Shown in pieces: positions 1-64,000 of a stretch of 64,000 bases of DNA. This DNA comes from Candidatus Palauibacter polyketidifaciens (GTDB lineage Bacteria > Gemmatimonadota > Gemmatimonadetes > Palauibacterales > Palauibacteraceae). Positions within the stretch are counted from its first letter, which is position 1. Every line of letters starts with the position of its first letter. The stretch covers positions 1 to 64,000 of the forward strand of contig NZ_CANPVO010000023.1 of assembly GCF_947581785.1 (NCBI RefSeq). Direction: 5' to 3'. The notes under the pieces were generated by a model. The model worked only from the letters and a program-made list of their open reading frames with translations, did no database searches and had not been told where the DNA came from. Position numbers and translations under genes: made by a program.

Positions 1-44
1 CCCGTAAGTTCAATGGATCACAACAGATCCGCGCGGGATGGCAA

Positions 45-302
45 ATGCTGGCCCAACTCCTGTTCTCCGTCGTCATGGCCGGCGCCATGCTCTGGCTCTT
101 CGTGGGCTTCGCGTCAGCCGAAATGGCGGATATGTCGGGCGGCTTCGACGCCTTCGTGCGGCGCGCGTGGACCTTCTACGCCATCGGCATCGTCTGGGGC
201 GTCGGCACCTTCGCCTGGCTCGTCGTGAACGCGATCGAGGTCCCGAAGCTCATCGCAGAACACAACGTCCAACTCCACGCCCGCATCTTCGGCTCCGGGT
301 AG
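45..302 (+). CDS. small two-TM membrane protein, hypothetical
   Basis: An 85-residue ORF that I do not recognise as a named family. Residues about 1-25 and 45-65 are hydrophobic and would form two transmembrane helices, separated by a short loop that begins EMADMSGG and carries Arg-Arg; the tail is polar. It faces away from the RHH and ketosynthase genes and stands alone at the window edge. The size and helix pattern fit a small inner-membrane protein. An alternative is that it is a chance ORF, but the clear hydrophobic and polar alternation argues for a real gene. Confidence 0.6.
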   Translation: MLAQLLFSVVMAGAMLWLFVGFASAEMADMSGGFDAFVRRAWTFYAIGIVWGVGTFAWLVVNAIEVPKLIAEHNVQLHARIFGSG

Positions 303-332
303 CCGCTCGCGCCGTTCCGGTGCAGGCCCCGG

Positions 333-569
333 CTACGCACCATCCAGGACATCGTAAAGCGCCTTCCGGTCGGAGATGTCGGCGTTGGGCGGCACGTGTC
401 CCGTGACGGTCTTCAGGTCGAGCTTGAAGGCCGGGCGCTTCCGGCCGTCGTCCCTGAGCTTCGTGCGCAACGCATCCTCTACGAACCGCGCAAGCGAAAT
501 GCCCTCGCGGACCGCCCGGGTCCTGGCTCTCCTCAGGATCTGATCGTTCAGTTCAAGCGTGGTCTTCAT
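333..569 (-). CDS. ribbon-helix-helix antitoxin-like protein (orphan)
   Basis: A 78-residue protein whose first 40 residues (KTTLELNDQILRRARTRAV, then EGISLARFVEDALR) match the ribbon-helix-helix DNA-binding fold of CopG/VapB-type antitoxins: an N-terminal beta strand followed by two helices. The C-terminal half (residues 45-78) is charged and probably disordered, as in antitoxin tails that wrap a toxin. It starts 11 bp after the ketosynthase stop and could be co-transcribed with it. No PIN or RelE toxin ORF follows on the same strand, so it looks like an orphan antitoxin or stand-alone regulator. Confidence 0.7.
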   Translation of the reverse strand: MKTTLELNDQILRRARTRAVREGISLARFVEDALRTKLRDDGRKRPAFKLDLKTVTGHVPPNADISDRKALYDVLDGA

Positions 570-580
570 CAGACTCTCCG

Positions 581-1846
581 TCAGTTGTCGTCCCAGCGGC
601 GGATGGCCAGGCAGGCGTTATGCCCTCCGAAGGCGAAGGAGTTCGACAGGGCCGCCGAAACGGGGCGCTCGATGGGGCCGGCGTGCGCGTAGTCGAGATC
701 GCACTCGGGATCCGCCTCCTCGAAGTTGATCGTGGGAGGGATCACGCCGTGCCTGCAGACGAGCATGGAGATCACGGCTTCGATCCCCCCGGCGGCCCCG
801 AGCGGGTGGCCCGTCATCGACTTCGTCGCGCCCACCACGATCGACCGCGCGTGATCGCCCAGCACTTCCTTTATGGCCTGCGTCTCGGCCGCGTCCCCGA
901 CCGGCGTCGCGGTCCCGTTCGCATTGATGTAACCGATGTCGCCGGGTGCGAGGCCGGCGTCTTCGAGCGCCTGCTGCATGGCCAGCCGCGCGCCGACGCC
1001 GTCCGGGGCAGGGGCCGTCATGTGATAGGCGTCCGCGCTCTGCCCGAAGCCCGCGATCTCCCCCAGGATCTCCGCGCCGCGCGCCCTCGCGTGCTCCAGT
1101 TCCTCGAGGATCAGCATGCCCGAGCCCTCCCCGAGCACGAATCCGTCGCGGCGGGCGTCGAAGGGGCGGCAGGCTCTCTCCGGATCGTCGTTCCGCGTCG
1201 ACATCGACCCCATCGACGCGAAGCCGGCCACCGCGAGCGGCGTGATGGCGGACTCGGTGCCGCCGGCGATCATCACATCGGTCTCTCCCCTCCGGATCGA
1301 GCGGAAGGCGAGCCCGAGCGAGTGGCCACCGGAAGCACAGGCCGACACCGCCGCGTAGTTGGGGCCGCGCGCGCCGTACAGGATCGACAGCAGTCCGACG
1401 GTCATGTCCGGGATGAACATCGGTATGAGCAGAGGCGAGACGAATCGCGGTCCCTTCGACAGGAGTTTTTTGTGCTGTGCCTCCAGGAGCGGGAGCCCGC
1501 CGACCGCGACGCCGACGACGACCCCCGTCCGGTCCGGAGGCAGGTGGGCGAGCCCGTCGCCGAACCCGGCCTGTTCCATGGCCTGCGTCGCCGCGGCAAT
1601 GGCCAACTGCAGGAAGCGGTCGGCGCGCCGCGCCCCCTTCCGGTCCAGATACTGGAGGGGATCGAAGCCCTTCACCTCGCAGGCGAAGCGGACGGGCTGG
1701 CCGGACGGATCGAACTGCGTGATCGGCCCCGCGCCGCTCTCGCCCCGCAGAAGCGCAGCCCAGGTGTCATCCGCATCGAGGCCGACGGATGTGACCATCC
1801 CGACGCCCGTGATCGCGACGCGCCTTTTCGCATCCGTGTGGATCAA
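581..1846 (-). CDS. fabF: beta-ketoacyl-ACP synthase, FabF-like, with altered catalytic His
   Basis: A thiolase-fold ketosynthase of about 421 residues, the usual FabF length, which would condense malonyl-ACP with acyl-ACP in fatty-acid or related synthesis. The nucleophile is Cys170 in SACASG; Lys342 and His347 lie in TKSMTGH; the C-terminal glycine loop is NSFAFGGHN. The first catalytic His (normally NAHGTS) is Asn310 here (NANGTAT), read directly from an AAC codon. I prefer the TTG start at 1846, preceded by GGAG 9 bases upstream, over the GTG at 1885, which lacks a ribosome site and would add 13 atypical residues. No ACP or other fab gene is adjacent, so its pathway is not fixed by context. 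Confidence 0.85.
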   Translation of the reverse strand: MIHTDAKRRVAITGVGMVTSVGLDADDTWAALLRGESGAGPITQFDPSGQPVRFACEVKGFDPLQYLDRKGARRADRFLQLAIAAATQAMEQAGFGDGLAHLPPDRTGVVVGVAVGGLPLLEAQHKKLLSKGPRFVSPLLIPMFIPDMTVGLLSILYGARGPNYAAVSACASGGHSLGLAFRSIRRGETDVMIAGGTESAITPLAVAGFASMGSMSTRNDDPERACRPFDARRDGFVLGEGSGMLILEELEHARARGAEILGEIAGFGQSADAYHMTAPAPDGVGARLAMQQALEDAGLAPGDIGYINANGTATPVGDAAETQAIKEVLGDHARSIVVGATKSMTGHPLGAAGGIEAVISMLVCRHGVIPPTINFEEADPECDLDYAHAGPIERPVSAALSNSFAFGGHNACLAIRRWDDN

Positions 1847-1892
1847 GCTGATCGTCTCCAGCCGCCTTCCCGTTCCGCACCTCACCGCGATG

Positions 1893-1928
1893 GGGGGAGA
1901 TAATACAGTGACGCGGAAGGCCTGACAT
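1893..1928 (-). promoter_or_regulatory. putative promoter of the fabF-like gene
   Basis: On the minus strand a TATTAT -10 hexamer (1900-1905) lies 17 bases after ATGTCA (1923-1928), which matches four of six bases of TTGACA. Transcription would begin near 1893, leaving about 45 bases of leader before the TTG start at 1846, but only about 8 bases before the alternative GTG at 1885. This supports the TTG start. The assignment rests on pattern only. Confidence 0.4.
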
Positions 1929-2198
1929 GGCCCCCGGAGATGGCGGCGTTTGGAGGGAGTGGGATGGGCTTCCTCACGCTGCGGGCGCTACGTCTCACCA
2001 CGGGGTCAGAATCGCTTTCGAGATGCTGTCCTCCTGACAGCAACAGCGCAGTGAGTGCGAACGGAGGCCCACGCTGGGATTCAGCCCGGCGCGTGCGACC
2101 GCTTTCTTGTTACAAAGTCACGGACCAGCAAGCGGCTTACAACGCACGGGAAGGATCTCTCGGAGGGGGTAGCAGCGGAGCCTCCGTAATACCAGATT
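1929..2198. other. non-coding stretch, no feature recognised
   Basis: Between the fabF promoter and the frameshifted secreted protein there is no ORF with plausible codon structure, no tRNA-like fold and no strong hairpin that I can see. Its composition is less GC-rich than the flanking genes, for example around the run CTTGTTACAAAGTCACGG near 2104-2121. Confidence 0.4.
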
Positions 2199-2677
2199 CT
2201 ACTGGGGTTCGTGCCCGCGGAACATCAGCAGGTACACGGTTCGCGCCAGCGTTTCACCCGGCGCGGTCGGGTTGCCGCTGCCGCTCCGCTGTATGGTGCC
2301 AAGCCAGCCCCCCAATGGATGAAGCCGGGGACTTGCCCGGCCGCCAGCCCGGTCCAGTTCGTGCACGGAGGGTGCTCGGCCGCGATGTTGTATCTTGCGA
2401 TCAGATTATCCAACGGCCTGCCGGATCCGTTGTGGACGGAGAGATCGAGTTGCCACACATCGACGGGTTGGCCGTGGTTCGCCTTCTTGCGCTCATACTC
2501 GGTCGGGGTCTCCACTTGCTCCAGGACATTGCACGTCGCAGCCCCGTACTGCAGGACGCGCGCGCTGCCGCGCAGCTCGATCCCCTCCAGCTCGAGGAGA
2601 GGCTGCGCGTGTGCCGGTCCCGCCATGAGCGAGAACAGCGCCACCGTCGCCATCCACGCCCGGTCCAATCGAATCAT
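2199..2677 (-). pseudogene. frameshifted secreted protein of unknown function
   Basis: From the ATG at 2677 the protein begins with a clean Sec signal peptide (IRLDRAW, hydrophobic ATVALFSLMAG, cleavage after AHA), then about 100 ordered residues with two cysteines (TCNV, PPCTNW). At the run of six C on the plus strand (2308-2313) the frame breaks and the tail becomes Arg-rich nonsense. One extra C would join it to another frame reading GWLGTIQRSG through APGETLARTVYLLMF, ending at TAG 2199-2201 and giving about 159 residues. The strand order suggested by the sequence looks like a small beta-rich secreted domain. The break is either a true frameshift or a homopolymer sequencing error. I do not know the family function. 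Confidence 0.65.
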
Positions 2678-2955
2678 GGCGCCTCCGGAACATTGTCGTC
2701 CGACGGCGCATCGCATCCGGCCAGGCGCCGCACGAACCGACCGTATCGACCATGGTTCCAATGCCTAAGCGAATGGCTGTTGGCGCACCATTGTCCAAAT
2801 GGGGTAGATGGGTTTGTGGCGGCACCGGCCGTGACGGGGTGTGCCGCCTGACACCGCCTGAATATCGGTTGACCCGACCTGGTTGGCGCCCACAGGATTT
2901 CGGTGTTGCTTGGCGTTCTCGTCCCCTTCAGCCAGATTCCGCCGCGAGGTTCAGT

Positions 2956-4182
2956 ATGCCTGCACCTTCGAGCAAGGACTCCGTGAGGGTCGCGAGAACG
3001 TTGAAGTCCGGATTGACGCATGCCGATCCGGGCTCCGGTTTCGTCCTGGCCGCGCTGATCGGCCTTTGGGTTGCGGCGTGCGGAGGCGAATCGACAGCCC
3101 CTCCGCCCCCGCCTCCGCCCCCACCGCCGGCGCCGGTAGCGCCGGTCCAGGTAGGCACGATCCCCAATCAAGCGGTCGGGACCGGGCAGACCGCGACCCT
3201 CGACGTATCCTCCTACTTCCGCGATCCCGATGGCGGTGCGCTCACGTACACGGCCGCTTCATCGGCGGCAGCGGTAGTCTCGGTCTCGCTGTCCGGCAGC
3301 ACTCTGACGATCGTCGGGGTCGCTGAGGGAACCTCGACGGTGACGGTAACGGCCAGGGACCCGGGCGGGCTCACGGCCGCGCAGAGTTTCGAGGTGACGG
3401 TGGAGACGCCGAACCGGGCCCCCGAGCCCGTGGGGACGGTCCCAAGCCGGAACGTGGAAGCGGGACAGACGGAGACCCTCGATATCTCCCCCTACTTCAG
3501 TGATCCCGATGGAGATGCGCTGACCTACACGGCCGCTTCCTCGGCCGCCGCCATCCTCTCGGTCTCGATCTCGGGTAGTACCGTGACGATGGTGGGGGTG
3601 GCGGAGGGAACTTCGACGGTGACGGTAACGGCCAGGGACCCGGACGGGCTCACGGCCGAGCAGAGTCTCCAGGTGACGGTGGAGACGCCGAACCGGGCCC
3701 CGGAGCCCGTGGGGACGATCCCGGGCCAGACCGTGGAAGCGGGACAGACGGAAACCCTGGACGTCTCTCCCTACTTCCGCGACCCCGATGGAGATGCGCT
3801 CACCTACACGGCCGCTTCCTCGGCCGCCGCCATCCTCTCGGTCTCGATCTCGGGCAGCACCCTGACGATGGCGGGGGTCGCCGAAGGGAACGCGACGGTG
3901 ACGGTGACGGCCCGCGATCCGGGTGGCCTCACCGCCGAGCAGTCAGCCAGCGTGGCCGTCAGTTCCGAGTCCGACTTCGTACCGCTCAGTGTGCTGACGA
4001 TCACCCGCAGCGGAGGCATCAGATTCGGCGGCATCAGCGTTGGGACGGGCTGCTTTCAAGTCTCCGCCATAACCCTCAACGGCGTGACCTACACCGTTCA
4101 CTGGAGCGAGTGGCAGATCTTGAGTGGCTCGGACTGGAACCAGGTCTCCGGGACGCGCAGGGACGGTCGCGTCTGCGGCTAA
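2956..4182 (+). CDS. lipoprotein with three cadherin-like repeats, cut by in-frame TAA
   Basis: The start at 2956 has GAGG 6 bases upstream and gives an N-terminus with a hydrophobic stretch and lipobox LWVAAC, so the protein is a lipoprotein. A run of ten prolines follows the Cys as a spacer. Then come three nearly identical 93-residue units (QTxTLDxSxYFxDPDGxALTYTA, then EGTSTVTVTARDPGGLTA), typical of dystroglycan-type cadherin/Ig-like surface repeats with calcium-binding DPDG loops. A distinct C-terminal domain starts near residue 345 but is cut at TAA 4180-4182. The same frame stays open to 5016. An upstream ATG at 2752 exists but precedes no signal peptide. A longer ancestral protein of 686 residues is likely. 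Confidence 0.75.
   Translation: MPAPSSKDSVRVARTLKSGLTHADPGSGFVLAALIGLWVAACGGESTAPPPPPPPPPPAPVAPVQVGTIPNQAVGTGQTATLDVSSYFRDPDGGALTYTAASSAAAVVSVSLSGSTLTIVGVAEGTSTVTVTARDPGGLTAAQSFEVTVETPNRAPEPVGTVPSRNVEAGQTETLDISPYFSDPDGDALTYTAASSAAAILSVSISGSTVTMVGVAEGTSTVTVTARDPDGLTAEQSLQVTVETPNRAPEPVGTIPGQTVEAGQTETLDVSPYFRDPDGDALTYTAASSAAAILSVSISGSTLTMAGVAEGNATVTVTARDPGGLTAEQSASVAVSSESDFVPLSVLTITRSGGIRFGGISVGTGCFQVSAITLNGVTYTVHWSEWQILSGSDWNQVSGTRRDGRVCG
3151..3987 (+). repeat. three tandem 279-bp coding repeats
   Basis: Units begin at 3151, 3430 and 3709, each 279 bp (93 codons), and encode the cadherin-like repeats of the lipoprotein. Units two and three are nearly identical over long DNA stretches (for example around GAGACGCCGAACCGGGCCCC at 3401 and 3680), indicating recent duplication or gene conversion. 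Exact 279-bp spacing keeps the reading frame. Confidence 0.85.
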
Positions 4183-5016
4183 GACCTTGCTGCGGCGGCG
4201 CCGGGCGAGTACCGGCTCGCCGGGGAGATGTCCCTCAACGGAGTCCGCGGACGCTACAGGAGTTCGAACACGGTGACCGTCGGGGAAGGAGGAGGAGCGA
4301 GCTTCCGGGACGACTTCGACTCCAGCGCCAGCCTGGACGACTGGAGTGTCCAGCTGAACGCCGACGTTGAAGTGGCCGGCGGCTTGCTGCGCATTACCAA
4401 CAATCGGGACGGTTTCGTCGGGCTGGTCGGGCGAGACCTGGACGATCCTCTGACTTCCTGGACGCTAAGCGTGAGCATGGGTCGTGCCCAGCGGGACGGT
4501 CTCGCCGGAGTGTGGTGGGGCACGGGTATCCGGCGCTACCCACGGATGTCGTTCAACGTTGGACCGCTCGGCGAAACGAACTTCTCCACGTGGTTATGGG
4601 ACGATGACCAGGAAACCTGGCTTCGGTTGACGGATCTCAGCGGCCACTCCGACGCCATCAACGTGGGCCCCGATGAACTGACGGAGATCACCCTCGGCTG
4701 GGATGGCGAAGAAGTGTTCGTGCGTGCCGGGGACACGGATCTGCTCCGCGGTGAACCGGACGAAACGCTGGCCGCGATCATGGGGCACATTTTCTTCGTG
4801 ATCCTGACGATGGAGGGCGACGTGGGCCGGACGGCGTTGTTCGACTGGGTGGAAGTGACCGGCACCGTGGCCAGCGCCGACATGGCGGATGGCGCGCGAC
4901 CGGCTCTCCCGACCGAAGTCCGGCGCGTGGCCAGGGACCCGGCGGACTCGAACACGGCAACCGACCGCGGGTTGAGTCTTCGCACCGGGAAGCTCCGGCC
5001 CGGTAGGAACCGCTAG
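4183..5016 (+). pseudogene. C-terminal part of the same surface protein, downstream of the stop
   Basis: This stretch is in the same frame as the repeat lipoprotein and continues its sense directly: after the TAA the codons read DLAAAAPGEYRLAGEMSLNG. The domain from about 4300 (FRDDFDSSASLDDWSVQ, later LTSWTLSVSMGRAQRDGLAGVWWG) resembles a concanavalin/LamG-like jelly-roll that might bind carbohydrate. An internal ATG at 4228 could start a separate 262-residue protein, but it lacks any signal peptide and begins mid-domain. I therefore read it as the severed C-terminus. Readthrough or tRNA suppression is a less likely alternative. Confidence 0.65.
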
Positions 5017-5027
5017 CTCAGCCCAGG

Positions 5028-5155
5028 ACGTGGGCTTACGCCCTACTTCTAACGGAGGGGGTGGGATTGGCTTCCCCCCGCTCCGCGGGGCTCGCCGAGC
5101 TCGCTCACTTCGTTCGCTCGGTTCGAACCCACGTGGGCTTACGCCCTACTTCTAA
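5028..5155 (-). repeat. decayed tandem copies of the tRNA-Ser 3' half with a palindromic insert
   Basis: Downstream of tRNA-Ser a 48-bp unit made of its variable arm, T arm and 3' acceptor strand plus the trailer is duplicated. The segment 5028-5068 reappears exactly at 5131-5171. In the distal copy the T-loop is split after GGGATT by a 55-bp insert (5069-5123) rich in inverted repeats: CCCCGC TCC GCGGGG at 5076-5090, and CCGAGC/GCTCGG at 5095-5121. Removing the insert restores two exact head-to-tail copies. These copies lack the 5' half of a tRNA and cannot be functional. Confidence 0.8.
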
Positions 5156-5239
5156 CGGAGGGGGTGGGATTCGAACCCACGTGGGCTTACGCCCGCCGGT
5201 TTTCAAGACCGGTGCATTCAGCCGCTCTGCCACCCCTCC
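5156..5239 (-). tRNA. tRNA-Ser (TGA)
   Basis: The minus strand folds as a class II tRNA: acceptor GGAGGGG paired with CCCCTCC and discriminator G, a D arm containing GCAGAGCGGCTGAATGC, anticodon loop CTTGAAA with anticodon TGA between CCGGT and ACCGG, a long variable arm (GGGCGTAAGCCC) and T arm GTGGGTTCGAATCCCAC. It decodes UCA. The 3' CCA is not encoded. It is the last gene of a three-tRNA cluster. Confidence 0.95.
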
Positions 5240-5527
5240 GGACGACGCGGTCGCCCGCGCATCGAGGCACCGCGCCGACGGCAAGGTAATGCGCCCGGAG
5301 CCGCGATTCCATTAAGGTCGGGCGCTTCAGGTGTCGGGGGTGAGGGTGATCCGGTAGCGGACGACCCGACACTGCGGCGACCGGCACCTTCGGGCTTCGA
5401 ATTGAAGGATGGCCTCAGATCGGCGGGTCCCGACGGAATGCCGGCAACGGTCACGGGGACCTTCTCCGGTGCACGGGCCGAGGGAGAGGGGGGCCGCCGA
5501 TAGGCGGAGCCCGGCGACGGGCGAAGA

Positions 5528-5600
<73 letters not shown>

Positions 5601-5652
5601 GCGGCCGCATGTTGCGGCTGCCGTACGTCGTTGCGGCTGCTGCGTGCTTCAA

Positions 5653-5726
5653 TGGGGCGGGAGGGACTTGAACCCCCGACTTCTGCGATGTGAACGCAGC
5701 GCTCTGGCCAGCTGAGCTACCGCCCC
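5653..5726 (-). tRNA. tRNA-Val (CAC)
   Basis: A cloverleaf on the minus strand: acceptor GGGGCGG with CCGCCCC and discriminator A, D arm GCTCAGCTGGCCAGAGC, anticodon arm CTGCG-TTCACAT-CGCAG giving anticodon CAC, and T arm GGGGGTTCAAGTCCCTC. It decodes GUG. CCA is not encoded. It is the first gene of the tRNA cluster, just after a good promoter. Confidence 0.95.
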
Positions 5727-5744
5727 TGTCAGTCCCCTCACGGG

Positions 5745-5781
5745 GCCAGCGATGTTACACGGAGGTCCCGTCTCCTGTCAA
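5745..5781 (-). promoter_or_regulatory. putative promoter of the Val-Gly-Ser tRNA cluster
   Basis: On the minus strand a perfect TTGACA (5776-5781) is followed after 18 bases by TAACAT (5752-5757). Initiation near 5745 would give a leader of about 18 bases before tRNA-Val. Strength and position suit a stable-RNA operon. Confidence 0.55.
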
Positions 5782-5840
5782 AGCTGAGGGCGGTGCTGCG
5801 GGGGGATCGGCGCGGGGCGCTCGGCGGATCTCCCGGCGGG

Positions 5841-6845
5841 TCAGCTCCGCCAGGGCGTGAGCAGCTTGAAGAAGGCGTCCGTGTTGTCCTGCACGAACTC
5901 GCGCACGCTCTTCTCCGTGTTCGCCCGGGTGGAGATGTAGCACTGCTGGCACGCGTTCTGTTTCGTGAACTTCTCCAGCATGTCCTCCTGCCGGTCGAAG
6001 TACGCCATCACCATCGCGCACGGCGTGAGCCTTCCGTCCGGGTTGATGACGAGGAAGCGGCGGCCCGCCTGGCACCCGGGGATCCCTTCCTCCGTCAGAA
6101 ACCGGTGGAATTTCCACAGCACGCGAGGCGTCGTGTAGACCGGATATCCGGCGGCGCGCAGATCGATGACCTCCTGCAGGCTGTCGGCCAGCCCGTCCAG
6201 CCCGTCCCCCTCGATGAGCCCGTCCCGGTCCTGCACCCGCAGGTGCGTATAGACGGAGAAGTTGATCGGCACGCCCCAGTCCTTCGCCACGCGCACCATG
6301 TCTCCGATGTCCCGGTAGTTCCACGCGGTGATGCACACGTTGAGCAGAATGTCGTCCGTGTCCGTGCTCTGGCGGCGGATCTCGGGAACCACGCGGGCCA
6401 TGCGGTCGAACAGGCCGGGAATGCGGCGAAACTCGTCGTGTCTTTCGTCGGGGAAGTCGAGCGAGGTCGACAACTGGTGCATCCCGCTGTCCTTGAGACG
6501 GAAGAAGCGTTCCGGCGTGAGGTTCGACGCGTTCGTGACCACGATCATCCAGGGCAGCCCGCCCTTGTTCGTCATCGCGTCGACGATGTCGTACACGTCT
6601 CCGCGCGCGAGCGGTTCCCCTCCGGAAGCGTGCGACACGACGGGCCGAAGCTCCCGGCAGATCGCCGCGTACTCCGCCGCCCCGAGGCGCTCCTCCTTGA
6701 TGGGTCCGCCCCAGTTGCAATGCCAGCAGTTCGCCGTGCAGGCGTGCGTGATCTCGAACGAGACGGAGAGCGGCTTGTTCTGCATCCGGTTGCGGATGCC
6801 CCGCGCGAGCATGCGTGCGGCCATGGCTCCGGAGATGTTCGGCAT
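5841..6845 (-). CDS. radical SAM protein with SPASM-like C-terminus
   Basis: A 334-residue radical SAM enzyme. Cys36, Cys40 and Cys43 (CTANCWHC) form the CX3CX2C cluster motif, and ASGGEPL is the SAM-contacting GGE motif. The C-terminal part carries extra cysteines in GCQAGRRF, TPCAMV and ACQQCYIS, consistent with a SPASM/twitch domain binding auxiliary iron-sulfur clusters. Such enzymes often modify peptides or act in cofactor synthesis, but no precursor peptide or partner enzyme is nearby, so the substrate is unknown. It begins 13 bp after the VTT membrane protein and is probably co-transcribed with it. Confidence 0.85.
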   Translation of the reverse strand: MPNISGAMAARMLARGIRNRMQNKPLSVSFEITHACTANCWHCNWGGPIKEERLGAAEYAAICRELRPVVSHASGGEPLARGDVYDIVDAMTNKGGLPWMIVVTNASNLTPERFFRLKDSGMHQLSTSLDFPDERHDEFRRIPGLFDRMARVVPEIRRQSTDTDDILLNVCITAWNYRDIGDMVRVAKDWGVPINFSVYTHLRVQDRDGLIEGDGLDGLADSLQEVIDLRAAGYPVYTTPRVLWKFHRFLTEEGIPGCQAGRRFLVINPDGRLTPCAMVMAYFDRQEDMLEKFTKQNACQQCYISTRANTEKSVREFVQDNTDAFFKLLTPWRS

Positions 6846-6858
6846 CCGATCAACCCTG

Positions 6859-7497
6859 CTAGAGGCGGCTCGCCTTCCAACGCTTGTATCCCGCGGGGAT
6901 GGCCTTCACGAGGTACAGCGCGAAGACCACGGCGACGCATGCGATCAGCACCCAGTTCGGGATCGGAATCGTCGCCCCGAGGAGAGCGAGAAGGTAATAG
7001 CGGGGAAAACGGGCGACCACCAGCGCCGCGACCCACTTCCACATGGGGTACTGGATCGAGAACGCGAGGAACTTGAAGGGGAAGAAGGGGATGGGCGCGA
7101 AGCCGGTCGCCACGATGGTGGCGAAGGGCCACTTCATGAACCAGGAGATCGCCTTGCGGTAGAACCTCTTGCGCTTGTAGGCCCGGATGTTCTGCAGGTT
7201 GAGGAGGGGGACGAAGACGAGGTGGTCCATGACCCCCGCAATCGCCGTGCCCAGCGTAGCCCACGCCGCGGCGAGCCACAGGTCCGCGACCTTCCCGAAG
7301 TAGATGAGGACGGGCTCGTGGGGGAAGACGGAGATCGCCGTGTTGGCCGGGATGGAGTAGAAGGCGAGATACAGGTAACTGTCGGATTGGAAGTCGCGCA
7401 GGAGGAGGATCGACGTCGTGATGCCGATCGCGATCATCAGTCCGCCGCAGATCCAGACCGCCGGACCGATGGGTGTGTCGATCTGATCCTGTCGCAA
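6859..7497 (-). CDS. VTT/DedA-like membrane protein
   Basis: A 212-residue protein with hydrophobic segments near residues 12-32, 40-60, 75-100, 125-150 and 165-200. The central part resembles the VTT (SNARE-associated/DedA) family: GTAIAGVMDHLVFV, a basic stretch (YKRKRFYRK), and a TGFAPIPFFPFKFLA segment that fits the re-entrant loop with its conserved proline pairs. Members act in lipid scrambling or transport at the inner membrane. The TTG start has GGAG 6 bases upstream. The radical SAM gene follows after 13 bp, hinting at a lipid- or envelope-linked role. Confidence 0.7.
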   Translation of the reverse strand: MRQDQIDTPIGPAVWICGGLMIAIGITTSILLLRDFQSDSYLYLAFYSIPANTAISVFPHEPVLIYFGKVADLWLAAAWATLGTAIAGVMDHLVFVPLLNLQNIRAYKRKRFYRKAISWFMKWPFATIVATGFAPIPFFPFKFLAFSIQYPMWKWVAALVVARFPRYYLLALLGATIPIPNWVLIACVAVVFALYLVKAIPAGYKRWKASRL

Positions 7498-7632
7498 ACC
7501 GCTCTCCGCCGTAGCTTTGTGTCCCGCGGCACGGCCGGGTTTCCGACCAAGTTACCGCCACCCGACCCGCAGTGCCCGGCGACGACGCGCGAGGAGGAGG
7601 ATTCGATCGGCGATCAGCGCAACGACACCCGG

Positions 7633-7872
7633 ATGGACTGCCCGGAGTGCGGCGATCCCGTGGGGCGGGCTGACCAGACCTGCCAGAAGTGCGGCGCGCC
7701 GCTCTCGTTCGCACCGGACGAAACAGGCGTGCACTGCGCGGTCTGCGGGGACGCGATCGGCGCCTACACGGAGACCTGCCCCGCCTGCGGCGAGACGGGC
7801 TATCCGGCGCTCCGTCCGCGCCGCGGCCGCAAGTGGAAGGGCTCGCGCCCGGAGGGCTTGACCCGGACGTGA
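7633..7872 (+). CDS. double zinc-ribbon protein
   Basis: A 79-residue protein with two pairs of CxxC motifs: CPEC and CQKC, then CAVC and CPAC. Each pair could bind one zinc ion, giving two zinc ribbons, followed by a basic tail (RPRRGRKWKGSR) suited to nucleic acid or ribosome contact. Its stop codon overlaps the GTG start of the methyltransferase gene (GTGA), so the two are translationally coupled. That coupling and the basic tail suggest an RNA-related helper role, which is inference. Confidence 0.75.
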   Translation: MDCPECGDPVGRADQTCQKCGAPLSFAPDETGVHCAVCGDAIGAYTETCPACGETGYPALRPRRGRKWKGSRPEGLTRT

Positions 7873-8678
7873 GCGAGGGCAGCGGACGGCTCGACCGGAC
7901 GTGCATCGTCCTCCACGAGCCGCAGGATGTCGTCAACGTCGCGCTCGTGACGCGCGCGATGAAGAACATGGGTCTCTCGCGTCTCCGACTCGTGAACCCC
8001 GCGGAGTTCGATGCCTGGCGCATCACCGGCATCGCGCACGACACGGAGGATGTCGTGGAGCGCATCCGCATCTTCGATGATCTCCCCTCCGCCCTCGCCG
8101 ATGCGAGCTACGTGCTCGGTGCGACCGCCCGCCGCCGTTCCACCCGCCACGAGTGGTGGAGTCCCGAGGGCGCCGCGACGGAATTTGCGAGCCCCGCCGG
8201 CGGGCGCGAGGGGAGACTCGCCGTCGTCTTCGGCCGCGAGGACCGGGGTCTCTCCAACGAGGCGCTCGATCTCTGCCACGGCCTCGTGTGCATCCCCACG
8301 AACCCCGACCACACGTCGATGAACCTCGCCCACGCGGCCGTCATCATTCTGTACGAACTGCGGAAAGCGGCGCTGGGCCCGGCCGACTGGGAGGGGCGCG
8401 ACCTGGAGGGCAAGAGACGCCGCCGGACCCCGCCGGCGCTGCACGGCGAGCTTGAGGAGTTCTTCGACATCTGGGAGCGGGCGATGGGGGAGGTCGGTCT
8501 CTTCCACGGCATCGAGTCGGCGCCGAAGATGCGGAGCTTTCGGAACATCTTTCAGCGCGCGGACCTCGACCGGCGCGAACTCGGCCTCATCCTCGCGGTG
8601 GCGTACGAGGTGCTGAACTTCGCCCGGCGAGAGAAGAAGCGCGCCCGTGAGCGCGCGGAGGCGGAAGCGGAAGGCTAG
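7869..8678 (+). CDS. trmJ: SpoU/TrmJ-type RNA methyltransferase
   Basis: A 269-residue SPOUT methyltransferase that would 2'-O-methylate tRNA using SAM. The three SpoU motifs are present: NVALVTRAMKNMGLSRLRLV at the N-terminus, FGREDRGLSNEAL in the middle, and the SAM knot region HTSMNLAHAAVIILYE. The C-terminal helical tail (residues 190-269) is as found in TrmJ rather than TrmH. The GTG start overlaps the zinc-ribbon stop by four bases. It ends 3 bp before the convergent rho gene. Confidence 0.8.
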   Translation: MSEGSGRLDRTCIVLHEPQDVVNVALVTRAMKNMGLSRLRLVNPAEFDAWRITGIAHDTEDVVERIRIFDDLPSALADASYVLGATARRRSTRHEWWSPEGAATEFASPAGGREGRLAVVFGREDRGLSNEALDLCHGLVCIPTNPDHTSMNLAHAAVIILYELRKAALGPADWEGRDLEGKRRRRTPPALHGELEEFFDIWERAMGEVGLFHGIESAPKMRSFRNIFQRADLDRRELGLILAVAYEVLNFARREKKRARERAEAEAEG

Positions 8679-8681
8679 CTG

Positions 8682-10052
8682 CTAGATCCGCTGGCGCAGC
8701 TTCGAGACGAGTTCTTCGTTCGAGTCGGTCTGCCGCATGAGGCCGAGGACCTCCTGCATGGCCTCGACCGGCGGATAGGTGCTGAGTTCGCGCCGCATCG
8801 CCTGGGCGACGAGGAGTTCATCGTCGTTCATCAGGCGTTCCTCCCGCCGCGTCGCGCTCGAGTTGAGATCGATCGCGGGAAAGATCCGGCGGTCCGAAAT
8901 GTCCCGGTCAAGAACGAGTTCGCTGTTCCCCGTCCCCTTGAACTCCTCGAAGATCACCTGGTCCATGCGGGAGCCGGTGTCGACGAGCGCCGTCGCGATG
9001 ATCGTGAGCGATCCGCCGCCCTTGCTCTCCGGGACGCAGCGCGCGCTGCCGAAGAAGCGCTTCGGCTTCTCGAGGGAGTTCGCGTCGATGCCGCCCGTGA
9101 GCGTGCGCCCGCTTCCCTCCTCCGTCGTGTTGTACGCCCGCGCCAGCCGCGTGATTGAATCGAGGATGAGGACGACGTCCTGTCCCAGCTCCGCCAGGCG
9201 CCGCGCGCGCTCGAGCGTGATCTCGGCGACCTGCACGTGGCGCTCGGCCCGGTGGTCGAAGCTCGAGGCGGTGACCTCGCCGAGTCCCGTCGCCTCCATC
9301 TCCGTCACTTCCTCCGGACGCTCGTCGACGAGGAGGATGAGGATCGTGGATTCGGGGTGGTTCTTCGAGATGCCCTCGGCGATCGCCTGCAGGACCATCG
9401 TCTTCCCGGCCTTGGCGGGCGCGACGATGAGAGATCGCTGACCCATTCCCATGGGACAGATGAGATCGATGATCCGATTGGTGTAGTCGGGCTGTCCGCG
9501 GCGCTCGAGCCCGCACTCCAGCCGCAAGCGCCGGTCGGGATGCATCGCGCTCAGGCGGTCGAACTGTCGGCGTCGTCCGAGCTGGTCCGGGGGGGTGCCG
9601 TTGACGGTGTGAAGATATCGGAGCGGGGGGCTCTTGCCGGGGCGGGGCGGACGGCCGGCCTGGCCGCAGATCTCGTCTCCCGTCCGCAGATCGTAGCGGG
9701 AAACGATCTTTGGACTCACGTAGATGTCGTCGTCGCTCGGGGTGTACCCGGCGTGCTGGCGGCGGATGAACCCTGTGCCGTTGCCGAGCCGTTCGATGAG
9801 TCCCAGGTAGCCGTCCTTCGGACCCTCCGGAACTTCGGCGGCCGCATCCTGCTGATCGGGCCGCGGCTGGCGGGGCCCCTTTCCTCCGCGGTTGCGGCGT
9901 CCGCGTGAACGGCGTCGCCGGTTCCGGCCCTTGCCTCCGCGGCCACCCGACCCCTTCCCGCGGCCCTTGGGCTGTCCCTTGCCGCCGGGTTGGCCTCCGC
10001 TCCCGCGCGGGGAGCCGCCACGCGGCTGTGATGTGTTGTTCGTCAAAGGCAT
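8682..10052 (-). CDS. rho: transcription termination factor Rho with Arg/Gly-rich N-terminus
   Basis: The hexameric RNA helicase that ends transcription at Rho-dependent sites. From about residue 75 the order is classical: RNA-binding cold-shock domain (DGYLGLIERLGNGTGFIRR, then DDIYVSP), Walker A APAKAGKT, Walker B ILILLVDERPEEV, Q/R-loop region (RTLTGGID, then FFGSARC) and C-terminal TRREERLMNDDELL. The first 75 residues are a Gly/Arg/Lys-rich stretch instead of the helical Rho_N domain. I start at ATG 10052; an ATG at 10118 would add 22 residues. Neither has a convincing ribosome site. Confidence 0.95.
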   Translation of the reverse strand: MPLTNNTSQPRGGSPRGSGGQPGGKGQPKGRGKGSGGRGGKGRNRRRRSRGRRNRGGKGPRQPRPDQQDAAAEVPEGPKDGYLGLIERLGNGTGFIRRQHAGYTPSDDDIYVSPKIVSRYDLRTGDEICGQAGRPPRPGKSPPLRYLHTVNGTPPDQLGRRRQFDRLSAMHPDRRLRLECGLERRGQPDYTNRIIDLICPMGMGQRSLIVAPAKAGKTMVLQAIAEGISKNHPESTILILLVDERPEEVTEMEATGLGEVTASSFDHRAERHVQVAEITLERARRLAELGQDVVLILDSITRLARAYNTTEEGSGRTLTGGIDANSLEKPKRFFGSARCVPESKGGGSLTIIATALVDTGSRMDQVIFEEFKGTGNSELVLDRDISDRRIFPAIDLNSSATRREERLMNDDELLVAQAMRRELSTYPPVEAMQEVLGLMRQTDSNEELVSKLRQRI

Positions 10053-10222
10053 GTCGGTCGGAGAACGGATCTCGCGCCTGCGGAACAATCTGGCCGGCGC
10101 AAAGGACGTGGCGACCATCGAACGGGGAACCCCCGGAATCGCCTGAATGGGCTAGTATGGGGCGCACCCGGGGCTCGCGCCAGTTTCCGGGCGCTTTCAC
10201 CGACGCGCGCGGCCGTAGCCGG

Positions 10223-10243
10223 AGGATCGAGATCCTGTATATT
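10223..10243 (+). promoter_or_regulatory. palindrome next to a -10-like element upstream of the cupredoxin gene
   Basis: AGGATC-GA-GATCCT (10223-10236) is a perfect inverted repeat directly before TATATT (10238-10243), a good -10 hexamer. No clear -35 is seen, so the palindrome may be the binding site of an activator or repressor for the cupredoxin gene. The leader to its ATG would be about 100 bases. The 234-bp divergent gap with rho holds nothing else I recognise. Confidence 0.35.
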
Positions 10244-10352
10244 CCGGGCGCTCCGCTCGGCACGAACGCGGCAGGAACGCGACGGGCCGGGGGGACGCGC
10301 CTCCTGCGCGTGTCTTACGAATCTCATCGGAAGAACTCTGGAGTGGAATAGA

Positions 10353-10943
10353 ATGATGAAGCGATCGACACAACTCACCCTGGGCGCCTTCGTCCTCTTC
10401 GGATGCGGCGGCGGCGAGAGTGACCAGCCGTCGCCGGCACCTGCCCCTGCCCCGGCTCCCGCCGCGGAGGCCGCCGCGACGCCTTCGGGGCCCATGGCCG
10501 TGGACTGGATCTCGGTGGACGACGGCGCACGCACCGTCACGATCGATCTCGTCGCGGGCTCGACGGACGCGAACAACCGCTGGAACTTCAACGGCTACGC
10601 GAACGGCGAGGCCACGGTCGTCGTGCCTGCCGGATACACCGTCACCCTCAACTTCGAAAACCGGGACCCGGTCAACTATCACAGCGTCGGCGTCCTCGAG
10701 CGGGCGGCGAGCTACCCCCCGATCTTCGATGACGCCACGCCGGTCTTCGATGGCGCGATTACGACGAACGCGACGTCGATGACGGAGGCCACGGCCCCCG
10801 GCGGCGGCACCGAGAGCATCAGCTTCACGGCGTCCACGGCCGGCGAGTACGCGCTGGTGTGCCCCGTTCCGGCTCACGCGGTCACGGGGATGTGGATCGG
10901 GTTCGACGTCTCCGGGTCGGGCGAGTCCGGGTTGCGGAGCTAG
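10353..10943 (+). CDS. sulfocyanin-like cupredoxin lipoprotein
   Basis: A 196-residue exported type I copper protein. The N-terminus is a signal with lipobox-like FGC at residue 18, followed by a Pro/Ala linker (residues 26-45). The cupredoxin domain has His110 in NYHSVGV and the loop Cys170, His175, Met180 (VCPVPAHAVTGM), the four expected copper ligands in their order. This pattern and the NFNGYANG and TVTLNFEN strands fit sulfocyanin-type proteins, which carry electrons at the outer face of the membrane. No terminal oxidase is next to it. GGAG lies 9 bases before the first of two adjacent ATG codons. Confidence 0.8.
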   Translation: MMKRSTQLTLGAFVLFGCGGGESDQPSPAPAPAPAPAAEAAATPSGPMAVDWISVDDGARTVTIDLVAGSTDANNRWNFNGYANGEATVVVPAGYTVTLNFENRDPVNYHSVGVLERAASYPPIFDDATPVFDGAITTNATSMTEATAPGGGTESISFTASTAGEYALVCPVPAHAVTGMWIGFDVSGSGESGLRS

Positions 10944-10965
10944 CGGGGCGAGGGTCGGTCGGGGT

Positions 10966-11892
10966 ATGGAGGCTATGAGGAAGGCGCTGCTGTGGGCTTC
11001 CACGAACCGGTGGCTCTCGCAGCGCCTTCCGGAGCGTCCTTTCGTGCGGCGCGCGGTTCGCAAGTTCATGCCGGGCGAGAAGCTGGAGGACGCGCTCGGC
11101 GAGGCGGCCGGTTTACGGGAGGAAGGCATTCCCACCCTCGTCACCACGCTGGGCGAGAACGTCGAGACCGCTGAGGAAACCCGCGAATCCGTCGCCGAGT
11201 ACGTGCGGGCGATGGACCTGGCGGAGGAGATGGGGCTCGATCTGGAGGTCTCGATCAAGCCCACCCACCTCGGACTCGACCAGGACCCGGAACTCGCGGT
11301 CGAGAACGTCGGGGCACTCGCGGCGCGCGCCGAGGGTCACGGTACGCTCTGGATCGACATGGAGGGGTCGTACTACACGGAGGCGACGCTGTCTCTCTAC
11401 CGCGCGGTCCGGCGCCGGCATGTGAACGTCGGACTCTGCATCCAGTCCTACCTCAGACGGACGGCCGACGACCTCGAATCGCTCATGGAATTCGGCCCCC
11501 GCATCCGGCTCGTGAAGGGCGCCTACGCGGAACCGGCCGAGATCGCCTTTCCCGACAAGCGGGACGTGGACGAAAGCTACCTCGCCCTCGCGCGGCGTCT
11601 TGTGGACCACCTCGGGAACGGAGGGGACGGCTTCCTCGGGCTCGGGACCCACGATCCGGCGATGATCGGGCCGCTCTCCGCGGATGCCGCGGCGGCGGGC
11701 CTCGATGGCAGCCGGTTCGAGATCGAGATGCTGTACGGGATCGGACGGCGTGAGCAGAGGAGGCTCGTGCGCAACGGAACCCCGCTGCGGGTGCTGATCA
11801 GCTACGGGGGGGCGTGGTTCCCCTGGTACATGCGTCGCCTGGCCGAGCGGCCGGCGAACATATGGTTCGTCGCCCGCAGCATGTTCCGCTAG
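10966..11892 (+). CDS. proline dehydrogenase
   Basis: A 308-residue FAD-dependent proline dehydrogenase of the short monofunctional type, oxidising proline to pyrroline-5-carboxylate. Family signatures include SIKPTHLG, TLWIDMEGSYYTEATL, GLCIQSYLRR, RLVKGAY, LGTHDP, FEIEMLYGI and the substrate-contacting RVLISYGGAWFPWYMRRLAERPAN (positions 11790-11861). It is the PutA-type barrel without the aldehyde dehydrogenase half, so P5C must be oxidised by an enzyme encoded elsewhere. The SDR gene follows after 10 bp. A second in-frame ATG at 10975 is possible. Confidence 0.92.
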   Translation: MEAMRKALLWASTNRWLSQRLPERPFVRRAVRKFMPGEKLEDALGEAAGLREEGIPTLVTTLGENVETAEETRESVAEYVRAMDLAEEMGLDLEVSIKPTHLGLDQDPELAVENVGALAARAEGHGTLWIDMEGSYYTEATLSLYRAVRRRHVNVGLCIQSYLRRTADDLESLMEFGPRIRLVKGAYAEPAEIAFPDKRDVDESYLALARRLVDHLGNGGDGFLGLGTHDPAMIGPLSADAAAAGLDGSRFEIEMLYGIGRREQRRLVRNGTPLRVLISYGGAWFPWYMRRLAERPANIWFVARSMFR

Positions 11893-11902
11893 CGTAGCCG
11901 GC

Positions 11903-12763
11903 ATGGACGAGAAAACGGGCGGCGACGCGCTCTTCGCGCCGGGGATCCTCGCAGGCCGGACGGCGTTGATCACGGGTGGCGGCAGCGGCATCGGGTACGG
12001 CATCGCGGAGTGCCTCGCGGCGGCGGGCGCCTCCGTGGGCGTGTTCAGCCGCAACGGGGAACGGGTCGGGCAGGCGGCCGAGCGCCTGGCTTCGGCTCAC
12101 GGGGTGCGGACGCTCCCGACCGTCGGGGACGTGCGCGAACCGGCGGCTCTCGAACGCGCGGTGCGGGAGACGCGGGACGCGCTCGGGTCCATCGACATCC
12201 TCGTGAACAACGCGGCGGGCAATTTCTATGCACCGACGGCGGAACTGTCGCCGAACGGTTGGCGCGCCGTGGTGGAGATCGATCTGTTCGGCACCTTTCA
12301 CGCCTGTCGCGCAGTCTATCCCGTCATGGCCGAGCAGGGGTACGGACGCATCGTGTCGATCTCGATGACGCTGCATTACCGGGGCTGGCCCCTCATGGCC
12401 CACGCGACGGCTGCCAAGGCGGGGGTGGACGCGCTCACGCGTACGCTCGCGATCGAGTGGGCGCGGGACGGGATCAACGTGAACGCCGTGGCGCCGGGTC
12501 CGATCCCGACGGAGGGCGTGAAGAAGGCGTTCGAGGCTCCTCCCAGCGAGGAAGTCGACATGTTCGGCATGCGCTCCGGCACCGGGTTCGCGGATCGTTT
12601 CATTCCGGCCGGGCGGCTGGGGCGCCCTCACGACATCGGGCAGATGATCACCTTCCTCTGCTCACCGGGCGGAGACTGGATCACGGGCGCGGTGATCGTC
12701 GTCGACGGCGGGGAGTCGCTCGTGAGCCCGCGCACCGTCCCCCCCGGACGCTCCGAGAGCTGA
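11903..12763 (+). CDS. SDR oxidoreductase, 2,4-dienoyl-CoA reductase-like
   Basis: A 286-residue Rossmann-fold reductase. TGGGSGIG binds NAD(P)H, and NNAAGNF and the C-terminal GAVIVVDGG are standard. The usual catalytic Tyr of YxxxK is absent: the region reads HATAAKAGVDALTRTLAIEW, with Lys kept and Ala at the Tyr position. This is the pattern of the 2,4-dienoyl-CoA reductase branch (peroxisomal DECR2-like), which completes beta-oxidation of unsaturated acyl-CoAs. It is probably co-transcribed with proline dehydrogenase, an odd functional pairing. The gene ends 10 bp before convergent mtaB. Confidence 0.75.
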   Translation: MDEKTGGDALFAPGILAGRTALITGGGSGIGYGIAECLAAAGASVGVFSRNGERVGQAAERLASAHGVRTLPTVGDVREPAALERAVRETRDALGSIDILVNNAAGNFYAPTAELSPNGWRAVVEIDLFGTFHACRAVYPVMAEQGYGRIVSISMTLHYRGWPLMAHATAAKAGVDALTRTLAIEWARDGINVNAVAPGPIPTEGVKKAFEAPPSEEVDMFGMRSGTGFADRFIPAGRLGRPHDIGQMITFLCSPGGDWITGAVIVVDGGESLVSPRTVPPGRSES

Positions 12764-12773
12764 CGCGCCGGCC

Positions 12774-14135
12774 TCAGACTGCTGCCGCCGCCGGTGCGCT
12801 GGCGGGCACGTCAGCCGTCAGACGCCCGTCGCGCGCCCGCAGGCGCGCGGAGAAGCGATCGCCGGGGGTCGCGTCGCCGCGGAGTTCGACCCGCAGGTAG
12901 TCGCCCGTGACGCCGGCGACGCGGTCGTCCCGGCCCTCCACGACGATTTCGGCGATGGTGCCAGCGCGCGTTTCCGAATAGGCCTGGCCCTTGCGGAGGC
13001 CGATTTCCCGCAACGTTCGGGAGCGGCCGGCCGCCACGTCGCCGGGCACCCGGTCCGGGAGACTCGCGGCCACGGTTCCGTCCCGCACCGAATAGGGGAA
13101 CACGTGCAGGTAGGTGTAGGGCAACTCCTCCACGAGCGCCCGCGTCTCCTCGAACTCCTCCTCCCCCTCGCCGGGGAAGCCGACGATGATGTCCGCGCCG
13201 AGACCGAACGCGCCGGAGCCGACGCCGCCCAGACGCTCGGCGATCGCGAGCACCCGGGCCCGATACGCCTCCCGCGTATGCCAGCGGCGCATGAGGCGAA
13301 GCACGCGGTCGGACCCGCTCTGCAGCGGCACGTGCAGGTGGGGGGCCAGACGTCCATCCGATGCCGCGAGCAGATCCACGAGCCGGCCGTCGATTTCCGT
13401 CGCCTCGATGGAGGAGAGGCGGAGGCGGACGGGGACTTCCTCGAGCAGCCGTTCGCACAGCGTCGCGAGACCGTGGGACGTGCGCGCGCCGTCGCGCGGG
13501 GAGCCGGCGGCGAGATCCTTTCCGTAGTGGCCGATGTGAATCCCGGTGAGCACGAGTTCCGGGTGCACGCGGGCCAGCGTCGCAGCCTCCGCCACGACAT
13601 CGTCTACCGGGCGCGAGACCGAGGCGCCGCGCGCGATCCGCGTCGCGCAGAACGAGCATTTCCGGTCGCACCCGTCCTGGATCTTGAGCCAGGCCCGGGT
13701 GCCGCGCGCATTCCGCTGCAGTGGGGCGGCCGACGCGTCCGAAACGGCTGACGTGACCGGACCGGCCGCGGCGAAGTCTCCCAGTTGCGGTACAAGTCGC
13801 GCGACCGCGGTCGGGTCGTGCCCGGGCACGACGCCATCCACTTCTTCCAGCGCGTGATACTCGGCTTCACGAAAGGAGGTTGAACAGCCGGCGACGACGA
13901 TGCGGAGATCCGGGTGTTGGCGGCGCAGCCGGCGCACGAGTCGCCTCGCGTTCGCGTCGGCCTGGTTCGTCACGGTGCACGTGTTGATGACGGCGATGTC
14001 CGCGGCGTCCGCGTGGAGCGCCGTCTCCGCCCCGCGGAGTTCAAGCTCCTGACGGATCCGCTCGGTATCGTACTGGTTCGCCTTGCACCCGAAGGTGTGG
14101 AACCAGACGGAAGGGCTGTCGTTCACGTCGCTCAT
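12774..14135 (-). CDS. mtaB: tRNA t6A37 methylthiotransferase MtaB
   Basis: A 453-residue methylthiotransferase that converts t6A37 to ms2t6A37 in tRNAs reading ANN codons. The N-terminal UPF0004 domain has the three cluster cysteines in FGCKANQ, INTCTVTN and VAGCST. The radical SAM motif is DGCDRKCSFC, followed by GIHIGHYG and LHVPLQSGSDRVLRLMRR, typical of MtaB. A C-terminal TRAM domain (about residues 370-440) would bind tRNA. Length is normal for the family. Confidence 0.92.
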   Translation of the reverse strand: MSDVNDSPSVWFHTFGCKANQYDTERIRQELELRGAETALHADAADIAVINTCTVTNQADANARRLVRRLRRQHPDLRIVVAGCSTSFREAEYHALEEVDGVVPGHDPTAVARLVPQLGDFAAAGPVTSAVSDASAAPLQRNARGTRAWLKIQDGCDRKCSFCATRIARGASVSRPVDDVVAEAATLARVHPELVLTGIHIGHYGKDLAAGSPRDGARTSHGLATLCERLLEEVPVRLRLSSIEATEIDGRLVDLLAASDGRLAPHLHVPLQSGSDRVLRLMRRWHTREAYRARVLAIAERLGGVGSGAFGLGADIIVGFPGEGEEEFEETRALVEELPYTYLHVFPYSVRDGTVAASLPDRVPGDVAAGRSRTLREIGLRKGQAYSETRAGTIAEIVVEGRDDRVAGVTGDYLRVELRGDATPGDRFSARLRARDGRLTADVPASAPAAAAV

Positions 14136-14348
14136 GTCGCCGAGTCGTGTCGCTCACGGAGGGGTTCGCGCGTTCTCTCATGTAAGATCGGTGCAGCACG
14201 AAGGAGACGCTACGTGTCGGGTGGACTGCACCCCGCTCCGATGTATCTTTCCCATAGGTTTATTACCCGGCCGAAGGCAGGTGCGGATCGCGTGCGGACC
14301 CGACGGTCGCCGCGCGGCCCGGCACAGCGGCCCATGGAGGAATGCAAG

Positions 14349-14765
14349 ATGTGGTGTGTGAAACAGAAGCGGTACGCAATCGTCGCCGTCATGGCGATCG
14401 GGCTTTCACTCGCGGCCTGCGGTGAAGACGACCCCGTGGTTCCGGAGCCCATGTTCGACAGCCCGTCTACGGTGCGCGTGGTCAACCGGCTGTTCGGCCC
14501 CGTGATCCGTTTTTTCGCACGTCCGTGCGGGACATCCGACTGGGGCCAGGATCTCTTCGGCACGGACCACCCCGTCGAGGGGACGATCCAGCCGGGCGAC
14601 TCGAGGGACTTTACCGTCGAAGCGGGCTGTTATGACCTGCGAGCTGAATATCTGGAGACGACGGAGCCGGGTCCCCTGATGGCGAAGATGATCTTCAACC
14701 AGGCAGCCACGCCGGTCACGCCGGTGATCTGGACGCTCGAGGACGATCCCGCGAATCCGACCTGA
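14349..14765 (+). CDS. small lipoprotein of unknown function
   Basis: A 138-residue protein with a signal peptide and lipobox SLAAC, so it should be anchored in the periplasm or outer membrane. The mature part (residues 25-138) holds an apparent beta-sandwich (STVRVVNRLFGPVIRFF, then IQPGDSRDFTVEAGCYDLRAEYLE) with two cysteines that could pair. I do not recognise a functional family. GGAGG sits 8 bases before the chosen ATG at 14349; an ATG at 14334 lies on that ribosome site itself. The 213-bp gap upstream contains GGTGCAG (14190) and CTGCACC (14226) as distant inverted arms. Confidence 0.7.
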   Translation: MWCVKQKRYAIVAVMAIGLSLAACGEDDPVVPEPMFDSPSTVRVVNRLFGPVIRFFARPCGTSDWGQDLFGTDHPVEGTIQPGDSRDFTVEAGCYDLRAEYLETTEPGPLMAKMIFNQAATPVTPVIWTLEDDPANPT

Positions 14766-14824
14766 TCCCGTACGGATCGCAACCAACACCGAATCCGGCC
14801 CGGGATGAGGGCGGAGGAACCGTT

Positions 14825-15859
14825 ATGAGGCAGCAGCTCGTCCAGGTGGCGGAAGACATCGGGGCCAAGGGCAAGGGAATTCTGGCCGCCGACGAAAGCT
14901 CGGGAACCATCAAGAAGCGGTTCGACGGGATCAGCGTCGAATCGACGGAGGAGAACCGGCGCGACTACCGGGAACTTCTCTTCCGGACGAGCGATGCGCT
15001 GAGCGAGTGCATCTCGGGCGTCATCCTCTTCGACGAGACGCTGCGGCAGTCGGCGGCCGACGGCACGCCGCTCGTCCAGCTCCTCTCCGATGCGGGGTCG
15101 ATCCCGGGGATCAAGATCGACAAGGGGGCGCATGACCTCGCGGGAGCGCCGGGCGAGAAGGTGACCGAGGGCCTCGACGGGCTGCGCGAACGGCTGGCGG
15201 AGTACTACGAACTCGGGGCCCGCTTCACGAAGTGGCGCGCCGTCATCGACATCGGACGGGGCGGAGACCGCGCCATCCCGAGCGCCTACGGCATCGGGGC
15301 GAACGCCCATGCCCTCGCCCGGATGGCGGCGCTCAGCCAGGAGCAGGGGCTGGTGCCCATCGTCGAGCCGGAAGTGTTGATGGACGGCGACCACAACATC
15401 GACCGCTGCTTCGAGGTTACGGAGGCCACGCTCAAGCAGGTCTACATGGCCCTCTTCCACCAGCGGGTGCTGCTGGAAGGCTCGGTGCTCAAGCCCAACA
15501 TGGTGCTTTCGGGCAAGCTCTGCGCCGATCAGGCGGGCGTCGACGAGGTGGCCGAGAAGACGGTGCGCTGCCTGAAGCGTGCGGTGCCCTCGTCGGTCCC
15601 GAGCATCGTCTTTCTGTCGGGAGGGCAGACGGACATCGAGGCCACAGCCCACCTGAACGCGATGAACGCGGGGTTCGATACGCCGTGGAACCTGAGCTTC
15701 TCCTACGGGCGGGCGCTGCAGGCGGCCCCGCTGCAGGCCTGGGGCGGCGCCGCGGACAACGGGCCGGCGGCACAGGCGGCGTTCGCGCACCGCGCGCGCA
15801 TGAACGGTCTCGCGACGCGCGGAAAGTGGTCGATGGAACTGGAGCGGGCGGCCGCCTGA
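14825..15859 (+). CDS. class I fructose-bisphosphate aldolase
   Basis: A 344-residue Schiff-base aldolase that cleaves fructose 1,6-bisphosphate to dihydroxyacetone phosphate and glyceraldehyde 3-phosphate. ADESSGTIKKRF is the N-terminal signature, FTKWRAV contains the conserved WR, and the imine-forming Lys lies in GSVLKPNMV; LSGGQTD and SFSYGRALQ bind phosphate. This is the eukaryote-like class I type rather than the zinc class II enzyme usual in bacteria. GGAGG precedes the ATG by 7 bases. It stands alone, convergent with hutF. Confidence 0.93.
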   Translation: MRQQLVQVAEDIGAKGKGILAADESSGTIKKRFDGISVESTEENRRDYRELLFRTSDALSECISGVILFDETLRQSAADGTPLVQLLSDAGSIPGIKIDKGAHDLAGAPGEKVTEGLDGLRERLAEYYELGARFTKWRAVIDIGRGGDRAIPSAYGIGANAHALARMAALSQEQGLVPIVEPEVLMDGDHNIDRCFEVTEATLKQVYMALFHQRVLLEGSVLKPNMVLSGKLCADQAGVDEVAEKTVRCLKRAVPSSVPSIVFLSGGQTDIEATAHLNAMNAGFDTPWNLSFSYGRALQAAPLQAWGGAADNGPAAQAAFAHRARMNGLATRGKWSMELERAAA

Positions 15860-15892
15860 CGCCGCGCGGGCGGCTCCGGCGCGACGCCGGGG

Positions 15893-17284
15893 TCAGATGA
15901 CCGGCCGGATCTCCCGCATCACCTTCCCGAAGGCGGACCGGATCTCGGCCTCGCCAGCGACCGATCCGCGCTCGACGCGCCGTTCCCCTCCGACGTACAC
16001 GGCCTCGATGTCGCGCTCGTCGCCGCCCACGAGCCACGCGTCCATGAGGGTCTCCCAGTCGTGTCCCAGCGTGTGGGGGCCTTCGCGATCCAGGACGACG
16101 AGGTCGGCTCGGTAGCCGGGTGCGATTCGCCCAAGGCGGCGCGATGCGCCATTGCCGGCCGCCGGGTCGGCGGGGGGCGCCGCGGCCTCGCCTCCGCCCT
16201 CCGCGAGCCACGACCAGATGACGGAGCCCGTGCCCGCTTCGGTGGCCAGGCGGGCCCGTCGCCGATCCCGCAGGCGCTGCCCGTATTCGAGTTGCCGCGC
16301 CTCCTCGATCGCGGAGATGCGGACGTTCGCGTCGGAGCCCGCCGCAGCCGCGCCACCGGCGAGAAAGTGCTCGCGGGCGGGGAAGATCCCGTCCCCCAGG
16401 TGGGCTTCCGTGATCGGACACAGGACGACCCTCGCCCCCGCGCTCCGTAGCCGGGCGCGCTCCGCCTCCGTGGCGTGCGTCGCGTGGACGAGACTCCAGC
16501 GCGGACCCAGCTCGACCGTGTCCGCGAGGAGATCGACCGGCGCGCGGCCGTGCGCCGCGAGGCATTCCTCGACCTCGAGTTCCTGCTCGCTGATGTGGAT
16601 GTGCAGCGGCGCCTCGCGGCCCAGCGTCGCGTCCACCGCCGTCACGAGTTCCGTCAGGTCGGCCGTGGGCACCGCCCGGAGGGAGTGCGGCGCCACACCG
16701 ACGACCGCCGGGCCCAACTCCTCGACTGTGGCCATGAATTCGTCCACCGAGCCGTGCGCGAAGCGCCGCTGTCCCGCGTGAGGCGCGGCTCCGTCGAAGC
16801 CGGCGGTCCGGTAGTAGACGGGCAGCAGACTGATGGGAAGGCCCACGTCCGCGGCCGCCGCGAGCACGGCTTGCGTCGTCTCGGGTCCACGCGCGCCGTC
16901 CGGGCCGTGATGCAGGTAGTGGAACTCCACCACGTGGGGGAAGCCCGCGCGCAGCATGCGGGCGTACCCGTGCCGGGCGACGGCGAACAGTTGCTCCGGG
17001 GTGATGGAGCCGGCCAGCCGGTACATGGCCCGGCGCCAACTCCAGAAGGAATCGTCCCCCCGAGCCTCTTCGCCGAAGCCGGCCAGGGCGCACTGGAAGA
17101 TGTGCGAGTGCGCGTTCGGCATGCCGGGGACCGCGAGGCCTCCGTCCCAGGGGGCGCCGCCGGGCCGGACGGACCGAACCGCCAGGATCGTGCCGTCGGG
17201 AGCGACGTCGATCGACCGGTCCCGCTCGAGCCCTCCGGGGCCCAGGATGGCGCGAAACCTCAGCGTGCGGCTCTTGGTACTCAC
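15893..17284 (-). CDS. hutF: formimidoylglutamate deiminase HutF-like
   Basis: A zinc amidohydrolase (about 463 residues from GTG 17284) that would convert formiminoglutamate to formylglutamate and ammonia in histidine breakdown. Metal ligands appear in GMPNAHSHIFQ, PLHIHISEQ, LVHATHA and AGSDANVR. The substrate-region motif EFHYLHH is characteristic of HutF. An upstream start at 17338 would add 18 residues of low plausibility (it runs into the divergent promoter region). No hutH, hutU, hutI or hutG is present in the window, so the pathway must be completed elsewhere. Confidence 0.82.
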   Translation of the reverse strand: MSTKSRTLRFRAILGPGGLERDRSIDVAPDGTILAVRSVRPGGAPWDGGLAVPGMPNAHSHIFQCALAGFGEEARGDDSFWSWRRAMYRLAGSITPEQLFAVARHGYARMLRAGFPHVVEFHYLHHGPDGARGPETTQAVLAAAADVGLPISLLPVYYRTAGFDGAAPHAGQRRFAHGSVDEFMATVEELGPAVVGVAPHSLRAVPTADLTELVTAVDATLGREAPLHIHISEQELEVEECLAAHGRAPVDLLADTVELGPRWSLVHATHATEAERARLRSAGARVVLCPITEAHLGDGIFPAREHFLAGGAAAAGSDANVRISAIEEARQLEYGQRLRDRRRARLATEAGTGSVIWSWLAEGGGEAAAPPADPAAGNGASRRLGRIAPGYRADLVVLDREGPHTLGHDWETLMDAWLVGGDERDIEAVYVGGERRVERGSVAGEAEIRSAFGKVMREIRPVI

Positions 17285-17383
17285 GGCTCCGACAATACAC
17301 GGCGGTCGGCCGGCGCGGGTAGCCCACCGATACACCATCCGCCCTCCGCGCGTTATCTCTTAGGATCTTCGGAGATGCTCACG

Positions 17384-20300
17384 ATGGACCTCGCGGGAAT
17401 CGTGCCGGCGGGCCGTTGCGCCGGACATGCCCTCAGCATGAGGAGAATCGCCTTGAGTCGCCTTGTCGGCGTTGCGTTGATCGGCCTTCTCGCGGGGCTC
17501 GCGGGCCACCCGTCCATCGTCTCCGCCCAGGGGGTGACGACCGCGGGCGTGGCCGGGCGCGTGATCGACGCCGACGGAGCCCCCGTGGCCGGAGCCCGGG
17601 TCGAGTTCCGCCACACCGAGACCGGCGCCACCCACACGGTCCTGAGCGACAACCTGGGCCGTTTCAGCCTCGCCAATCTGCGGCCCGGCGGGCCCTACAC
17701 GCTGGAGGTCGCGCGCATCGGGCTCAACCCGGCGACGCGGGAGGGTCTGACGCTCATCGCCGGACAGCGGCTGCGGCTCGAGGTTCAACTCTCCGAGACG
17801 GCGGTCCCCCTGCCCGAACTCTCCGTTCGCGTCGAGACGGATCCCGAGTTCGACCCCACCCGCATGGGCTCGACGACGGTCGTCGACCGGGAGACGCTCG
17901 AGACGCTCCCCACGATCTCCAGGGACTTCACGGGATTCGCCCGACTCTCTCCGCTCGTGGCGGTGGACGAGATGGGGACCTCCGTGGCCGGATCGAACAT
18001 CCGCTTCAACAACATCCAGGTGGACGGCGCCCTCAACCAGGACGTCTTCGGCCTCTCGCCGACGGGGGTGGCCGGCGGACAGGCCAGGGGGCGCGTCATT
18101 CCGCTCGCGGCGATCGAGGAACTGCAGGTCCTCACCGCGCCCTACGACGTGCGCCAGTCCGGGTTCACCGGGGGCGTTCTCAACGCGGTCACGCGCACGG
18201 GAAGCAACGACTTCCGCGGCTCGGCGTTCGGCTTCTTCCGCAACGACGCGCTCGTCGGCGACGCGGTTATCGGCGGGATCCCGCGCGCGCCCGGCGATCT
18301 GGAGAACGCCTTTGCGGGCTTCGATCTCGGCGGGCCGATCCTGCGCGACCGCCTGCACTTCTTCGTCGCGGGCGAACTTGAGAGCAGGACGCGACCGCCC
18401 GATGGCTTCACGGTCGGCATCGATGACCTCGTGCGCACGAAGCTGGACCCCGACTCGGTCAACCGCGTATCCGGGATCCTCCGGGGCTACGGCGCGGAAG
18501 CGGGCGAGGCCGGCCTCTACACGCTCGAGAACAACCTCGCCAACCTGTTCGCGCGCGTGGACGCCCGCCCCAACGCGGACCACTCCCTCATGTTCCGCTA
18601 CAACCTCGCCTACGCCGCCGACGACCCGGCGACGAACCGACTTCCCGGCGACGCCTACGAGATGTCGTCCACGGGACGGGAGATCGAGTCCCGGAACCAG
18701 TCGTTCGGAGCGCAGTGGCTCGCGACGCTGAGTCCACGGCTCTCGAACGACCTCATGGTGAACGTGCAGTTCCTGCGCGACCGGGAAACCGCGAACTCCC
18801 TCTATCCCCGCGTCGAGGTCGGCCTCCAGGCGGGCGTGCCGGGGGCGGGGTTCCGGCGCGAGTTGCGCCTCGGGTCCAACTACTCCGGGCCGGACGGGGA
18901 ACTCGACCAGAACATCCTGCAGGTCACGAACGCGCTCACCTTCTCGCTCGGTGACCACCATCTCACGCTGGGGGCCGGGTTCGAGCGCTTTTCGATCCGA
19001 CGCGAGTATCTGCCGGGCAGCCTCGGCAGCTACTACTTCCGGTCGCTGGCGGACCTCGAGGCGAACGCCCCGGAGGAATACGTCGTCCACGTGCCGCTCT
19101 CGGAGGACGCCGGCACCTCGGACTTCGACGTGCACCAGTTGTCGGCCTTCGTGCAGGAGGAGGCCCGGATCGGGGAGCGGCTGAACGTTCGGGTCGGCCT
19201 GCGGATGGACGTGCCGCTGATGCCCGACGCGCCGGCGCACAACCCGGACGTGGAGCGGTCGTTCGGCTTCAGCACGAGCGACCTGCCGGGCGGCACGGTC
19301 CTCTTCTCCCCGCGGGCGGGCTTCAACCTCGGTCTCGGCGGGGACCGCACGACGCAGATCCGCGGCGGGATGGGGCTGTTCACCGGCCGGCCACCCTTCG
19401 CGTGGCTCGCGAACGCCTATCAGAACACAGGGCTCTCGTCGGTTTTCGTGACCTGCCGGCGGCGGAATCTCGGCGTTCCCGATCCCGAGATCGTCCCCGC
19501 GTTCGATCCTCTCGCGCCTCCCCCGACCCTCTGCGTGGACGGCACGGGCGGCGAGTCCGCGGTCCCCATCGTCACGCTGTTCGACCCGGATTTCCGCTTT
19601 CCGCGCGACTTCAAGGCCTCGCTCGCCGTCGACCAGCGCCTGCCGGGGGGATTCGTCCTCTCGCTCGAGGGGATCTACACCCGCTCCGTGAACCAGATCG
19701 CGTTCCAGGATCTGAACATCGGCCCCGCCCTCCCCGCGGCTGACCGCACGGAGGCGAACGGGTTCACCTACGGCTTCGGCTTCGGGACCCGAGAGACCTT
19801 CGCCGACCCCGGCGCCGGGAGCCAGTTCGTCGATCCACCGCCGGGCGAGCCGCCGGGCGAGCGGGAGCCGATCTTTCTCCCCCGACGCGTCGATCCGGGC
19901 TTCGGACAGGTCATCAAGATCGGCGACCGGCCCCTGAACTTCTCGTACGCCCTGAGCGCGCGGCTCCGGAAACAGTTCGGCAATCGGCTTTCCGTCGACG
20001 TGGGCTACGCCTTCAACCGTTCCGCCGACGTGCGCAGTCTTTCTTCGCTCGATGCGATCGCGAACTTCGGCTACACCGCGGTCGAGGGCGATCCGAACGA
20101 TCCCCAGCGGCAGGCCTCTCTCTTCGACCGGCCGCACCGCCTCGTGGCGAGCGCGACGGCCGCCCTGCCGGAACTCATGGGGGGCGGCCGCCTGTCCGTG
20201 CTCTACGTGGGACAGTCGGGGCGGCCCTACTCGTACGTGTATGCGGACGACATCAACGGGGACGCCTATCCCGGGTACGGCCGGGCGCTCGACCTCGCGA

Positions 20301-20803
20301 ACGACCTCATCTTCGTGACCGGCGCGGCGTTCGACTTCCCCGGAGGGGGACGGACCCCGGTCAGCGGCATCCTCTTCGAGCAACTCGTCGCGCAGGAACC
20401 CTGTCTGCAGGCGAACCGGCTGCGGATTCTGCACCGGAACGCCTGCCGGACGCCGTGGTCGCACCAACTGGATTTCCGCTTCAGCCAGCCCATCCAGCTG
20501 GGCGGCGCGGAGGTCACCGTGACGCTCGACGTGCTCAACGTCCTCAACCTGGTGAATCGCGATTGGGGACAAGTCCAGACCGTGAACCCCGTCGTGCAGT
20601 TGCTGACCGTCGAAGACCGGATCGAAGACGACTTCGACCTTCAGAACATGCTGCCCGAACCGGACGACCCGCTCCGCGCCCGCTACGCCGGACCGCTCCA
20701 GACGAGCGACACGGGCGGCGTGCGCGCCTCGGTGCCCTACCTGCCGCAGATCGGCGCTTCGCAGTGGCAGGCCCAGTTCGGCATCGGCATCCGCTTCCGC
20801 TAG
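17384..20803 (+). CDS. Oar-like TonB-dependent outer membrane receptor
   Basis: A 1139-residue outer-membrane transporter. A signal peptide (RRIALSRLVGVALIGLLAG, ending near SAQG) is followed by a carboxypeptidase-regulatory-like domain (GVAGRVIDADGAPVAGARVEF through YTLEVARIGL), a plug domain (residues about 160-280, with IRFNNIQVDG and APYDVRQSGFTGG) and a large 22-strand-type barrel ending in FGIGIRFR. This domain order is that of Oar-like receptors that take up large ligands such as peptides. GGAG lies 9 bases before ATG 17384; ATG 17438 would start directly at the signal peptide and is equally possible. The surface protein gene follows 59 bp later. Confidence 0.88.
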   Translation: MDLAGIVPAGRCAGHALSMRRIALSRLVGVALIGLLAGLAGHPSIVSAQGVTTAGVAGRVIDADGAPVAGARVEFRHTETGATHTVLSDNLGRFSLANLRPGGPYTLEVARIGLNPATREGLTLIAGQRLRLEVQLSETAVPLPELSVRVETDPEFDPTRMGSTTVVDRETLETLPTISRDFTGFARLSPLVAVDEMGTSVAGSNIRFNNIQVDGALNQDVFGLSPTGVAGGQARGRVIPLAAIEELQVLTAPYDVRQSGFTGGVLNAVTRTGSNDFRGSAFGFFRNDALVGDAVIGGIPRAPGDLENAFAGFDLGGPILRDRLHFFVAGELESRTRPPDGFTVGIDDLVRTKLDPDSVNRVSGILRGYGAEAGEAGLYTLENNLANLFARVDARPNADHSLMFRYNLAYAADDPATNRLPGDAYEMSSTGREIESRNQSFGAQWLATLSPRLSNDLMVNVQFLRDRETANSLYPRVEVGLQAGVPGAGFRRELRLGSNYSGPDGELDQNILQVTNALTFSLGDHHLTLGAGFERFSIRREYLPGSLGSYYFRSLADLEANAPEEYVVHVPLSEDAGTSDFDVHQLSAFVQEEARIGERLNVRVGLRMDVPLMPDAPAHNPDVERSFGFSTSDLPGGTVLFSPRAGFNLGLGGDRTTQIRGGMGLFTGRPPFAWLANAYQNTGLSSVFVTCRRRNLGVPDPEIVPAFDPLAPPPTLCVDGTGGESAVPIVTLFDPDFRFPRDFKASLAVDQRLPGGFVLSLEGIYTRSVNQIAFQDLNIGPALPAADRTEANGFTYGFGFGTRETFADPGAGSQFVDPPPGEPPGEREPIFLPRRVDPGFGQVIKIGDRPLNFSYALSARLRKQFGNRLSVDVGYAFNRSADVRSLSSLDAIANFGYTAVEGDPNDPQRQASLFDRPHRLVASATAALPELMGGGRLSVLYVGQSGRPYSYVYADDINGDAYPGYGRALDLANDLIFVTGAAFDFPGGGRTPVSGILFEQLVAQEPCLQANRLRILHRNACRTPWSHQLDFRFSQPIQLGGAEVTVTLDVLNVLNLVNRDWGQVQTVNPVVQLLTVEDRIEDDFDLQNMLPEPDDPLRARYAGPLQTSDTGGVRASVPYLPQIGASQWQAQFGIGIRFR

Positions 20804-20862
20804 CACGGTCGGCGGGGATAGGTTCCGCCGCTCGACCCTCCGCAACCCCTGGAGTCAGTACC

Positions 20863-23316
20863 ATGCGACCACGTCATCTCGCTCTTCTCGTTTCCCTCGT
20901 TCCCTTCGCTGCGGCGGCGCCGGCGGCCGCGCAGACTCATGCCGGCGGCCTGAACCATGCCGCCGGGGCACCGGTCATCGGCTTCGGAGCGGCCGCGGCC
21001 GTTTCCGGCGACGAGATCTTCGTCTCGCGGCCGGGCGAGTTCGCGGCGTTCCCCATGCCGGGTTCCGAACCCGGCAGCGTGCACATATTCCGGCGCGGCG
21101 AGGAGGGCTGGGTGGAGGTCGCCACGATACCGGCCCCGAGCGGAGTGTACGGAGACGGTTTCGGGGAGGCGCTGGCGGTCGAGGGCGACATCCTCGTGGT
21201 CGGCGCCCCGAGGGAGAACGAGAGCCGGGGCGCCGCGTACGTCTTTGTCCGTGAAGGCACCATGTGGAGTTCCCGGGAGCGGCTGGAGGCGCCGGACGCA
21301 ATGCCGGGAGACGTCTTCGGTTCCTCGATCGCCGTGGGGGCCGGGGGTCAGTTCGGGGTGATCGGCGCTCCGGGGCGCGGCGCCAGCGGTTCGGTGTTCG
21401 CCTACGTGCAGTCCGACATGGGGCTGACGTCCGTTGAACTGACCGGGTCCGACGCCCCGGCGGACGCCCGTTTCGGGGCGGCCGTCAGCGTCGAGGGCGA
21501 CCTGGCCCTCGTGGGCGCGCCCGGGCCGTTCGCGCTCAGCCAGTTCACACCGCCCGCGCCACCGCAGGCCGGGACCGGCTACCTGTTCCGCCGCAGCGGC
21601 ACCGAATGGGATGAGGTCGCCCGGTTGACCCCGGCCGGCGGCATGGTGGCCGGCCTGTCCGCGGTGCTCATGGAGGGAGACGCATACCTCGGCTCTCCGC
21701 TCGCCAACCAGGCGCAGGGCTCCGTCTTCCGGTTCGCGGCGGGCGACGATGGGACGTGGTCGCAAACGGGGTCGATCGCGGCTGCGTCGCCGTCTCCGGC
21801 GGCCTTCTTCGGCTACGCCCTCGCCGGGGCGGGCGGGCGACTCGTGGTCGGGGCGCCGGGCACGAACGCCTTCGCGGGCGCGGCGCACGTCCTCGGAGCG
21901 GGGGACGACGGCGAGTGGAGTGAAGAGACCCTGCTGCGGGGCGAAACCCGGGGGCTCATGGGCTTCATGGGCAACTCCGTGGCAGGAGGCGACGGCTTCG
22001 CTGTGGTCGGGGCGCCCGGCTCCGAGTTCTTCGAGGGCATCGGCTTCGTGTTCGAGCGCGACGCGGGCGGCGCGTGGAGCGAGGCCGCTCCCATCCACGA
22101 GACCGAACTGGGCCTGGCCGCCGTCAGGGGCGAAGAGATGCGATGCTCGGACGACGGGACGGTCGCCGGCTTCGACTGCTCCGAGGTGGACCTCGTCTCC
22201 TTCCTCCCGGCGCGGGAAGTCGGGGGCGGACGCGGGATCATGGTCAGCGACATCTGGGGCTGGGTGGATCCGCAGACGGGCCGCGAGTACGCGATCCTCG
22301 GGCGGTTCGACGGGACCTCCTTCATCGACGTGACCGACGCCGGGAATCCCGTCTATCTCGGGAACCTTCCCCTCACCGAGGGCGCGATGCCGAACCTGTG
22401 GCGCGACATGAAGGTGTATGCGGACCACACCTTCATCGTGGCGGACAACGCGGGCGAACACGGGATGCAGGTGTTCGACCTCAGGCGGCTGCGGGACGTG
22501 ACCAATCCCCCGGTGGATTTCGACGAGGACGCGCACTACGCCGAGTTCGCCTCCGCGCACAACGTCGTCATCAACGAGGCGTCGGGTTTCGCCTACGTGG
22601 TGGGCGGCAGCGGCGGCGGCGAAACGTGCGGCGGCGCGCTGCACATGGTGGACATCCGCGATCCGCGGAACCCGACGTTCGCCGGCTGTTTCGCGGACCC
22701 CGAGACGGGGAACGCCGGATCGGGCGGCTATACGCACGACGCGCAGTGCGTGATGTACGAGGGTCCCGACGCCGACTACGCGGGCCGCGAAGTGTGCTTC
22801 AACGCGAGCGCGACGAAGCTCGGCATCGGAGATGTGACCGACAAGGACAACCCGACGCCGATCTCGAACGCCGCCTATCCGAACGTGGCCTATTCCCACC
22901 AGGGGTGGCTGTCGGAGGACCAGCGCTACTTCTACCTGAACGACGAACTCGACGAGCTGTCGGGCGGGGTGACGGGGACCCGGACGCTCGTATGGGACGT
23001 GGCGGATCTGGACGATCCGGTGCTCGTGAGGGAGTTCGTGCAGGACAACGCGGCGTCGGACCACAACCTCTACATCCGCGACAACCTCATGTACCAGTCG
23101 AACTACGTGAGCGGACTCCGGATCTTCGACATCTCCGACCCGGAGAACCCGGTGCCGGCCGGCTTCTTCGACACGGTGCCGGGGAGCCCGGACGCGCCCG
23201 GATTCGCCGGATCGTGGAGCAACTACCCGTTCTTCCCCTCCGGGAACATCATCGTGTCGAGCATGCGCGAGGGGCTGTTCGTGCTCAGGAAGCGGGAGAC
23301 CGCCCTCGTGCCCTAG
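20863..23316 (+). CDS. secreted FG-GAP/choice-of-anchor-B surface protein
   Basis: An 817-residue exported protein. After a signal peptide (LALLVSLVPFAAAAPAAAQ) the first half holds FG-GAP-like beta-propeller blades (FGAAAAVSGDEIFV, FGEALAVEGDILVVGAP, FGSSIAVGAGGQFGVIGAP, FGYALAGAGGRLVVGAP). From about residue 470 the second half is a LVIVD-type propeller of the choice-of-anchor-B family: SFIDVTDAGNPVYLGNLP, THDAQCVMYEGPD, SHQGWLSED, LRIFDISDPENPVPAGFFD. Both halves suit cell-surface binding of sugars or partner proteins. It follows the Oar-like receptor on the same strand, and CGGCGG/CCGCCG (20810-20830) could form a hairpin between them. GGAG is 8 bases before the ATG. Confidence 0.85.
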   Translation: MRPRHLALLVSLVPFAAAAPAAAQTHAGGLNHAAGAPVIGFGAAAAVSGDEIFVSRPGEFAAFPMPGSEPGSVHIFRRGEEGWVEVATIPAPSGVYGDGFGEALAVEGDILVVGAPRENESRGAAYVFVREGTMWSSRERLEAPDAMPGDVFGSSIAVGAGGQFGVIGAPGRGASGSVFAYVQSDMGLTSVELTGSDAPADARFGAAVSVEGDLALVGAPGPFALSQFTPPAPPQAGTGYLFRRSGTEWDEVARLTPAGGMVAGLSAVLMEGDAYLGSPLANQAQGSVFRFAAGDDGTWSQTGSIAAASPSPAAFFGYALAGAGGRLVVGAPGTNAFAGAAHVLGAGDDGEWSEETLLRGETRGLMGFMGNSVAGGDGFAVVGAPGSEFFEGIGFVFERDAGGAWSEAAPIHETELGLAAVRGEEMRCSDDGTVAGFDCSEVDLVSFLPAREVGGGRGIMVSDIWGWVDPQTGREYAILGRFDGTSFIDVTDAGNPVYLGNLPLTEGAMPNLWRDMKVYADHTFIVADNAGEHGMQVFDLRRLRDVTNPPVDFDEDAHYAEFASAHNVVINEASGFAYVVGGSGGGETCGGALHMVDIRDPRNPTFAGCFADPETGNAGSGGYTHDAQCVMYEGPDADYAGREVCFNASATKLGIGDVTDKDNPTPISNAAYPNVAYSHQGWLSEDQRYFYLNDELDELSGGVTGTRTLVWDVADLDDPVLVREFVQDNAASDHNLYIRDNLMYQSNYVSGLRIFDISDPENPVPAGFFDTVPGSPDAPGFAGSWSNYPFFPSGNIIVSSMREGLFVLRKRETALVP

Positions 23317-23340
23317 CAGCCCCCAGGTTCGGGTCGGCAG

Positions 23341-23739
23341 TCATGAGACGGTCTCCACCAGGTCCGCGTCGACGATCCTGCGGTCGTGGGTTAGCAGCGT
23401 GGCGCCCAACACTCGTGCTGTCGCGACGAGGATCCGGTCCGCGGGGTCCCTGTGGAACGAAGCGGGAAGGGCCGAGAGTTCCGCCGCAACGGCGGGAGAG
23501 ATCCCCTGTCGCCTGACGAGAGGCGGAGCCACCGCCTTCTCCAGCCACTCGCGCAACGGGATGGCGAGCTTGACCCGGCCAAGATCGTGGAGCATCGCCA
23601 CTTCCCACAGCGAGATGTCCGATACGAGCAACGGCGACTCCGCGTGCGCGGAGCTGACGATCCGCCGCTGCCGCGGGGAGAGTCTCGAACTGTCGTTCAG
23701 CCACCAGATCAGGACGTGCGTATCAAGCAGCGCCGTCAT
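23341..23739 (-). CDS. PIN-domain toxin (VapC-like)
   Basis: A 132-residue PIN ribonuclease. The acidic residues for the metal site are in LLDTHVLIWW (Asp6), DISLWEVAML (Glu) and DPADRILVATA (Asp), followed by LLTHDRRI. As a toxin it would cut RNA and stop growth until neutralised by the antitoxin. Its start overlaps the end of the antitoxin gene by 17 bp, so both are translated from one message. The substrate RNA cannot be told from sequence. Confidence 0.88.
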   Translation of the reverse strand: MTALLDTHVLIWWLNDSSRLSPRQRRIVSSAHAESPLLVSDISLWEVAMLHDLGRVKLAIPLREWLEKAVAPPLVRRQGISPAVAAELSALPASFHRDPADRILVATARVLGATLLTHDRRIVDADLVETVS

Positions 23740-23974
23740 GGCCGAGGCTCTCCCAGTAGTCTTCCGGAACGGCCGGCCCGATGATGTCGCCGACGACGGT
23801 CACGGTTCCCTTCAGTTCCATTTGCGGGTGCTCGGCCCGGGCTCGGGTCGGTGGCCACAGTTCAGCCACCGGCCTGCCGCGCTTGAGGATGACGACGCGT
23901 TCCCCCGTCTCGCTGACACGGTCGAGGATGGCGAGGCAGCGGGCCTTGAAATCGGATGCGTTGATCGTTTCCAT
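23723..23974 (-). CDS. Phd/YefM-type antitoxin
   Basis: An 83-residue antitoxin. The first 50 residues (INASDFKARCLAILDRVSETGERVVILKRGRPVAEL) are a Phd/YefM DNA-binding dimer domain; the rest is a toxin-binding tail rich in charged and aromatic residues (EDYWESLGHD). It is encoded first in the operon, as usual. The start codon sits inside a perfect palindrome and no ribosome site is visible, so the message may be leaderless. Confidence 0.88.
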   Translation of the reverse strand: METINASDFKARCLAILDRVSETGERVVILKRGRPVAELWPPTRARAEHPQMELKGTVTVVGDIIGPAVPEDYWESLGHDGAA

Positions 23975-24010
23975 CTGACCAGTATTGATGACTGGTCAGA
24001 TCGTTGTCAA
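23973..24010 (-). promoter_or_regulatory. autoregulated promoter/operator of the toxin-antitoxin operon
   Basis: On the minus strand TTGACA (24005-24010) is followed after 18 bases by AATACT (23981-23986), placing the transcript start at or near the A of the antitoxin ATG. Overlying this is a perfect inverted repeat with 11-bp arms, ATCTGACCAGT (23973-23983) and ACTGGTCAGAT (23991-24001), separated by 7 bases. Antitoxin binding there would cover the -10 element and the start codon. Confidence 0.65.
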
Positions 24011-24029
24011 GGCATCCCGCGCTCGTGCG

Positions 24030-24506
24030 TCAGTCGAGCGACTCCATGAAGCGTACCTCGATCCGCAGGTAGCTCGCGCCCCCGCCCGGGACGTCGGCGA
24101 AGATCTCGCCCCATTCCGGGGTGCCGAGCACCTGGGGGAGCTTCTCGTCGCGCTCCGCCTTCGACGCCCAGCGGATGACCCACGTGACGTTCCCCGGCCC
24201 GAGTTCGTCCTGCTCGGCGCCCCGCACCTCGGCGGGGATCCCCGAGTCGATCCAGAACCCGGCGATGTCCAGGTGCTCGCGCAGATAGCGGATATACTCG
24301 CCTTTCGCGACCTCCGCGTACTCCTCGAAACGGGCCGGGTCGAAGTGATAGGTCCGGACCTCGTAGACCCCCCCGGACTCCGCTGCCGCCTCCTCCGCGC
24401 CGCCCGTGGCCGGTTCGATCCGCGTGCCCTCGCCGAAGCAGGCCGAGAGGGCCGTGAGCGCGAGCGCGGCCGTCGCGAGTCCGATGATTCGAGTGCGAAG
24501 CTTCAT
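24030..24506 (-). CDS. NIPSNAP-family lipoprotein
   Basis: A 158-residue lipoprotein: signal peptide with lipobox ALSAC (Cys23), an Ala/Glu-rich linker, then a NIPSNAP domain of the dimeric alpha/beta-barrel type (VYEVRTYHFDPARFEEYAE through VTWVIRWASKAERDE). Family members bind small ligands or act as enzymes of unclear substrate. Its start is 11 bp after the stop of the exported aminotransferase, so the two form an operon and probably act together outside the cytoplasm. Confidence 0.8.
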   Translation of the reverse strand: MKLRTRIIGLATAALALTALSACFGEGTRIEPATGGAEEAAAESGGVYEVRTYHFDPARFEEYAEVAKGEYIRYLREHLDIAGFWIDSGIPAEVRGAEQDELGPGNVTWVIRWASKAERDEKLPQVLGTPEWGEIFADVPGGGASYLRIEVRFMESLD

Positions 24507-24517
24507 GGCTCCTCCCG

Positions 24518-25777
24518 TCAGCCCGTCGTGCGGGCCAGGGCTTCGACGAAGCGGTCGACCTGCTCCGTCGTGTTGTAGATGTGCGTGGAGATGCGGATCG
24601 CGTTGTGGCCGTCCCGCTGGTGTTCGTCGATGTGGGACGAGATGCTCGCCTCGATCGCTCCCACTGCGGCCACCGCGTCGAGATCTTCCTTCTCGAAGAT
24701 CGTCGACCCGGGCGCGCTCCGATCGCGCGCGCCGCTGAGGAGCGTGACGCCGCTCATCTCGCCGAGACGAGACTTGAGATGATCCGAGAGAAAGCGACAC
24801 CGGGCCTCCACGGCCTCGAGTCCGAGTGTCGCGACGAAATCGACCGCCGTCCCGATCGCGGCGCGCACCGGAAACGCCGCGGTGCCCGGGGGATCGAACT
24901 GTGGCTGCTCCGCGGTGGCGTCGGGCGCGAAAGCCGTCCGGATGCGGTCGCGCGCATCGCGCCGCACGAAGAGGAAACCGGTCCCCGCCGGAGCCAGCAT
25001 CCACTTGTGCAGGCTCACGCTGTACGCGTCGCAGCCCAGGGAGGTCAGGTCGACGGGGAACTGGCCCACCGCCTGCGCGCCGTCCACCAGGCTCACGAGT
25101 CCCCGCTCGCGCGCGAGACGGCAGATCGCTTCCACCGGATAGAGGTGCCCGCCGCGAGTCACGTGACAGAAGGCCACCGCCCGCGTCCGCGGCGTGATCG
25201 CGTCCTCGAACCGGGAGAGGACCTCCTCCTCCGGGGGCAGGGGACTGGGGATGAAGACCTCGTTCACCCGAACGTCTTCCCGCACCCGCCGGAACTCCCA
25301 CGGCCGACGGCCCGCCGGATGTTCCTGGCTCGTGATCAGGACCTCATCGCCGGCGCTCAGCGCGACCCCGATGCTCTGGAGATGGAGCGCCTCCGACGCG
25401 TTTCGCGTGAGCGTGAGTTCGTCCGGCTGCACCGAGAACAACTCCGCGAGTCCGGGCACGACGTGTTCCGCGATCCGGGCGCTCAGCTCCGAGCGGCCCC
25501 GGGCGGGCAGTTCGGCCATGGCCCGATATCCCGCGGCGACCGCATCGACGACCTGTCCCGGCGGCATGCCGATGCTCGCGTTGTTCAGGTAGGCCGTGCC
25601 GGGCTCGACGAGGAAGTTCGCGCGCACGTCGTCCCAGTCCGCGTCGCCCGTCCCGGCCGGGGGCCGGAGCGGCGGGAGTTCCGCCGCTGACGCGTCCCCC
25701 TCCCGGGCGGTGCAGGCGGGAAGGCCGAGGGCGGCGGCGCCGGTCGCCCCGAGGCGGAGCCACTCCCTCCGGTCCAT
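24518..25777 (-). CDS. Tat-exported class V aminotransferase/epimerase-like PLP enzyme
   Basis: A 419-residue fold-type I PLP enzyme of the class V (isopenicillin-N epimerase/cysteine desulfurase-like) group. The PLP Lys is in SVSLHKWMLAP, the PLP-contacting Asp in LVDGAQAVG, and TLTRNASEALHL is the phosphate loop region. The N-terminus MDRREWLRLGATGAAALGLPAC combines a twin-arginine motif with a lipobox (positions 25712-25777), so it would be exported folded with its cofactor and lipid-anchored. Starts at 25825 or 25816 are possible but would place extra residues before the Tat motif. It is likely co-transcribed with the NIPSNAP lipoprotein. Confidence 0.82.
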   Translation of the reverse strand: MDRREWLRLGATGAAALGLPACTAREGDASAAELPPLRPPAGTGDADWDDVRANFLVEPGTAYLNNASIGMPPGQVVDAVAAGYRAMAELPARGRSELSARIAEHVVPGLAELFSVQPDELTLTRNASEALHLQSIGVALSAGDEVLITSQEHPAGRRPWEFRRVREDVRVNEVFIPSPLPPEEEVLSRFEDAITPRTRAVAFCHVTRGGHLYPVEAICRLARERGLVSLVDGAQAVGQFPVDLTSLGCDAYSVSLHKWMLAPAGTGFLFVRRDARDRIRTAFAPDATAEQPQFDPPGTAAFPVRAAIGTAVDFVATLGLEAVEARCRFLSDHLKSRLGEMSGVTLLSGARDRSAPGSTIFEKEDLDAVAAVGAIEASISSHIDEHQRDGHNAIRISTHIYNTTEQVDRFVEALARTTG

Positions 25778-25812
25778 CAGGCCGTAGCGATCGTCTCCGG
25801 TCCGCGCACCAG

Positions 25813-26307
25813 TCATGGACAGCACGCGGAACTGCGCGTGAAGGACATCGAGTTTCCGCTGGGAAAGCGCAGCGTCAATGCGTCGCCGTCGATCTCGACC
25901 CCGGTCGGTTCGAGCGGTCCGTCCCCGTCCCGCGCGGTCATCGCAAGCGGGCTCGCCGGAAGTCCCGCCATCGTGCGCCCGTAGGAAAGGTGGTGGAGGT
26001 GCTCGAAGGTGAGCGTCTCTCCGTCGAAGGTGTAGCGTCCGCCCTCACCGGACCCGCGCCTCGGCTCGTCGCCATCCATGACGAAGAAGAGGACCTGCCA
26101 CTCGCCGTTGGTGAAGATGATGCGCCCGCGCACGGGATGCCGGTCGCCGCTCGAAAGGACGTATTCGTTCGCGGCCCAGGCGCCCGCGAGGGCATCGGCT
26201 CGAGGTGGCGGCGGCTCGGCGTCGGATGGCGGGGAGCCGGAGGGACTCCCGGCCAGCGCGGCCAGGCAGAGCGAGGAGGCAAGGAGAATAAGGGGCGGTG
26301 TGGACAT
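25813..26307 (-). CDS. secreted lipocalin-like protein
   Basis: A 164-residue protein with a signal peptide (TPPLILLASSLCLAALAGS) and a Pro-rich linker. The mature domain has the strand order GAWAANEYVL, GRIIFTNGEWQVLFFVMDG, GGRYTFDGETLTFEHLHHL and DALTLRFPSGNSMSFTR, which resembles short lipocalin-like beta barrels. The Cys-Cys near the C-terminus is unusual. It lies upstream of the aminotransferase on the same strand, with a 35-bp gap, and may share its transcript. Function unknown. Confidence 0.65.
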   Translation of the reverse strand: MSTPPLILLASSLCLAALAGSPSGSPPSDAEPPPPRADALAGAWAANEYVLSSGDRHPVRGRIIFTNGEWQVLFFVMDGDEPRRGSGEGGRYTFDGETLTFEHLHHLSYGRTMAGLPASPLAMTARDGDGPLEPTGVEIDGDALTLRFPSGNSMSFTRSSACCP

Positions 26308-26485
26308 GAGCTGCGTCTCCGGGTCGCCGGGGATCGTTCGCCCCGCAACGTGACGCGGCCCGCGGCGAGCGACAAGCGGCGGCCCGCGGCCACGGACCGC
26401 CGGGGTCGCCGGGTCTTCGCGATCCGCGTACCGTGAGATCGTCCGCCCGAAGTCGATGGGCGCAACCGAATCGAGAGGTCGAGCG

Positions 26486-27394
26486 ATGCGAACAGAACGG
26501 GGAGCGTTGAGCGTGGCCGGTGCATTTCTGACCGTGGCGGTGACGGCGTACGGGGCCGTGCTCGTGGCTCCGGCCGCGGTCGAAGCCCAGGAGGTCGGCC
26601 CACCGAACGGGTCGCTCGTGATCGTGGGCGGCGCCATGCGAAGCCAGGAGATCGCGAACCGGTTCGTGCAGCTGGCCGGCGGGACGGACGCGCGGATCGT
26701 CGTCATCCCCACGGCGGGCGGGGCCGATTCCTACGGGCCGTCGTTCGGCGGTGTGAGACCCTTCCAGGCGGCGGGAGTCGAGCACCTCACGGTTCGCCAC
26801 ACCAACGACCGCGACGAGGCGAACAGCGACGCCTTCGTGGCCGCCATCCGCGAGGCGACCGGCGTCTGGTTCACCGGAGGACGCCAGTGGCGCCTCGTCG
26901 ATTCCTACGCGGGGACGCGGACCGAGGAGGAGTTGTGGGCGCTCCTCGAGCGCGGCGGGGTGATCGGCGGCTCGTCGGCCGGCGCGACGATCCAGGGGTC
27001 GTACCTGGCGCGCGGGGACACCGCGACGAACACGATCATGATGGGGAGTCACGAGGAGGGGTTCGGTTTCGTCCGAAACACGGCGATCGACCAGCACCTC
27101 CTGTATCGAAACCGCCAGTTCGACATGCTGGAGATCATCGAGGCCCGGCCCGAACTCCTCGGCATCGGGATCGACGAGAACACCGCCATCGTCGTGCAGG
27201 GCGACCGCTTCGAGGTCATCGGAGAGTCCTACGTCGTCATCTACGACAACCAGAGCATGCTCGACAGCGGCGGCCTGTTCTACTTCCTCGCGCCGGGCGA
27301 CCAGTACGACATGGCGGAGCGTCAGGCGTACCGTCCGGCCCGCACCCTGGCGCCTCTCGGACGCGTCGAGCGCCGCCCCTGGCCGAACCGCTGA
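26486..27394 (+). CDS. exported cyanophycinase-like S51 peptidase
   Basis: A 302-residue protein of peptidase family S51. The nucleophile Ser lies in IGGSSAGATIQG, with GSLVIVGGAMR at the start, VVIPTAGG, WFTGGRQWRLVD and GIGIDENTAIVV completing the cyanophycinase pattern. A signal peptide (GALSVAGAFLTVAVTAYGAVLVAPAAVEAQ) predicts export. Cyanophycinases hydrolyse Asp-Arg polymer to dipeptides; an exported form would feed on polymer made by others, or act on another beta-linked peptide. AGAGG is 7 bases before the ATG. The MFS gene follows 35 bp later. Confidence 0.85.
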   Translation: MRTERGALSVAGAFLTVAVTAYGAVLVAPAAVEAQEVGPPNGSLVIVGGAMRSQEIANRFVQLAGGTDARIVVIPTAGGADSYGPSFGGVRPFQAAGVEHLTVRHTNDRDEANSDAFVAAIREATGVWFTGGRQWRLVDSYAGTRTEEELWALLERGGVIGGSSAGATIQGSYLARGDTATNTIMMGSHEEGFGFVRNTAIDQHLLYRNRQFDMLEIIEARPELLGIGIDENTAIVVQGDRFEVIGESYVVIYDNQSMLDSGGLFYFLAPGDQYDMAERQAYRPARTLAPLGRVERRPWPNR

Positions 27395-27429
27395 CCCGTC
27401 CCGCCGGAGTCGGCTCCGGAGGGAATCCC

Positions 27430-28680
27430 ATGCGCAGGGGGCTGATCCTCCTCGCACTCATCGCGGCCGGGGAGGCCGTCTTCTTCCTCCCCTTCGTCCT
27501 CGCACGCGTCTTCCGCCCGACGCTGCTCGACGTGTTCGGGATCACGAACCTGGAGCTGGGAACCGCCTTCTCCCTGTACGGCGTGGTGGCGATGGTCGCG
27601 TACTTCGCCGGCGGCCCGCTCGCGGACCGGTTCTCGGCCCGCCGGTTGATGGCGCTGGCGCTCCTCGCCACCGGTCTCGGCGGCATCGTGCTCGCCGGCT
27701 TCCCGCCACCGCGGACGATGAACATCCTGTGGGCCTTCTGGGGGATGACGACGGTCCTCCTCTTCTGGGCGGCGATGATCCGGGCCACCCGCGAGTGGGG
27801 CGGGCAGACGAAACAGGGACGCGCCTACGGCCTCCTCGATGGCGGTCGGGGACTCCTCGCCGCGCTCGTCGCGTCGGTCTCCGTGGCCGTCTTCGCCGCG
27901 CTCCTCCCGGGCGAAGCCTCCTCCGCCACGCCGGAGGAGCGGGCCGCGGCCTTCCGCGGCGTCATCTGGGTCTTCACCGGAATCACGCTGGGCATCGCCG
28001 TCCTCGTGTGGATCCTCGTGCCCGACAGCACGCCCGGCGGGGAGGCGGGCGACCCGGAAAGCTCGCAGAAACTGTCGCTGAGCGGAGTGAAAGCCGCCTG
28101 CCGCATGCCGGCCGTGTGGCTTCAGGCCATCATCGTCGTTTGCGCCTACACGGGGTACAAGGCGACGGACGACTTCTCGCTCCTGTCGCGGGACGCGCTC
28201 GGGTTCGACGACGTCCAGGCCTCCGGGATCGGCACGCTCGCCTTCTGGATCCGTGCCGCGGCAGCCATCGCGGCAGGCTACCTCGGAGATCGGATCGACG
28301 CCTCCCGCGTCATCGTGTGGGGGTTCGCGATTCTCATCGGCGGCTGTCTGCTCATCGCCTCCGGGGTCGTCGTGCCCGGACCCGCCTGGATGCTCATCGC
28401 CACCATCGTCACCGCCAGCGTAGGCATCTACGCGCTTCGCGGCGTCTATTTCGCCCTCCTGGCCGAGGGCGCCGTCCCGCTCGCCTACACCGGGAGCGCG
28501 GCGGGCGTCGTCTCCGTCCTCGGCTTCACCCCCGACGTCTTCATGGGCCCGCTGATGGGCGTCCTCCTCGACAACTCACCGGGCCTCCCCGGGCATCAGC
28601 ACGTCTTCGCGGCCGTCGCCGGCTTCGGCGTCATCGGCCTCCTCGCCGCCCTCATCTTCCGCCGCGTACGACGTACATGA
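27430..28680 (+). CDS. MFS transporter
   Basis: A 416-residue carrier with about 12 hydrophobic segments. The loop between helices 2 and 3 reads GGPLADRFSARRLM, the standard MFS motif, and the second half repeats it as GYLGDRIDASRVIV. A central hydrophilic loop (about residues 195-220) divides the two six-helix halves. Its position directly behind the exported cyanophycinase-like peptidase suggests uptake of a product such as a dipeptide or sugar acid, but the substrate cannot be read from sequence. Confidence 0.85.
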   Translation: MRRGLILLALIAAGEAVFFLPFVLARVFRPTLLDVFGITNLELGTAFSLYGVVAMVAYFAGGPLADRFSARRLMALALLATGLGGIVLAGFPPPRTMNILWAFWGMTTVLLFWAAMIRATREWGGQTKQGRAYGLLDGGRGLLAALVASVSVAVFAALLPGEASSATPEERAAAFRGVIWVFTGITLGIAVLVWILVPDSTPGGEAGDPESSQKLSLSGVKAACRMPAVWLQAIIVVCAYTGYKATDDFSLLSRDALGFDDVQASGIGTLAFWIRAAAAIAAGYLGDRIDASRVIVWGFAILIGGCLLIASGVVVPGPAWMLIATIVTASVGIYALRGVYFALLAEGAVPLAYTGSAAGVVSVLGFTPDVFMGPLMGVLLDNSPGLPGHQHVFAAVAGFGVIGLLAALIFRRVRRT

Positions 28681-28707
28681 TGGCAACCTTCCGGTCGGCC
28701 TCCGGCT

Positions 28708-29286
28708 TCAGCAGCGCTCCCGTCTGAAGTCCGCGGGGCGGCACGTGAAGCCCCACTCACCCCACAGCCCGCTTCCGGCCGCGGACGCGGCGGCCTCCGC
28801 CGCCAGGATCCGGTCTTCGTGACGGCGGTTGGGCGGGATGATGAACGCGAGCGCGTACCCGCTCGCGACCATGTGTTCGTTCAGCATCTCCCCGCCCGGG
28901 AGGAAGAGATAGGCGAGGTCCCGGTCGAAGGTGTCGACCCGGACGGCGTCGTACTCGACTCCAAGCGCCGTGTTCACGGGGGCGACCCGGAGCAGTTCCT
29001 CGCGGGCGCGGGCGCCCCACGGTTCCTGCGCCATCTCCGGGGCGTCGATGGAGAGAATCCGGATTTCACGGCCATCCGCGCAGCGGACGGAATCTCCGTC
29101 GATCACGAAGGACAGGACGCAATCCCCGCTCGGCATGGGGGGCGGCGGGGGCGGGGGCGGCGTCGAATCCGAGCACCGCACTACCGCGAGGGCAGCGATG
29201 ACGACAGCGGCGGCGATGCCGAACCGGCGACCCTCCCGGCGCAGCCCCGCGATCCCGCCCGGGACTACGGGCCGGACCACGGCCAT
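28708..29286 (-). CDS. membrane-anchored thermonuclease-family nuclease
   Basis: A 192-residue SNase/TNase-type nuclease. A hydrophobic N-terminal segment ending in VVRCS could be a membrane anchor or lipobox, followed by a Pro-only spacer. The OB-fold carries IDGDSVRC, REIRILSIDAPE (metal and phosphate binding) and DRDLAYLFL, then LNEHMVASGYAL. I start at ATG 29286, 13 bp after the upstream stop; the ATG at 29352 would overlap the upstream gene by 53 bp. It would cut DNA or RNA outside the cytoplasm for nutrient use. Confidence 0.8.
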   Translation of the reverse strand: MAVVRPVVPGGIAGLRREGRRFGIAAAVVIAALAVVRCSDSTPPPPPPPPMPSGDCVLSFVIDGDSVRCADGREIRILSIDAPEMAQEPWGARAREELLRVAPVNTALGVEYDAVRVDTFDRDLAYLFLPGGEMLNEHMVASGYALAFIIPPNRRHEDRILAAEAAASAAGSGLWGEWGFTCRPADFRRERC

Positions 29287-29299
29287 GGGCCGGATCGGA

Positions 29300-30127
29300 T
29301 CACGGGCCGACCCGGATCGTCCCCACCTCATCGGTCCCCAGGTGGCGGCCATCAGCGTTCACGTACCATCCCCGCAGTCGCGGCAGACGCAGTCCGCCGT
29401 CCCCGGTCAGGCCCTCGAACGTGAGGTACTCGCCATCGTTCGCGCTCTCGTCGTGGTAGAAGCGGCAGCCCAGGAGTTGCGCGGTCGCGGGATCGAAGTA
29501 GAAGTACCACGTGTCGCCGCCGGTATCGGGGTCGTAGGTGACCCGGACCGCGTGGACCTCCCGGTCCATGAAGGTGGTCTCGACGATGTCGGGATCGAGG
29601 TGGGAGCCGGGGTCGGAGATCTTCATCGGAAGACCCGCCAGGAACCCGTAATAGCTGCGCCAGAACATCCCGTCCTCGCGATGGAGGCGCATGCGCTCAC
29701 GGTCCGCGTCCGGGAGGTCCGCCTGTGCGACCCCGTCCACGGTCGCGGCCCAGCCATCGGCCGTCGTCTCGTACGCGATCGAGGACCCGCGATAGCGGCC
29801 CGACAGGGCAAAGTCGCGCTCGTCCGCGCCGAACTCCAGCTCGACGGCGACGCGTTCTCCGCCCTCTCCGTCCGTCCCGACCCACGACATGGAGAGTGAG
29901 CGGCTTCCCCAGATCCCGTCCGGATCGTGGAAGGTCACCGATCTCGCCACGAGTTCCTGTGCGGGGGTGAGATCGGCCTCCGCGACCGAACCGGAGGCGT
30001 CCTCGTCGGCCGGGGGACGAGGGCCGCAGGCGGCGGCGAGCAGGACGAGCCAGAGCCAGGACCCCGCGCGGGAAGCGGGTCGGCGAGCCGGCCGCAACGC
30101 CGGTCGGAACATCCTTGGAGTCTTCAT
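29300..30127 (-). CDS. DUF6503-like lipoprotein
   Basis: A 275-residue lipoprotein: basic N-region, hydrophobic WLWLVLLAAAC with the lipid Cys near residue 34, then a beta-rich domain. Segments ELVARSVTFHDPDGIW, MFWRSYYGFLAGLPMKISD and DTWYFYFDPATAQLLGCRFYHD match my memory of the DUF6503 family, known mostly from Bacteroidota and related secreted proteomes; this match was not checked. Such folds resemble LolA/LolB-like lipid-binding shells. The nuclease gene follows after 13 bp. Confidence 0.65.
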   Translation of the reverse strand: MKTPRMFRPALRPARRPASRAGSWLWLVLLAAACGPRPPADEDASGSVAEADLTPAQELVARSVTFHDPDGIWGSRSLSMSWVGTDGEGGERVAVELEFGADERDFALSGRYRGSSIAYETTADGWAATVDGVAQADLPDADRERMRLHREDGMFWRSYYGFLAGLPMKISDPGSHLDPDIVETTFMDREVHAVRVTYDPDTGGDTWYFYFDPATAQLLGCRFYHDESANDGEYLTFEGLTGDGGLRLPRLRGWYVNADGRHLGTDEVGTIRVGP

Positions 30128-30203
30128 GCCTGATACTAGCAACCCGCGTTGAAACGCCGCTACATTCGGGCGATTCGCCACTTTCCACACTCGGAGGCTT
30201 TCC

Positions 30204-30806
30204 ATGCGGCGTGACAGGATATCGAACAGGTTTCGGGCCACGGCGACCTTGCTGCTCGCGCTGCTCGCCATCGCATGCGCGGGTGACGCGGGGGAGGAAG
30301 CGGCGGACGGCGGCGAGGGCGCAGAGGAGGCCGCGGCGACGGCCGAGACGACCGACTCGCCCGAGATGGCCGGCTCGCCCGAGGGCGTGATCACGGATCT
30401 CCGGGGAATCGCCTTCGTCGACGAACTCGCCGTCGACCTCGATGCGATGGAGGAGACGGAGAGCGGCCTCTTCATTCAGGTGTTGCAGGGGGGGAGCGGG
30501 CCGCCGGCCGGCTACGGCGACGAGATGCATGTGCACTACACGGTCTGGCTGCCGAACGGGAGCAAGGTGGATTCGAGCCACGACCACGACCCGCCCGAGC
30601 CGCTCGAAATGATTCTCGGTTCGACCGCCCTCATCGACGGCTGGGTGGAGGGGGTCACCGGCATGCGCCTGGGCGAGCGCCGCAAGCTCGTGCTGCCGTA
30701 CGATCTCGCCTATGGAACCGAGGGACGGCCACCCGCGATTCCGGCGTACTCGCCGCTCGTGTTCGAGGTCGAACTCGCGGAGCACATTCCCACCGGAGAA
30801 GGCTGA
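30204..30806 (+). CDS. FKBP-type peptidyl-prolyl isomerase lipoprotein
   Basis: A 200-residue exported foldase. A lipobox (LLAIAC) and a Glu/Ala-rich linker (residues 27-60) precede a single FKBP domain: YGDEMHVHYTVWLPNGSKVDSS, MILGSTALIDGWVEGVTGMRLGERRKLVLPYDLAYGTEG, then YSPLVFEVEL. The active-site aromatic positions are kept. It would speed proline isomerisation of exported proteins. GGAGG is 6 bases before the ATG. The FAH gene begins 34 bp later. Confidence 0.88.
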   Translation: MRRDRISNRFRATATLLLALLAIACAGDAGEEAADGGEGAEEAAATAETTDSPEMAGSPEGVITDLRGIAFVDELAVDLDAMEETESGLFIQVLQGGSGPPAGYGDEMHVHYTVWLPNGSKVDSSHDHDPPEPLEMILGSTALIDGWVEGVTGMRLGERRKLVLPYDLAYGTEGRPPAIPAYSPLVFEVELAEHIPTGEG

Positions 30807-30840
30807 TCGTGATCCGGACCGGGGCGATCGGGCCGGGATC

Positions 30841-31698
30841 GTGACCGCGTACATCCGCTATCTCGCGCCGGACGCCACGGGCCACATGGACGCCGCAACC
30901 GCCGGGGACGGCGGCGCCCGCTGGGGGGTCGTGGAGGATGAGGTCCTCGCGGACGGCATCATCGAGGGCAGCATGGTGGAAGAACTGGCGGCGCCTCCTT
31001 TCGGCGGGGAGGTCCGCAACGGGAAGCGGATGCCGCTCGATGAGCTTCATCTCCTTGCGCCGGCGACGCCGTCGAAGGTCATCGCGGTGGGCTTGAACTA
31101 CCGGAGCCACCTCGACAACAGTCCGATCGGGACTCGCCCGCAGCCCACGGAACCCCCCCTGTTCGCCAAGCTGCCGAGTTCGATCGTCGGGCCGGGCGCC
31201 GCGATCGAGATTCCCCCGGACGCGGAAGTCGTCCACGCGGAAGGAGAAGTCGTCGTCGTGATCGGCCAGGTGACGCGTCACATCGGTCCCGAAGAAGCCG
31301 ACGACCACGTCTTCGGCGTGACCGCGGGCAACGACGTGAGCGAGCGCACCTGGCAGCGCGACGACCTGCAATGGCTCAGGGCAAAGGGCAGCGACTCGTT
31401 CGGGCCGCTCGGGCCACGGATCGTGACCGGCACGGCGTGGGATGATCTGCGCCTGCGCACGCGCCTCAACGGCGAGGTCGTGCAGGACGCGCGCACCTCT
31501 GATCTCATCTTCTCCATCCCCGAGATCATCGCCTACGCGAGCCGCTACTTCACGCTGCTTCCCGGCGACGTGATCTATACGGGAACCCCCGGGAAGACTT
31601 CGGCGCTTTCTCCCGGCGACCGGGTGGAGGTGGAGGTGGAGGGCGTCGGCGTGCTGGCGAACGACGTGAAGGTCGAATCACGGAAGGACGGGACATGA
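30841..31698 (+). CDS. cytoplasmic fumarylacetoacetate hydrolase-family enzyme
   Basis: A 285-residue FAH-fold enzyme without a signal peptide. Metal ligands lie in VVHAEGEVVVVIG (E..E) and TAGNDVSERTWQ (Asp); KVIAVGLNYRSHLDN, LFAKLPSSIVGPG and YTGTPGKTSALSPGD are family signatures. This group includes acylpyruvases, oxaloacetate decarboxylases and 2-hydroxyhepta-2,4-dienedioate isomerases; the exact reaction is not evident. The GTG start follows GGGA. Its stop overlaps the ATG of the M14 peptidase gene (ATGA). Confidence 0.88.
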   Translation: MTAYIRYLAPDATGHMDAATAGDGGARWGVVEDEVLADGIIEGSMVEELAAPPFGGEVRNGKRMPLDELHLLAPATPSKVIAVGLNYRSHLDNSPIGTRPQPTEPPLFAKLPSSIVGPGAAIEIPPDAEVVHAEGEVVVVIGQVTRHIGPEEADDHVFGVTAGNDVSERTWQRDDLQWLRAKGSDSFGPLGPRIVTGTAWDDLRLRTRLNGEVVQDARTSDLIFSIPEIIAYASRYFTLLPGDVIYTGTPGKTSALSPGDRVEVEVEGVGVLANDVKVESRKDGT

Positions 31699-34600
31699 TG
31701 AAGCCCCGCACGCGGTCGTTCGGCGGCCTGCGGCAAGACCCTGCGGCGGCGGCGAGAGCCGTGTCCGTCGCTCTTGCGTTGGCGGTCGTGTTCGCCGCGG
31801 CTCCGGGCTCCCGCGGGCTCGCCGCCCAGCAGACGCCGGATCTCGCCACGCTGTTCGAGTTGGGGACGCTCGTGCTCGACGCGAACGGCGACAGCGTGCC
31901 CGATCTCGTGAACGCGGCGCTCGTGCTCGGGGAAGATCCCTCACCGGACGTCCTCGCGGCGGCGGCCGAGATCGCCGCGCGGCTGGGGTTCGAGACGATG
32001 GCGATGGACCTGCCGCTGTCCCGGAACCCGGAGGGCGGGCAGGTCGGGATCGTCGTGGGACGGAGCGGACTCGAAGCCGCCGGCCTGCGTTCGCCGGGCA
32101 TCGACCCCGCCTCCCTCGATTCGGGGGAAGGAGCCGTGGCGGTGCGCGAGGAGGACGGGCGCACGTGGATCCTCGTGGTCGGCGGGGACGACGAAGGGCT
32201 GCAGGCCGCGGCGCGCCTGTTCGCCGGAGTCCTGCCGCATACGCGAACGCTGTCGACGGCGGAGTTGAGCCGCGTCCGGGACGATCTCGCCGAGACGCTG
32301 GAGGCCGGGGGCGTGGCGGACGCTACCGTGCGTCTGACCCAGGCGAGGGTCAGGGCGGGACAGGCGGGCGTGGGACGCGTGATCGCCGAGATCGAGGTGG
32401 ATGAAGCGAATCTGAGCGCCGCCGCAGAACTCCTCCGCGGACTCGCCACGGGCGACGCGGACGCCGACCCCGGCGAGCCGGAAGGGACGGAGGCCGAGCC
32501 CGGCGACGAGTCGACCGACGCGGAGGCGCCCCCGACGCGCCTGGCTTACGCGGGACTCGAGTCGGTGGAGGTGCGGCTGGCGGGCGGCCCCACGATCCGG
32601 ATCGCCGGGCGCGCGGCTCCGGATGCGCCGGGGCCGATCGCGGGCCGGCCGGGCAGCGGCGGCAAGAACGACATGGACCTCTCCAACCTCTACACGTCCG
32701 ACGGGCTGCTTGGCGGAGGGGTGCTTCCGAACCGCGTGGACGCGATGCTCGCGCCCGGCGAGGGAGGCATCGATGGCCTGCCCGACCTGGCGGGGAGGCT
32801 CGGACTCGAATCGACCGGGATCACGGTGCCGCTCGTCGTTCCGGCCTCGTCGATCGAGGGGGCCGCCGCCCGGCCCACGCTCGTCCTCACCGGTGTGGAC
32901 AACGCCCTGACCCGGCAGCTTGCCGACAGCGCAAAGATCGACGCGGGGTCGCTCGCCCCCGGCGAGGGGCTCATCGAGGTGGTGCCGGCGGCCTTCGGGT
33001 CCAAACCGGCCCTCGTCGTCTCCGGCGCGGACGCGGCCGGGGCCGAGCGCGCGCTCGATCAGCTGGCCCGGACGTTCCCGCACCTCGCGGAGCGCGGGGA
33101 CGACCGCCCCACCGTCAACGACGTCGAGCGCGGCCTGTGGGATGCGCTGTCCGGCCACTCGCCCGTGGGCCAGGCGGCGACCGGCCTCTACAAGCTCGGC
33201 CGCATCGCCGGCAAGCTCGCGGACCGGCAGATCGCCCGCGCGGACGTGCTGCTCTCCGTCGAGAAGGCGGACCCCGGCCTTGGGGCGTACGTGCGGGCCC
33301 GGGCGGCGGAAGCGCTGGGCCTCCCCGATGCCGCCGCCGTCGACGTCACGGTCGACGATCGCGACGTCCAGCGGGCGGCCACGATCTTCGCCGACACGCT
33401 CGCGCTGCCGTCGGAAGTCGACCGCTTCCGGGAATTGTTCCGCACCCAGGTCCTCCCGGCGGCCGGATCCGCCGGCTCGGGCGGGCCCATTCGGGTGGAA
33501 GCCCGCCTGAGCGAGCCGCCGGAAATCCGCCGGCAACTGGAGGAGGAGGCCCGGGACGCCCTCATCGAGGCGGGGGCTCCGGCCGACGCGGTTGAGGTCC
33601 GCGTCCTCTCCGCCTTCAAGCAGGGGTACTCGTGGCTCGAGGAGGTCGTGCTTCCGCAACTGGAGGGACGCGACATCGGCGAGATCGTCATCCGCTTCCG
33701 CCGCAACGACCCGCCGGAGGAGTGGCCGCAGCAGGCGATCCACACGCCCGTCCGCTGGCTGCATGAGATCTTCCCCATCGATGAGGTCTTCGCCCGCGAA
33801 CTCGGCCTCGCGCTGGAGCGGATCCGCTTCGAGCAGACGACCGATGGACCGACCTACGAGGTGACGGTCACGGACGCGGGCGGCGCCGAGATCCTGTCGG
33901 ACGACTTCGAGCCGCACCGGGTGATGCGTCCCTACTTCGACCGCTTCCGGGACTACGAGCACGTCCGCGTCACGACGGGGTGGATCCACGCCGCGGCGGG
34001 GGACCGCACGCTCGTCGACGAACGCATCGTTACCGACCCCGAGGCCTTCTGGGACCACTACCAGAGCGTCGTGCTCCCGGCCATCTACGACTACGTGATG
34101 GACCGGCACGACGGGATCCCCGAGGGCGGCAACGCGGACGCGCCCTACTTCGGCGAACTGACCGTCGAACTCGAGATGAGCGAGCCCAACTACCGGCTCG
34201 AAGTCGACAACGAGATCCACGCGCCGATGGACGCCCTCCACGAGGAGATCTACTTCGGCACGATCGAGTTCTTCGATCTCATCGGCCGAAACTCGCGCGG
34301 GCAGGGGCTGACCTTCCCCGGCCGCATCCTCCCGGTGATGCGACCGCGCGGCGACGGCCGGCCGGCGGAACTCCGGGTGAGCTTCACGGGTTTCGCCACC
34401 TCCCGGCCCGCGGTGGTCGTCGCCTTCGAGGATGCGGCGGGCGCGGCGGACACGATGCGGCTCGACATCCCGAAGACCGGCCTCGAGCGCCCGTCCGCGA
34501 GGCTGGCCATCGTCCGCGCCGGCGAGCCGGGGATCGCGCACCTCGGGCTCCGCGTCCGCGTCGACACGGACGCCGACATGCGCGACAGCCTCCTGAACTA

Positions 34601-36023
34601 CGCATCGCCGCGGCAGGTCGACCGGAGCATGGTCTCCGCCGAGCAGGTCGAAGCCACCGTGCGCGAGATCGAGGCGCTGCGCGCGGGCGGCCTCTACGCC
34701 TCCGCGCTGGCCTGGGCCGGGCTCGGTTCGCTCGAGGTCTGGGCCGAATGGACGCACGAGCAGGATCCGGAGTCCCGCCGCGCCGCCCGACTCGCGGCGA
34801 ACGGGACACCGCCGGCGCTACCCGACTGGCGCAGCCTCCTGCCCGAAGGCTGGAGCTACGGCGGCGAACGGCTCGTCCAGTGGGAGACGCCGATGCCACC
34901 CCCCGAGGGTCACGGGATCCTGGCCATGATGGCCGAGGCCTTCGAGGAAGTGACGATGTACAAGGTCGGCGAGTCCTACCTCGGCCGGGACATCTGGGCG
35001 GCGGATCTCATGCCCCCGATCGCGGCCTCGCACTGGTCGCGCGTGAAGGCGACGACCTTCAAGCCCACGCTCATGCACTCCGCGCGGCAGCACGCGAACG
35101 AGGTCTCCTCGACCAGCCACGTCCTGCGGCACGCGGAACTCCTCCTCACGGATCCCGCGCAGCGCGCGAAACTGAACGACGTGAACGTCATCATCCACCC
35201 GTTCACGAACCCCGACGGCGCCCAGCTCGCCTACGACCTGTACCGGATCACGCCGGACTTCATCCTGCACGCCGGCTACCTGGCGTCGCTGGGAATCGAC
35301 GTGATGACGGGGTCGCGCGACGATCACCCCATCTACCCGGAGGCGCCCGTCAGAAACCGGCTGTGGGGCCGCTGGCTGCCCGACATCTTCCTGAACCCGC
35401 ACGGGTACCCCTCTCACCAGGTCGTGCAGCTGTTCAGCGAATACTCGGGTCTCGTGCGGCGGGGGCGCGTGACGGAGCGCAACTGGGGTCTGAACAAGGG
35501 CTGGTTCATGCCGGGGTTCGGCTACGTCGACAGTCCCGAATACCCCCGGCACCGCGACGCGGCGTTCGAGATCCGCGACTACATCACGCGCGGGATCAAC
35601 TCGAACCGCGACGTGTTCGAGATGAACCAGCGCAACTATGCGCGCTACCGCCGCTACGGAGCCGCCTACGATCCGGATGTGTTCCGGCTCCCGATGTCCG
35701 ACAGCGTGCTCATCGAGATGCCGTTGCGGGGATCGAGCGGCGAGTCGCGGTTCGGATACGACCCCCGCATCACGATCTGGTCCGGCACGACGGAAGCCCC
35801 GGACGAGACGGCGTACGGCCCGTGGATGGAGCTGGTGGCCAAAGCCGGACTCTCGTGGAACGAGGCGCTGCTCGATTACCTGTACGAGGGAGAGCACGAA
35901 GTGAAGCGCTCCGGCTCCTCCTTCTTCGGCGGCGTGTCGCTGCGCATTAACCGACCCCGGCCTCCGGAGGACGACGAGGCGTCGGAGGAGGAGGCCACCA
36001 CGACGGACAGCGGCGGCACATAA
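31695..36023 (+). CDS. very large secreted M14-type metallopeptidase
   Basis: A 1442-residue exported protein. A signal peptide (ending near LAAQQ) is followed by an N-terminal region in which two similar domains (about residues 55-200 and 345-475) share the pattern of an entry helix, ES..I..PL strand, SLxxGEG loop and a VVSG/VVGG..G..AA..L strand-helix ending in FPHL/LPHT. The zinc carboxypeptidase domain is C-terminal: MHSARQHANE gives His1133 and Glu1136 of HxxE, with FLNPHGYPSH a candidate for the third ligand. M14 enzymes remove C-terminal or modified residues from peptides. It is translationally coupled to the FAH gene. The size is far above the 300-600 residues usual for the family. 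Confidence 0.85.
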   Translation: MMKPRTRSFGGLRQDPAAAARAVSVALALAVVFAAAPGSRGLAAQQTPDLATLFELGTLVLDANGDSVPDLVNAALVLGEDPSPDVLAAAAEIAARLGFETMAMDLPLSRNPEGGQVGIVVGRSGLEAAGLRSPGIDPASLDSGEGAVAVREEDGRTWILVVGGDDEGLQAAARLFAGVLPHTRTLSTAELSRVRDDLAETLEAGGVADATVRLTQARVRAGQAGVGRVIAEIEVDEANLSAAAELLRGLATGDADADPGEPEGTEAEPGDESTDAEAPPTRLAYAGLESVEVRLAGGPTIRIAGRAAPDAPGPIAGRPGSGGKNDMDLSNLYTSDGLLGGGVLPNRVDAMLAPGEGGIDGLPDLAGRLGLESTGITVPLVVPASSIEGAAARPTLVLTGVDNALTRQLADSAKIDAGSLAPGEGLIEVVPAAFGSKPALVVSGADAAGAERALDQLARTFPHLAERGDDRPTVNDVERGLWDALSGHSPVGQAATGLYKLGRIAGKLADRQIARADVLLSVEKADPGLGAYVRARAAEALGLPDAAAVDVTVDDRDVQRAATIFADTLALPSEVDRFRELFRTQVLPAAGSAGSGGPIRVEARLSEPPEIRRQLEEEARDALIEAGAPADAVEVRVLSAFKQGYSWLEEVVLPQLEGRDIGEIVIRFRRNDPPEEWPQQAIHTPVRWLHEIFPIDEVFARELGLALERIRFEQTTDGPTYEVTVTDAGGAEILSDDFEPHRVMRPYFDRFRDYEHVRVTTGWIHAAAGDRTLVDERIVTDPEAFWDHYQSVVLPAIYDYVMDRHDGIPEGGNADAPYFGELTVELEMSEPNYRLEVDNEIHAPMDALHEEIYFGTIEFFDLIGRNSRGQGLTFPGRILPVMRPRGDGRPAELRVSFTGFATSRPAVVVAFEDAAGAADTMRLDIPKTGLERPSARLAIVRAGEPGIAHLGLRVRVDTDADMRDSLLNYASPRQVDRSMVSAEQVEATVREIEALRAGGLYASALAWAGLGSLEVWAEWTHEQDPESRRAARLAANGTPPALPDWRSLLPEGWSYGGERLVQWETPMPPPEGHGILAMMAEAFEEVTMYKVGESYLGRDIWAADLMPPIAASHWSRVKATTFKPTLMHSARQHANEVSSTSHVLRHAELLLTDPAQRAKLNDVNVIIHPFTNPDGAQLAYDLYRITPDFILHAGYLASLGIDVMTGSRDDHPIYPEAPVRNRLWGRWLPDIFLNPHGYPSHQVVQLFSEYSGLVRRGRVTERNWGLNKGWFMPGFGYVDSPEYPRHRDAAFEIRDYITRGINSNRDVFEMNQRNYARYRRYGAAYDPDVFRLPMSDSVLIEMPLRGSSGESRFGYDPRITIWSGTTEAPDETAYGPWMELVAKAGLSWNEALLDYLYEGEHEVKRSGSSFFGGVSLRINRPRPPEDDEASEEEATTTDSGGT

Positions 36024-36097
36024 CCTATACTTGCTCCGGCCCGGCTTCGGAATTCAGGTTGGGGCGTTCTCGCACCGTTCAACGCAGGGGAATCCCG

Positions 36098-36586
36098 ATG
36101 CGCATATCGAACCACATCTCGAACCATCTTCCGACCAGCGCCCCGTGGAGAGCGATCCGCGGGTCGGTCCGGATGGCGGCGGTCGCGGTCATCCTCGGCG
36201 CCTCCAGCCTCGCGGGCCAGGAGGAGGGCGGCGAGGACGGAGAGGCCGAAGAGGCGGCGGCCGCGGCCAACACGACCCAGGGCGTGTTCAGCGAGGAACA
36301 GGCCACGCGCGGCGAAGACGTCTTCTGGAACATCTGCGCGGAATGTCACTTCGAGGAGGACTTCGGAGGGCCGTTCATCCAGTCGTGGGTCGGGGCGTCC
36401 GTAAAGGACCTCGTGGACGAGATCGTGGCCACGATGCCGGAGGACAATCCGGGCGGGCTGCCAGCCGAGCAGTACGTCGATGTCGTTGCCTACATGTTCA
36501 AGATCAACGGCATGCCGACCGGCGAAGACGAACTGACCGCCGATAATGTGGATGCGGTGGAGATCGAGGTCGACCTCGACCCCTGA
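36098..36586 (+). CDS. exported c-type cytochrome
   Basis: A 162-residue monohaem cytochrome. After a signal peptide (MAAVAVILGASSLAG) and an acidic Glu/Ala linker comes a single c-type haem site, CAECH, in a domain beginning ATRGEDVFWNICAECHFEE. ATMPEDNPGGL offers the axial Met in the usual class I position, and YVDVVAYMFKINGMP is the C-terminal helix. Spacing from the haem is normal. The double-Cache autotransporter starts 34 bp later on the same strand, so the two are probably co-expressed. Confidence 0.88.
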   Translation: MRISNHISNHLPTSAPWRAIRGSVRMAAVAVILGASSLAGQEEGGEDGEAEEAAAAANTTQGVFSEEQATRGEDVFWNICAECHFEEDFGGPFIQSWVGASVKDLVDEIVATMPEDNPGGLPAEQYVDVVAYMFKINGMPTGEDELTADNVDAVEIEVDLDP

Positions 36587-36620
36587 TTCGCCCTCTCCAC
36601 CCGGGGAAGGAATGGTCGCC

Positions 36621-39167
36621 ATGCGAAACCGGACGTCTTCCGTGATGCTCCTGGCTCTGCTGGGCCTGGCCGTGGTCGGGCTCCGGGCGCGTCCCGCGAG
36701 CGCACAGGTGCCGAAGGTCACCGCCGGCGAGGTGGTCGACCGCGAGACCCTGAAGGGGTTCGTGACCTGGGCGACAGCCGTCTCCGCCGCCATCACCGAC
36801 ATCAACGAAGGGTCCCGACTCATCCAGGCGGTGAGAACGGAGGGCAGCGACTACAACGTGGGGAACATGTACCTGATCTTCATGACCCCCGATGGACAGG
36901 TGTTCATCCACGGCGAAGACCCCCACATGGATGGCACGAACGTCTTCGATGTGGCGGACGAGAACGGGACCAGGGTCGTCCAGCAGCTGCTCGCCGCCGG
37001 CGCGGCCGGGGGCGGTTTCGTGGAGTGGTGCTGGGACGACCCGCAGGATCCGGACGACGCCCGCTGCAAGGACAGCTACGCCCTTCAGTACCATTCCCAG
37101 GTGGCGGGAACGGATCTGGTCGTGGTCGGAGGGTACTACCAGGACCTGTCGGGCGCCGGGCAGCCGCTCCCTTCCGTCCCGCTTCCGGAGGTCACCGCCG
37201 CCGACGTGGTGGATCGGGAGAGCCTCAGGCAGTTCGTGCATGGCTCTCTCGACTGGCTGATCGAGCTCGTCGGGCAAGTCGGGTTCGAGCGCGCGACCGA
37301 ATGGAAGGCCTTGATGCGGGAGGAGGGCGGCCCGTTCAAGTCCGGCCCGATCTATCTGTTCGTTCTCACTCCCGAGGGTTATGCGATCTTTCACGGCGCC
37401 GACCCCTGGCGTGAAGGCCGGACGGCTATCGACAACACGGACTCCCGGGGGAAGCCGTTCGTCAGGGAAGTCATCGCCGCCGCCCAGGGGGGCGGGGGGT
37501 TCGTCGAGTATTTCTGGGACGATCCGACGATACAGGGGGATGAGGATACGGGAACCCCCAAGGTGAGTTACGCTGTCTCCTTCAAGAGCGACCTCCCCAT
37601 CTACCAGGGCGTCGAGTTCATCGTGGGTGCGGGTTTCTATCGGAACTTCTCCACCGCCGAGGCGGAGATGGCCGCGGCCGACTGGCTCAACCGGTTCGGC
37701 CGTTCGGTGGCGAGCCAGGCCATGGAGATGATCGGCAACCGCGTGTTGCAGGCGTCCGATGGACCCGATCAGGTGACGGTCGGCGGGCGCACGGTCGACC
37801 TCGCCGCGCTGCGAGGGCGGGGCGGTGTGTTCGGCGGTCTCAACGCCCTCGCGCCCGCAGCTTCCCGCACGGGCGGTATGGCGCCGACGTCGTTCCTCCC
37901 GACATCCGTGGGCGGACTCCTCGGCGAGACCTCCTTCCGGATCTCACCCGGGCAGGATGCGGGGGGCGGCGGCGACTATTCGCTCTGGGGCGCGGGAGAG
38001 TTGACGCGCTTCTCGGCCCGCGAGGGCGGTGGGTCCGGTCGCGGCGAAATCGTCACCGCCGCGCTTGGCGCCGACTACAGGCTCGGATCGGTACTCGCCG
38101 GGCTCGCCGTGTCCCACAGTCTGGGGTCGGGCGGATTCGATCTGGGACGGGCCGGGGATGATGACGCGGGCGATGTGTCGACAAACCTGACCAGCGCCTT
38201 CCCCTACGCACGGCTCGCACTCAGCGACCGCCTCTCCCTCTGGGGCGCACTCGGATACGGGTTCGGCCGCCTCGACATCTCCGGAAGCGGAGAACAGGAG
38301 CCCTCCAGCGACATCTCAATGCGCATGGTGGGACTGGGGGCGCAGGGTGACCTGATGGGGGCCGGTGATCCGGCCGACTTCAAGCTCTCGCTGCGGGCGG
38401 ATGGCTTTGTCGCGCAGGTGAACTCCGAGGAGGTCGAGGGTCGGAGCGAACTCACGACCGACGTGAGTCGCGCGCGCGTGATGCTCGACGCCTCGAGGGG
38501 CTACACGCTCTCGTCGGGAGAGATGATCCAGCCGAACCTGCGGGTCGGCATGAGACGCGACGGGGGCGATGTGGACACCGGCTTCGGGATGGAGCTGGGG
38601 GGCGGTCTCGCCTTCCTCGACCTGGAGCGGGGTCTCACGATCTCCGTGCACGGGCGCAAGCTCGTGGCGCACGAACAGAGCCAATACGAGGAGTGGGGCC
38701 TCGGCGGATCCATCACCCTGAACCCGCAGGGAGCGGGACGGGGGCTGTCGCTCCGCGCGAGTCCTTCCTGGGGGTCGACGGCGAGCGGCCTGGCCCAGCT
38801 CTGGGCGCAGGGCGCGACCGGCCTGACGCCGAACGGGTACGGCTACGGTCTCGGCAGCCGCCGGCTGGATGCGGAGATCGGATACGGCGTTGACGCGCTG
38901 GCGGGCCGGGGCACCTTCACGCCGTACGCTAGACTGGTCCTGTCGGAGCAGCCGGGCGCGGGGCACTTCGGCGCGGGTCGGTCCCCGGGTCCGTTCGCGC
39001 TGATGCCGCTCCACGCATCGGGGCGGAGCCTGTATGGCTACCACATGGGCGGGCGTCTCAACGTCGGCTCGGGCCTCTGGCTCAACGTCGAGGGAGGCCG
39101 CAACGACTACGGCGCGGGTTCGGGTCCGGCGAACAGCGTGACCCTCAACCTCGCCATGAACTGGTAG
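36621..39167 (+). CDS. double-Cache autotransporter-like surface protein
   Basis: An 848-residue exported protein of unusual build. After a signal peptide (LLALLGLAVVGLRARPASAQ) there are two homologous Cache-like sensor domains: about residues 32-185 (ETLKGFVTWATAVSAAI, YLIFMTPDGQVFIHG, VVVGGYYQDLS) and 195-350 (ESLRQFVHGSLDWLIEL, YLFVLTPEGYAIFHGAD, FIVGAGFYRNFS). From about residue 440 to the end is an autotransporter-type barrel with alternating strands (AALGADYRLGSVLAGLAVSH, SLWGALGYGFGRLDI, VTLNLAMNW). No signalling domain is present. Cache domains usually sense small ligands at bacterial receptors, so this looks like a ligand-binding display protein. I chose ATG 36621 (AAGGA 9 bases upstream) over 36612. 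Confidence 0.82.
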   Translation: MRNRTSSVMLLALLGLAVVGLRARPASAQVPKVTAGEVVDRETLKGFVTWATAVSAAITDINEGSRLIQAVRTEGSDYNVGNMYLIFMTPDGQVFIHGEDPHMDGTNVFDVADENGTRVVQQLLAAGAAGGGFVEWCWDDPQDPDDARCKDSYALQYHSQVAGTDLVVVGGYYQDLSGAGQPLPSVPLPEVTAADVVDRESLRQFVHGSLDWLIELVGQVGFERATEWKALMREEGGPFKSGPIYLFVLTPEGYAIFHGADPWREGRTAIDNTDSRGKPFVREVIAAAQGGGGFVEYFWDDPTIQGDEDTGTPKVSYAVSFKSDLPIYQGVEFIVGAGFYRNFSTAEAEMAAADWLNRFGRSVASQAMEMIGNRVLQASDGPDQVTVGGRTVDLAALRGRGGVFGGLNALAPAASRTGGMAPTSFLPTSVGGLLGETSFRISPGQDAGGGGDYSLWGAGELTRFSAREGGGSGRGEIVTAALGADYRLGSVLAGLAVSHSLGSGGFDLGRAGDDDAGDVSTNLTSAFPYARLALSDRLSLWGALGYGFGRLDISGSGEQEPSSDISMRMVGLGAQGDLMGAGDPADFKLSLRADGFVAQVNSEEVEGRSELTTDVSRARVMLDASRGYTLSSGEMIQPNLRVGMRRDGGDVDTGFGMELGGGLAFLDLERGLTISVHGRKLVAHEQSQYEEWGLGGSITLNPQGAGRGLSLRASPSWGSTASGLAQLWAQGATGLTPNGYGYGLGSRRLDAEIGYGVDALAGRGTFTPYARLVLSEQPGAGHFGAGRSPGPFALMPLHASGRSLYGYHMGGRLNVGSGLWLNVEGGRNDYGAGSGPANSVTLNLAMNW

Positions 39168-39172
39168 GAGAC

Positions 39173-39760
39173 GTGGTCAGGGGCCGGCCGCCCATCCCCG
39201 GGCGGCCGACCCCGCTGGTCGCCCGAGTCGTGAAGCCACCTACGGATTCCTACACCGCCCTGGACTCCCTCGCCGGGATCCGCTCCGGAATCCGCCGCTG
39301 CCTCGAACGAGCCGCCGACGCTGACCGGCTGGGCGTTTCCGCCCCCGACATCTCGGCGTGGAGCGTCCAGGATCACTTGGAGCACCTGCTGCTCTCCGAC
39401 CGGATCGTGCTGGATTGGGTCGTAGAGGCGCTGGCCCGACCGAACCCGGCGACGAGGGAACAGTCCGCGCGTGAGATCGGCGTGACGCTCCTGGCGCACG
39501 GCTCGATCCCGCGCGGCCGGGGCCCGGCCCCCGACTTCACGCTGCCTGCTGGTCTGGAAGGCGCCGATCTTCGGGCGGGTTTCGAGGCGCTAAGCGGGCT
39601 CGCGACGGATCTCGAACCGCGACTGGCGGAACTGGACGCGTGCCGGCTCACGCTCCCGCATCACGTGCTCGGCCATTTCACGCCCGCCGAGTGGCTACGC
39701 TTCCTCCACCTCCACCACCGCCATCACGAAGCGATCATCCGCGATATCCTCGCCGCCTGA
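39173..39760 (+). CDS. DinB/DUF1569-like putative metal-dependent protein
   Basis: A 195-residue protein of the DinB-like four-helix fold. Histidines suited to a metal site are in VQDHLEHLL and LHLHHRHHEAIIRDIL. Related proteins act as thiol-dependent transferases or have no known reaction. The GTG at 39173 follows GGAG by only 2 bases and would add a Pro-rich head; a GTG at 39230 is an alternative start. It lies 5 bp after the autotransporter gene and is convergent with cstA. Confidence 0.7.
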   Translation: MVRGRPPIPGRPTPLVARVVKPPTDSYTALDSLAGIRSGIRRCLERAADADRLGVSAPDISAWSVQDHLEHLLLSDRIVLDWVVEALARPNPATREQSAREIGVTLLAHGSIPRGRGPAPDFTLPAGLEGADLRAGFEALSGLATDLEPRLAELDACRLTLPHHVLGHFTPAEWLRFLHLHHRHHEAIIRDILAA

Positions 39761-39776
39761 CGGAAGAGCCCGTCGG

Positions 39777-41549
39777 TCACGCCTGGGCTCTTCCCGCGCG
39801 GACTCTGCGGATAGCGGCGGCACCCTCCAGCAGGAGCCAGATCTCGAGGATGAAGATCGCGGCTCCGATCACGAGCAGCAGCCACTGGTTCGTGCCGAAG
39901 AAGCGGTCGAGGTTGATGACCATCGCCCACGTCGTCATCAGCAGCAGGAAGCCCATCGGGATCATCGTCACCCAGAAGGGGCGCCCCTGCCGCATCAGGA
40001 AGAGCGACACGATGAGGAGCGTGAGGCCGGCCAGGAGCTGGTTCGTCGTGCCGAACAGCGGCCAGATCATCATGCCGCCGGCGCCGCGGTCCGCGGAGAG
40101 CGCCAGGACCGCGCAACTGATAACGGCGATCGCGGTCGCCACCCAGCGGTTCTGGATCGCCTTCACGTTGTACTCGACGCCGAGTTCGCTGATGATGTAG
40201 CGCTGCAGCCGGATGGCGGTATCCAGCGTCGTCGCCGCGAAGCTGATCACGACGACGGAGGCGAAGATCACCGCCACGCTCTCGGGGATCCCGATACCGG
40301 CCGCAAGCACGCCCACGCCGTTGACGAACGCGGTCGTGGCGCCGGCCGTTGCCGCCTCGAAGCTGCTGTAGTGCTCCTGCCAGAGGACAAGACCCTGCGC
40401 CGCCCCCACGTCCCGGCTGAGGTAGATCGCGAAGCCGGCCGTACACGCGATGATCGAGGTGAGGGCGAGCGTTCCCTCCCCGATCGCCCCGCCGTAGCCC
40501 ACGTAGCGCGCGTCCGTCTCCTTCCCCAACTGCTTGGATGAGGTGCCCGAGGCGACGAGGCCGTGGAAGCCGCTGATCGCCCCGCAAGCGATCGTGATGA
40601 AGAGGAGCGGCAGCCAGCCCGGCGTGTCGGCGGGCAGTTCCGTGTTCACCGTGGGCGCCACGACCTCCGGGTTCACCACGAGCACGGCGAGGCTGATGAT
40701 CCCGAGCGCGACGAAGAGCTGGTGCCCGTTCACGTAGTCGCGCGGCTGCAGGAGCAGCCACACGGGGAGGACCGAGGCGACGAAGGTGTAGGAGAAGAGG
40801 ATAGCGATCCATCCCACGCGGCGCCCATCGGCCGCTGCCGCCTCTCCCGCCGCGGCCACATCGCCTTCCGCCGCGGCGAGTTGCGCCTCGGTCGGGCTGA
40901 AGCCGATGAAGTCGGGCAGCGTGAAGGGCATGTCCTGCCCGAACCAGATGAGCACGTACAGCGTTGCCAGCGCCCCCAGCGACGGAATGAGGATCCCCGT
41001 CCCCGTGCGGTAGATGAGGAAGCCGACGATGAGCGCGATGACGAGCGAGCCCCACACCGGAACCACGGCGCCGGGGTTCGCCATGAACAGGTTCGCGATG
41101 ATCACGGCGAAGACCGCGTTCACCATCAGGAGCAGAAAAAAGATGATGAGGAGGAAGAGGACGCGGGCGCGCTGGCCGAGGATCGACTCCGTGAGCGTCC
41201 CGATCGACCGTCCCTTGTGGCGGGTCGAGATCCACAGCGCGCTGAAGTCGTGCACCGCCCCGGCGAAGACCGTCCCGAGCACGACCCACAGGAACGCGGG
41301 CAGCCAGCCCCAGATGACGGCGATCGCGGGTCCCACGATGGGCGCCGCCCCCGCCACCGACGTGAAGTGGTGCCCGAAGAGCACATGCTTGTTCGTCGGC
41401 ACGTAGTCTACGCCGTCCTTGAACTCGTGCGCGGGCGTGACGAAGTCGGGGTCGAGCTTGAAGATCTTGCCGGCGATGAAGCGCGAGTAGATGAGAACTC
41501 CGGTCAGGAACGCCGAGAGACCAATCACCAGCAGGACGATCGCGCTCAT
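39777..41549 (-). CDS. cstA: carbon starvation protein CstA-like transporter
   Basis: A 590-residue inner-membrane protein with about 16 helices. The CstA signature opens the protein (YSRFIAGKIFKLDPDFVTPAHEF through DYVPTNKHVLFGHHFTSVAGAAPIVGPAIA), and WPLFGTTNQLLAGLTL is conserved near the C-terminus. CstA proteins import peptides or pyruvate during starvation. The length is shorter than E. coli CstA but usual for many phyla. GGGAGG precedes the ATG. It fits the peptide-scavenging theme of the region. Confidence 0.93.
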   Translation of the reverse strand: MSAIVLLVIGLSAFLTGVLIYSRFIAGKIFKLDPDFVTPAHEFKDGVDYVPTNKHVLFGHHFTSVAGAAPIVGPAIAVIWGWLPAFLWVVLGTVFAGAVHDFSALWISTRHKGRSIGTLTESILGQRARVLFLLIIFFLLLMVNAVFAVIIANLFMANPGAVVPVWGSLVIALIVGFLIYRTGTGILIPSLGALATLYVLIWFGQDMPFTLPDFIGFSPTEAQLAAAEGDVAAAGEAAAADGRRVGWIAILFSYTFVASVLPVWLLLQPRDYVNGHQLFVALGIISLAVLVVNPEVVAPTVNTELPADTPGWLPLLFITIACGAISGFHGLVASGTSSKQLGKETDARYVGYGGAIGEGTLALTSIIACTAGFAIYLSRDVGAAQGLVLWQEHYSSFEAATAGATTAFVNGVGVLAAGIGIPESVAVIFASVVVISFAATTLDTAIRLQRYIISELGVEYNVKAIQNRWVATAIAVISCAVLALSADRGAGGMMIWPLFGTTNQLLAGLTLLIVSLFLMRQGRPFWVTMIPMGFLLLMTTWAMVINLDRFFGTNQWLLLVIGAAIFILEIWLLLEGAAAIRRVRAGRAQA

Positions 41550-41584
41550 CGTGTTACCTCCCAGCAGTCCGTTTCAGGCATCGA

Positions 41585-42613
41585 CTAGCGTTCTACGGGA
41601 ATCCGCCTCAGAGCGTCCACCCCCACCGGATCGGAGTCGAGGAGGGCGACGCGGAGGACGGGCCAATCTCCGAGAGACTGCGAGATCCTCGCAAGATAGG
41701 CGGCCTGACGTTCCCGCCGCGCGGCGAGGAACGGATCGTCGCCCGCGCCGGCGGCCGGCGCCGGGAGCACCTGGTTCACGACGATGGCCCCTACCGGGAC
41801 GTCGTGTTTCGCGAGGGCCTCGACCGCCTTCTCCGTTTCCCAGATCGGCAGGCGCTCGGGAATCACGACGAAGACGAACGCGGTCCGCCGGCGGTCGGTC
41901 AGGATTCGCCGCGCCGCGCGGAAGCGGTCGCGCCGCGCCTCCAGCGCCCCGAGCAGAGGGTCGTTCTCCGGCGTCGGGACCTCCTCGGAGCCCGCGACGT
42001 TCTTCCACATCTGCGCCAAAGCACCGATCTTCTTGCGCCGCTGGATGAGTCCGCTGATCCACGTCGCCATCAACTCGGGGAGAGAGAGAAGCCGGAGCGT
42101 CTGTCCCGTCGGGGCGGTGTCGAAGACGACCCGGTCGTAGTCGCCGCCCTCGTCCTCGAGGATGCGGGTGAAACGGTCGAAGAGGGCAGACTCCGCGGCG
42201 CCGGGGGAGACGCGGGCGATGTCGATCTGCCGGTAGACCTCGCCCAGGAGGCGGGGCGGGGCCGCGGACGCGACGCGCTCCTTGACCGCGTCGATGTAGC
42301 GGTCGGCCTCGCGCTCCGGGTCCACCTCCATGGCCCAGCAGCCGTCGGCGACCCGCCGCGGCCGGTCTCCCAGCTCAGCCTGAAGCACGTCCGCGGTGGA
42401 GTGCGCCGGGTCCGTGGACACGAGGAGCGTCCGGTGCCCCCGCGCCGCCATGTCGAGCGCGGCGGCCGCCGCCATCGTGGTCTTCCCCACCCCACCCTTG
42501 CCGCCGAAGAAAAGGACGGGCCGGTCGGGGAACGGCAGCGGGGCCCGCGTACGCCCGCGCGGTGCCGCCCCGGACGGCGTCGCGGCCCGCCGCGAACCCT
42601 CGTTGCTCAGCAA
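41585..42613 (-). CDS. ArsA/Get3-family ATPase
   Basis: A P-loop ATPase of about 342 residues. The deviant Walker A is FFGGKGGVGKTTMAAAAA, with STDPAHSTAD (A-loop) and VFDTAPTGQTLRLLSLPE (switch II). This is the single-domain ArsA/Get3 type rather than the double arsenite pump ATPase. No arsB, arsC or arsR is near, so an arsenic role is doubtful. The TTG start at 42613 overlaps the upstream stop in a TTGCTGA overlap, so it is coupled to the Cys-Cys protein. Upstream in-frame codons lack any start with a ribosome site. Confidence 0.82.
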   Translation of the reverse strand: MLSNEGSRRAATPSGAAPRGRTRAPLPFPDRPVLFFGGKGGVGKTTMAAAAALDMAARGHRTLLVSTDPAHSTADVLQAELGDRPRRVADGCWAMEVDPEREADRYIDAVKERVASAAPPRLLGEVYRQIDIARVSPGAAESALFDRFTRILEDEGGDYDRVVFDTAPTGQTLRLLSLPELMATWISGLIQRRKKIGALAQMWKNVAGSEEVPTPENDPLLGALEARRDRFRAARRILTDRRRTAFVFVVIPERLPIWETEKAVEALAKHDVPVGAIVVNQVLPAPAAGAGDDPFLAARRERQAAYLARISQSLGDWPVLRVALLDSDPVGVDALRRIPVER

Positions 42614-42957
42614 CAGCGGAAGCCGCCTTCGGGCCCGCGCTCCATTCCGACCCGGACGTGCCACTCGTGAAATTCCTCGATGAGCGACGGATACAGTTCG
42701 AGCATGTAGAACTGGACCGGGTTCGGCACGCCGAGGAGATCCGAGAACCCCATCAGCATGAACGCGTCGTGCTGCCGCAGGTACTCGCGGTGGATCGTCG
42801 CGCGGTAGGGGGCGATGTACAGCCCCTCGTACACCTCGCGCGCCTCCCGCAGCCAGCGGCGCCAGCGCGGTGTCGGCGTTGTCACAACCATGACGGGTCC
42901 TTTGATCCGGGTTCCGATTTGAGTCGCAAGACGGAAGAAGCGACTCCGAAATCGCAC
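42607..42957 (-). CDS. small protein ending in Cys-Cys, partner of the ArsA-like ATPase
   Basis: A 116-residue protein ending FRCC. Its body is helical and basic (RWRRWLREAREVYEGLY, IHREYLRQHDAFMLMGFSDLLGVPNPVQFYMLELYPSLIEEFHEWH). I recall a family named cory-CC-star whose members end in two cysteines and neighbour ArsA-type ATPases; this protein fits that description, though I could not check it. The terminal thiols could carry metal or be lipid or cluster anchors. The stop overlaps the TTG start of the ATPase gene. An ATG at codon 23 is an alternative start. Confidence 0.75.
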   Translation of the reverse strand: MRFRSRFFRLATQIGTRIKGPVMVVTTPTPRWRRWLREAREVYEGLYIAPYRATIHREYLRQHDAFMLMGFSDLLGVPNPVQFYMLELYPSLIEEFHEWHVRVGMERGPEGGFRCC

Positions 42958-43008
42958 GGTGCAGCACTGCGCGTCAAGGCACGGCCGAAAAACGGTTTGG
43001 GATCGAGC

Positions 43009-44214
43009 TCAGCTTCCGTTACGGCCAGTGAGTCGGCGCTCTTCCCAGGCGCGGACGCGGGGGATCGCGGCGTCGAAGATGCGCTCGTAGTTGAGCCGTT
43101 CGACCTGAGCCCGGACCGCGGGGTCGAGGCGCTGCCACAGCGGCGCATACACCGCATGGTTACGCACATAGGCGTCCCAGTCGGTGGGCGCGACGGCGTC
43201 GGTGCCGAAGAGGAACCGCGTCGGGTGGCGTTCGATGAGCGCGGTCCAGGCCTTGAGGCTCGCCTCGTCGCGCACGACGTACTTCGCCACCTCGTCCCAC
43301 GAGATGTCGAGAGCGATGTGGTCGTAGAGGGGGTCGGCGAGCATGCGGTCGAGCCCGGCGACATGCCCCTCAGCGGGGGCGATGAAGCGGCCGAGGCCGG
43401 TGTGCGCCCAGATGATCGTCGCGTCCGGGTGGTCGGCGAACAGCTCCAGCAACTCGGCGGCGAAGTCCGGCGGATCGCCCGGGCGAACGTTGTCGATGTC
43501 GCAGTGGAGGATGACGACGAGCCCGATCTCCGCGGCGGTGTCGAGGATGCGGTCCAGGGCGGGGTTGCGGAGGCTCGCCGCGTGGCCGGACACCTTCGAC
43601 GACACGAACTCCTTGTGGATGCTGAACTCGCCGATGCCCGCGAACACGCCGGGGAAGGTGAGCAGGACGCGCTCGATGTGGTCCGCGGAGTACATGTCCG
43701 TCGGATTGAAGCCCGTGATCATCGGATCGACCCGGCCGCGCTCCGCCTCGGGCAGCGACAGGTACTCGCGGGCGATGACCGCGTCCACGAACGAGTAGTA
43801 GTACAGGTCCGCGTTCGACCGCAGGTAGTAGTCCGGTGCCCGGTCTCCCGACAGGAAGTAGTCCCACTTCTGCTGCAGCGGGATGCCGAACATGGCCACG
43901 CGTCCCACCCGCCCGTCCGTCATCTCCAAGAACTCCCGCGCCGCCGGGCCGCGCTGGACGTAGTTCAGGAGATGAAAGTGGGAATCGTTGAAGAGCACCG
44001 TCCCGGACGCCGTTTCCGCGGTCGTCGCCGCCATCGGGGCGCCCGTTTCGACGAAAGGCGTCGCGGGCGCGACGGGAGAGGGGGTGGCGGGCGCAGCGGA
44101 CGGCGATGCGATCGCCGCCGACGGCATCGCTTCCGGACCGCGGCCCGTCGCGCAGGCGGCGAAGAGCGCCATCGCCAATACACCCGCCGCGGGGATCCGC
44201 CGGCGCGGTGTCAC
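43009..44214 (-). CDS. exported amidohydrolase-2 family lipoprotein
   Basis: A 401-residue TIM-barrel metal hydrolase. The N-terminus has a lipobox (MALFAAC) and a long Ala/Pro/Thr linker. The barrel starts with VLFNDSHFHLLNY (HxH), and further ligands appear in VVILHCDID, IIWAHTGLGR and FLFGTDAVAP. This is the amidohydrolase-2 type, which acts as hydrolase or decarboxylase. The GTG start overlaps the TGA of the GGT-like gene (GTGA), making it the last member of a coupled operon of exported enzymes. Confidence 0.82.
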   Translation of the reverse strand: MTPRRRIPAAGVLAMALFAACATGRGPEAMPSAAIASPSAAPATPSPVAPATPFVETGAPMAATTAETASGTVLFNDSHFHLLNYVQRGPAAREFLEMTDGRVGRVAMFGIPLQQKWDYFLSGDRAPDYYLRSNADLYYYSFVDAVIAREYLSLPEAERGRVDPMITGFNPTDMYSADHIERVLLTFPGVFAGIGEFSIHKEFVSSKVSGHAASLRNPALDRILDTAAEIGLVVILHCDIDNVRPGDPPDFAAELLELFADHPDATIIWAHTGLGRFIAPAEGHVAGLDRMLADPLYDHIALDISWDEVAKYVVRDEASLKAWTALIERHPTRFLFGTDAVAPTDWDAYVRNHAVYAPLWQRLDPAVRAQVERLNYERIFDAAIPRVRAWEERRLTGRNGS

Positions 44215-46022
44215 CAGGCTACCGCGGCGCTGTTGTTGCGGTTGTGGGATGCGGCGCGCAGCGCCCCCGTGTCGGGATCGCGCTGGATCGCGACCCACAA
44301 CCCTTCGCCGCCGAAGCGGGCCTCCAGGGGGTAGATCTCCTCGTACGCGTACCCGGTCCCGTCGAGAACCTCCGGCGGGAACCTCCCGCCCGGCACACGG
44401 AACGTGAGGGCTCCGGTCGACGGGTCCGAGTTCGGCATGAAGAAATCGGGCGTATCGATCGCCTCGTCCACCGTCATCCTGAAGCGCATAAAATTCAGCA
44501 ACCCCTGGAAGGTCCGGTGGTGGAGGCCGGATCCCATCGAGGCGAAGCCGAGCACGGGCCGCCCGTCGCGGAACAGGATTCCCGTCTGAGTGGGCGCCGG
44601 CAGCCGCGACCCCGGTTCGAGCCGGGCGATCTGCGCCTGCTGGAAGGAGGCGGGGTCGCCGATCGTGATCCCGTCCACGACGATCGCCGTCTTGCCCCAC
44701 AGGACCGCGTTGATGCTGTGCGTGATCGCGGCGATGTTGCCTTCGCCGTCGATGGCAACCACGTCATCGGAGTGGCCGGGGCCGCGCGGCACCCAGGTGC
44801 CGAACGGCAGCCCGGCCTGCATGACGTTCCAGAGCCGGTCAGCGTGATCCGGCGTGACGCGCGCCTCCGGCGTGAACTCGCCGCCGACGATCGACGCGGC
44901 CACCTCTGGCGGTACGAAACCGAGCAGCGAGGCGCGGGTCACGTCGAGCGCGGTCCGCAGGGCCTCCGGCGATTCCGTCCAGTGGCCCGCGTCGAGCAGC
45001 CCGGAAGCCGCCGCGAGCCGCTGCGCCTCGATCATCGTCACGCCGCCACCGTTCGGGGGAGGGTTCGTGTACAGCTCCCAGCCCTCCCCAAGGTCCGCCA
45101 CGAGCGGCTCGTCCCAGATGACCTTGTAGGCCGCGAGGTCCTCGACGGTCATCCGACCCCCGTCGGCCTGGATCGCGGCCGCCGCCTTCTCGGCCCACGG
45201 CCCGCCGTACATGTAGCCGGTCCCCTGCTCGGCCACCGCGCGCAGCGTCGCCGCCAGCGCGGGCTGGCGCAGGACGTCCCCCTCGACGTACGGAGAGCCA
45301 TCCCCCCTCAGGAACGTCGCCTTCGTCTCCGGAAGTCGCGCGAGATCCGCGGCCCGCCCCTCCCAGTAGCCCTCCACCTTCTTCGAGATGGGGAAGCCCT
45401 GCTCGGCGACGTGGATCGAGGGCTTGAAGATCTCCGCCCACGGGAGCCGTCCGAAACGCTCATGCGCCGCCCCGACCCCCTTCATGAACCCACCCACGAG
45501 CGCCGTGCGCCCGCTGACCTCGGTCCCGTACATCCCGTCGGGAGACGACAGATCGATGCCGCCGGGGATGTTCGCGGGATCGTACTCGCCGAGCACCGTG
45601 TTCCACTCGGCGTTCATCGTGAAGACCCGGTCCGTGCCCGCGTCGTAGTAGACGAGCGACAGGATGCCGAAGTAGCTGATCGGCGCGCCCGCGGTGAGCG
45701 CGACCTGCATGAGCGAGGTCGTCATCGCGGCGTCGATCGCGTTCCCTCCTTGCTTCAGCGCCTCCAGTCCGGCGCGCGCCGCGAGCCCGTTGTAGGCGAC
45801 GGTGACCGCTCCGTTCTCGCCGGTGGCGACGCCGGCCTCCGTCCGGTCCACGAGTTGCGCCTCCATGAACCGCTCGTAGTCGGCGGCCCAGCGCTCCGGC
45901 GAGAGATCCGGCTCCGCCTGGCACGCCGCCAGCACCAGGACGACGGCGAGGCGCGCGAACGGGCGGCCACGTACGGATCGGCCCGCCGAGCGGCGCGCGG
46001 AACGACTCGCGGCCGGGCTCAT
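44211..46022 (-). CDS. gamma-glutamyltransferase-like lipoprotein with altered nucleophile region
   Basis: A 603-residue protein of the GGT/Ntn hydrolase family. A basic N-region and lipobox VLAAC predict export. Hallmarks include GGNAIDAAMTTSLM, the subunit-border region and GILFRDGRPVLGFASMGSG. The autocleavage site in classical GGTs has Thr (TTHYSVVD). Here the aligned stretch is GHSDDVVAIDGEGN, with Ser418 as the candidate nucleophile, and the usual Gly-Gly of the oxyanion region is replaced (GSGLHH). Enzyme activity may differ from glutathione cleavage. ATG 46022 overlaps the stop of the S9 gene by four bases. Confidence 0.78.
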   Translation of the reverse strand: MSPAASRSARRSAGRSVRGRPFARLAVVLVLAACQAEPDLSPERWAADYERFMEAQLVDRTEAGVATGENGAVTVAYNGLAARAGLEALKQGGNAIDAAMTTSLMQVALTAGAPISYFGILSLVYYDAGTDRVFTMNAEWNTVLGEYDPANIPGGIDLSSPDGMYGTEVSGRTALVGGFMKGVGAAHERFGRLPWAEIFKPSIHVAEQGFPISKKVEGYWEGRAADLARLPETKATFLRGDGSPYVEGDVLRQPALAATLRAVAEQGTGYMYGGPWAEKAAAAIQADGGRMTVEDLAAYKVIWDEPLVADLGEGWELYTNPPPNGGGVTMIEAQRLAAASGLLDAGHWTESPEALRTALDVTRASLLGFVPPEVAASIVGGEFTPEARVTPDHADRLWNVMQAGLPFGTWVPRGPGHSDDVVAIDGEGNIAAITHSINAVLWGKTAIVVDGITIGDPASFQQAQIARLEPGSRLPAPTQTGILFRDGRPVLGFASMGSGLHHRTFQGLLNFMRFRMTVDEAIDTPDFFMPNSDPSTGALTFRVPGGRFPPEVLDGTGYAYEEIYPLEARFGGEGLWVAIQRDPDTGALRAASHNRNNSAAVAW

Positions 46023-48139
46023 TGGTCGGACGTCGCGGACGGACGAAGCCACTGTTCCCACCATTCGAGTTGGACCCACATCCGGTGCACCATGCGCCAC
46101 GGGGTCCATCCCCCGTGGTAGGAGTCGGGATAGCGCACGAACTTCGCGGGCACCTGCTGCTTCCGCAGCGCCACGTACATCTGCTCGGCCTCCTCGATCG
46201 GCACCCGGTGGTCCGATTCCCCGTGGACGAAGAGGGTCGGCGTCGTCACGCCCTTCGCGTGGATGATGGGGGAGGAACGCAGCAGGTTCTCCAGACCTCG
46301 CTCCTCCCACGGCGGCCCATAGAACTCGCTCTCCTTCGTGCGGGGGATGTCCGCGACGGCGTAGTCGCTGACCCAGTTGGAGATCGAAGCCCCGGCGATG
46401 GCGGCGGCGAAGCGATCCGTCTGCGTGATGACCCAGTTCGTGAGGTATCCCCCGTAGGAATACCCGGTCACGCCCATGCGCGCGGTGTCGATGTCGTACG
46501 TCTCGATCGCGTGGTCGACACCCGCCATCACGTCGTCGTAGTCGTTGAAGCCCCAGCCGCCCCAGGTCCCCCAGCGGAAGTCCTCGCCGTATCCGGTCGA
46601 GGCCCGCGGGTTGGTGAACAGGACCATGTAGCCCTGCGCCGCGAGGAGCTGCTGGTCGAACGAGAACGTGTTGCCGTAGGCGCCGTGCGGTCCGCCGTGC
46701 ATCTGCAGGACCAGCGGGAATCCGCCCTGCCCGGCGGCGTACCCGCGCCCCGGCAGCATCCACCCTTCGACCTCCGTCCCATCCGGACTCCGGAACGAGA
46801 GCCGTTCCGGGCTCGACAGTGCGATCTCGGCGAGCAGGTCGCGATTCACCTCGCTCAGCCGCACCTCGTCATCCGCGTCCGCCCCCACGTCCGCGACCCA
46901 GACATCCCCCGGTTCCGTCGGCGCCGTGGCTCGGAACGCGACGCGCGAGAAATCCCCCGAGAAGGAGAAGCTCCCGAGCCGGCGGTCCCCCGCCGTCACC
47001 TGCTCGACCGCCCCCCCTCCCTCGGCGACGCGGAAGAGGTGCGTGTTGCCGCGAATCCCGGCGGAGAAGTAGACGTGCCCGCCGTCCGCGCTCACGGTGG
47101 GTCCGCCGGGGATGAGGTCCCACTCCGCAGTGAGGTTGCGGAGCCGCGTCCCGCTCTCCGCGTCGAATACGAACAGGTCGTTCGGCGCCCCGCGGTCGCG
47201 CGCCTCCGCGATGATGATGTCGAGGCCTTCGTTGCCCCGGACCACGAGCCGCGCGCCGTCGGCGGACCACGCGGGGGAGGAGTAGTTGTATCCGTCGTCC
47301 GTGAGCCGGTTCACGTCGCCATCGAGGTCGACGACCCAGAGATCCGACCGCTCGTACGAGTGTTCATCGCGCTGGTGCGCGTCCGCGGTGAACGCGAGCC
47401 GTCGGCCGTCGGGACTCCAGGCGAGCCCGGAGGCGTCGAAGCCGAGTTCCGTGAGCCGCCGCGCTTCTCCCCCCTCCGCCGACAGCAGGTAGACCTCGCG
47501 GGGAGGCGTCGCGTTCGGGTCGCGCGGATCCGGGAGATAGCCGCGCCGGTCGAAGCGGTAGTTCATCCAGTCGTACTCGCGTCCGTCGAAGCGCTCGACC
47601 GTGCGGCGCTCGAAGTCGGAGGCGTAGGACGGCTCCGGTGGCGGCCCGGGCGGCGTGGGCCGGGTGAAGGCGATCCAGCGGCCGTCCGGGCTGAAGACGG
47701 GAGAACCGCCGAGTCCCTCGAGTTGAAACGCCTCCCCCGCCGGCCGGTCCATGCGGAGGAACCACGTGCTCCCGGCGCCCGACCCGCCCGGGTCCGGCCG
47801 GTTCGACGTGAAGACGAGGTGGCGCCCATCCGGCGTCCAGCGGGGCGAGGAGGCGCTGAAGCTCGGGCTCGTCACCCGCGTGGCCTCCCCGGAGCCGTCG
47901 GCGTTCGCCAGCCGGATCTCGCTGTGGCGGCGGTTCTCCTCCTCGAGGACCGTCGTCACGACGTAGGCCACGCGCGAACCATCGGGCGAGAGGGCCGGGC
48001 TCCCCGCGTCCTTCAACCGGTAGTAGTCCGCGAGTTCGAGCGGCCGTCCCTCCTGCGAGGCGAGCGGGGCCGGTACGACGGCGCTGTGGACGCTGAAGGC
48101 CGCGACCGACGAGAACAGGGACGAGAAGCGAACGCGCAT
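46019..48139 (-). CDS. S9 prolyl-oligopeptidase family peptidase, exported
   Basis: A 706-residue secreted peptidase. A signal peptide precedes a beta-propeller of WD40/PD40-type blades (SPALSPDGSRVAYV, SPRWTPDGRHLVFTS, SPVFSPDGRWIAFT, GLAWSPDGRRLAFT) that filters peptides. The C-terminal alpha/beta hydrolase has Ser in TGYSYGGYLT (near residue 560), Asp in VHGESDHRVP and His in PDSYHGGW. This is the acylaminoacyl-peptidase/DPP type. AGGAGG lies 6 bases before the ATG, one of the best ribosome sites in the window. It follows the PQQ-cytochrome gene by 29 bp. Confidence 0.92.
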   Translation of the reverse strand: MRVRFSSLFSSVAAFSVHSAVVPAPLASQEGRPLELADYYRLKDAGSPALSPDGSRVAYVVTTVLEEENRRHSEIRLANADGSGEATRVTSPSFSASSPRWTPDGRHLVFTSNRPDPGGSGAGSTWFLRMDRPAGEAFQLEGLGGSPVFSPDGRWIAFTRPTPPGPPPEPSYASDFERRTVERFDGREYDWMNYRFDRRGYLPDPRDPNATPPREVYLLSAEGGEARRLTELGFDASGLAWSPDGRRLAFTADAHQRDEHSYERSDLWVVDLDGDVNRLTDDGYNYSSPAWSADGARLVVRGNEGLDIIIAEARDRGAPNDLFVFDAESGTRLRNLTAEWDLIPGGPTVSADGGHVYFSAGIRGNTHLFRVAEGGGAVEQVTAGDRRLGSFSFSGDFSRVAFRATAPTEPGDVWVADVGADADDEVRLSEVNRDLLAEIALSSPERLSFRSPDGTEVEGWMLPGRGYAAGQGGFPLVLQMHGGPHGAYGNTFSFDQQLLAAQGYMVLFTNPRASTGYGEDFRWGTWGGWGFNDYDDVMAGVDHAIETYDIDTARMGVTGYSYGGYLTNWVITQTDRFAAAIAGASISNWVSDYAVADIPRTKESEFYGPPWEERGLENLLRSSPIIHAKGVTTPTLFVHGESDHRVPIEEAEQMYVALRKQQVPAKFVRYPDSYHGGWTPWRMVHRMWVQLEWWEQWLRPSATSDQ

Positions 48140-48168
48140 CGCGAGCCTCCTGGAGCGGATCCGGCTGC

Positions 48169-50073
48169 CTAGCGAGGCAGCCGGTAGGCGAGAAGAAGGT
48201 TTCCGGGCATTTGGCCGAAAAGATCGTATCCCGAGTTGACGAGGACGTAGCCGCGCGCGACGACGGGTCCGGGGCCGTCGAGGGCGCCGCCCCGGCCCGG
48301 CACGCCGTTTACGGTCTCGAACTCGCGCGCAGTGTCGATATCCCAGAGAACGGAGCCGTCCTCCGTCGAGAAGGCGCGCAGGTGGCCGTCCAGGCTCCCG
48401 GCAAGCACCGCCCCTTCGATCGCGGTGGGTGCCGCGGAGAAGAAGGGCATGCAACCCGCGCGGCCCGCGCACACGGACGGATCGGGGGGAGCGTGCCAGA
48501 GGACTTCTCCGCCGGCGAGTTCCAGGGCGTAGACGCCGGGGGTGGGCGGCTCCTCCGCGTTCATCTGCGTGGGGGCACCGGAACGCGGGTCCGAGATGAT
48601 CGCGAACGGGTTGTCGACGTTCGGCACGTAGGCCCGACGTCCGTCGGACGTGAGACCCCAGTGGATGCCACCGAGCGAGCTCCCCCTCCCGACCCGGCGC
48701 GCCCACACGAGTTCGCCTTCCGAGTCGGGATCCAGGGCCCACACCATGCCGGATTTCTGCCCGGCGATGAGGAGCTGGGAGCCGTCCTCGGCGGTGACGA
48801 TGATCGGAGCCATCCCGAAGTCGTGGTCCGGCCCCGTCGGCGCGGGACAGTTCTGGAAGCGGGGCGAAAGGCAGGACATGTTCCAGGCGTCGTCGGCGCG
48901 CCCCTGGAAGGTCCAGCGGCCCTCGCCCGTCTCCATGTCGAGCGCGGTGATCGCGTCGCTCCCGCCCGTCGTCGGCCGCGTGTAGTTCTCGCCGGTCCCG
49001 ATGTAAAGGAGGCCTCGCGCGGCGTCGACCGTCGGGCTCGACCACACGGGCGCCCCGGAGGGCGCGAAGAGCCGGGTCCCGGCCTCGTTCTCTCCCGTGT
49101 GTCGCGGTTCCTCGGCCACGGTCCGGAACTCCCAGAGCGGTTCGCCCGTCTCCGCCGAGAAGGCGGCGACGCCTCCGCTGGATGTGCAGCACTCGTAGGT
49201 CGGGTCGCCGGCGCTGATGATCTCCATCGAGGAGAGGGGGACGAAGACGCGGCCCTCGTGGACGGTCGCGCTCCCCGTGACGACGTGATCCGGGTGGGTC
49301 CCGGCCGCGGCCCGCCAGTGGAGGGCGCCGGTCGTCGCGTCGATCGCGTACACGTTCGTGGCGAAGTCGGCGAAGAAGGCGGACTGCCCGCCGTCGGGGC
49401 CGTCGCCGATCGCGATCGCGCCGCGCACCGCCGCGTCGCCCGAGAACACCCAGTGCACGCAACCGCTCTCCAGGTCGATGGAATACACCTCGCCGTACGC
49501 CGAGCCGACGATGATCCGGTCGTCGATCACCGCCGGTTTCGAGCGCACCTCGCTCACGTCCGGGAAGCCGAAGGCCCAGGCGAGTTCGAGGTTCGGCAGG
49601 TCCGCAGCCGCGAATCCCGCGCGGGCCGCATCCGCGAAGCCCGTCTCGCCGCCGCCGCCGCCCCAGCCCGACCAGTGCACGACGCCCTCCGCCCGCGGCG
49701 AGCTCGCGCAGAAGGCGGAGGATGGGAGGCGGGTCTCGACCAGCGTCCGGCCGGTGAGCCACTCCGCCACGGCGCGGCGCTCGTCGGGTGTGAGATCCTC
49801 GCCGTGTCGGCGCATGCGGCCGCCCTCCAGCGAACTGAGGACCGCCCGGGGCGTCATCGCGCCGAGCGTGGTGAGGCCCGGGGCGCGCACCGTGCGCTGC
49901 CCGGAATGACACTCCGCGCACGAGGCGGCGTACACGCGCATGCCGGGACTGTCATCCATGAGGGGCGGATCGAGCAGCCCCCGCGCCGGCTCCTGGGCGA
50001 CGGCCGGCCCGGCTCCGACAGTCAGAGCAATGCCGGCCAGTACGCCGGTGAAAGCAGCGGCAACAATGCGCAT
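48169..50073 (-). CDS. PQQ-type beta-propeller protein with N-terminal cytochrome c domain
   Basis: A 634-residue exported protein. Signal peptide (ending VAQ), then a cytochrome c domain with CAECH at about residue 52, then an eight-bladed PQQ-type propeller (SKPAVIDDRIIVGSAYGEVYSID, SSPTVDAARGLLYIGTGENY, GHLRAFSTEDGSVLWDID). The adjacent cysteines in YECCTSSGG could form the vicinal disulfide seen in PQQ alcohol dehydrogenases. The haem-first order resembles polyvinyl-alcohol dehydrogenase rather than methanol dehydrogenase. The substrate is unknown. First gene of the operon with the S9, GGT-like and amidohydrolase genes. GGAG is 9 bases before the ATG. Confidence 0.83.
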   Translation of the reverse strand: MRIVAAAFTGVLAGIALTVGAGPAVAQEPARGLLDPPLMDDSPGMRVYAASCAECHSGQRTVRAPGLTTLGAMTPRAVLSSLEGGRMRRHGEDLTPDERRAVAEWLTGRTLVETRLPSSAFCASSPRAEGVVHWSGWGGGGGETGFADAARAGFAAADLPNLELAWAFGFPDVSEVRSKPAVIDDRIIVGSAYGEVYSIDLESGCVHWVFSGDAAVRGAIAIGDGPDGGQSAFFADFATNVYAIDATTGALHWRAAAGTHPDHVVTGSATVHEGRVFVPLSSMEIISAGDPTYECCTSSGGVAAFSAETGEPLWEFRTVAEEPRHTGENEAGTRLFAPSGAPVWSSPTVDAARGLLYIGTGENYTRPTTGGSDAITALDMETGEGRWTFQGRADDAWNMSCLSPRFQNCPAPTGPDHDFGMAPIIVTAEDGSQLLIAGQKSGMVWALDPDSEGELVWARRVGRGSSLGGIHWGLTSDGRRAYVPNVDNPFAIISDPRSGAPTQMNAEEPPTPGVYALELAGGEVLWHAPPDPSVCAGRAGCMPFFSAAPTAIEGAVLAGSLDGHLRAFSTEDGSVLWDIDTAREFETVNGVPGRGGALDGPGPVVARGYVLVNSGYDLFGQMPGNLLLAYRLPR

Positions 50074-50173
50074 CGGGCGTTTCTCCGGAACGGGGTCGAG
50101 AGAACCCGTGGAACATAGGCCCTCACGTTCCGTTGCGGCACGGCGCGCCGGCGGCGGCGGTTGGGGCGAGCGG

Positions 50174-51319
50174 CTAGCGGCGGATGGGGCGCGCCGCCCC
50201 GATCACGCGGTGCACGATGAGATCGGCCACCGCGTCGGCCTGTATCCCATCGTGGTCGCCGGTGCCGCGCCAGTGGGTCTGGGCCACGACGACGAGTTGC
50301 CGATCCGGCACGACCCACACGAACTGGCCGCCGTAGCCCCACAGCACGAACGCGGACACGTCGCCGCCGCCCTGGCGGTCGCTCCACGTCTGATAGCCGT
50401 ACCCCGCGTCGCGCAGGACGTAGCCGATCTCGCCCACCTCGACGAGCCGCCCGATCTGTGCCTCCACCCACATCCGGGACACGATCTGCCCAGAGCCGGA
50501 ACGTCCGCCCTGCAGCAGGAGCTGGCCGACCTTCGCGGCGTCCCGGGGACGGAGCGCCAGCGCGGCGCCGCCCACGATCACGCTGTCCTGCATCACCGGC
50601 CAGCGCTTGTTCCCGATCCCGAGCGGGTCCAACAACTCCCGCTCGGCGAACTCGAGCGCACTGCCCTCGACGACGTTCTCCACGATCACCGTGAGCAGGT
50701 GCGACCCGCCGGTGTTGTAGATGAACCGCCCGCCCGGCGGGGCAACGATGGGCAGGTCGAGGACGTATCCGACGGGCCGGCCGGAACGGACCCACGGGCC
50801 GAAGTCCTCCTCGTCGGACCACTGCATGCCGCTCGTCATCGTGAGGAGATCGCGCACGCGGATGCCGCCATGCTCGGACCGCAGCGACGGATGCCCCAGC
50901 CGGTCCGTCATCAGATCCTCCGGATCCAGAAGTCCGCGGTCCGAGGCGAGGCCGACGAGCAGCGCCGTGACCGTCTTCGTGACGGACCGCATGTCGAAGG
51001 CCGAATCCCGGTGCATGCCGCCGAAGTACGCCTCCTCGACGAGCCGCCCGTTCCGGACCGCGACGAGGGCCCGGATGTTCGGCACGGCGCCCGCCGCGTC
51101 CTCGAATGCACTCCCCAGCAGCTCCGGATCGAATCCCTCCGCTTCGGGCGTCGACATCGCCCACGCTCGCGAAAGATCGATCGGCGCGGGCACCGGATCG
51201 GGTCCGGCCCCGGGATCCTCCGGAACCGCCGGCGCAACCGGGTCGCCGCACGCTGCCAGCGCCGCCAGCGCTCCGAGCGTCGCCGCCTGGAAGGCTTCGC
51301 CCGGGCAGGCGGCCCGCAC
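50174..51319 (-). CDS. serine hydrolase of the beta-lactamase/class C family, lipoprotein
   Basis: A 381-residue penicillin-binding-protein-like hydrolase. From GTG 51319 (GAGG 7 bases upstream) the N-terminus reads VRAACPGEAFQAATLGALAALAACG, a lipoprotein signal. The nucleophile lies in MRSVTKTVTALL (SxxK) and the second motif is IYNTGGSHLL (Tyr). GYGYQTW and GYGGQFVWVVPDR are the C-terminal strand and its neighbour. Such proteins act as esterases or D-aminopeptidases. It starts 28 bp after the sterol-desaturase-like gene. The reading frame extends further upstream but without a ribosome site. Confidence 0.82.
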   Translation of the reverse strand: MRAACPGEAFQAATLGALAALAACGDPVAPAVPEDPGAGPDPVPAPIDLSRAWAMSTPEAEGFDPELLGSAFEDAAGAVPNIRALVAVRNGRLVEEAYFGGMHRDSAFDMRSVTKTVTALLVGLASDRGLLDPEDLMTDRLGHPSLRSEHGGIRVRDLLTMTSGMQWSDEEDFGPWVRSGRPVGYVLDLPIVAPPGGRFIYNTGGSHLLTVIVENVVEGSALEFAERELLDPLGIGNKRWPVMQDSVIVGGAALALRPRDAAKVGQLLLQGGRSGSGQIVSRMWVEAQIGRLVEVGEIGYVLRDAGYGYQTWSDRQGGGDVSAFVLWGYGGQFVWVVPDRQLVVVAQTHWRGTGDHDGIQADAVADLIVHRVIGAARPIRR

Positions 51320-51347
51320 CCTCCCACCTCGCCCTCGCGAGGCCTGC

Positions 51348-52154
51348 CTACTCGTGGCGCCTCCGCCGGAACGGCATTGAGAGCATCCCGCGCAGCGTCC
51401 CCCATTCCGAGCGGTCCACGTTCTCGAGCCCGAGGCGGATCTCGCGCGGCTCGCATCGGAGCCGGAAGCTCCCGAAGGCCCGGTCCCAGAACGAGAAGAT
51501 GCTCGAGTAGTTCGAGTCGGTCTCGGGCTGGTAGTCGGAATGATGGACCCAGTGAATCCACGGGGTGACAATGAGCCAGCGCAGGCATCGGTCCACCCGG
51601 TCGGGCAATCGCACGTTGCTGTGGTGGAAGAGGATGATCGGGAGGAGGATCGCCTCGTAGACCAGGAGTTCGGCCACCGTCACCCCGAGGAGGGGAAGTA
51701 CGGCGAGCCGCGCGATCGAGGAGAGCACGATCTCCCCCGTGTGGAAGCGGAGACCCGACGTGGCGTCCAGTTCCGCATCTGAGTGGTGGACCTGGTGGAA
51801 GCGCCACAGGAACCGGACCCGGTGGTTCAGCCGGTGCCACAGGTACTGCCACGCATCGAAGATCACGACCGCGAGCCCGATCCTCGCCCACACCGGGAGT
51901 TCGAGCAGGTGAAGGAGGCCGAAATCGCGTTCCCTTGCCGCTTCGGTCACGAACAGCGTGGCCGCGGCGAAGATGACGGCCGCCACCGCCGCGTTCCCCA
52001 CGCCGAGGGCGAGGTTCCGCGCTCCGTGCCCCGCCCTCGCGCTCCGACCCTCGAACATTGGGAGGACGCCCTCGACCAGCCACAGGATGGCGAGCGCGAT
52101 GGCGGCTCCCGTCGCTTTCAGAGTGGTGGGATCATCGAACACGGGAGCGAACAT
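51348..52154 (-). CDS. sterol desaturase/fatty acid hydroxylase family protein
   Basis: A 268-residue di-iron membrane oxygenase. Helices lie near residues 12-35, 50-75, 85-105 and 150-180. The histidine clusters HRLNH (residues about 107-111), HQVHHSD and HWVHHSDYQPETDSNY supply the di-iron ligands. Members hydroxylate or desaturate sterols, hopanoids, carotenoids or fatty acids. Here no lipid-synthesis gene adjoins, so the substrate is open. Likely one transcript with the serine hydrolase. Confidence 0.88.
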   Translation of the reverse strand: MFAPVFDDPTTLKATGAAIALAILWLVEGVLPMFEGRSARAGHGARNLALGVGNAAVAAVIFAAATLFVTEAARERDFGLLHLLELPVWARIGLAVVIFDAWQYLWHRLNHRVRFLWRFHQVHHSDAELDATSGLRFHTGEIVLSSIARLAVLPLLGVTVAELLVYEAILLPIILFHHSNVRLPDRVDRCLRWLIVTPWIHWVHHSDYQPETDSNYSSIFSFWDRAFGSFRLRCEPREIRLGLENVDRSEWGTLRGMLSMPFRRRRHE

Positions 52155-52193
52155 AGCCCGGCGGGCCGGATTCCGGCACCGGCCGGCGACCCT

Positions 52194-53081
52194 CTATCGC
52201 GCCGGCGCGACCCCCTCCGCGACGCTCACCTCGGCCGCGCCGAAGAAGCCGAACGCGAACCGGGACGGGCGGTCCAGATTCGTGACGTTCCCGCGCACGT
52301 TCGCGGGCGGGATCGAGAAGGGGTTCGCCGACCCCAGCGCGTTCTGCTCGAAGAGCGCGTAGTAGTAGTCGTAGCCCAGCCTCGAGAGCGAGATCTGGCG
52401 GACCTCCGCGTGCTCGCCGGTCCCGATGGCGACCTCATCGTTCGGCTGAAAGCCGATGACGTCCTGCCCGTCGTACAGTTCGTCCCTGCTCACGAGGTTG
52501 ATCGCGTTTCCGGGGTCCGGCGGGATCTCGTTCACGCCCTCCACGAGTTGTTCCCACAGGTAGTAGTTCGGGACTCCGGCCGGGTCCGCGAAGTCGATCG
52601 CCGCCCGATAGCCTTCATCGTCGATGAAGAGCGACTCCTCCTCGAACACGAAGTACAGCGAGTCGATCGGGGCCACCTCGCGCAGCAGAGCCGACGCCTC
52701 GTACACATCTCCCGCGTACTCGAGGAAGAGCGTGTACGTCTCGCCGACGCGCGCGACGAGATGTTCCGTCCCGTACAGGCCCGGCTCGATCTCCGGGAAC
52801 GGGTAGGCGCGGCCGGCCCCATCGACGACCGTGACGATGGCCCCCGTCGCGGGCGGGGTCGGCCGGCTGTCGAAGAAGCCCGCCGTCGTCGACAGCCGGA
52901 TTCGCTGCCTCCCGGTCGGCGCCTCCTTGAGGCGCTCGATCCGTCCCTCCACGACGAGTCTCGGCACCGGGTCGGGAATGTCGACGTCCACGACCCGTTC
53001 GCAGCCCGCCGCCGCAACGCACCCCGCCAACGCGAGCAGGCGGCCCGCCGTCGTCACCCGATGCCCGCCGCCGCCGCGCAT
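52194..53081 (-). CDS. DUF4249-type lipoprotein, partner of the TonB receptor
   Basis: A 295-residue lipoprotein. The signal carries lipobox VAAAGC, followed by VVDVDIPDPVPRLVVEGRI, a typical DUF4249 opening, then GAIVTVVDGAGRAYPFPEIEPGLYGT and ETYTLFLEYAGDVYEAS. DUF4249 proteins are encoded behind TonB receptors and are thought to be surface ligand-binding partners, comparable to SusD. Here the ATG overlaps the receptor stop (TGATG), so synthesis is coupled. Confidence 0.8.
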   Translation of the reverse strand: MRGGGGHRVTTAGRLLALAGCVAAAGCERVVDVDIPDPVPRLVVEGRIERLKEAPTGRQRIRLSTTAGFFDSRPTPPATGAIVTVVDGAGRAYPFPEIEPGLYGTEHLVARVGETYTLFLEYAGDVYEASALLREVAPIDSLYFVFEEESLFIDDEGYRAAIDFADPAGVPNYYLWEQLVEGVNEIPPDPGNAINLVSRDELYDGQDVIGFQPNDEVAIGTGEHAEVRQISLSRLGYDYYYALFEQNALGSANPFSIPPANVRGNVTNLDRPSRFAFGFFGAAEVSVAEGVAPAR

Positions 53082-55480
53082 CAGAAGTTCCACCGGTAGC
53101 TGATGCTCGGCACCAAGCCGAACACGGCGGTCTCCACCGCCTCGGTGACCGTGCGCGAATCCCGGTTCTGGCGGAAGGCGATGGCCTGCGCGTTGAAGCG
53201 GTTGTACACGTTGAAGAGCCCGAACTGGAGTTCTCCCCGCCCCCACCTCCTGGTGGCCGACACGTCCAGACGATGATAGTCCGGAAGGCGCCTGGCGTTC
53301 CGCGGCCCGTACTCTCCCAGGATCAGGCCCGCGAACTGATACCGCGCGACGGGGTACGTCGTCGGCAGTCCCGTGGCGAAGACGAAGTTCGCTCCCAGAC
53401 TCCAGTCCTCGCCGAATCTGTACAGTCCCGTGAGCGCAAAGTCGTGCGTTCGGTCGTAGGGGGATGGATACCAGTCTCCGCCGTTGACCCCGGGATCCGC
53501 CGCCGTGAGTCCGGGCGTCCGCTGATCCGAGCGGGCGAGGGTATAGCTCGCCCATCCGGTGAGGCGTCCGCGGGTCTTCCTCAGGAGAAATTCCGCCCCG
53601 TACCCGCGCCCCTCGCCCGGCAGGAGAAGCGTTTCGAGGCGCCGGCTGAAGTAGATGTCCGCGCCATCCACGTAGTCGATCAGATGGCGCGCCCGCTTGT
53701 AGTAAACCTCTCCCGAAAGCGCGTAGCGCCCCCCGGCGAGCGTGGTGACGTAGCCGAGCGCAAACTGGTCGGCGACGTGCGGTTTCACGTACGGCCCCAC
53801 GGGATCCCACAGATCGAGCGGAGTGGGAGAGTTCGTGTTCGTCACCAACCGCAGGTACTGCCGCGTGCGGGAGTAGCTCGCCTTGAGCGACGAGGCGTCG
53901 CTGAGCCCGAAGCGCACTCCGAGCCGCGGTTCGATCCCCCCGTAGGAGACGATCGTCTCGCCGTTTCCGTACCGCGTGCTGTCCACGATGGCGCCGGGCT
54001 CGTACCGGCCCAGTGCCGGGCGATAGACGACGGGCGCGTCGTTCTCGTAGTCGTAGATCGTCGCGCCACCGCGCCGGATGAACCCGCTCGCCCGCAGCCC
54101 GTAGCGGAGCCCCAGGCGTCCGATCTCCGTTTCGTGTTCGATGTACGCCTCGGGAGCGAGGCCCTTCCGGGACTCGAACTCGGTCGCGATGACCGCGGAG
54201 CCCTCGCCGGGAGCGATGTTCGCGGGCTGGATCTCGTAGCTGCGGAGCCCCAGTCCGAACTCCAGCCGGTCCGACGGGCTCAGGTCCCATGACTCGTCGA
54301 CGGTCACGCTGAAGTTGCGGATCCCCGCGTCGAGCGAGGCGGATTTGGCGTTGAAGCTGTTCTGTATGTGATACTCGTAGTCGCTGTAGGTCACGGTCAC
54401 GTGGGAGAAGACCGGGCCGAACACGTGGTTCCAGCGCACCGTGCCCGTCGCGTTCCCCCACGCGGCGGAGGCCTGGGCCCCGATCCGCAGCCGGTCGCGG
54501 CCGAAGTAGCCGGAGAGCATGACCTGGCCGGTGGCGCCGTAGCGGGCGTTCGCCTTCGCGTTGAGGTCGTAGAAGTAGGCGGTGCTCTCCTGGATCGAGG
54601 GGTCGCTCGACAGGCCCAGGAAGAGGTCCGCGTAGGTGCGGCGGCCCGCGACGAGCCAGGATCCCCGCCCGTCGAGGAGCGGCCCCTGGAGGCTCAGGCG
54701 GCTGGACAGGAGGCCGATCGTCGCCGCTCCCTCGAACTCGCGCGAGTTGCCCTCGCGCTGGTGAATCTCCAGCACGGAAGAGAGCCGGCCGCCGTAACGG
54801 GCCGGGATCCCGCCCTTGTAGAGCGTGACGTCCCCCACCGCGTCCGAGTTGAAGGTCGAGAAGAGGCCGATGGCGTGGGCCGGATTGAAGACCTCGGAAT
54901 CGTCGAGGCGAATCTGGTTCTCGTCGCCCGCGCCCCCGCGCACGTTGATCGCTGTCGTCGCGTCGTTCGCCGTGCTGACTCCGGGATAGAGGGTCAGCGT
55001 GCGGACCGGATCCGCCTCGCCAAGTACGAGCGGGAGTTCGGAAAGGGAGGGGATGTCGAGCCGGACGACGCTCATGTCCACGCTCGCCGGGTCGAGGTCC
55101 GGAGGTTCCCGGTCGGCCGTCACCCTGAGTTCCGACACGACGACGGGCCTGAGGGGGAGCGCGAAGTCCAGCGACGTCGTCTCGTTGAGATCCACGACCT
55201 CGCTCACGGTCTCGTAGCCGAGGCTGGAGACGCGGATCGAGTACCGCGCGGGGGGCAACTCGATCGAGTAGAAGCCGAACCGGTTGGTCCCGATGACGAG
55301 GTCACGCTCCACGATGTCGAGCCGGGCGGCCCGGATGACCTCGTCGTTCTCCGCGACCCGCACATAGCCCGAGAGGCGTACCGCTTCGGGTTCCTGTGCG
55401 TGCGTTCCGCCGGCGCCGACCGCCGCCACGGCCCCCGTGAGGGACAGAATCGTCAGCGCTGCTCTTATCTCGAAGCGGAT
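53081..55480 (-). CDS. TonB-dependent receptor with carboxypeptidase-like N-domain
   Basis: An outer-membrane receptor of 799 residues when read from ATC 55480. The order is signal peptide, carboxypeptidase-regulatory-like domain (VRLSGYVRVAENDEVIRAARL through YSIRVSSLGYETV), plug (VSTANDATTAINVRGGAGDENQIRLDDSEVFNPAHAIGLF, positions near 54834-54951), and barrel ending in YRWNF. The first GTG (55429) would remove the hydrophobic part of the signal peptide. In contrast ATC 55480 has GGAGG 5 bases upstream and yields RFEIRAALTILSLTGAVAAV, a proper signal. So the gene may use a rare start codon, or carry an ATG-to-ATC change. Its partner DUF4249 gene overlaps the stop. Confidence 0.83.
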   Translation of the reverse strand: MRFEIRAALTILSLTGAVAAVGAGGTHAQEPEAVRLSGYVRVAENDEVIRAARLDIVERDLVIGTNRFGFYSIELPPARYSIRVSSLGYETVSEVVDLNETTSLDFALPLRPVVVSELRVTADREPPDLDPASVDMSVVRLDIPSLSELPLVLGEADPVRTLTLYPGVSTANDATTAINVRGGAGDENQIRLDDSEVFNPAHAIGLFSTFNSDAVGDVTLYKGGIPARYGGRLSSVLEIHQREGNSREFEGAATIGLLSSRLSLQGPLLDGRGSWLVAGRRTYADLFLGLSSDPSIQESTAYFYDLNAKANARYGATGQVMLSGYFGRDRLRIGAQASAAWGNATGTVRWNHVFGPVFSHVTVTYSDYEYHIQNSFNAKSASLDAGIRNFSVTVDESWDLSPSDRLEFGLGLRSYEIQPANIAPGEGSAVIATEFESRKGLAPEAYIEHETEIGRLGLRYGLRASGFIRRGGATIYDYENDAPVVYRPALGRYEPGAIVDSTRYGNGETIVSYGGIEPRLGVRFGLSDASSLKASYSRTRQYLRLVTNTNSPTPLDLWDPVGPYVKPHVADQFALGYVTTLAGGRYALSGEVYYKRARHLIDYVDGADIYFSRRLETLLLPGEGRGYGAEFLLRKTRGRLTGWASYTLARSDQRTPGLTAADPGVNGGDWYPSPYDRTHDFALTGLYRFGEDWSLGANFVFATGLPTTYPVARYQFAGLILGEYGPRNARRLPDYHRLDVSATRRWGRGELQFGLFNVYNRFNAQAIAFRQNRDSRTVTEAVETAVFGLVPSISYRWNF

Positions 55481-55517
55481 GAGGTCCTCCGCCTGAAGCC
55501 GAGGTCCTCGGCGGGGT

Positions 55518-56246
55518 TCAGTCGGGAAGCGTCAGGACCTGGCCCGGATAGATCCGGCTCCCGTTCAGGTTGTTCGCGGATCGGAGGCGCGTCACGGTCG
55601 TCTCGTGTCGACGGGCGATCTCCCAGAGCGAATCGCCCGCCCTCACCCGGTACCGCCCCCCGCCGGCGACGTATTGCTGCCCGCTGGCACGCGTGATTCG
55701 CTCGACGTAGGCAGCGTACTGCTGCGGGAAGAGCGCCACGTGGTAGTGGGGCGGGCGGCGCTCCAGGGAAACCTCGAGCACCCCCGAGCCCTCGAGCTGG
55801 AGCAGTACGCGCTCGAGCCACCCGCGGCACTTCGGGCCGGGGACGCGCAGGTCGAGCGCCATGCCGGTGGGGTGTACGGAGCGCGGGGAGGCGTTTAGCG
55901 GCTGCCGGTTCATCGGGCGCGTCAGGCTCGTGACCACGAGTCGCTCGCCGCACGCACGCCGGTACTGCGACGCAAGCCGGGATATGAACAGCCTCACTTC
56001 GGGCCGCGCGTAGGGAAACGAGATTTCGTGAAGCTCAAAGTCCGCCGTTGCGGTCACGGGGACGAGATAGCCGGCGTCGACGAAGCGCTGCACCTGTTCG
56101 GGCGTCGCGATGTAGGTGAAGTCGTGCTGACGGGCGACACGGTTCTGGCGATCCAGCGAACTCGTGGACCCGCGCAGACTCTGTCCCGAGATCTCGCCCG
56201 GCACGGCCACGGCCAGAAGAAACGGCAAGGTTGCCCAGGTTTTCAC
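55518..56246 (-). CDS. DUF5715/M15-like peptidase with C-terminal LysM
   Basis: A 242-residue exported protein. Signal peptide, then a domain with LVVTSLTRPMNRQ, SVHPTGMALDLRV (HxxxxxxD zinc pattern) and RPPHYHVALFP (second His), as in M15 D-alanyl-D-alanine carboxypeptidase folds and DUF5715. Residues 195-242 (YRVRAGDSLWEIARRHE through GQVLTLP) are a LysM repeat that binds peptidoglycan. It probably trims the cell wall. GGAGG is 4 bases before the GTG start. It lies 37 bp before the TonB receptor start on the same strand. Confidence 0.82.
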   Translation of the reverse strand: MKTWATLPFLLAVAVPGEISGQSLRGSTSSLDRQNRVARQHDFTYIATPEQVQRFVDAGYLVPVTATADFELHEISFPYARPEVRLFISRLASQYRRACGERLVVTSLTRPMNRQPLNASPRSVHPTGMALDLRVPGPKCRGWLERVLLQLEGSGVLEVSLERRPPHYHVALFPQQYAAYVERITRASGQQYVAGGGRYRVRAGDSLWEIARRHETTVTRLRSANNLNGSRIYPGQVLTLPD

Positions 56247-56337
56247 GATGCCTCCGCCCCGCTGATCCACCCCACCTGAACTGCACCCGAACCTGAAACA
56301 TAAGCAAACGGGGCGTCGCCGTTCAACTTTTTTCCGA

Positions 56338-57273
56338 TCATGGAGCGTGGTGGATCCCGAAGAACCGTTCCCGCCGGGCGAGGGCGCGGCGGAGCGCATC
56401 GGTGTCGGCACGGGCGAAACGGATGGGCGTGCCCGGCCGCGCCTGCGCGAAGGCGTCGAGCGCGATCGGGTCCACCGAGCCGAGCTTCGCGTAGCCGCCG
56501 ATCGTCGGGCGATCCCGCATGAAAACGAGCGGCAGACCGTCGCCCGTGACCTGCACGGTCCCGTCCACGAGAGGCGTCGAGTCGAGGACGCGCGGGCCCG
56601 AACCCAGGGCGGGGCCGACCAGTCGGCCGGCGGTTCTGTCGCTCGCCGGATCGACGGTCCATTCGGCGTCGAACACCCGCTCACGATCCGCGTTCGAGAA
56701 CTCGGCCCACTCGTAGCCGATGATCAGCGGCAGCGTCAGCGAGGCCGTGTTGGGCGGAACGAGTTCGCGGGGCACCCGCCGCACCGGACACGCGCGTTGA
56801 GGTTCGGCCCACCGAAGGGGTTCGCCCGCGCGCAGGGGCCGGCCGAGCAGCCCCGGCCATCCGTCGCGCACGACGGCCGACGCGGAGCCGAACGCCGTGG
56901 GGACATCGAGTCCGCCGGGGAACGCGACGAAGGCGCGCATGCCGGTCGCGCTGTAGCCGAGCCGGAGCACCTGGCCCGGTCGCGCCCGGACGGTGCGCCA
57001 GGCGCCCGTTTCGACGCCATCGAGCGTGGCGGCGCAGTCCGCCCCCGTCAGCGCCACGGCCGTCTCGACGGCGAAGCGCAGGGCGAAGCCGCCCAGGGTG
57101 ATCTCGAGCGCGGCGGCCGCCGGCTCGTTGCCGAGGAGCCGGTTGGCCCAGAGGTACGCGCGCTGGTCCATGGCGCCCCCGGGAGCGAGTCCGGCCCGGC
57201 GGCCGGTCCGGCGGCCCAGATCCTGGATCGTGCAGAACGGGCCGGGACGGTCCACGACGCCGTGCGGGCTCAT
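56338..57273 (-). CDS. pxpC: 5-oxoprolinase subunit C (carboxyltransferase-like)
   Basis: A 311-residue cyclophilin-like protein of the KipA/PxpC family. Signatures: TIQDLGRRTGRRAGLAPGGAMD, ANRLLGNEPAAAALEITLGG, and the C-terminal RDRPTIGGYAKLGSV. With PxpA and PxpB it forms the ATP-dependent 5-oxoprolinase that opens 5-oxoproline to glutamate. Its ATG overlaps the pxpB stop (ATGA), indicating coupled translation of the complex. Confidence 0.93.
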   Translation of the reverse strand: MSPHGVVDRPGPFCTIQDLGRRTGRRAGLAPGGAMDQRAYLWANRLLGNEPAAAALEITLGGFALRFAVETAVALTGADCAATLDGVETGAWRTVRARPGQVLRLGYSATGMRAFVAFPGGLDVPTAFGSASAVVRDGWPGLLGRPLRAGEPLRWAEPQRACPVRRVPRELVPPNTASLTLPLIIGYEWAEFSNADRERVFDAEWTVDPASDRTAGRLVGPALGSGPRVLDSTPLVDGTVQVTGDGLPLVFMRDRPTIGGYAKLGSVDPIALDAFAQARPGTPIRFARADTDALRRALARRERFFGIHHAP

Positions 57274-57941
57274 CCGCCCGCGGCCTCGTACTCGTCCCGG
57301 TCGATCGGGCGGAACTCGACCGAGCCTCCGGGTCGAAAGCGCGCGATCCGCTCGGCGGCATCCGCAAAGAACGCCTCGGGAACGCGGCCGATCAGACGCC
57401 AGCCCCCCGGCCCCGCCGCCGGATAGATGCCGGTGCGCCGGTCCGCGATCCCGACGGATCCCGTTTCGACCCGCGGACGGGGCGTCGTGAGGCGCGGCAT
57501 CGCGATCCGCGCGTCCACGTCACCCATGTATGCGAACCCCGGTGCGAACCCGGTCGCGAGCACGGCGTACGTCGTGCCGCTGTGGAGCCGCGCCACCTCC
57601 GCTACGCCCACGCCCGCGTTCGCCGCCACGGCCTCGAGGTCGGGCGCGAGTTCCGGGTCATAGCACACAGGCAGCGACACGGGGTCGCCCGCGTCGATCC
57701 CGGGCGCCTCCGCGAGACATGCTTCAGCACCCGCGGCCAGCCTGGACTCGACATCCGTCGCGTTCCAGCTGTGGGGCGAGCCCTCGACGAGGAGCCGGTT
57801 GAAGGCCGGAATCGTCGTGCGAAGATCCGGCAGCGCCTCGCGCGCGAAGCGTTCGAGATCGAGGACCCGGGCGATCGCATCCCGGTCGGGCGCCACCGGA
57901 AGCGTGACCAGGGCGCTCACCGGCCCCGGGAAGGTGATCAC
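57270..57941 (-). CDS. pxpB: 5-oxoprolinase subunit B
   Basis: A 223-residue protein of the KipI/PxpB family. Family signatures: TIPAFNRLLVEG, VSLPVCYDPELAPDLEAVAA, HSGTTYAVLATGFAPGFAYMGDVD and GSVGIADRRTGIYPAAGPGGWRLIGR. GTG 57941 lies 7 bp after the pxpA stop; a longer frame exists upstream but would overlap pxpA with implausible Ser/Arg-rich residues. It acts as the partner of PxpC. Confidence 0.9.
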   Translation of the reverse strand: MITFPGPVSALVTLPVAPDRDAIARVLDLERFAREALPDLRTTIPAFNRLLVEGSPHSWNATDVESRLAAGAEACLAEAPGIDAGDPVSLPVCYDPELAPDLEAVAANAGVGVAEVARLHSGTTYAVLATGFAPGFAYMGDVDARIAMPRLTTPRPRVETGSVGIADRRTGIYPAAGPGGWRLIGRVPEAFFADAAERIARFRPGGSVEFRPIDRDEYEAAGG

Positions 57942-57948
57942 CGGCGAT

Positions 57949-58680
57949 CTACTTCTTCCGCGGCACGAGTTCGCGGATGCGGCGGAGCACCGCCGTCGCG
58001 GAGGGGTTGTCGCCGTGAACGCAGAGCGTCTCCGCCTCGACTGGAAGAGGACCCTCGGGCGTCTCCACGAATCCGTCGAGGAGATTCGCCACGTGGCCGG
58101 CGACGGCATCCGCGTCGGAGAGGACGGCCCCGTCGATCCCGCGCGCCTGGAGACGCCCGTCCGGCGCGTAGGCCCGATCGGCGAAGGCCTCGAATGCCAG
58201 CCTCAGCTCCGTGTGCTCCAACATCGCCTGGTGCCGCCGGCGCTCCGGCGTCGCCTGCAGGACGAAAGCGAGCGACGGGTCCAGGGCGGCCACGCCTTCC
58301 GCCAGCCGCGTGAGAAGCCGGTCATCCTTCATCATGGCGAGGTACAGCGCTCCGTGGGGCTTCACGTGCCGAAGCCGGACGCCCATCGCCGACGCGACGC
58401 CCTGCAGCGCCCCGATCTGCGCCTGTATCTCAAGCACCATCGAGTCGAGCGGCCAGTCCAACCGCAGGCGCCCGAAGTTCCGTCGGTCGGGATAGCCCGG
58501 GTGCGCCCCCGCCTGCACGCCGTGCGCGGCCGCCAGCTCGAGCGTCCGAGCCATCGTATCGGGATCCCCGGCATGGCCGCCGCAGGCGATGTTGGCCTGG
58601 TCGATCAGCGGCATCACCGCTTCGTCGGCCCCCTTCTCCCAGGGCCCGTAGCTCTCTCCCATGTCGCAGTTGATCAGCAT
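57949..58680 (-). CDS. pxpA: 5-oxoprolinase subunit A (LamB/YcsF)
   Basis: A 243-residue TIM-barrel-like protein starting MLINCDMGESYGPW, the standard LamB/YcsF opening, with QANIACGGHAGDPDTM, GAHPGYPDRRNFGR, HVKPHGALY and VHGDNPSA. First gene of pxpABC. The ORF extends upstream by 39 codons but that part overlaps the divergent promoter region and lacks family similarity. Together with PxpBC it recycles 5-oxoproline from damaged or dietary peptides. Confidence 0.93.
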   Translation of the reverse strand: MLINCDMGESYGPWEKGADEAVMPLIDQANIACGGHAGDPDTMARTLELAAAHGVQAGAHPGYPDRRNFGRLRLDWPLDSMVLEIQAQIGALQGVASAMGVRLRHVKPHGALYLAMMKDDRLLTRLAEGVAALDPSLAFVLQATPERRRHQAMLEHTELRLAFEAFADRAYAPDGRLQARGIDGAVLSDADAVAGHVANLLDGFVETPEGPLPVEAETLCVHGDNPSATAVLRRIRELVPRKK

Positions 58681-58803
58681 ACGGGAAGATACCCATGCCG
58701 GAAGGGCGCCCGCACCTGTCTCCCGCCACGACTCTCGCCACGGCCGCCCGGGACGCGGCACGGCTGGCGGCGCGCCGTCCGCCAAGCGAGAATCCATTGA
58801 GGG

Positions 58804-58837
58804 CCATATTGGCTACCGCGCCATATTGGCTACCGCG
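58804..58837. repeat. perfect 17-bp tandem repeat in the divergent promoter region
   Basis: CCATATTGGCTACCGCG occurs twice in a row (58804-58820 and 58821-58837) between pxpA and the dipeptidase gene. Each copy contains GCCA-TAT-TGGC-like inverted arms, so it may be a dimeric regulator site. A TTGACA on the minus strand (58840-58845) directly abuts the repeats and could serve pxpA. The rest of the 181-bp gap holds nothing else I recognise. Confidence 0.55.
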
Positions 58838-58861
58838 TTTGTCAACGGGAGCCCGTGCAAT

Positions 58862-60058
58862 ATGAAGCGACGACTCACCCGGACCATGGCGCTGGCGGTT
58901 CTGTCCGCGCTCGTTCTTGGACTCGCGGCCTCGGATGCGCGCGCGCAGGACGAACATCTCGAGATCGCGAAACGCGTGCTGTCGAGCGTCCCGCTGTTCG
59001 ACGGGCACAACGATCTCCCCTGGGCGATCCGGAACGCGGACGCGCCCCGCGATGTCCGCGCCTACGACATCTCGCGCCCCACGCCGGGGCACACCGATCT
59101 CGCCCGCCTTCGGGCCGGCGGCGTCGGGGCCCAGTTCTGGTCCGTCTACGTCCCGGCCTCGGTCATGGGGGAGGGCGGCGGCGCGCGCATGCAGCTGGAG
59201 CAGATCGACATCGCGCTCCAGATCATCTCCGATCACCGCGAGGATCTGGGGCTCGCGTATACCGCCGCCGAGGTGATGGACCAGTTCCACCGCGGCAAGG
59301 TCGCCTCGATGCTCGGCATGGAGGGAGGCCACGCGATCGAGAACTCGCTCGGCGCCCTGCGTGCTTTCTATGCGCTCGGCGTCCGGTACATGACGCTCAC
59401 GCACAGCGCCAACCTCCCGTGGGCCGACTCCTGCTGCGCGCTGCCCGAACTCGGAGGGCTCTCGCCGTTCGGCCGGGAAGTCGTACGCGAGATGAACTGG
59501 CTGGGCATGCTGGTCGACATCTCCCACGTGTCGCCGGGGAGCATGCACGATGCGCTCGACGTGGCCGAGGCGCCGGTCATCTTCTCGCATTCCTCCGCCA
59601 GGGCGGTGACGGACCACCCCCGCAACGTCCCGGACGATGTGTTGCGGCGGCTGCCGGAGAACGGCGGCGTGGTCATGGTCACGTTCGTCGAGTCCTTCGT
59701 GAACCAGGACGTCGCGACCTACGTCGGCCCATCGGAGGGACGCCCGCGCGCCACGATGGCCGACGTCGTGGCGCATATCGAGCACATCCGCGACGTGGCG
59801 GGGATCGACCACGTCGCGATCGGGGGCGACTACGACGGAATCGACCGGGGGCCGGTCGGACTGGAGGACGTGTCGACCTACCCCGCCCTGTTCGCCGAAC
59901 TCTCCCGCCGCGGGTGGACCGAATCCGAACTTCGGGCCCTCGCGGCCGACAACCTGCTTCGCGTCATGAGGGCCACCGAAGCGACCGCGCGCCGGCTCCA
60001 GGCCGAACGCGGTCCTTCCATGGCCACGATCGAGGAACTGGACGGGCTGGTGCCTTGA
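58862..60058 (+). CDS. exported M19 membrane dipeptidase
   Basis: A 398-residue renal-dipeptidase family enzyme with a signal peptide (TMALAVLSALVLGLAASDARAQ). Metal ligands: VPLFDGHNDLPW (HxD), SMLGMEGGHAI (Glu), LVDISHVSPG and FSHSSARAV (His). Also GGDYDGID near the C-terminus. It splits dipeptides, including D-residue or modified ones, in the periplasm. It is divergent to pxpABC and heads a run with two exported FAH proteins and an amino-acid permease. Confidence 0.92.
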   Translation: MKRRLTRTMALAVLSALVLGLAASDARAQDEHLEIAKRVLSSVPLFDGHNDLPWAIRNADAPRDVRAYDISRPTPGHTDLARLRAGGVGAQFWSVYVPASVMGEGGGARMQLEQIDIALQIISDHREDLGLAYTAAEVMDQFHRGKVASMLGMEGGHAIENSLGALRAFYALGVRYMTLTHSANLPWADSCCALPELGGLSPFGREVVREMNWLGMLVDISHVSPGSMHDALDVAEAPVIFSHSSARAVTDHPRNVPDDVLRRLPENGGVVMVTFVESFVNQDVATYVGPSEGRPRATMADVVAHIEHIRDVAGIDHVAIGGDYDGIDRGPVGLEDVSTYPALFAELSRRGWTESELRALAADNLLRVMRATEATARRLQAERGPSMATIEELDGLVP

Positions 60059-60090
60059 GGCCGGCTGTCCCCAACCGAGAGGAAAGACCC

Positions 60091-61266
60091 ATGAGAACAG
60101 CGCTGCTCAGACGGACCCCGACCGCACGGGCCCTTCCGCTTGGAATGATCGCGGTCCTCTTCTCCGCGGCCTCCCTCGCCGCCCAGGACGTGGCGGGCAT
60201 CGTACTCGTGGAACCGTTCAAGGTGGGGACGTTCGCGATCAGAGACGTTCCGCGCGTCGGGCTCGTGCTGCGTGACGCCTTCATCGTCGACATCGAACTG
60301 GCGAACGAAGTGCTCGAGCGGAACCGCGCATATCCGAGAGTGCCGGCGCCGACGGACATGCTCGACCTCATCGGCCGCTACGAGTACGGACTCCAGCGGC
60401 GCCTGTACGAGATCGTCAACGAGACCGTGGCCTATCAGCGGCTCTCCGGTCCCACTCGCGCGGACTACGTCTACGACGTCGACGAGGTCCGGATCCTCCC
60501 GCCCATCATGTACCCGGGCAAGATCCTGAACGCGGCGAGCAACTTCTACAGCCGCGTCGCCGCGGACGCGGCCGAAGGAGAGAGGGAGGACGCGGTCCGC
60601 GAGCGCCGTGAGAACCGCGGCGTGCCCTATCTCTACCTCAAGCCGTCGCGCGGCGCGGTGGTCGGGACCAGCGACCGGATCGTGATTCCCCACGGCCGGA
60701 GCCAGACCGACTGGGAGGTGGAACTGGGGGTGATCATGGGGCGGGCGGCAAAGTACGTCGCCTCCGAGGATGCGCAGGCGACCGTATTCGGGTACACGGT
60801 GACGATCGACGTGTCCGACCGCGGCGGGCGTCCCCCGGGCGGCAACCCGACGGCTTCGGACTGGCTGGTCGAGAAGGGGCACGACACGTTCGCGCCGATG
60901 GGACCGTGGATCGTCCCGAAGGAGTTCTACGGCGACCCGATGGAGCAGCTGCGTCAGACGCTGGACGTCGGCGGAGAGCGCATGCAGGAAGCGACGGCGG
61001 TAGACATGATCCACTCGCTGTGGGAGTTGATCGAGTACGCTTCCTCGATCCTGACGCTGTTCCCGGGCGACGTGATCAACCTCGGCACGTCCGGCGGCGT
61101 CGGCATGGGCGAGGCGCGATTCCTTCAGCCCGGCGACGTCGTCACGGCAACGATCGACGGGATCGGCACGATCGAACTTCCCGTGGTCGAGGGGCCGGAG
61201 CCTCTCGGAGAAACCGGCGTCCGGCTGCCGCCCGTGAGCACCTACAGGCGGGATCCCGGCTCATGA
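60091..61266 (+). CDS. exported FAH-family protein, copy 1
   Basis: A 391-residue protein with a signal peptide (LGMIAVLFSAASLAAQ) and a fumarylacetoacetate-hydrolase fold. IMYPGKILNAASNFYSR is the FAH entry motif, and metal ligands lie in DWEVELGVIMG (E.E) and TVTIDVSDRG (Asp). YLYLKPSRGAVVG and PGDVINLGTSGGVGMG complete the signature. FAH enzymes are normally cytoplasmic, so export is unusual. AGGA is 8 bases before the ATG. It overlaps its paralog by four bases (ATGA). Confidence 0.85.
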   Translation: MRTALLRRTPTARALPLGMIAVLFSAASLAAQDVAGIVLVEPFKVGTFAIRDVPRVGLVLRDAFIVDIELANEVLERNRAYPRVPAPTDMLDLIGRYEYGLQRRLYEIVNETVAYQRLSGPTRADYVYDVDEVRILPPIMYPGKILNAASNFYSRVAADAAEGEREDAVRERRENRGVPYLYLKPSRGAVVGTSDRIVIPHGRSQTDWEVELGVIMGRAAKYVASEDAQATVFGYTVTIDVSDRGGRPPGGNPTASDWLVEKGHDTFAPMGPWIVPKEFYGDPMEQLRQTLDVGGERMQEATAVDMIHSLWELIEYASSILTLFPGDVINLGTSGGVGMGEARFLQPGDVVTATIDGIGTIELPVVEGPEPLGETGVRLPPVSTYRRDPGS

Positions 61267-62408
61267 GGACCCTCGTGGCGGCCGCGGCCCTGGCGTTCGC
61301 CGCTCCCCTGTCCGCCCAGGGAGGGCCGGAGATCGAGATCGCGGAGCCCTTCAAGGTGGGGACGTTCGAGGTCGATGGCGTTCCGCGCGTCGCCCTCGTG
61401 CTGCGCGACGCCCTCATCGTCGACATCGGGGAGGCGAACCGGGACCTCGAGCGAAACCCCGTTTATCCGCCCGTCCCGCCGCCGGCCGACATGATCGACC
61501 TCATCGGCCGCTACGAGTACGGGGTGCGGCTCCGGCTGTACGAAATCGTCAACGACCTCGTGGCCCGGAGCGGACTTTCCGGGAGCGGTCGCGCCGACTT
61601 CGTCCACGACCTCGAGGACGTGCGCGTCCTTCCGCCGATCATGTACCCCGGAAAGATCCTGAACGCGGCGGTGAACTTCTACAGCCACGTCAACGAGGCG
61701 GGCAGCGAGGAGGAGCGACGCGAAGCCCGCCGACAGCGTCGCGAGAACCGCGGCGTGCCCTATCTCTTCCTCAAGCCGACGCGCGGCGCGGTGATCGGGG
61801 CCGACGACCGGATCGTGATCCCCTTCGGCCGGGACCGCACCGACTGGGAGGTGGAACTCGGCGCCGTGATCGGGCGCAGCGCCAAGTATGTCGACGCCCG
61901 GGACGCCCAGGACCATGTGTTCGGGTACACGGTGACGATCGACGTCTCCGACCGGGGCGGGCGGCCGCCCGGCGGCAACCCCATGACGTCCGACTGGTTC
62001 GTCGGAAAAGGCCACGACACGTTCGCGCCCATGGGTCCGTGGATCGTCCCCAAGGAGTTCTACGGCGATCCGATGGAGAAGCTGCGCCAGACGCTGGACG
62101 TGGGCGAGGAGCGCATGCAGGAGGCGACCGCGGGAGACATGATTCACACGCTGTGGGAGCTGATCGAGTATGGGTCCTCCGTCGCGACGCTCTTCCCCGG
62201 CGACGTGATCAACAACGGCACGTCGGGCGGCGTCGGCATGGGCACGGCGGTTCGCGGGGAGACGCGATTCCTGCAGCCCGGCGAGGTCGTCAGCGCCTCG
62301 ATCGACGGCATCGGCACGCTGACGCTGGAGGTGGTGGCGGAGACGGAGCCGGCGGGCGGAACCGGCGCCCGGCTGCCGCCCGTCCGCAGCTATCGGGGCA
62401 ACCGCTAA
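61263..62408 (+). CDS. exported FAH-family protein, copy 2
   Basis: A 381-residue paralog of the preceding gene, similar along its whole length, with its own signal peptide (TLVAAAALAFAAPLSAQ). Shared blocks include EPFKVGTF, IMYPGKILNAA, DWEVELGAVIG, TIDVSDRGGRPPGGNP and GPWIVPKEFYGDPME. It differs by a short insert (GTAVRGETRF) near the C-terminus. The metal-binding acidic residues are kept, so both copies may be active, perhaps on different acids. The APC permease gene follows after 40 bp. Confidence 0.85.
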   Translation: MRTLVAAAALAFAAPLSAQGGPEIEIAEPFKVGTFEVDGVPRVALVLRDALIVDIGEANRDLERNPVYPPVPPPADMIDLIGRYEYGVRLRLYEIVNDLVARSGLSGSGRADFVHDLEDVRVLPPIMYPGKILNAAVNFYSHVNEAGSEEERREARRQRRENRGVPYLFLKPTRGAVIGADDRIVIPFGRDRTDWEVELGAVIGRSAKYVDARDAQDHVFGYTVTIDVSDRGGRPPGGNPMTSDWFVGKGHDTFAPMGPWIVPKEFYGDPMEKLRQTLDVGEERMQEATAGDMIHTLWELIEYGSSVATLFPGDVINNGTSGGVGMGTAVRGETRFLQPGEVVSASIDGIGTLTLEVVAETEPAGGTGARLPPVRSYRGNR

Positions 62409-62448
62409 GCGCGGCCGGGCCGTCGGCAACTCCCGCCCGGAGCGGCAG

Positions 62449-63816
62449 ATGACGCCCAGGCCCGCCCTGGGGCTGTGGATGTGCACGGCCCTCGTGGTCG
62501 GGAGCATGGTGGGCTCGGGCGTCTTTCTGCTGCCCGCATCGCTCTCTCCGTACGGGGGGATCAGCATCCTCGGCTGGCTGGTGAGCGCGGGCGGGGCGAT
62601 GTGCCTGGCGCTCGTCATGGCGCGGCTGGGCTCGCTGATTCCGAAGGTCGGCGGCCCCTACGCTTTCGCGCGCGAGGGCTTCGGCGACTTCATCGGGTTC
62701 TGGGTCGCATGGTCCTACTGGATCTCGCTGCTCACAGCCAATGCGGCCCTCGCCGTGGCGACCGTGAGCTACGCGACCGTCTTCTGGCCCGTGCTGGGCG
62801 CTTCTCCCATCGCCGGGGGCATGGCATCCCTCGCCGCCCTCTGGGGCCTGACATTCGTGAACGCGTGGGGCGTGCGCGCGGCGGGGCATGTGCAACTCGT
62901 CACCACCGTGCTCAAGCTCCTGCCGCTGGCGGCGGTCGGCACGATCGGCTTCCTCTACTTCCAGCCCGAGCACTTCCGTCCGTTCAACCCGACGGGGGGC
63001 AATCCCATCGCCGCCGTCACGGCGACGGTGACGCTCACGCTGTGGGCGTTCATGGGACTTGAGGCCGCGACCGTCCCCGCCGCCGACGTGCGGGACCCCG
63101 CGCGCACGATCCCGCGGGCCACGATCCTCGGCACCGTGATCGCGGCGTCGATCTTCATCATCAGCACCTCCGCCGTGATGGGGATCATCGCGCCGGCGGA
63201 TCTCGCGGTCTCCACCGCGCCCTTCGCGGACGCGGCCGGATCGATCTGGGGGAATGCCGGCCGGCTCGTGATCGGCGCGGGCGCCACGATCGCCTGCTTC
63301 GGCGCGCTCAACGGCTGGATCCTGCTCTCCGGCCAGCTCCCTCGGGCCGCCGCGCAGGATGGCCTCCTTCCCGCCGCCTTCGCGCGACTCAGTCCGCGCG
63401 GCACGCCGTCCTTCGGCCTCATCTTCGCGGCGGGCGTCGCGACGATCCTCATCGCGATGAACTACACGCGCGGCCTCGTCCAGGCCTTCACCTTCCTCAT
63501 CCTGCTCTCCACGCTCGCGACGCTGCTCGCCTACGTGTTCGCGAGCACGACCGGATTGCTCTTCGCCGTGCGCGAGCGCCTCGGCGCGAGGGACGCCTCG
63601 CGCGCAGGGCGAAGCTCCGGCGCCGCGGCTCCCGTGGGGCGGCTGGTCGTGGCCATCCTCGCCTTCGGGTTTTCCTTCTGGGCCATCGCGGGGGCGGGCC
63701 CCGAAATCGTGTTCTGGGGCTTCCTCCTCCTCGTGGCGGGGGTCCCCGTGTTCGTCGTGATGCGGGCCGCGGGCGGCGGAAGAGACGCGGCGGACGGGCA
63801 GGTGGGCGGGGGCTGA
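62449..63816 (+). CDS. APC-family amino acid permease
   Basis: A 455-residue transporter with about 12 hydrophobic helices. Helix 1 has GSMVGSGVFLLPA, the substrate-binding unwound segment of APC carriers, and helix 6 has LTLWAFMGLEAATVPAADVRDPARTIPRAT. This is close to the arginine/agmatine-type antiporters, but the substrate is not fixed. It would bring in the products of the preceding dipeptidase and FAH proteins. GGAG is 6 bases before the ATG. Confidence 0.9.
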   Translation: MTPRPALGLWMCTALVVGSMVGSGVFLLPASLSPYGGISILGWLVSAGGAMCLALVMARLGSLIPKVGGPYAFAREGFGDFIGFWVAWSYWISLLTANAALAVATVSYATVFWPVLGASPIAGGMASLAALWGLTFVNAWGVRAAGHVQLVTTVLKLLPLAAVGTIGFLYFQPEHFRPFNPTGGNPIAAVTATVTLTLWAFMGLEAATVPAADVRDPARTIPRATILGTVIAASIFIISTSAVMGIIAPADLAVSTAPFADAAGSIWGNAGRLVIGAGATIACFGALNGWILLSGQLPRAAAQDGLLPAAFARLSPRGTPSFGLIFAAGVATILIAMNYTRGLVQAFTFLILLSTLATLLAYVFASTTGLLFAVRERLGARDASRAGRSSGAAAPVGRLVVAILAFGFSFWAIAGAGPEIVFWGFLLLVAGVPVFVVMRAAGGGRDAADGQVGGG

Positions 63817-63825
63817 CTTCCCCCC

Positions 63826-64000
63826 TCAGTCGCCGGCGACCGCGCGCTCGAGAACCTGGAGGAACTCGTCCAGCGCGGTGCGCCCCTTGTCCCGTGCGTA
63901 GTAGCGGCGAACCTCGCGATACCGGTCCGCCGGATCCAGCTTCAACCCCTCCGTCATCACCCACTCCTGGATCGGCGCCGGCCGGGGGCCCCACCACCCA
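63826..64000 (-). CDS. unknown protein, C-terminal part only
   Basis: The last 57 codons of a gene that enters from beyond the window. The end reads WWGPRPAPIQEWVMTEG, then DPADRYREVRRYYARDKGRTALDEF and a Leu-rich end up to TGA 63826-63828. I do not recognise the family. It is convergent with the permease gene. Confidence 0.55.
   Translation of the reverse strand, partial: GWWGPRPAPIQEWVMTEGLKLDPADRYREVRRYYARDKGRTALDEFLQVLERAVAGD

Follow-up and report, generated by a model that had tools for sequence, protein, structure and literature searches.

Tandem repeats attached to a tRNA gene have been known since the 1970s at the tyrT locus of E. coli, as an oddity of one locus. These tyrT repeats (tpr) encode a protamine-like peptide. 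They also give rise to RtT (Rfam family RF00391), an RNA of about 171 nt that is processed and stable; Boesl and Kersten reportedly showed in 1991 that the RtT units are cut from the tRNA transcript as stable RNA. The E. coli units carry the annotation RttR/RtT small RNA, and 4680 of 5426 E. coli genomes contain the RtT unit, at 1 to 9 places each. In a comparison of two Salmonella Paratyphi A genomes, rtT RNA is listed among the VNTRs, with a length of 175 bp (PMC2658671). In E. coli K-12, the tyrT and tyrV units begin with an antisense T-arm, after which come AAGG TTCGA, the hairpin insert, ATCCTTCCCC and the tail.

In Candidatus Palauibacter, a sponge-symbiont bacterium, we describe units of the same construction. 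As at tyrT/tyrV, they stand in tandem directly behind a tRNA gene, end in the 3′ tail of that tRNA and vary in number between strains. Both kinds of unit contain the T-stem 5′ strand with TTCGA, a hairpin-rich insert, and the T-stem 3′ strand with the tail; the antisense T-arm that precedes the split T-arm at tyrT/tyrV is present in some Palauibacter units as well. The sequences of the inserts differ, however, being alike only in composition (of 300 shuffles, 54 and 166 were as good), so that common descent with E. coli is not shown. The examined Palauibacter units measure 86-167 nt as compared to 175-178 in E. coli and, unlike at tyrT/tyrV, several tRNAs per genome carry them. The RtT model of Rfam found no match in the window (the whole 64-kb stretch of DNA that was analysed) at the gathering cut-off, nor in seven related loci with E up to 1. 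In the literature searched, which comprised few subscription papers, no account of tRNA copies split in the T-loop was found.

Layout of the tRNA-Ser(TGA) locus

The genome that contains the window (G000) is a draft of 3.2 Mb, assembled into 52 contigs. The features of the locus are listed in Table 1. On the tRNA strand, the spacer is followed by the variable arm, T-stem strand and TTCGAA of the cognate copy, by the hairpin segment (5121-5067), by the tail and finally by the partial copy, which stops before completion of the T-stem. Units at other tRNA-Ser genes have starts similar to the spacer. The second hairpin consists of a 3-bp outer stem, a GA-rich internal loop and an inner stem closed by a C-GNA-G triloop.

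Table 1. Features of the tRNA-Ser(TGA) locus in the order of the tRNA strand
Feature	Position	Strand	Evidence
tRNA-Ser(TGA), intact anchor gene	5155..5240	-	ARAGORN; Rfam RF00005 at 5156-5239
9-nt spacer TTAGAAGTA, start of satellite unit	5147..5155	-	sequence; recurs at 5044-5052
Cognate copy: variable arm, T-stem 5′ strand, TTCGAA of T-loop	5122..5146	-	25/25 identity to tRNA gene 5170-5194
Hairpin 1 of T-loop cassette (CCGAGC...GAGCTC)	5097..5121	-	fold, alignment, pair counts; rival pairing CCGAGC/GCTCGG
Hairpin 2 of T-loop cassette	5069..5096	-	GNA loop in 18/18 distinct versions; covariation
Displaced T-loop end, T-stem 3′ strand, acceptor tail TCCCACCCCCTCCG, 14 nt	5053..5066	-	identity to tRNA gene tail
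Second, partial unit: spacer and variable arm	5028..5052	-	identical to 5131-5155

Two exact direct repeats define the array, one of 41 nt (5028-5068 = 5131-5171, spacing 103) and one of 25 nt (5122-5146 = 5170-5194, spacing 48). They bear out a preliminary description of this DNA, according to which partial 3′ copies of tRNA-Ser(TGA) follow the gene and one of them is split in the T-loop by 55 nt. The unit length at this locus is 103 bp and, because 103 - 55 = 48, removal of the 55 nt does restore the 48-bp tandem period claimed there. The insert had been placed at 5069-5123, which is right as one of three equivalent placements; since AA stands at both ends, 5067-5121 and 5068-5122 fit equally well. 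It had also been called palindromic. The segment indeed forms hairpins, but the fold gives two adjacent ones instead of a single palindrome. Within the 64-kb window, the cassette core had no other match, and matches were obtained in 0 of 100 shuffles. Elsewhere in the window, a 279-bp tandem repeat of 2.7 copies (3183-3942) lies within an ORF with bacterial Ig-like domains.

Distribution in the genome and in the genus

With the insert as the query, four further clear sites were found in G000, all on contig C16 and adjoining the other three tRNA-Ser genes (CGA, GGA, GCT); tRNA-Ser(CGA) carries one complete unit and one truncated unit. At all four tRNA-Ser genes the cassette lies inside the cognate 3′ copy and its flanks match the adjoining tRNA gene. 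A downstream tail copy was present at 7 of the 46 tRNA genes of G000, namely the four Ser genes, Pro(CGG), Ile(GAT) and Arg(ACG). A shorter query gave tail copies at 6/46 tRNA genes as compared to 1/46 in the reversed-query control, and the tail copies of Ile(GAT) and Arg(ACG) score only 12, a level also reached by one reversed-query control. Judged by eye, Ile(GAT) has a clear cassette (CCGAGCGCC...GAGCTCGG) in the T-loop together with a compensating T-stem change, GTAG/CTAC in the satellite as compared to GTGG/CCAC in the tRNA itself. The Arg(ACG) case is based on a split T-arm and an antisense arm, and Pro(CGG) has a tail copy and a hairpin without a recognisable first hairpin. Overall, the arrangement appears less clearly at Ile, Pro and Arg than at the four tRNA-Ser genes.

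An 80-nt unit query was then run against 40 genomes, including the one of the window, and matched in 13 of the 16 genus genomes and in none of the 24 outside the genus. Further copies, for which the preliminary description had proposed a search and on whose existence its account hung, are thus present near tRNA genes, both in the same genome and in most of the genus genomes searched. Units lie behind the TGA, CGA, GGA and GCT genes, often in tandem. Between G000 and G224, which belong to the same species, copy number differs at three of the four tRNA-Ser loci: G224 has 3 units against 1 at TGA, 2 against 1 at GGA and 3 against 2 at CGA. The counts rely on draft assemblies in which some arrays are interrupted by gaps (N runs in L064 and L118), and one of the three TGA units of G224 itself spans an assembly gap. 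The GCT locus is clean and empty in some species (L064, L068, L071, L085, and L082 by gene spacing), and in others holds exactly one unit. In another genome of the genus (G005), the cassette was found within the Ile and Met copies, in their own T-arm, and also in a Gly-like copy.

G018 and G023, which represent a second genus of the family, have a different insert before the cognate tail behind tRNA-Ser TGA and CGA (L127, L128, L144, L146). Only the reverse complement of this insert resembles the Palauibacter cassette (1/300 shuffles as good), in a comparison that was chosen after viewing the sequence. In a member of Gemmatimonadota from another family, with 100% completeness (G037), tail copies were found at 0 of the 35 distinct tRNA genes scanned; the feature is therefore not universal. 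In four genomes with 41, 24, 45 and 39 tRNA matches, the distinct tRNA genes scanned numbered 31, 25, 35 and 34, respectively, that is part of each genome's matches, some of them taken through ARAGORN beside the match or from earlier loci. Core matches outside the genus in G131, G218 and G219 look like chance and were discarded.

Two side observations concern the tRNA-Ser loci. A contig filed under another family (L119, G238:C111) contains the GGA-CGA tRNA locus of Palauibacter together with its flanks; a binning error has probably misplaced this contig. Besides, Rfam family sX4 (RF02223, 'Proteobacterial sRNA sX4') matches the tRNA-Ser(CGA) and tail region with 34.2 bits, below the cut-off (L064:960-1091, L032:2115-2277). 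Since the sX4 consensus line holds an apparent whole tRNA-Ser, the sX4 family may itself be a tRNA-Ser locus.

Units outside Gemmatimonadota

A Bacteroidales MAG (G306) has three tandem units behind tRNA-Arg(CCG), and tail copies at 6 of the 31 distinct tRNA genes examined (Gln, Ala, Arg-CCG, Arg-TCT, Gly, Met). By eye, the T-loop is split in the Arg-CCG, Arg-TCT and Ala copies and intact in the Gln copy, the Gly and Met copies being ambiguous. Both Arg inserts are similar to the Palauibacter cassette, with 0 and 1 of 300 dinucleotide shuffles as good, and the Gln, Gly and Ala inserts showed no resemblance to it in the shuffle comparison. A wide occurrence of the exact cassette in Bacteroidota was rejected, the pattern matching in 1 of 395 genomes, G306 itself. 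Behind tRNA-Gly(GCC) of G306, further copies of a 93-nt repeat keep the CAACAGGGTCCGTCGAGCC part without the full tRNA tail (L264:1699-2097).

A viral carrier was considered and rejected as well. Two scans of viral contigs gave 0 and 66 matches, and a scripted search found tail copies at none of the 66. Of these matches, 65 look like chance, and the remaining one (L249) reads as the E. coli tyrT repeat. Its presence in a contig of a viral collection suggests a provirus beside tyrT.

Fold of the cassette and the nature of the folded strand

The 55-nt segment alone folds slightly better than its shuffles (z -1.8 on the plus strand, -0.8 on the minus strand), and the whole 128-nt stretch clearly better (z -4.7, 0/200 shuffles). 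Parsing of 47 TTCGAACCGAGC sites gave 29 complete units, the 18 others (truncated, gapped or off-pattern) being left out of the counts. The 29 units comprise 24 distinct cassettes and 18 distinct second hairpins. All 18 versions of hairpin 2 carry a GNA loop, with each of the four bases at N (GGA 6, GCA 6, GTA 4, GAA 2). Its outer stem varies between GGC/GCC, GAC/GTC and GGG/CCC; a hybrid version has one G-G mismatch. In the alignment of the 24 cassettes, 89.7% of cells pair and six pairs are changed on both sides, MAFFT having misplaced the four shortest hairpin-2 versions, whose inner stems are thus partly scored as gaps or mismatches. The covariation score is 0.157 as compared to 0.051 in shuffles (0/500 reach 0.157) and to at most 0.032 in slid controls; as the tested structure was derived from the same, related sequences, this covariation is support and not proof. 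RNAalifold prefers a different pairing of hairpin 1, without a covarying pair. The T-stem of the satellite is not strictly kept, with GCGGG or ATGGG facing CCCAC in several units. Overall, the compensating stem changes and the invariable GNA loop indicate that the folded strand seems to be constrained.

Compensating changes of this kind would be expected if the units were transcribed with the tRNA and excised by tRNA-processing enzymes as a small RNA, whose fold and antisense arm would regulate the tRNA or its maturation. An arm complementary to the 3′ part of the unit's own tRNA, placed before the split T-arm, was indeed found in 8 of 20 units with 0 of 300 shuffles as good: Ser-GGA in two genomes, Arg-ACG, the Ile unit of G005, the two Arg units of G306, and E. 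coli tyrT and tyrV. The Met unit of G005 comes close (1/300 shuffles as good). In the G306 Arg-CCG and Arg-TCT units and in E. coli, the loop of the antisense arm reads GAGAA as compared to TCGAA in a true antisense. A simple scan detected no terminator between tRNA and satellite in the Palauibacter units and, with a spacer as short as 9 nt, these units are probably transcribed, which would suit a role as RNA. The small RNA annotation of the E. coli units points in the same direction.

Other observations are harder to reconcile with such an RNA. The antisense arm is weak or missing in about half of the units, namely the remaining ones examined. In three of six G306 units (Gln, Gly, Arg-CCG), the same kind of scan showed a terminator-like hairpin between the tRNA and the tail copy, so that the rest of the unit would stay largely untranscribed. 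No Rfam family except tRNA reaches its cut-off in the window. RNA hairpins generally favour loops other than GNA triloops. In contrast, GNA loops closed by G-C pairs form unusually stable DNA mini-hairpins (PMC4686876). From this analysis, a processed small RNA appears a rather doubtful explanation. Because of the GNA loops and of the terminator-like hairpins that precede G306 tail copies, we consider the folded single strand slightly more likely to be DNA than processed RNA.

Mobile and integrative elements

The preliminary description had proposed that a small non-autonomous palindromic element was inserted into a dispensable tRNA copy, and had pointed to REP-associated transposase genes. 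Of this, a repeated hairpin cassette is supported; a single insertion into one copy and a REP/RAYT origin are not. REP elements are likewise short imperfect palindromes repeated between genes, but they are scattered and accompanied by RAYT, whereas the Palauibacter cassette is tied to copies of the tRNA T-arm. The Y1_Tnp domain (PF01797) had no match in G000, for which a REP/RAYT origin was therefore rejected, and was present in 3 of the 17 genus genomes searched, with G005 the only cassette carrier among them.

More generally, the cassette could be a non-autonomous mobile palindrome inserting into T-loops, with insertions surviving only in spare 3′ copies. Its presence at the T-loops of Ser, Ile, Met and Gly-like copies, the similar inserts in two phyla and the empty GCT locus of several species are consistent with mobility. 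MITEs and palindrome-associated elements are likewise short, non-coding and hairpin-forming. Unlike MITEs, the Palauibacter cassette lacks terminal inverted repeats (0 inverted pairs of at least 12 nt in 4800-5400) and its flanks are cognate tRNA sequence. As for a target-site duplication, a copy of the tail stands on either side, but the tail belongs to the tRNA sequence as well, and the AA at the two cassette ends is too short. The absence of the Y1 transposase from 14 of 17 genus genomes argues against such an element, as does the placement of all strong insert matches in G000 at tRNA-Ser genes, with none away from tRNA genes and the remaining matches weak (E 1.7e-4 or worse). Chance insertion should also leave some spare 3′ copies without a cassette, yet in the genus contexts read none that reaches the T-loop lacks at least a cassette remnant. 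Finally, chance insertion does not account for the identical T-loop position of the cassette behind four tRNA-Ser genes and in the Ile and Met copies. A mobile palindrome is therefore unlikely.

Attachment-site scars of tRNA-integrating islands likewise consist of copies of the 3′ part of a tRNA behind its gene, and the units could have arisen as displaced attachment sites of islands, later amplified in tandem. A same stretch ending in GGCGGACAC directly precedes the tail bases of Ser satellites in G002, G006 and G008 (L070, L076, L077, L080). From its sequence, this shared boundary suggests that islands also use tRNA-Ser tails, as if one family acted at several isoacceptors. In G020, about 0.9 kb separates tRNA-Ser(CGA) from a tRNA-Ser 3′ copy behind it that is not interrupted. 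Unlike such scars, the Palauibacter core is split by a conserved 55-nt cassette, which should keep it from recombining as an attachment core, and stands in tandem units; no integrase or transposase domain was found in the seven neighbouring ORFs between 2.2 and 10.1 kb. A tyrosine-recombinase-like stretch noticed by eye in L138 had no Pfam match and was not relied on. As islands would also leave the same cassette at four loci unexplained, we regard this origin as very improbable.

Genus arrays end either at the tail or inside the cassette, the latter followed by unique DNA at a variable end point (CGA in G000, G001, G011 and G224; third unit of L169), as might be expected of a plain tandem duplication with its upstream break in the tRNA T-loop and the cassette a captured downstream flank that was never inserted; this is hardly credible either, since the T-stem 5′ strand with TTCGAA and the tail flank the cassette in 29/29 complete units (both being required by the parser) and different loci share one and the same cassette.

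A probable satellite anchored on tRNA genes

Units of one layout, each matching its own tRNA, occur at several tRNAs and in several genera, change in number as whole units within a species and carry compensating stems. The same layout is found in some Bacteroidales units and at E. coli tyrT/tyrV. What follows the tRNA-Ser(TGA) gene seems to be one case of a recurrent type of repeat attached to tRNA genes rather than the product of an isolated insertion.

On balance, we lean towards a tandem satellite anchored on the tRNA gene, which would grow and shrink by recombination between tail copies. Each unit would be a 3′ copy of the preceding tRNA, made of the spacer, sometimes an antisense arm, the T-stem 5′ strand with TTCGA, the cassette, and the T-stem 3′ strand with the tail. 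Units may multiply or vanish through recombination or slippage between the repeated tails, and the real tRNA gene would stay intact because every crossover in a tail rebuilds a tRNA. Exchange at the shared T-arm and tail sequence could spread the cassette among tRNA genes, after which it would adopt the stems of its new host tRNA. More tentatively, the cassette may be kept for its single-strand fold, as DNA whose hairpins are opened in replication or transcription rather than as processed RNA, and the satellite would be mainly a self-maintaining repeat, harmless to the tRNA.

It is possible, but we propose this with clear reserve, that these units belong to a class of tRNA-gene satellites that crosses phyla (Gemmatimonadota, Bacteroidota and E. 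coli tyrT), with a mobile cassette that takes up the T-arm of its host and often an antisense arm. If so, the repeat would take over its flanks from the target, always leaving a working tRNA.

The units are a source of length variation for tRNA genes, and the tRNA-like stretches that they contain could mislead tRNA annotation and the finding of islands. Should distant bacteria have this layout behind many of their tRNA genes, the E. coli oddity would become one case of a general process, the origin and role of which could then be tested by comparison.
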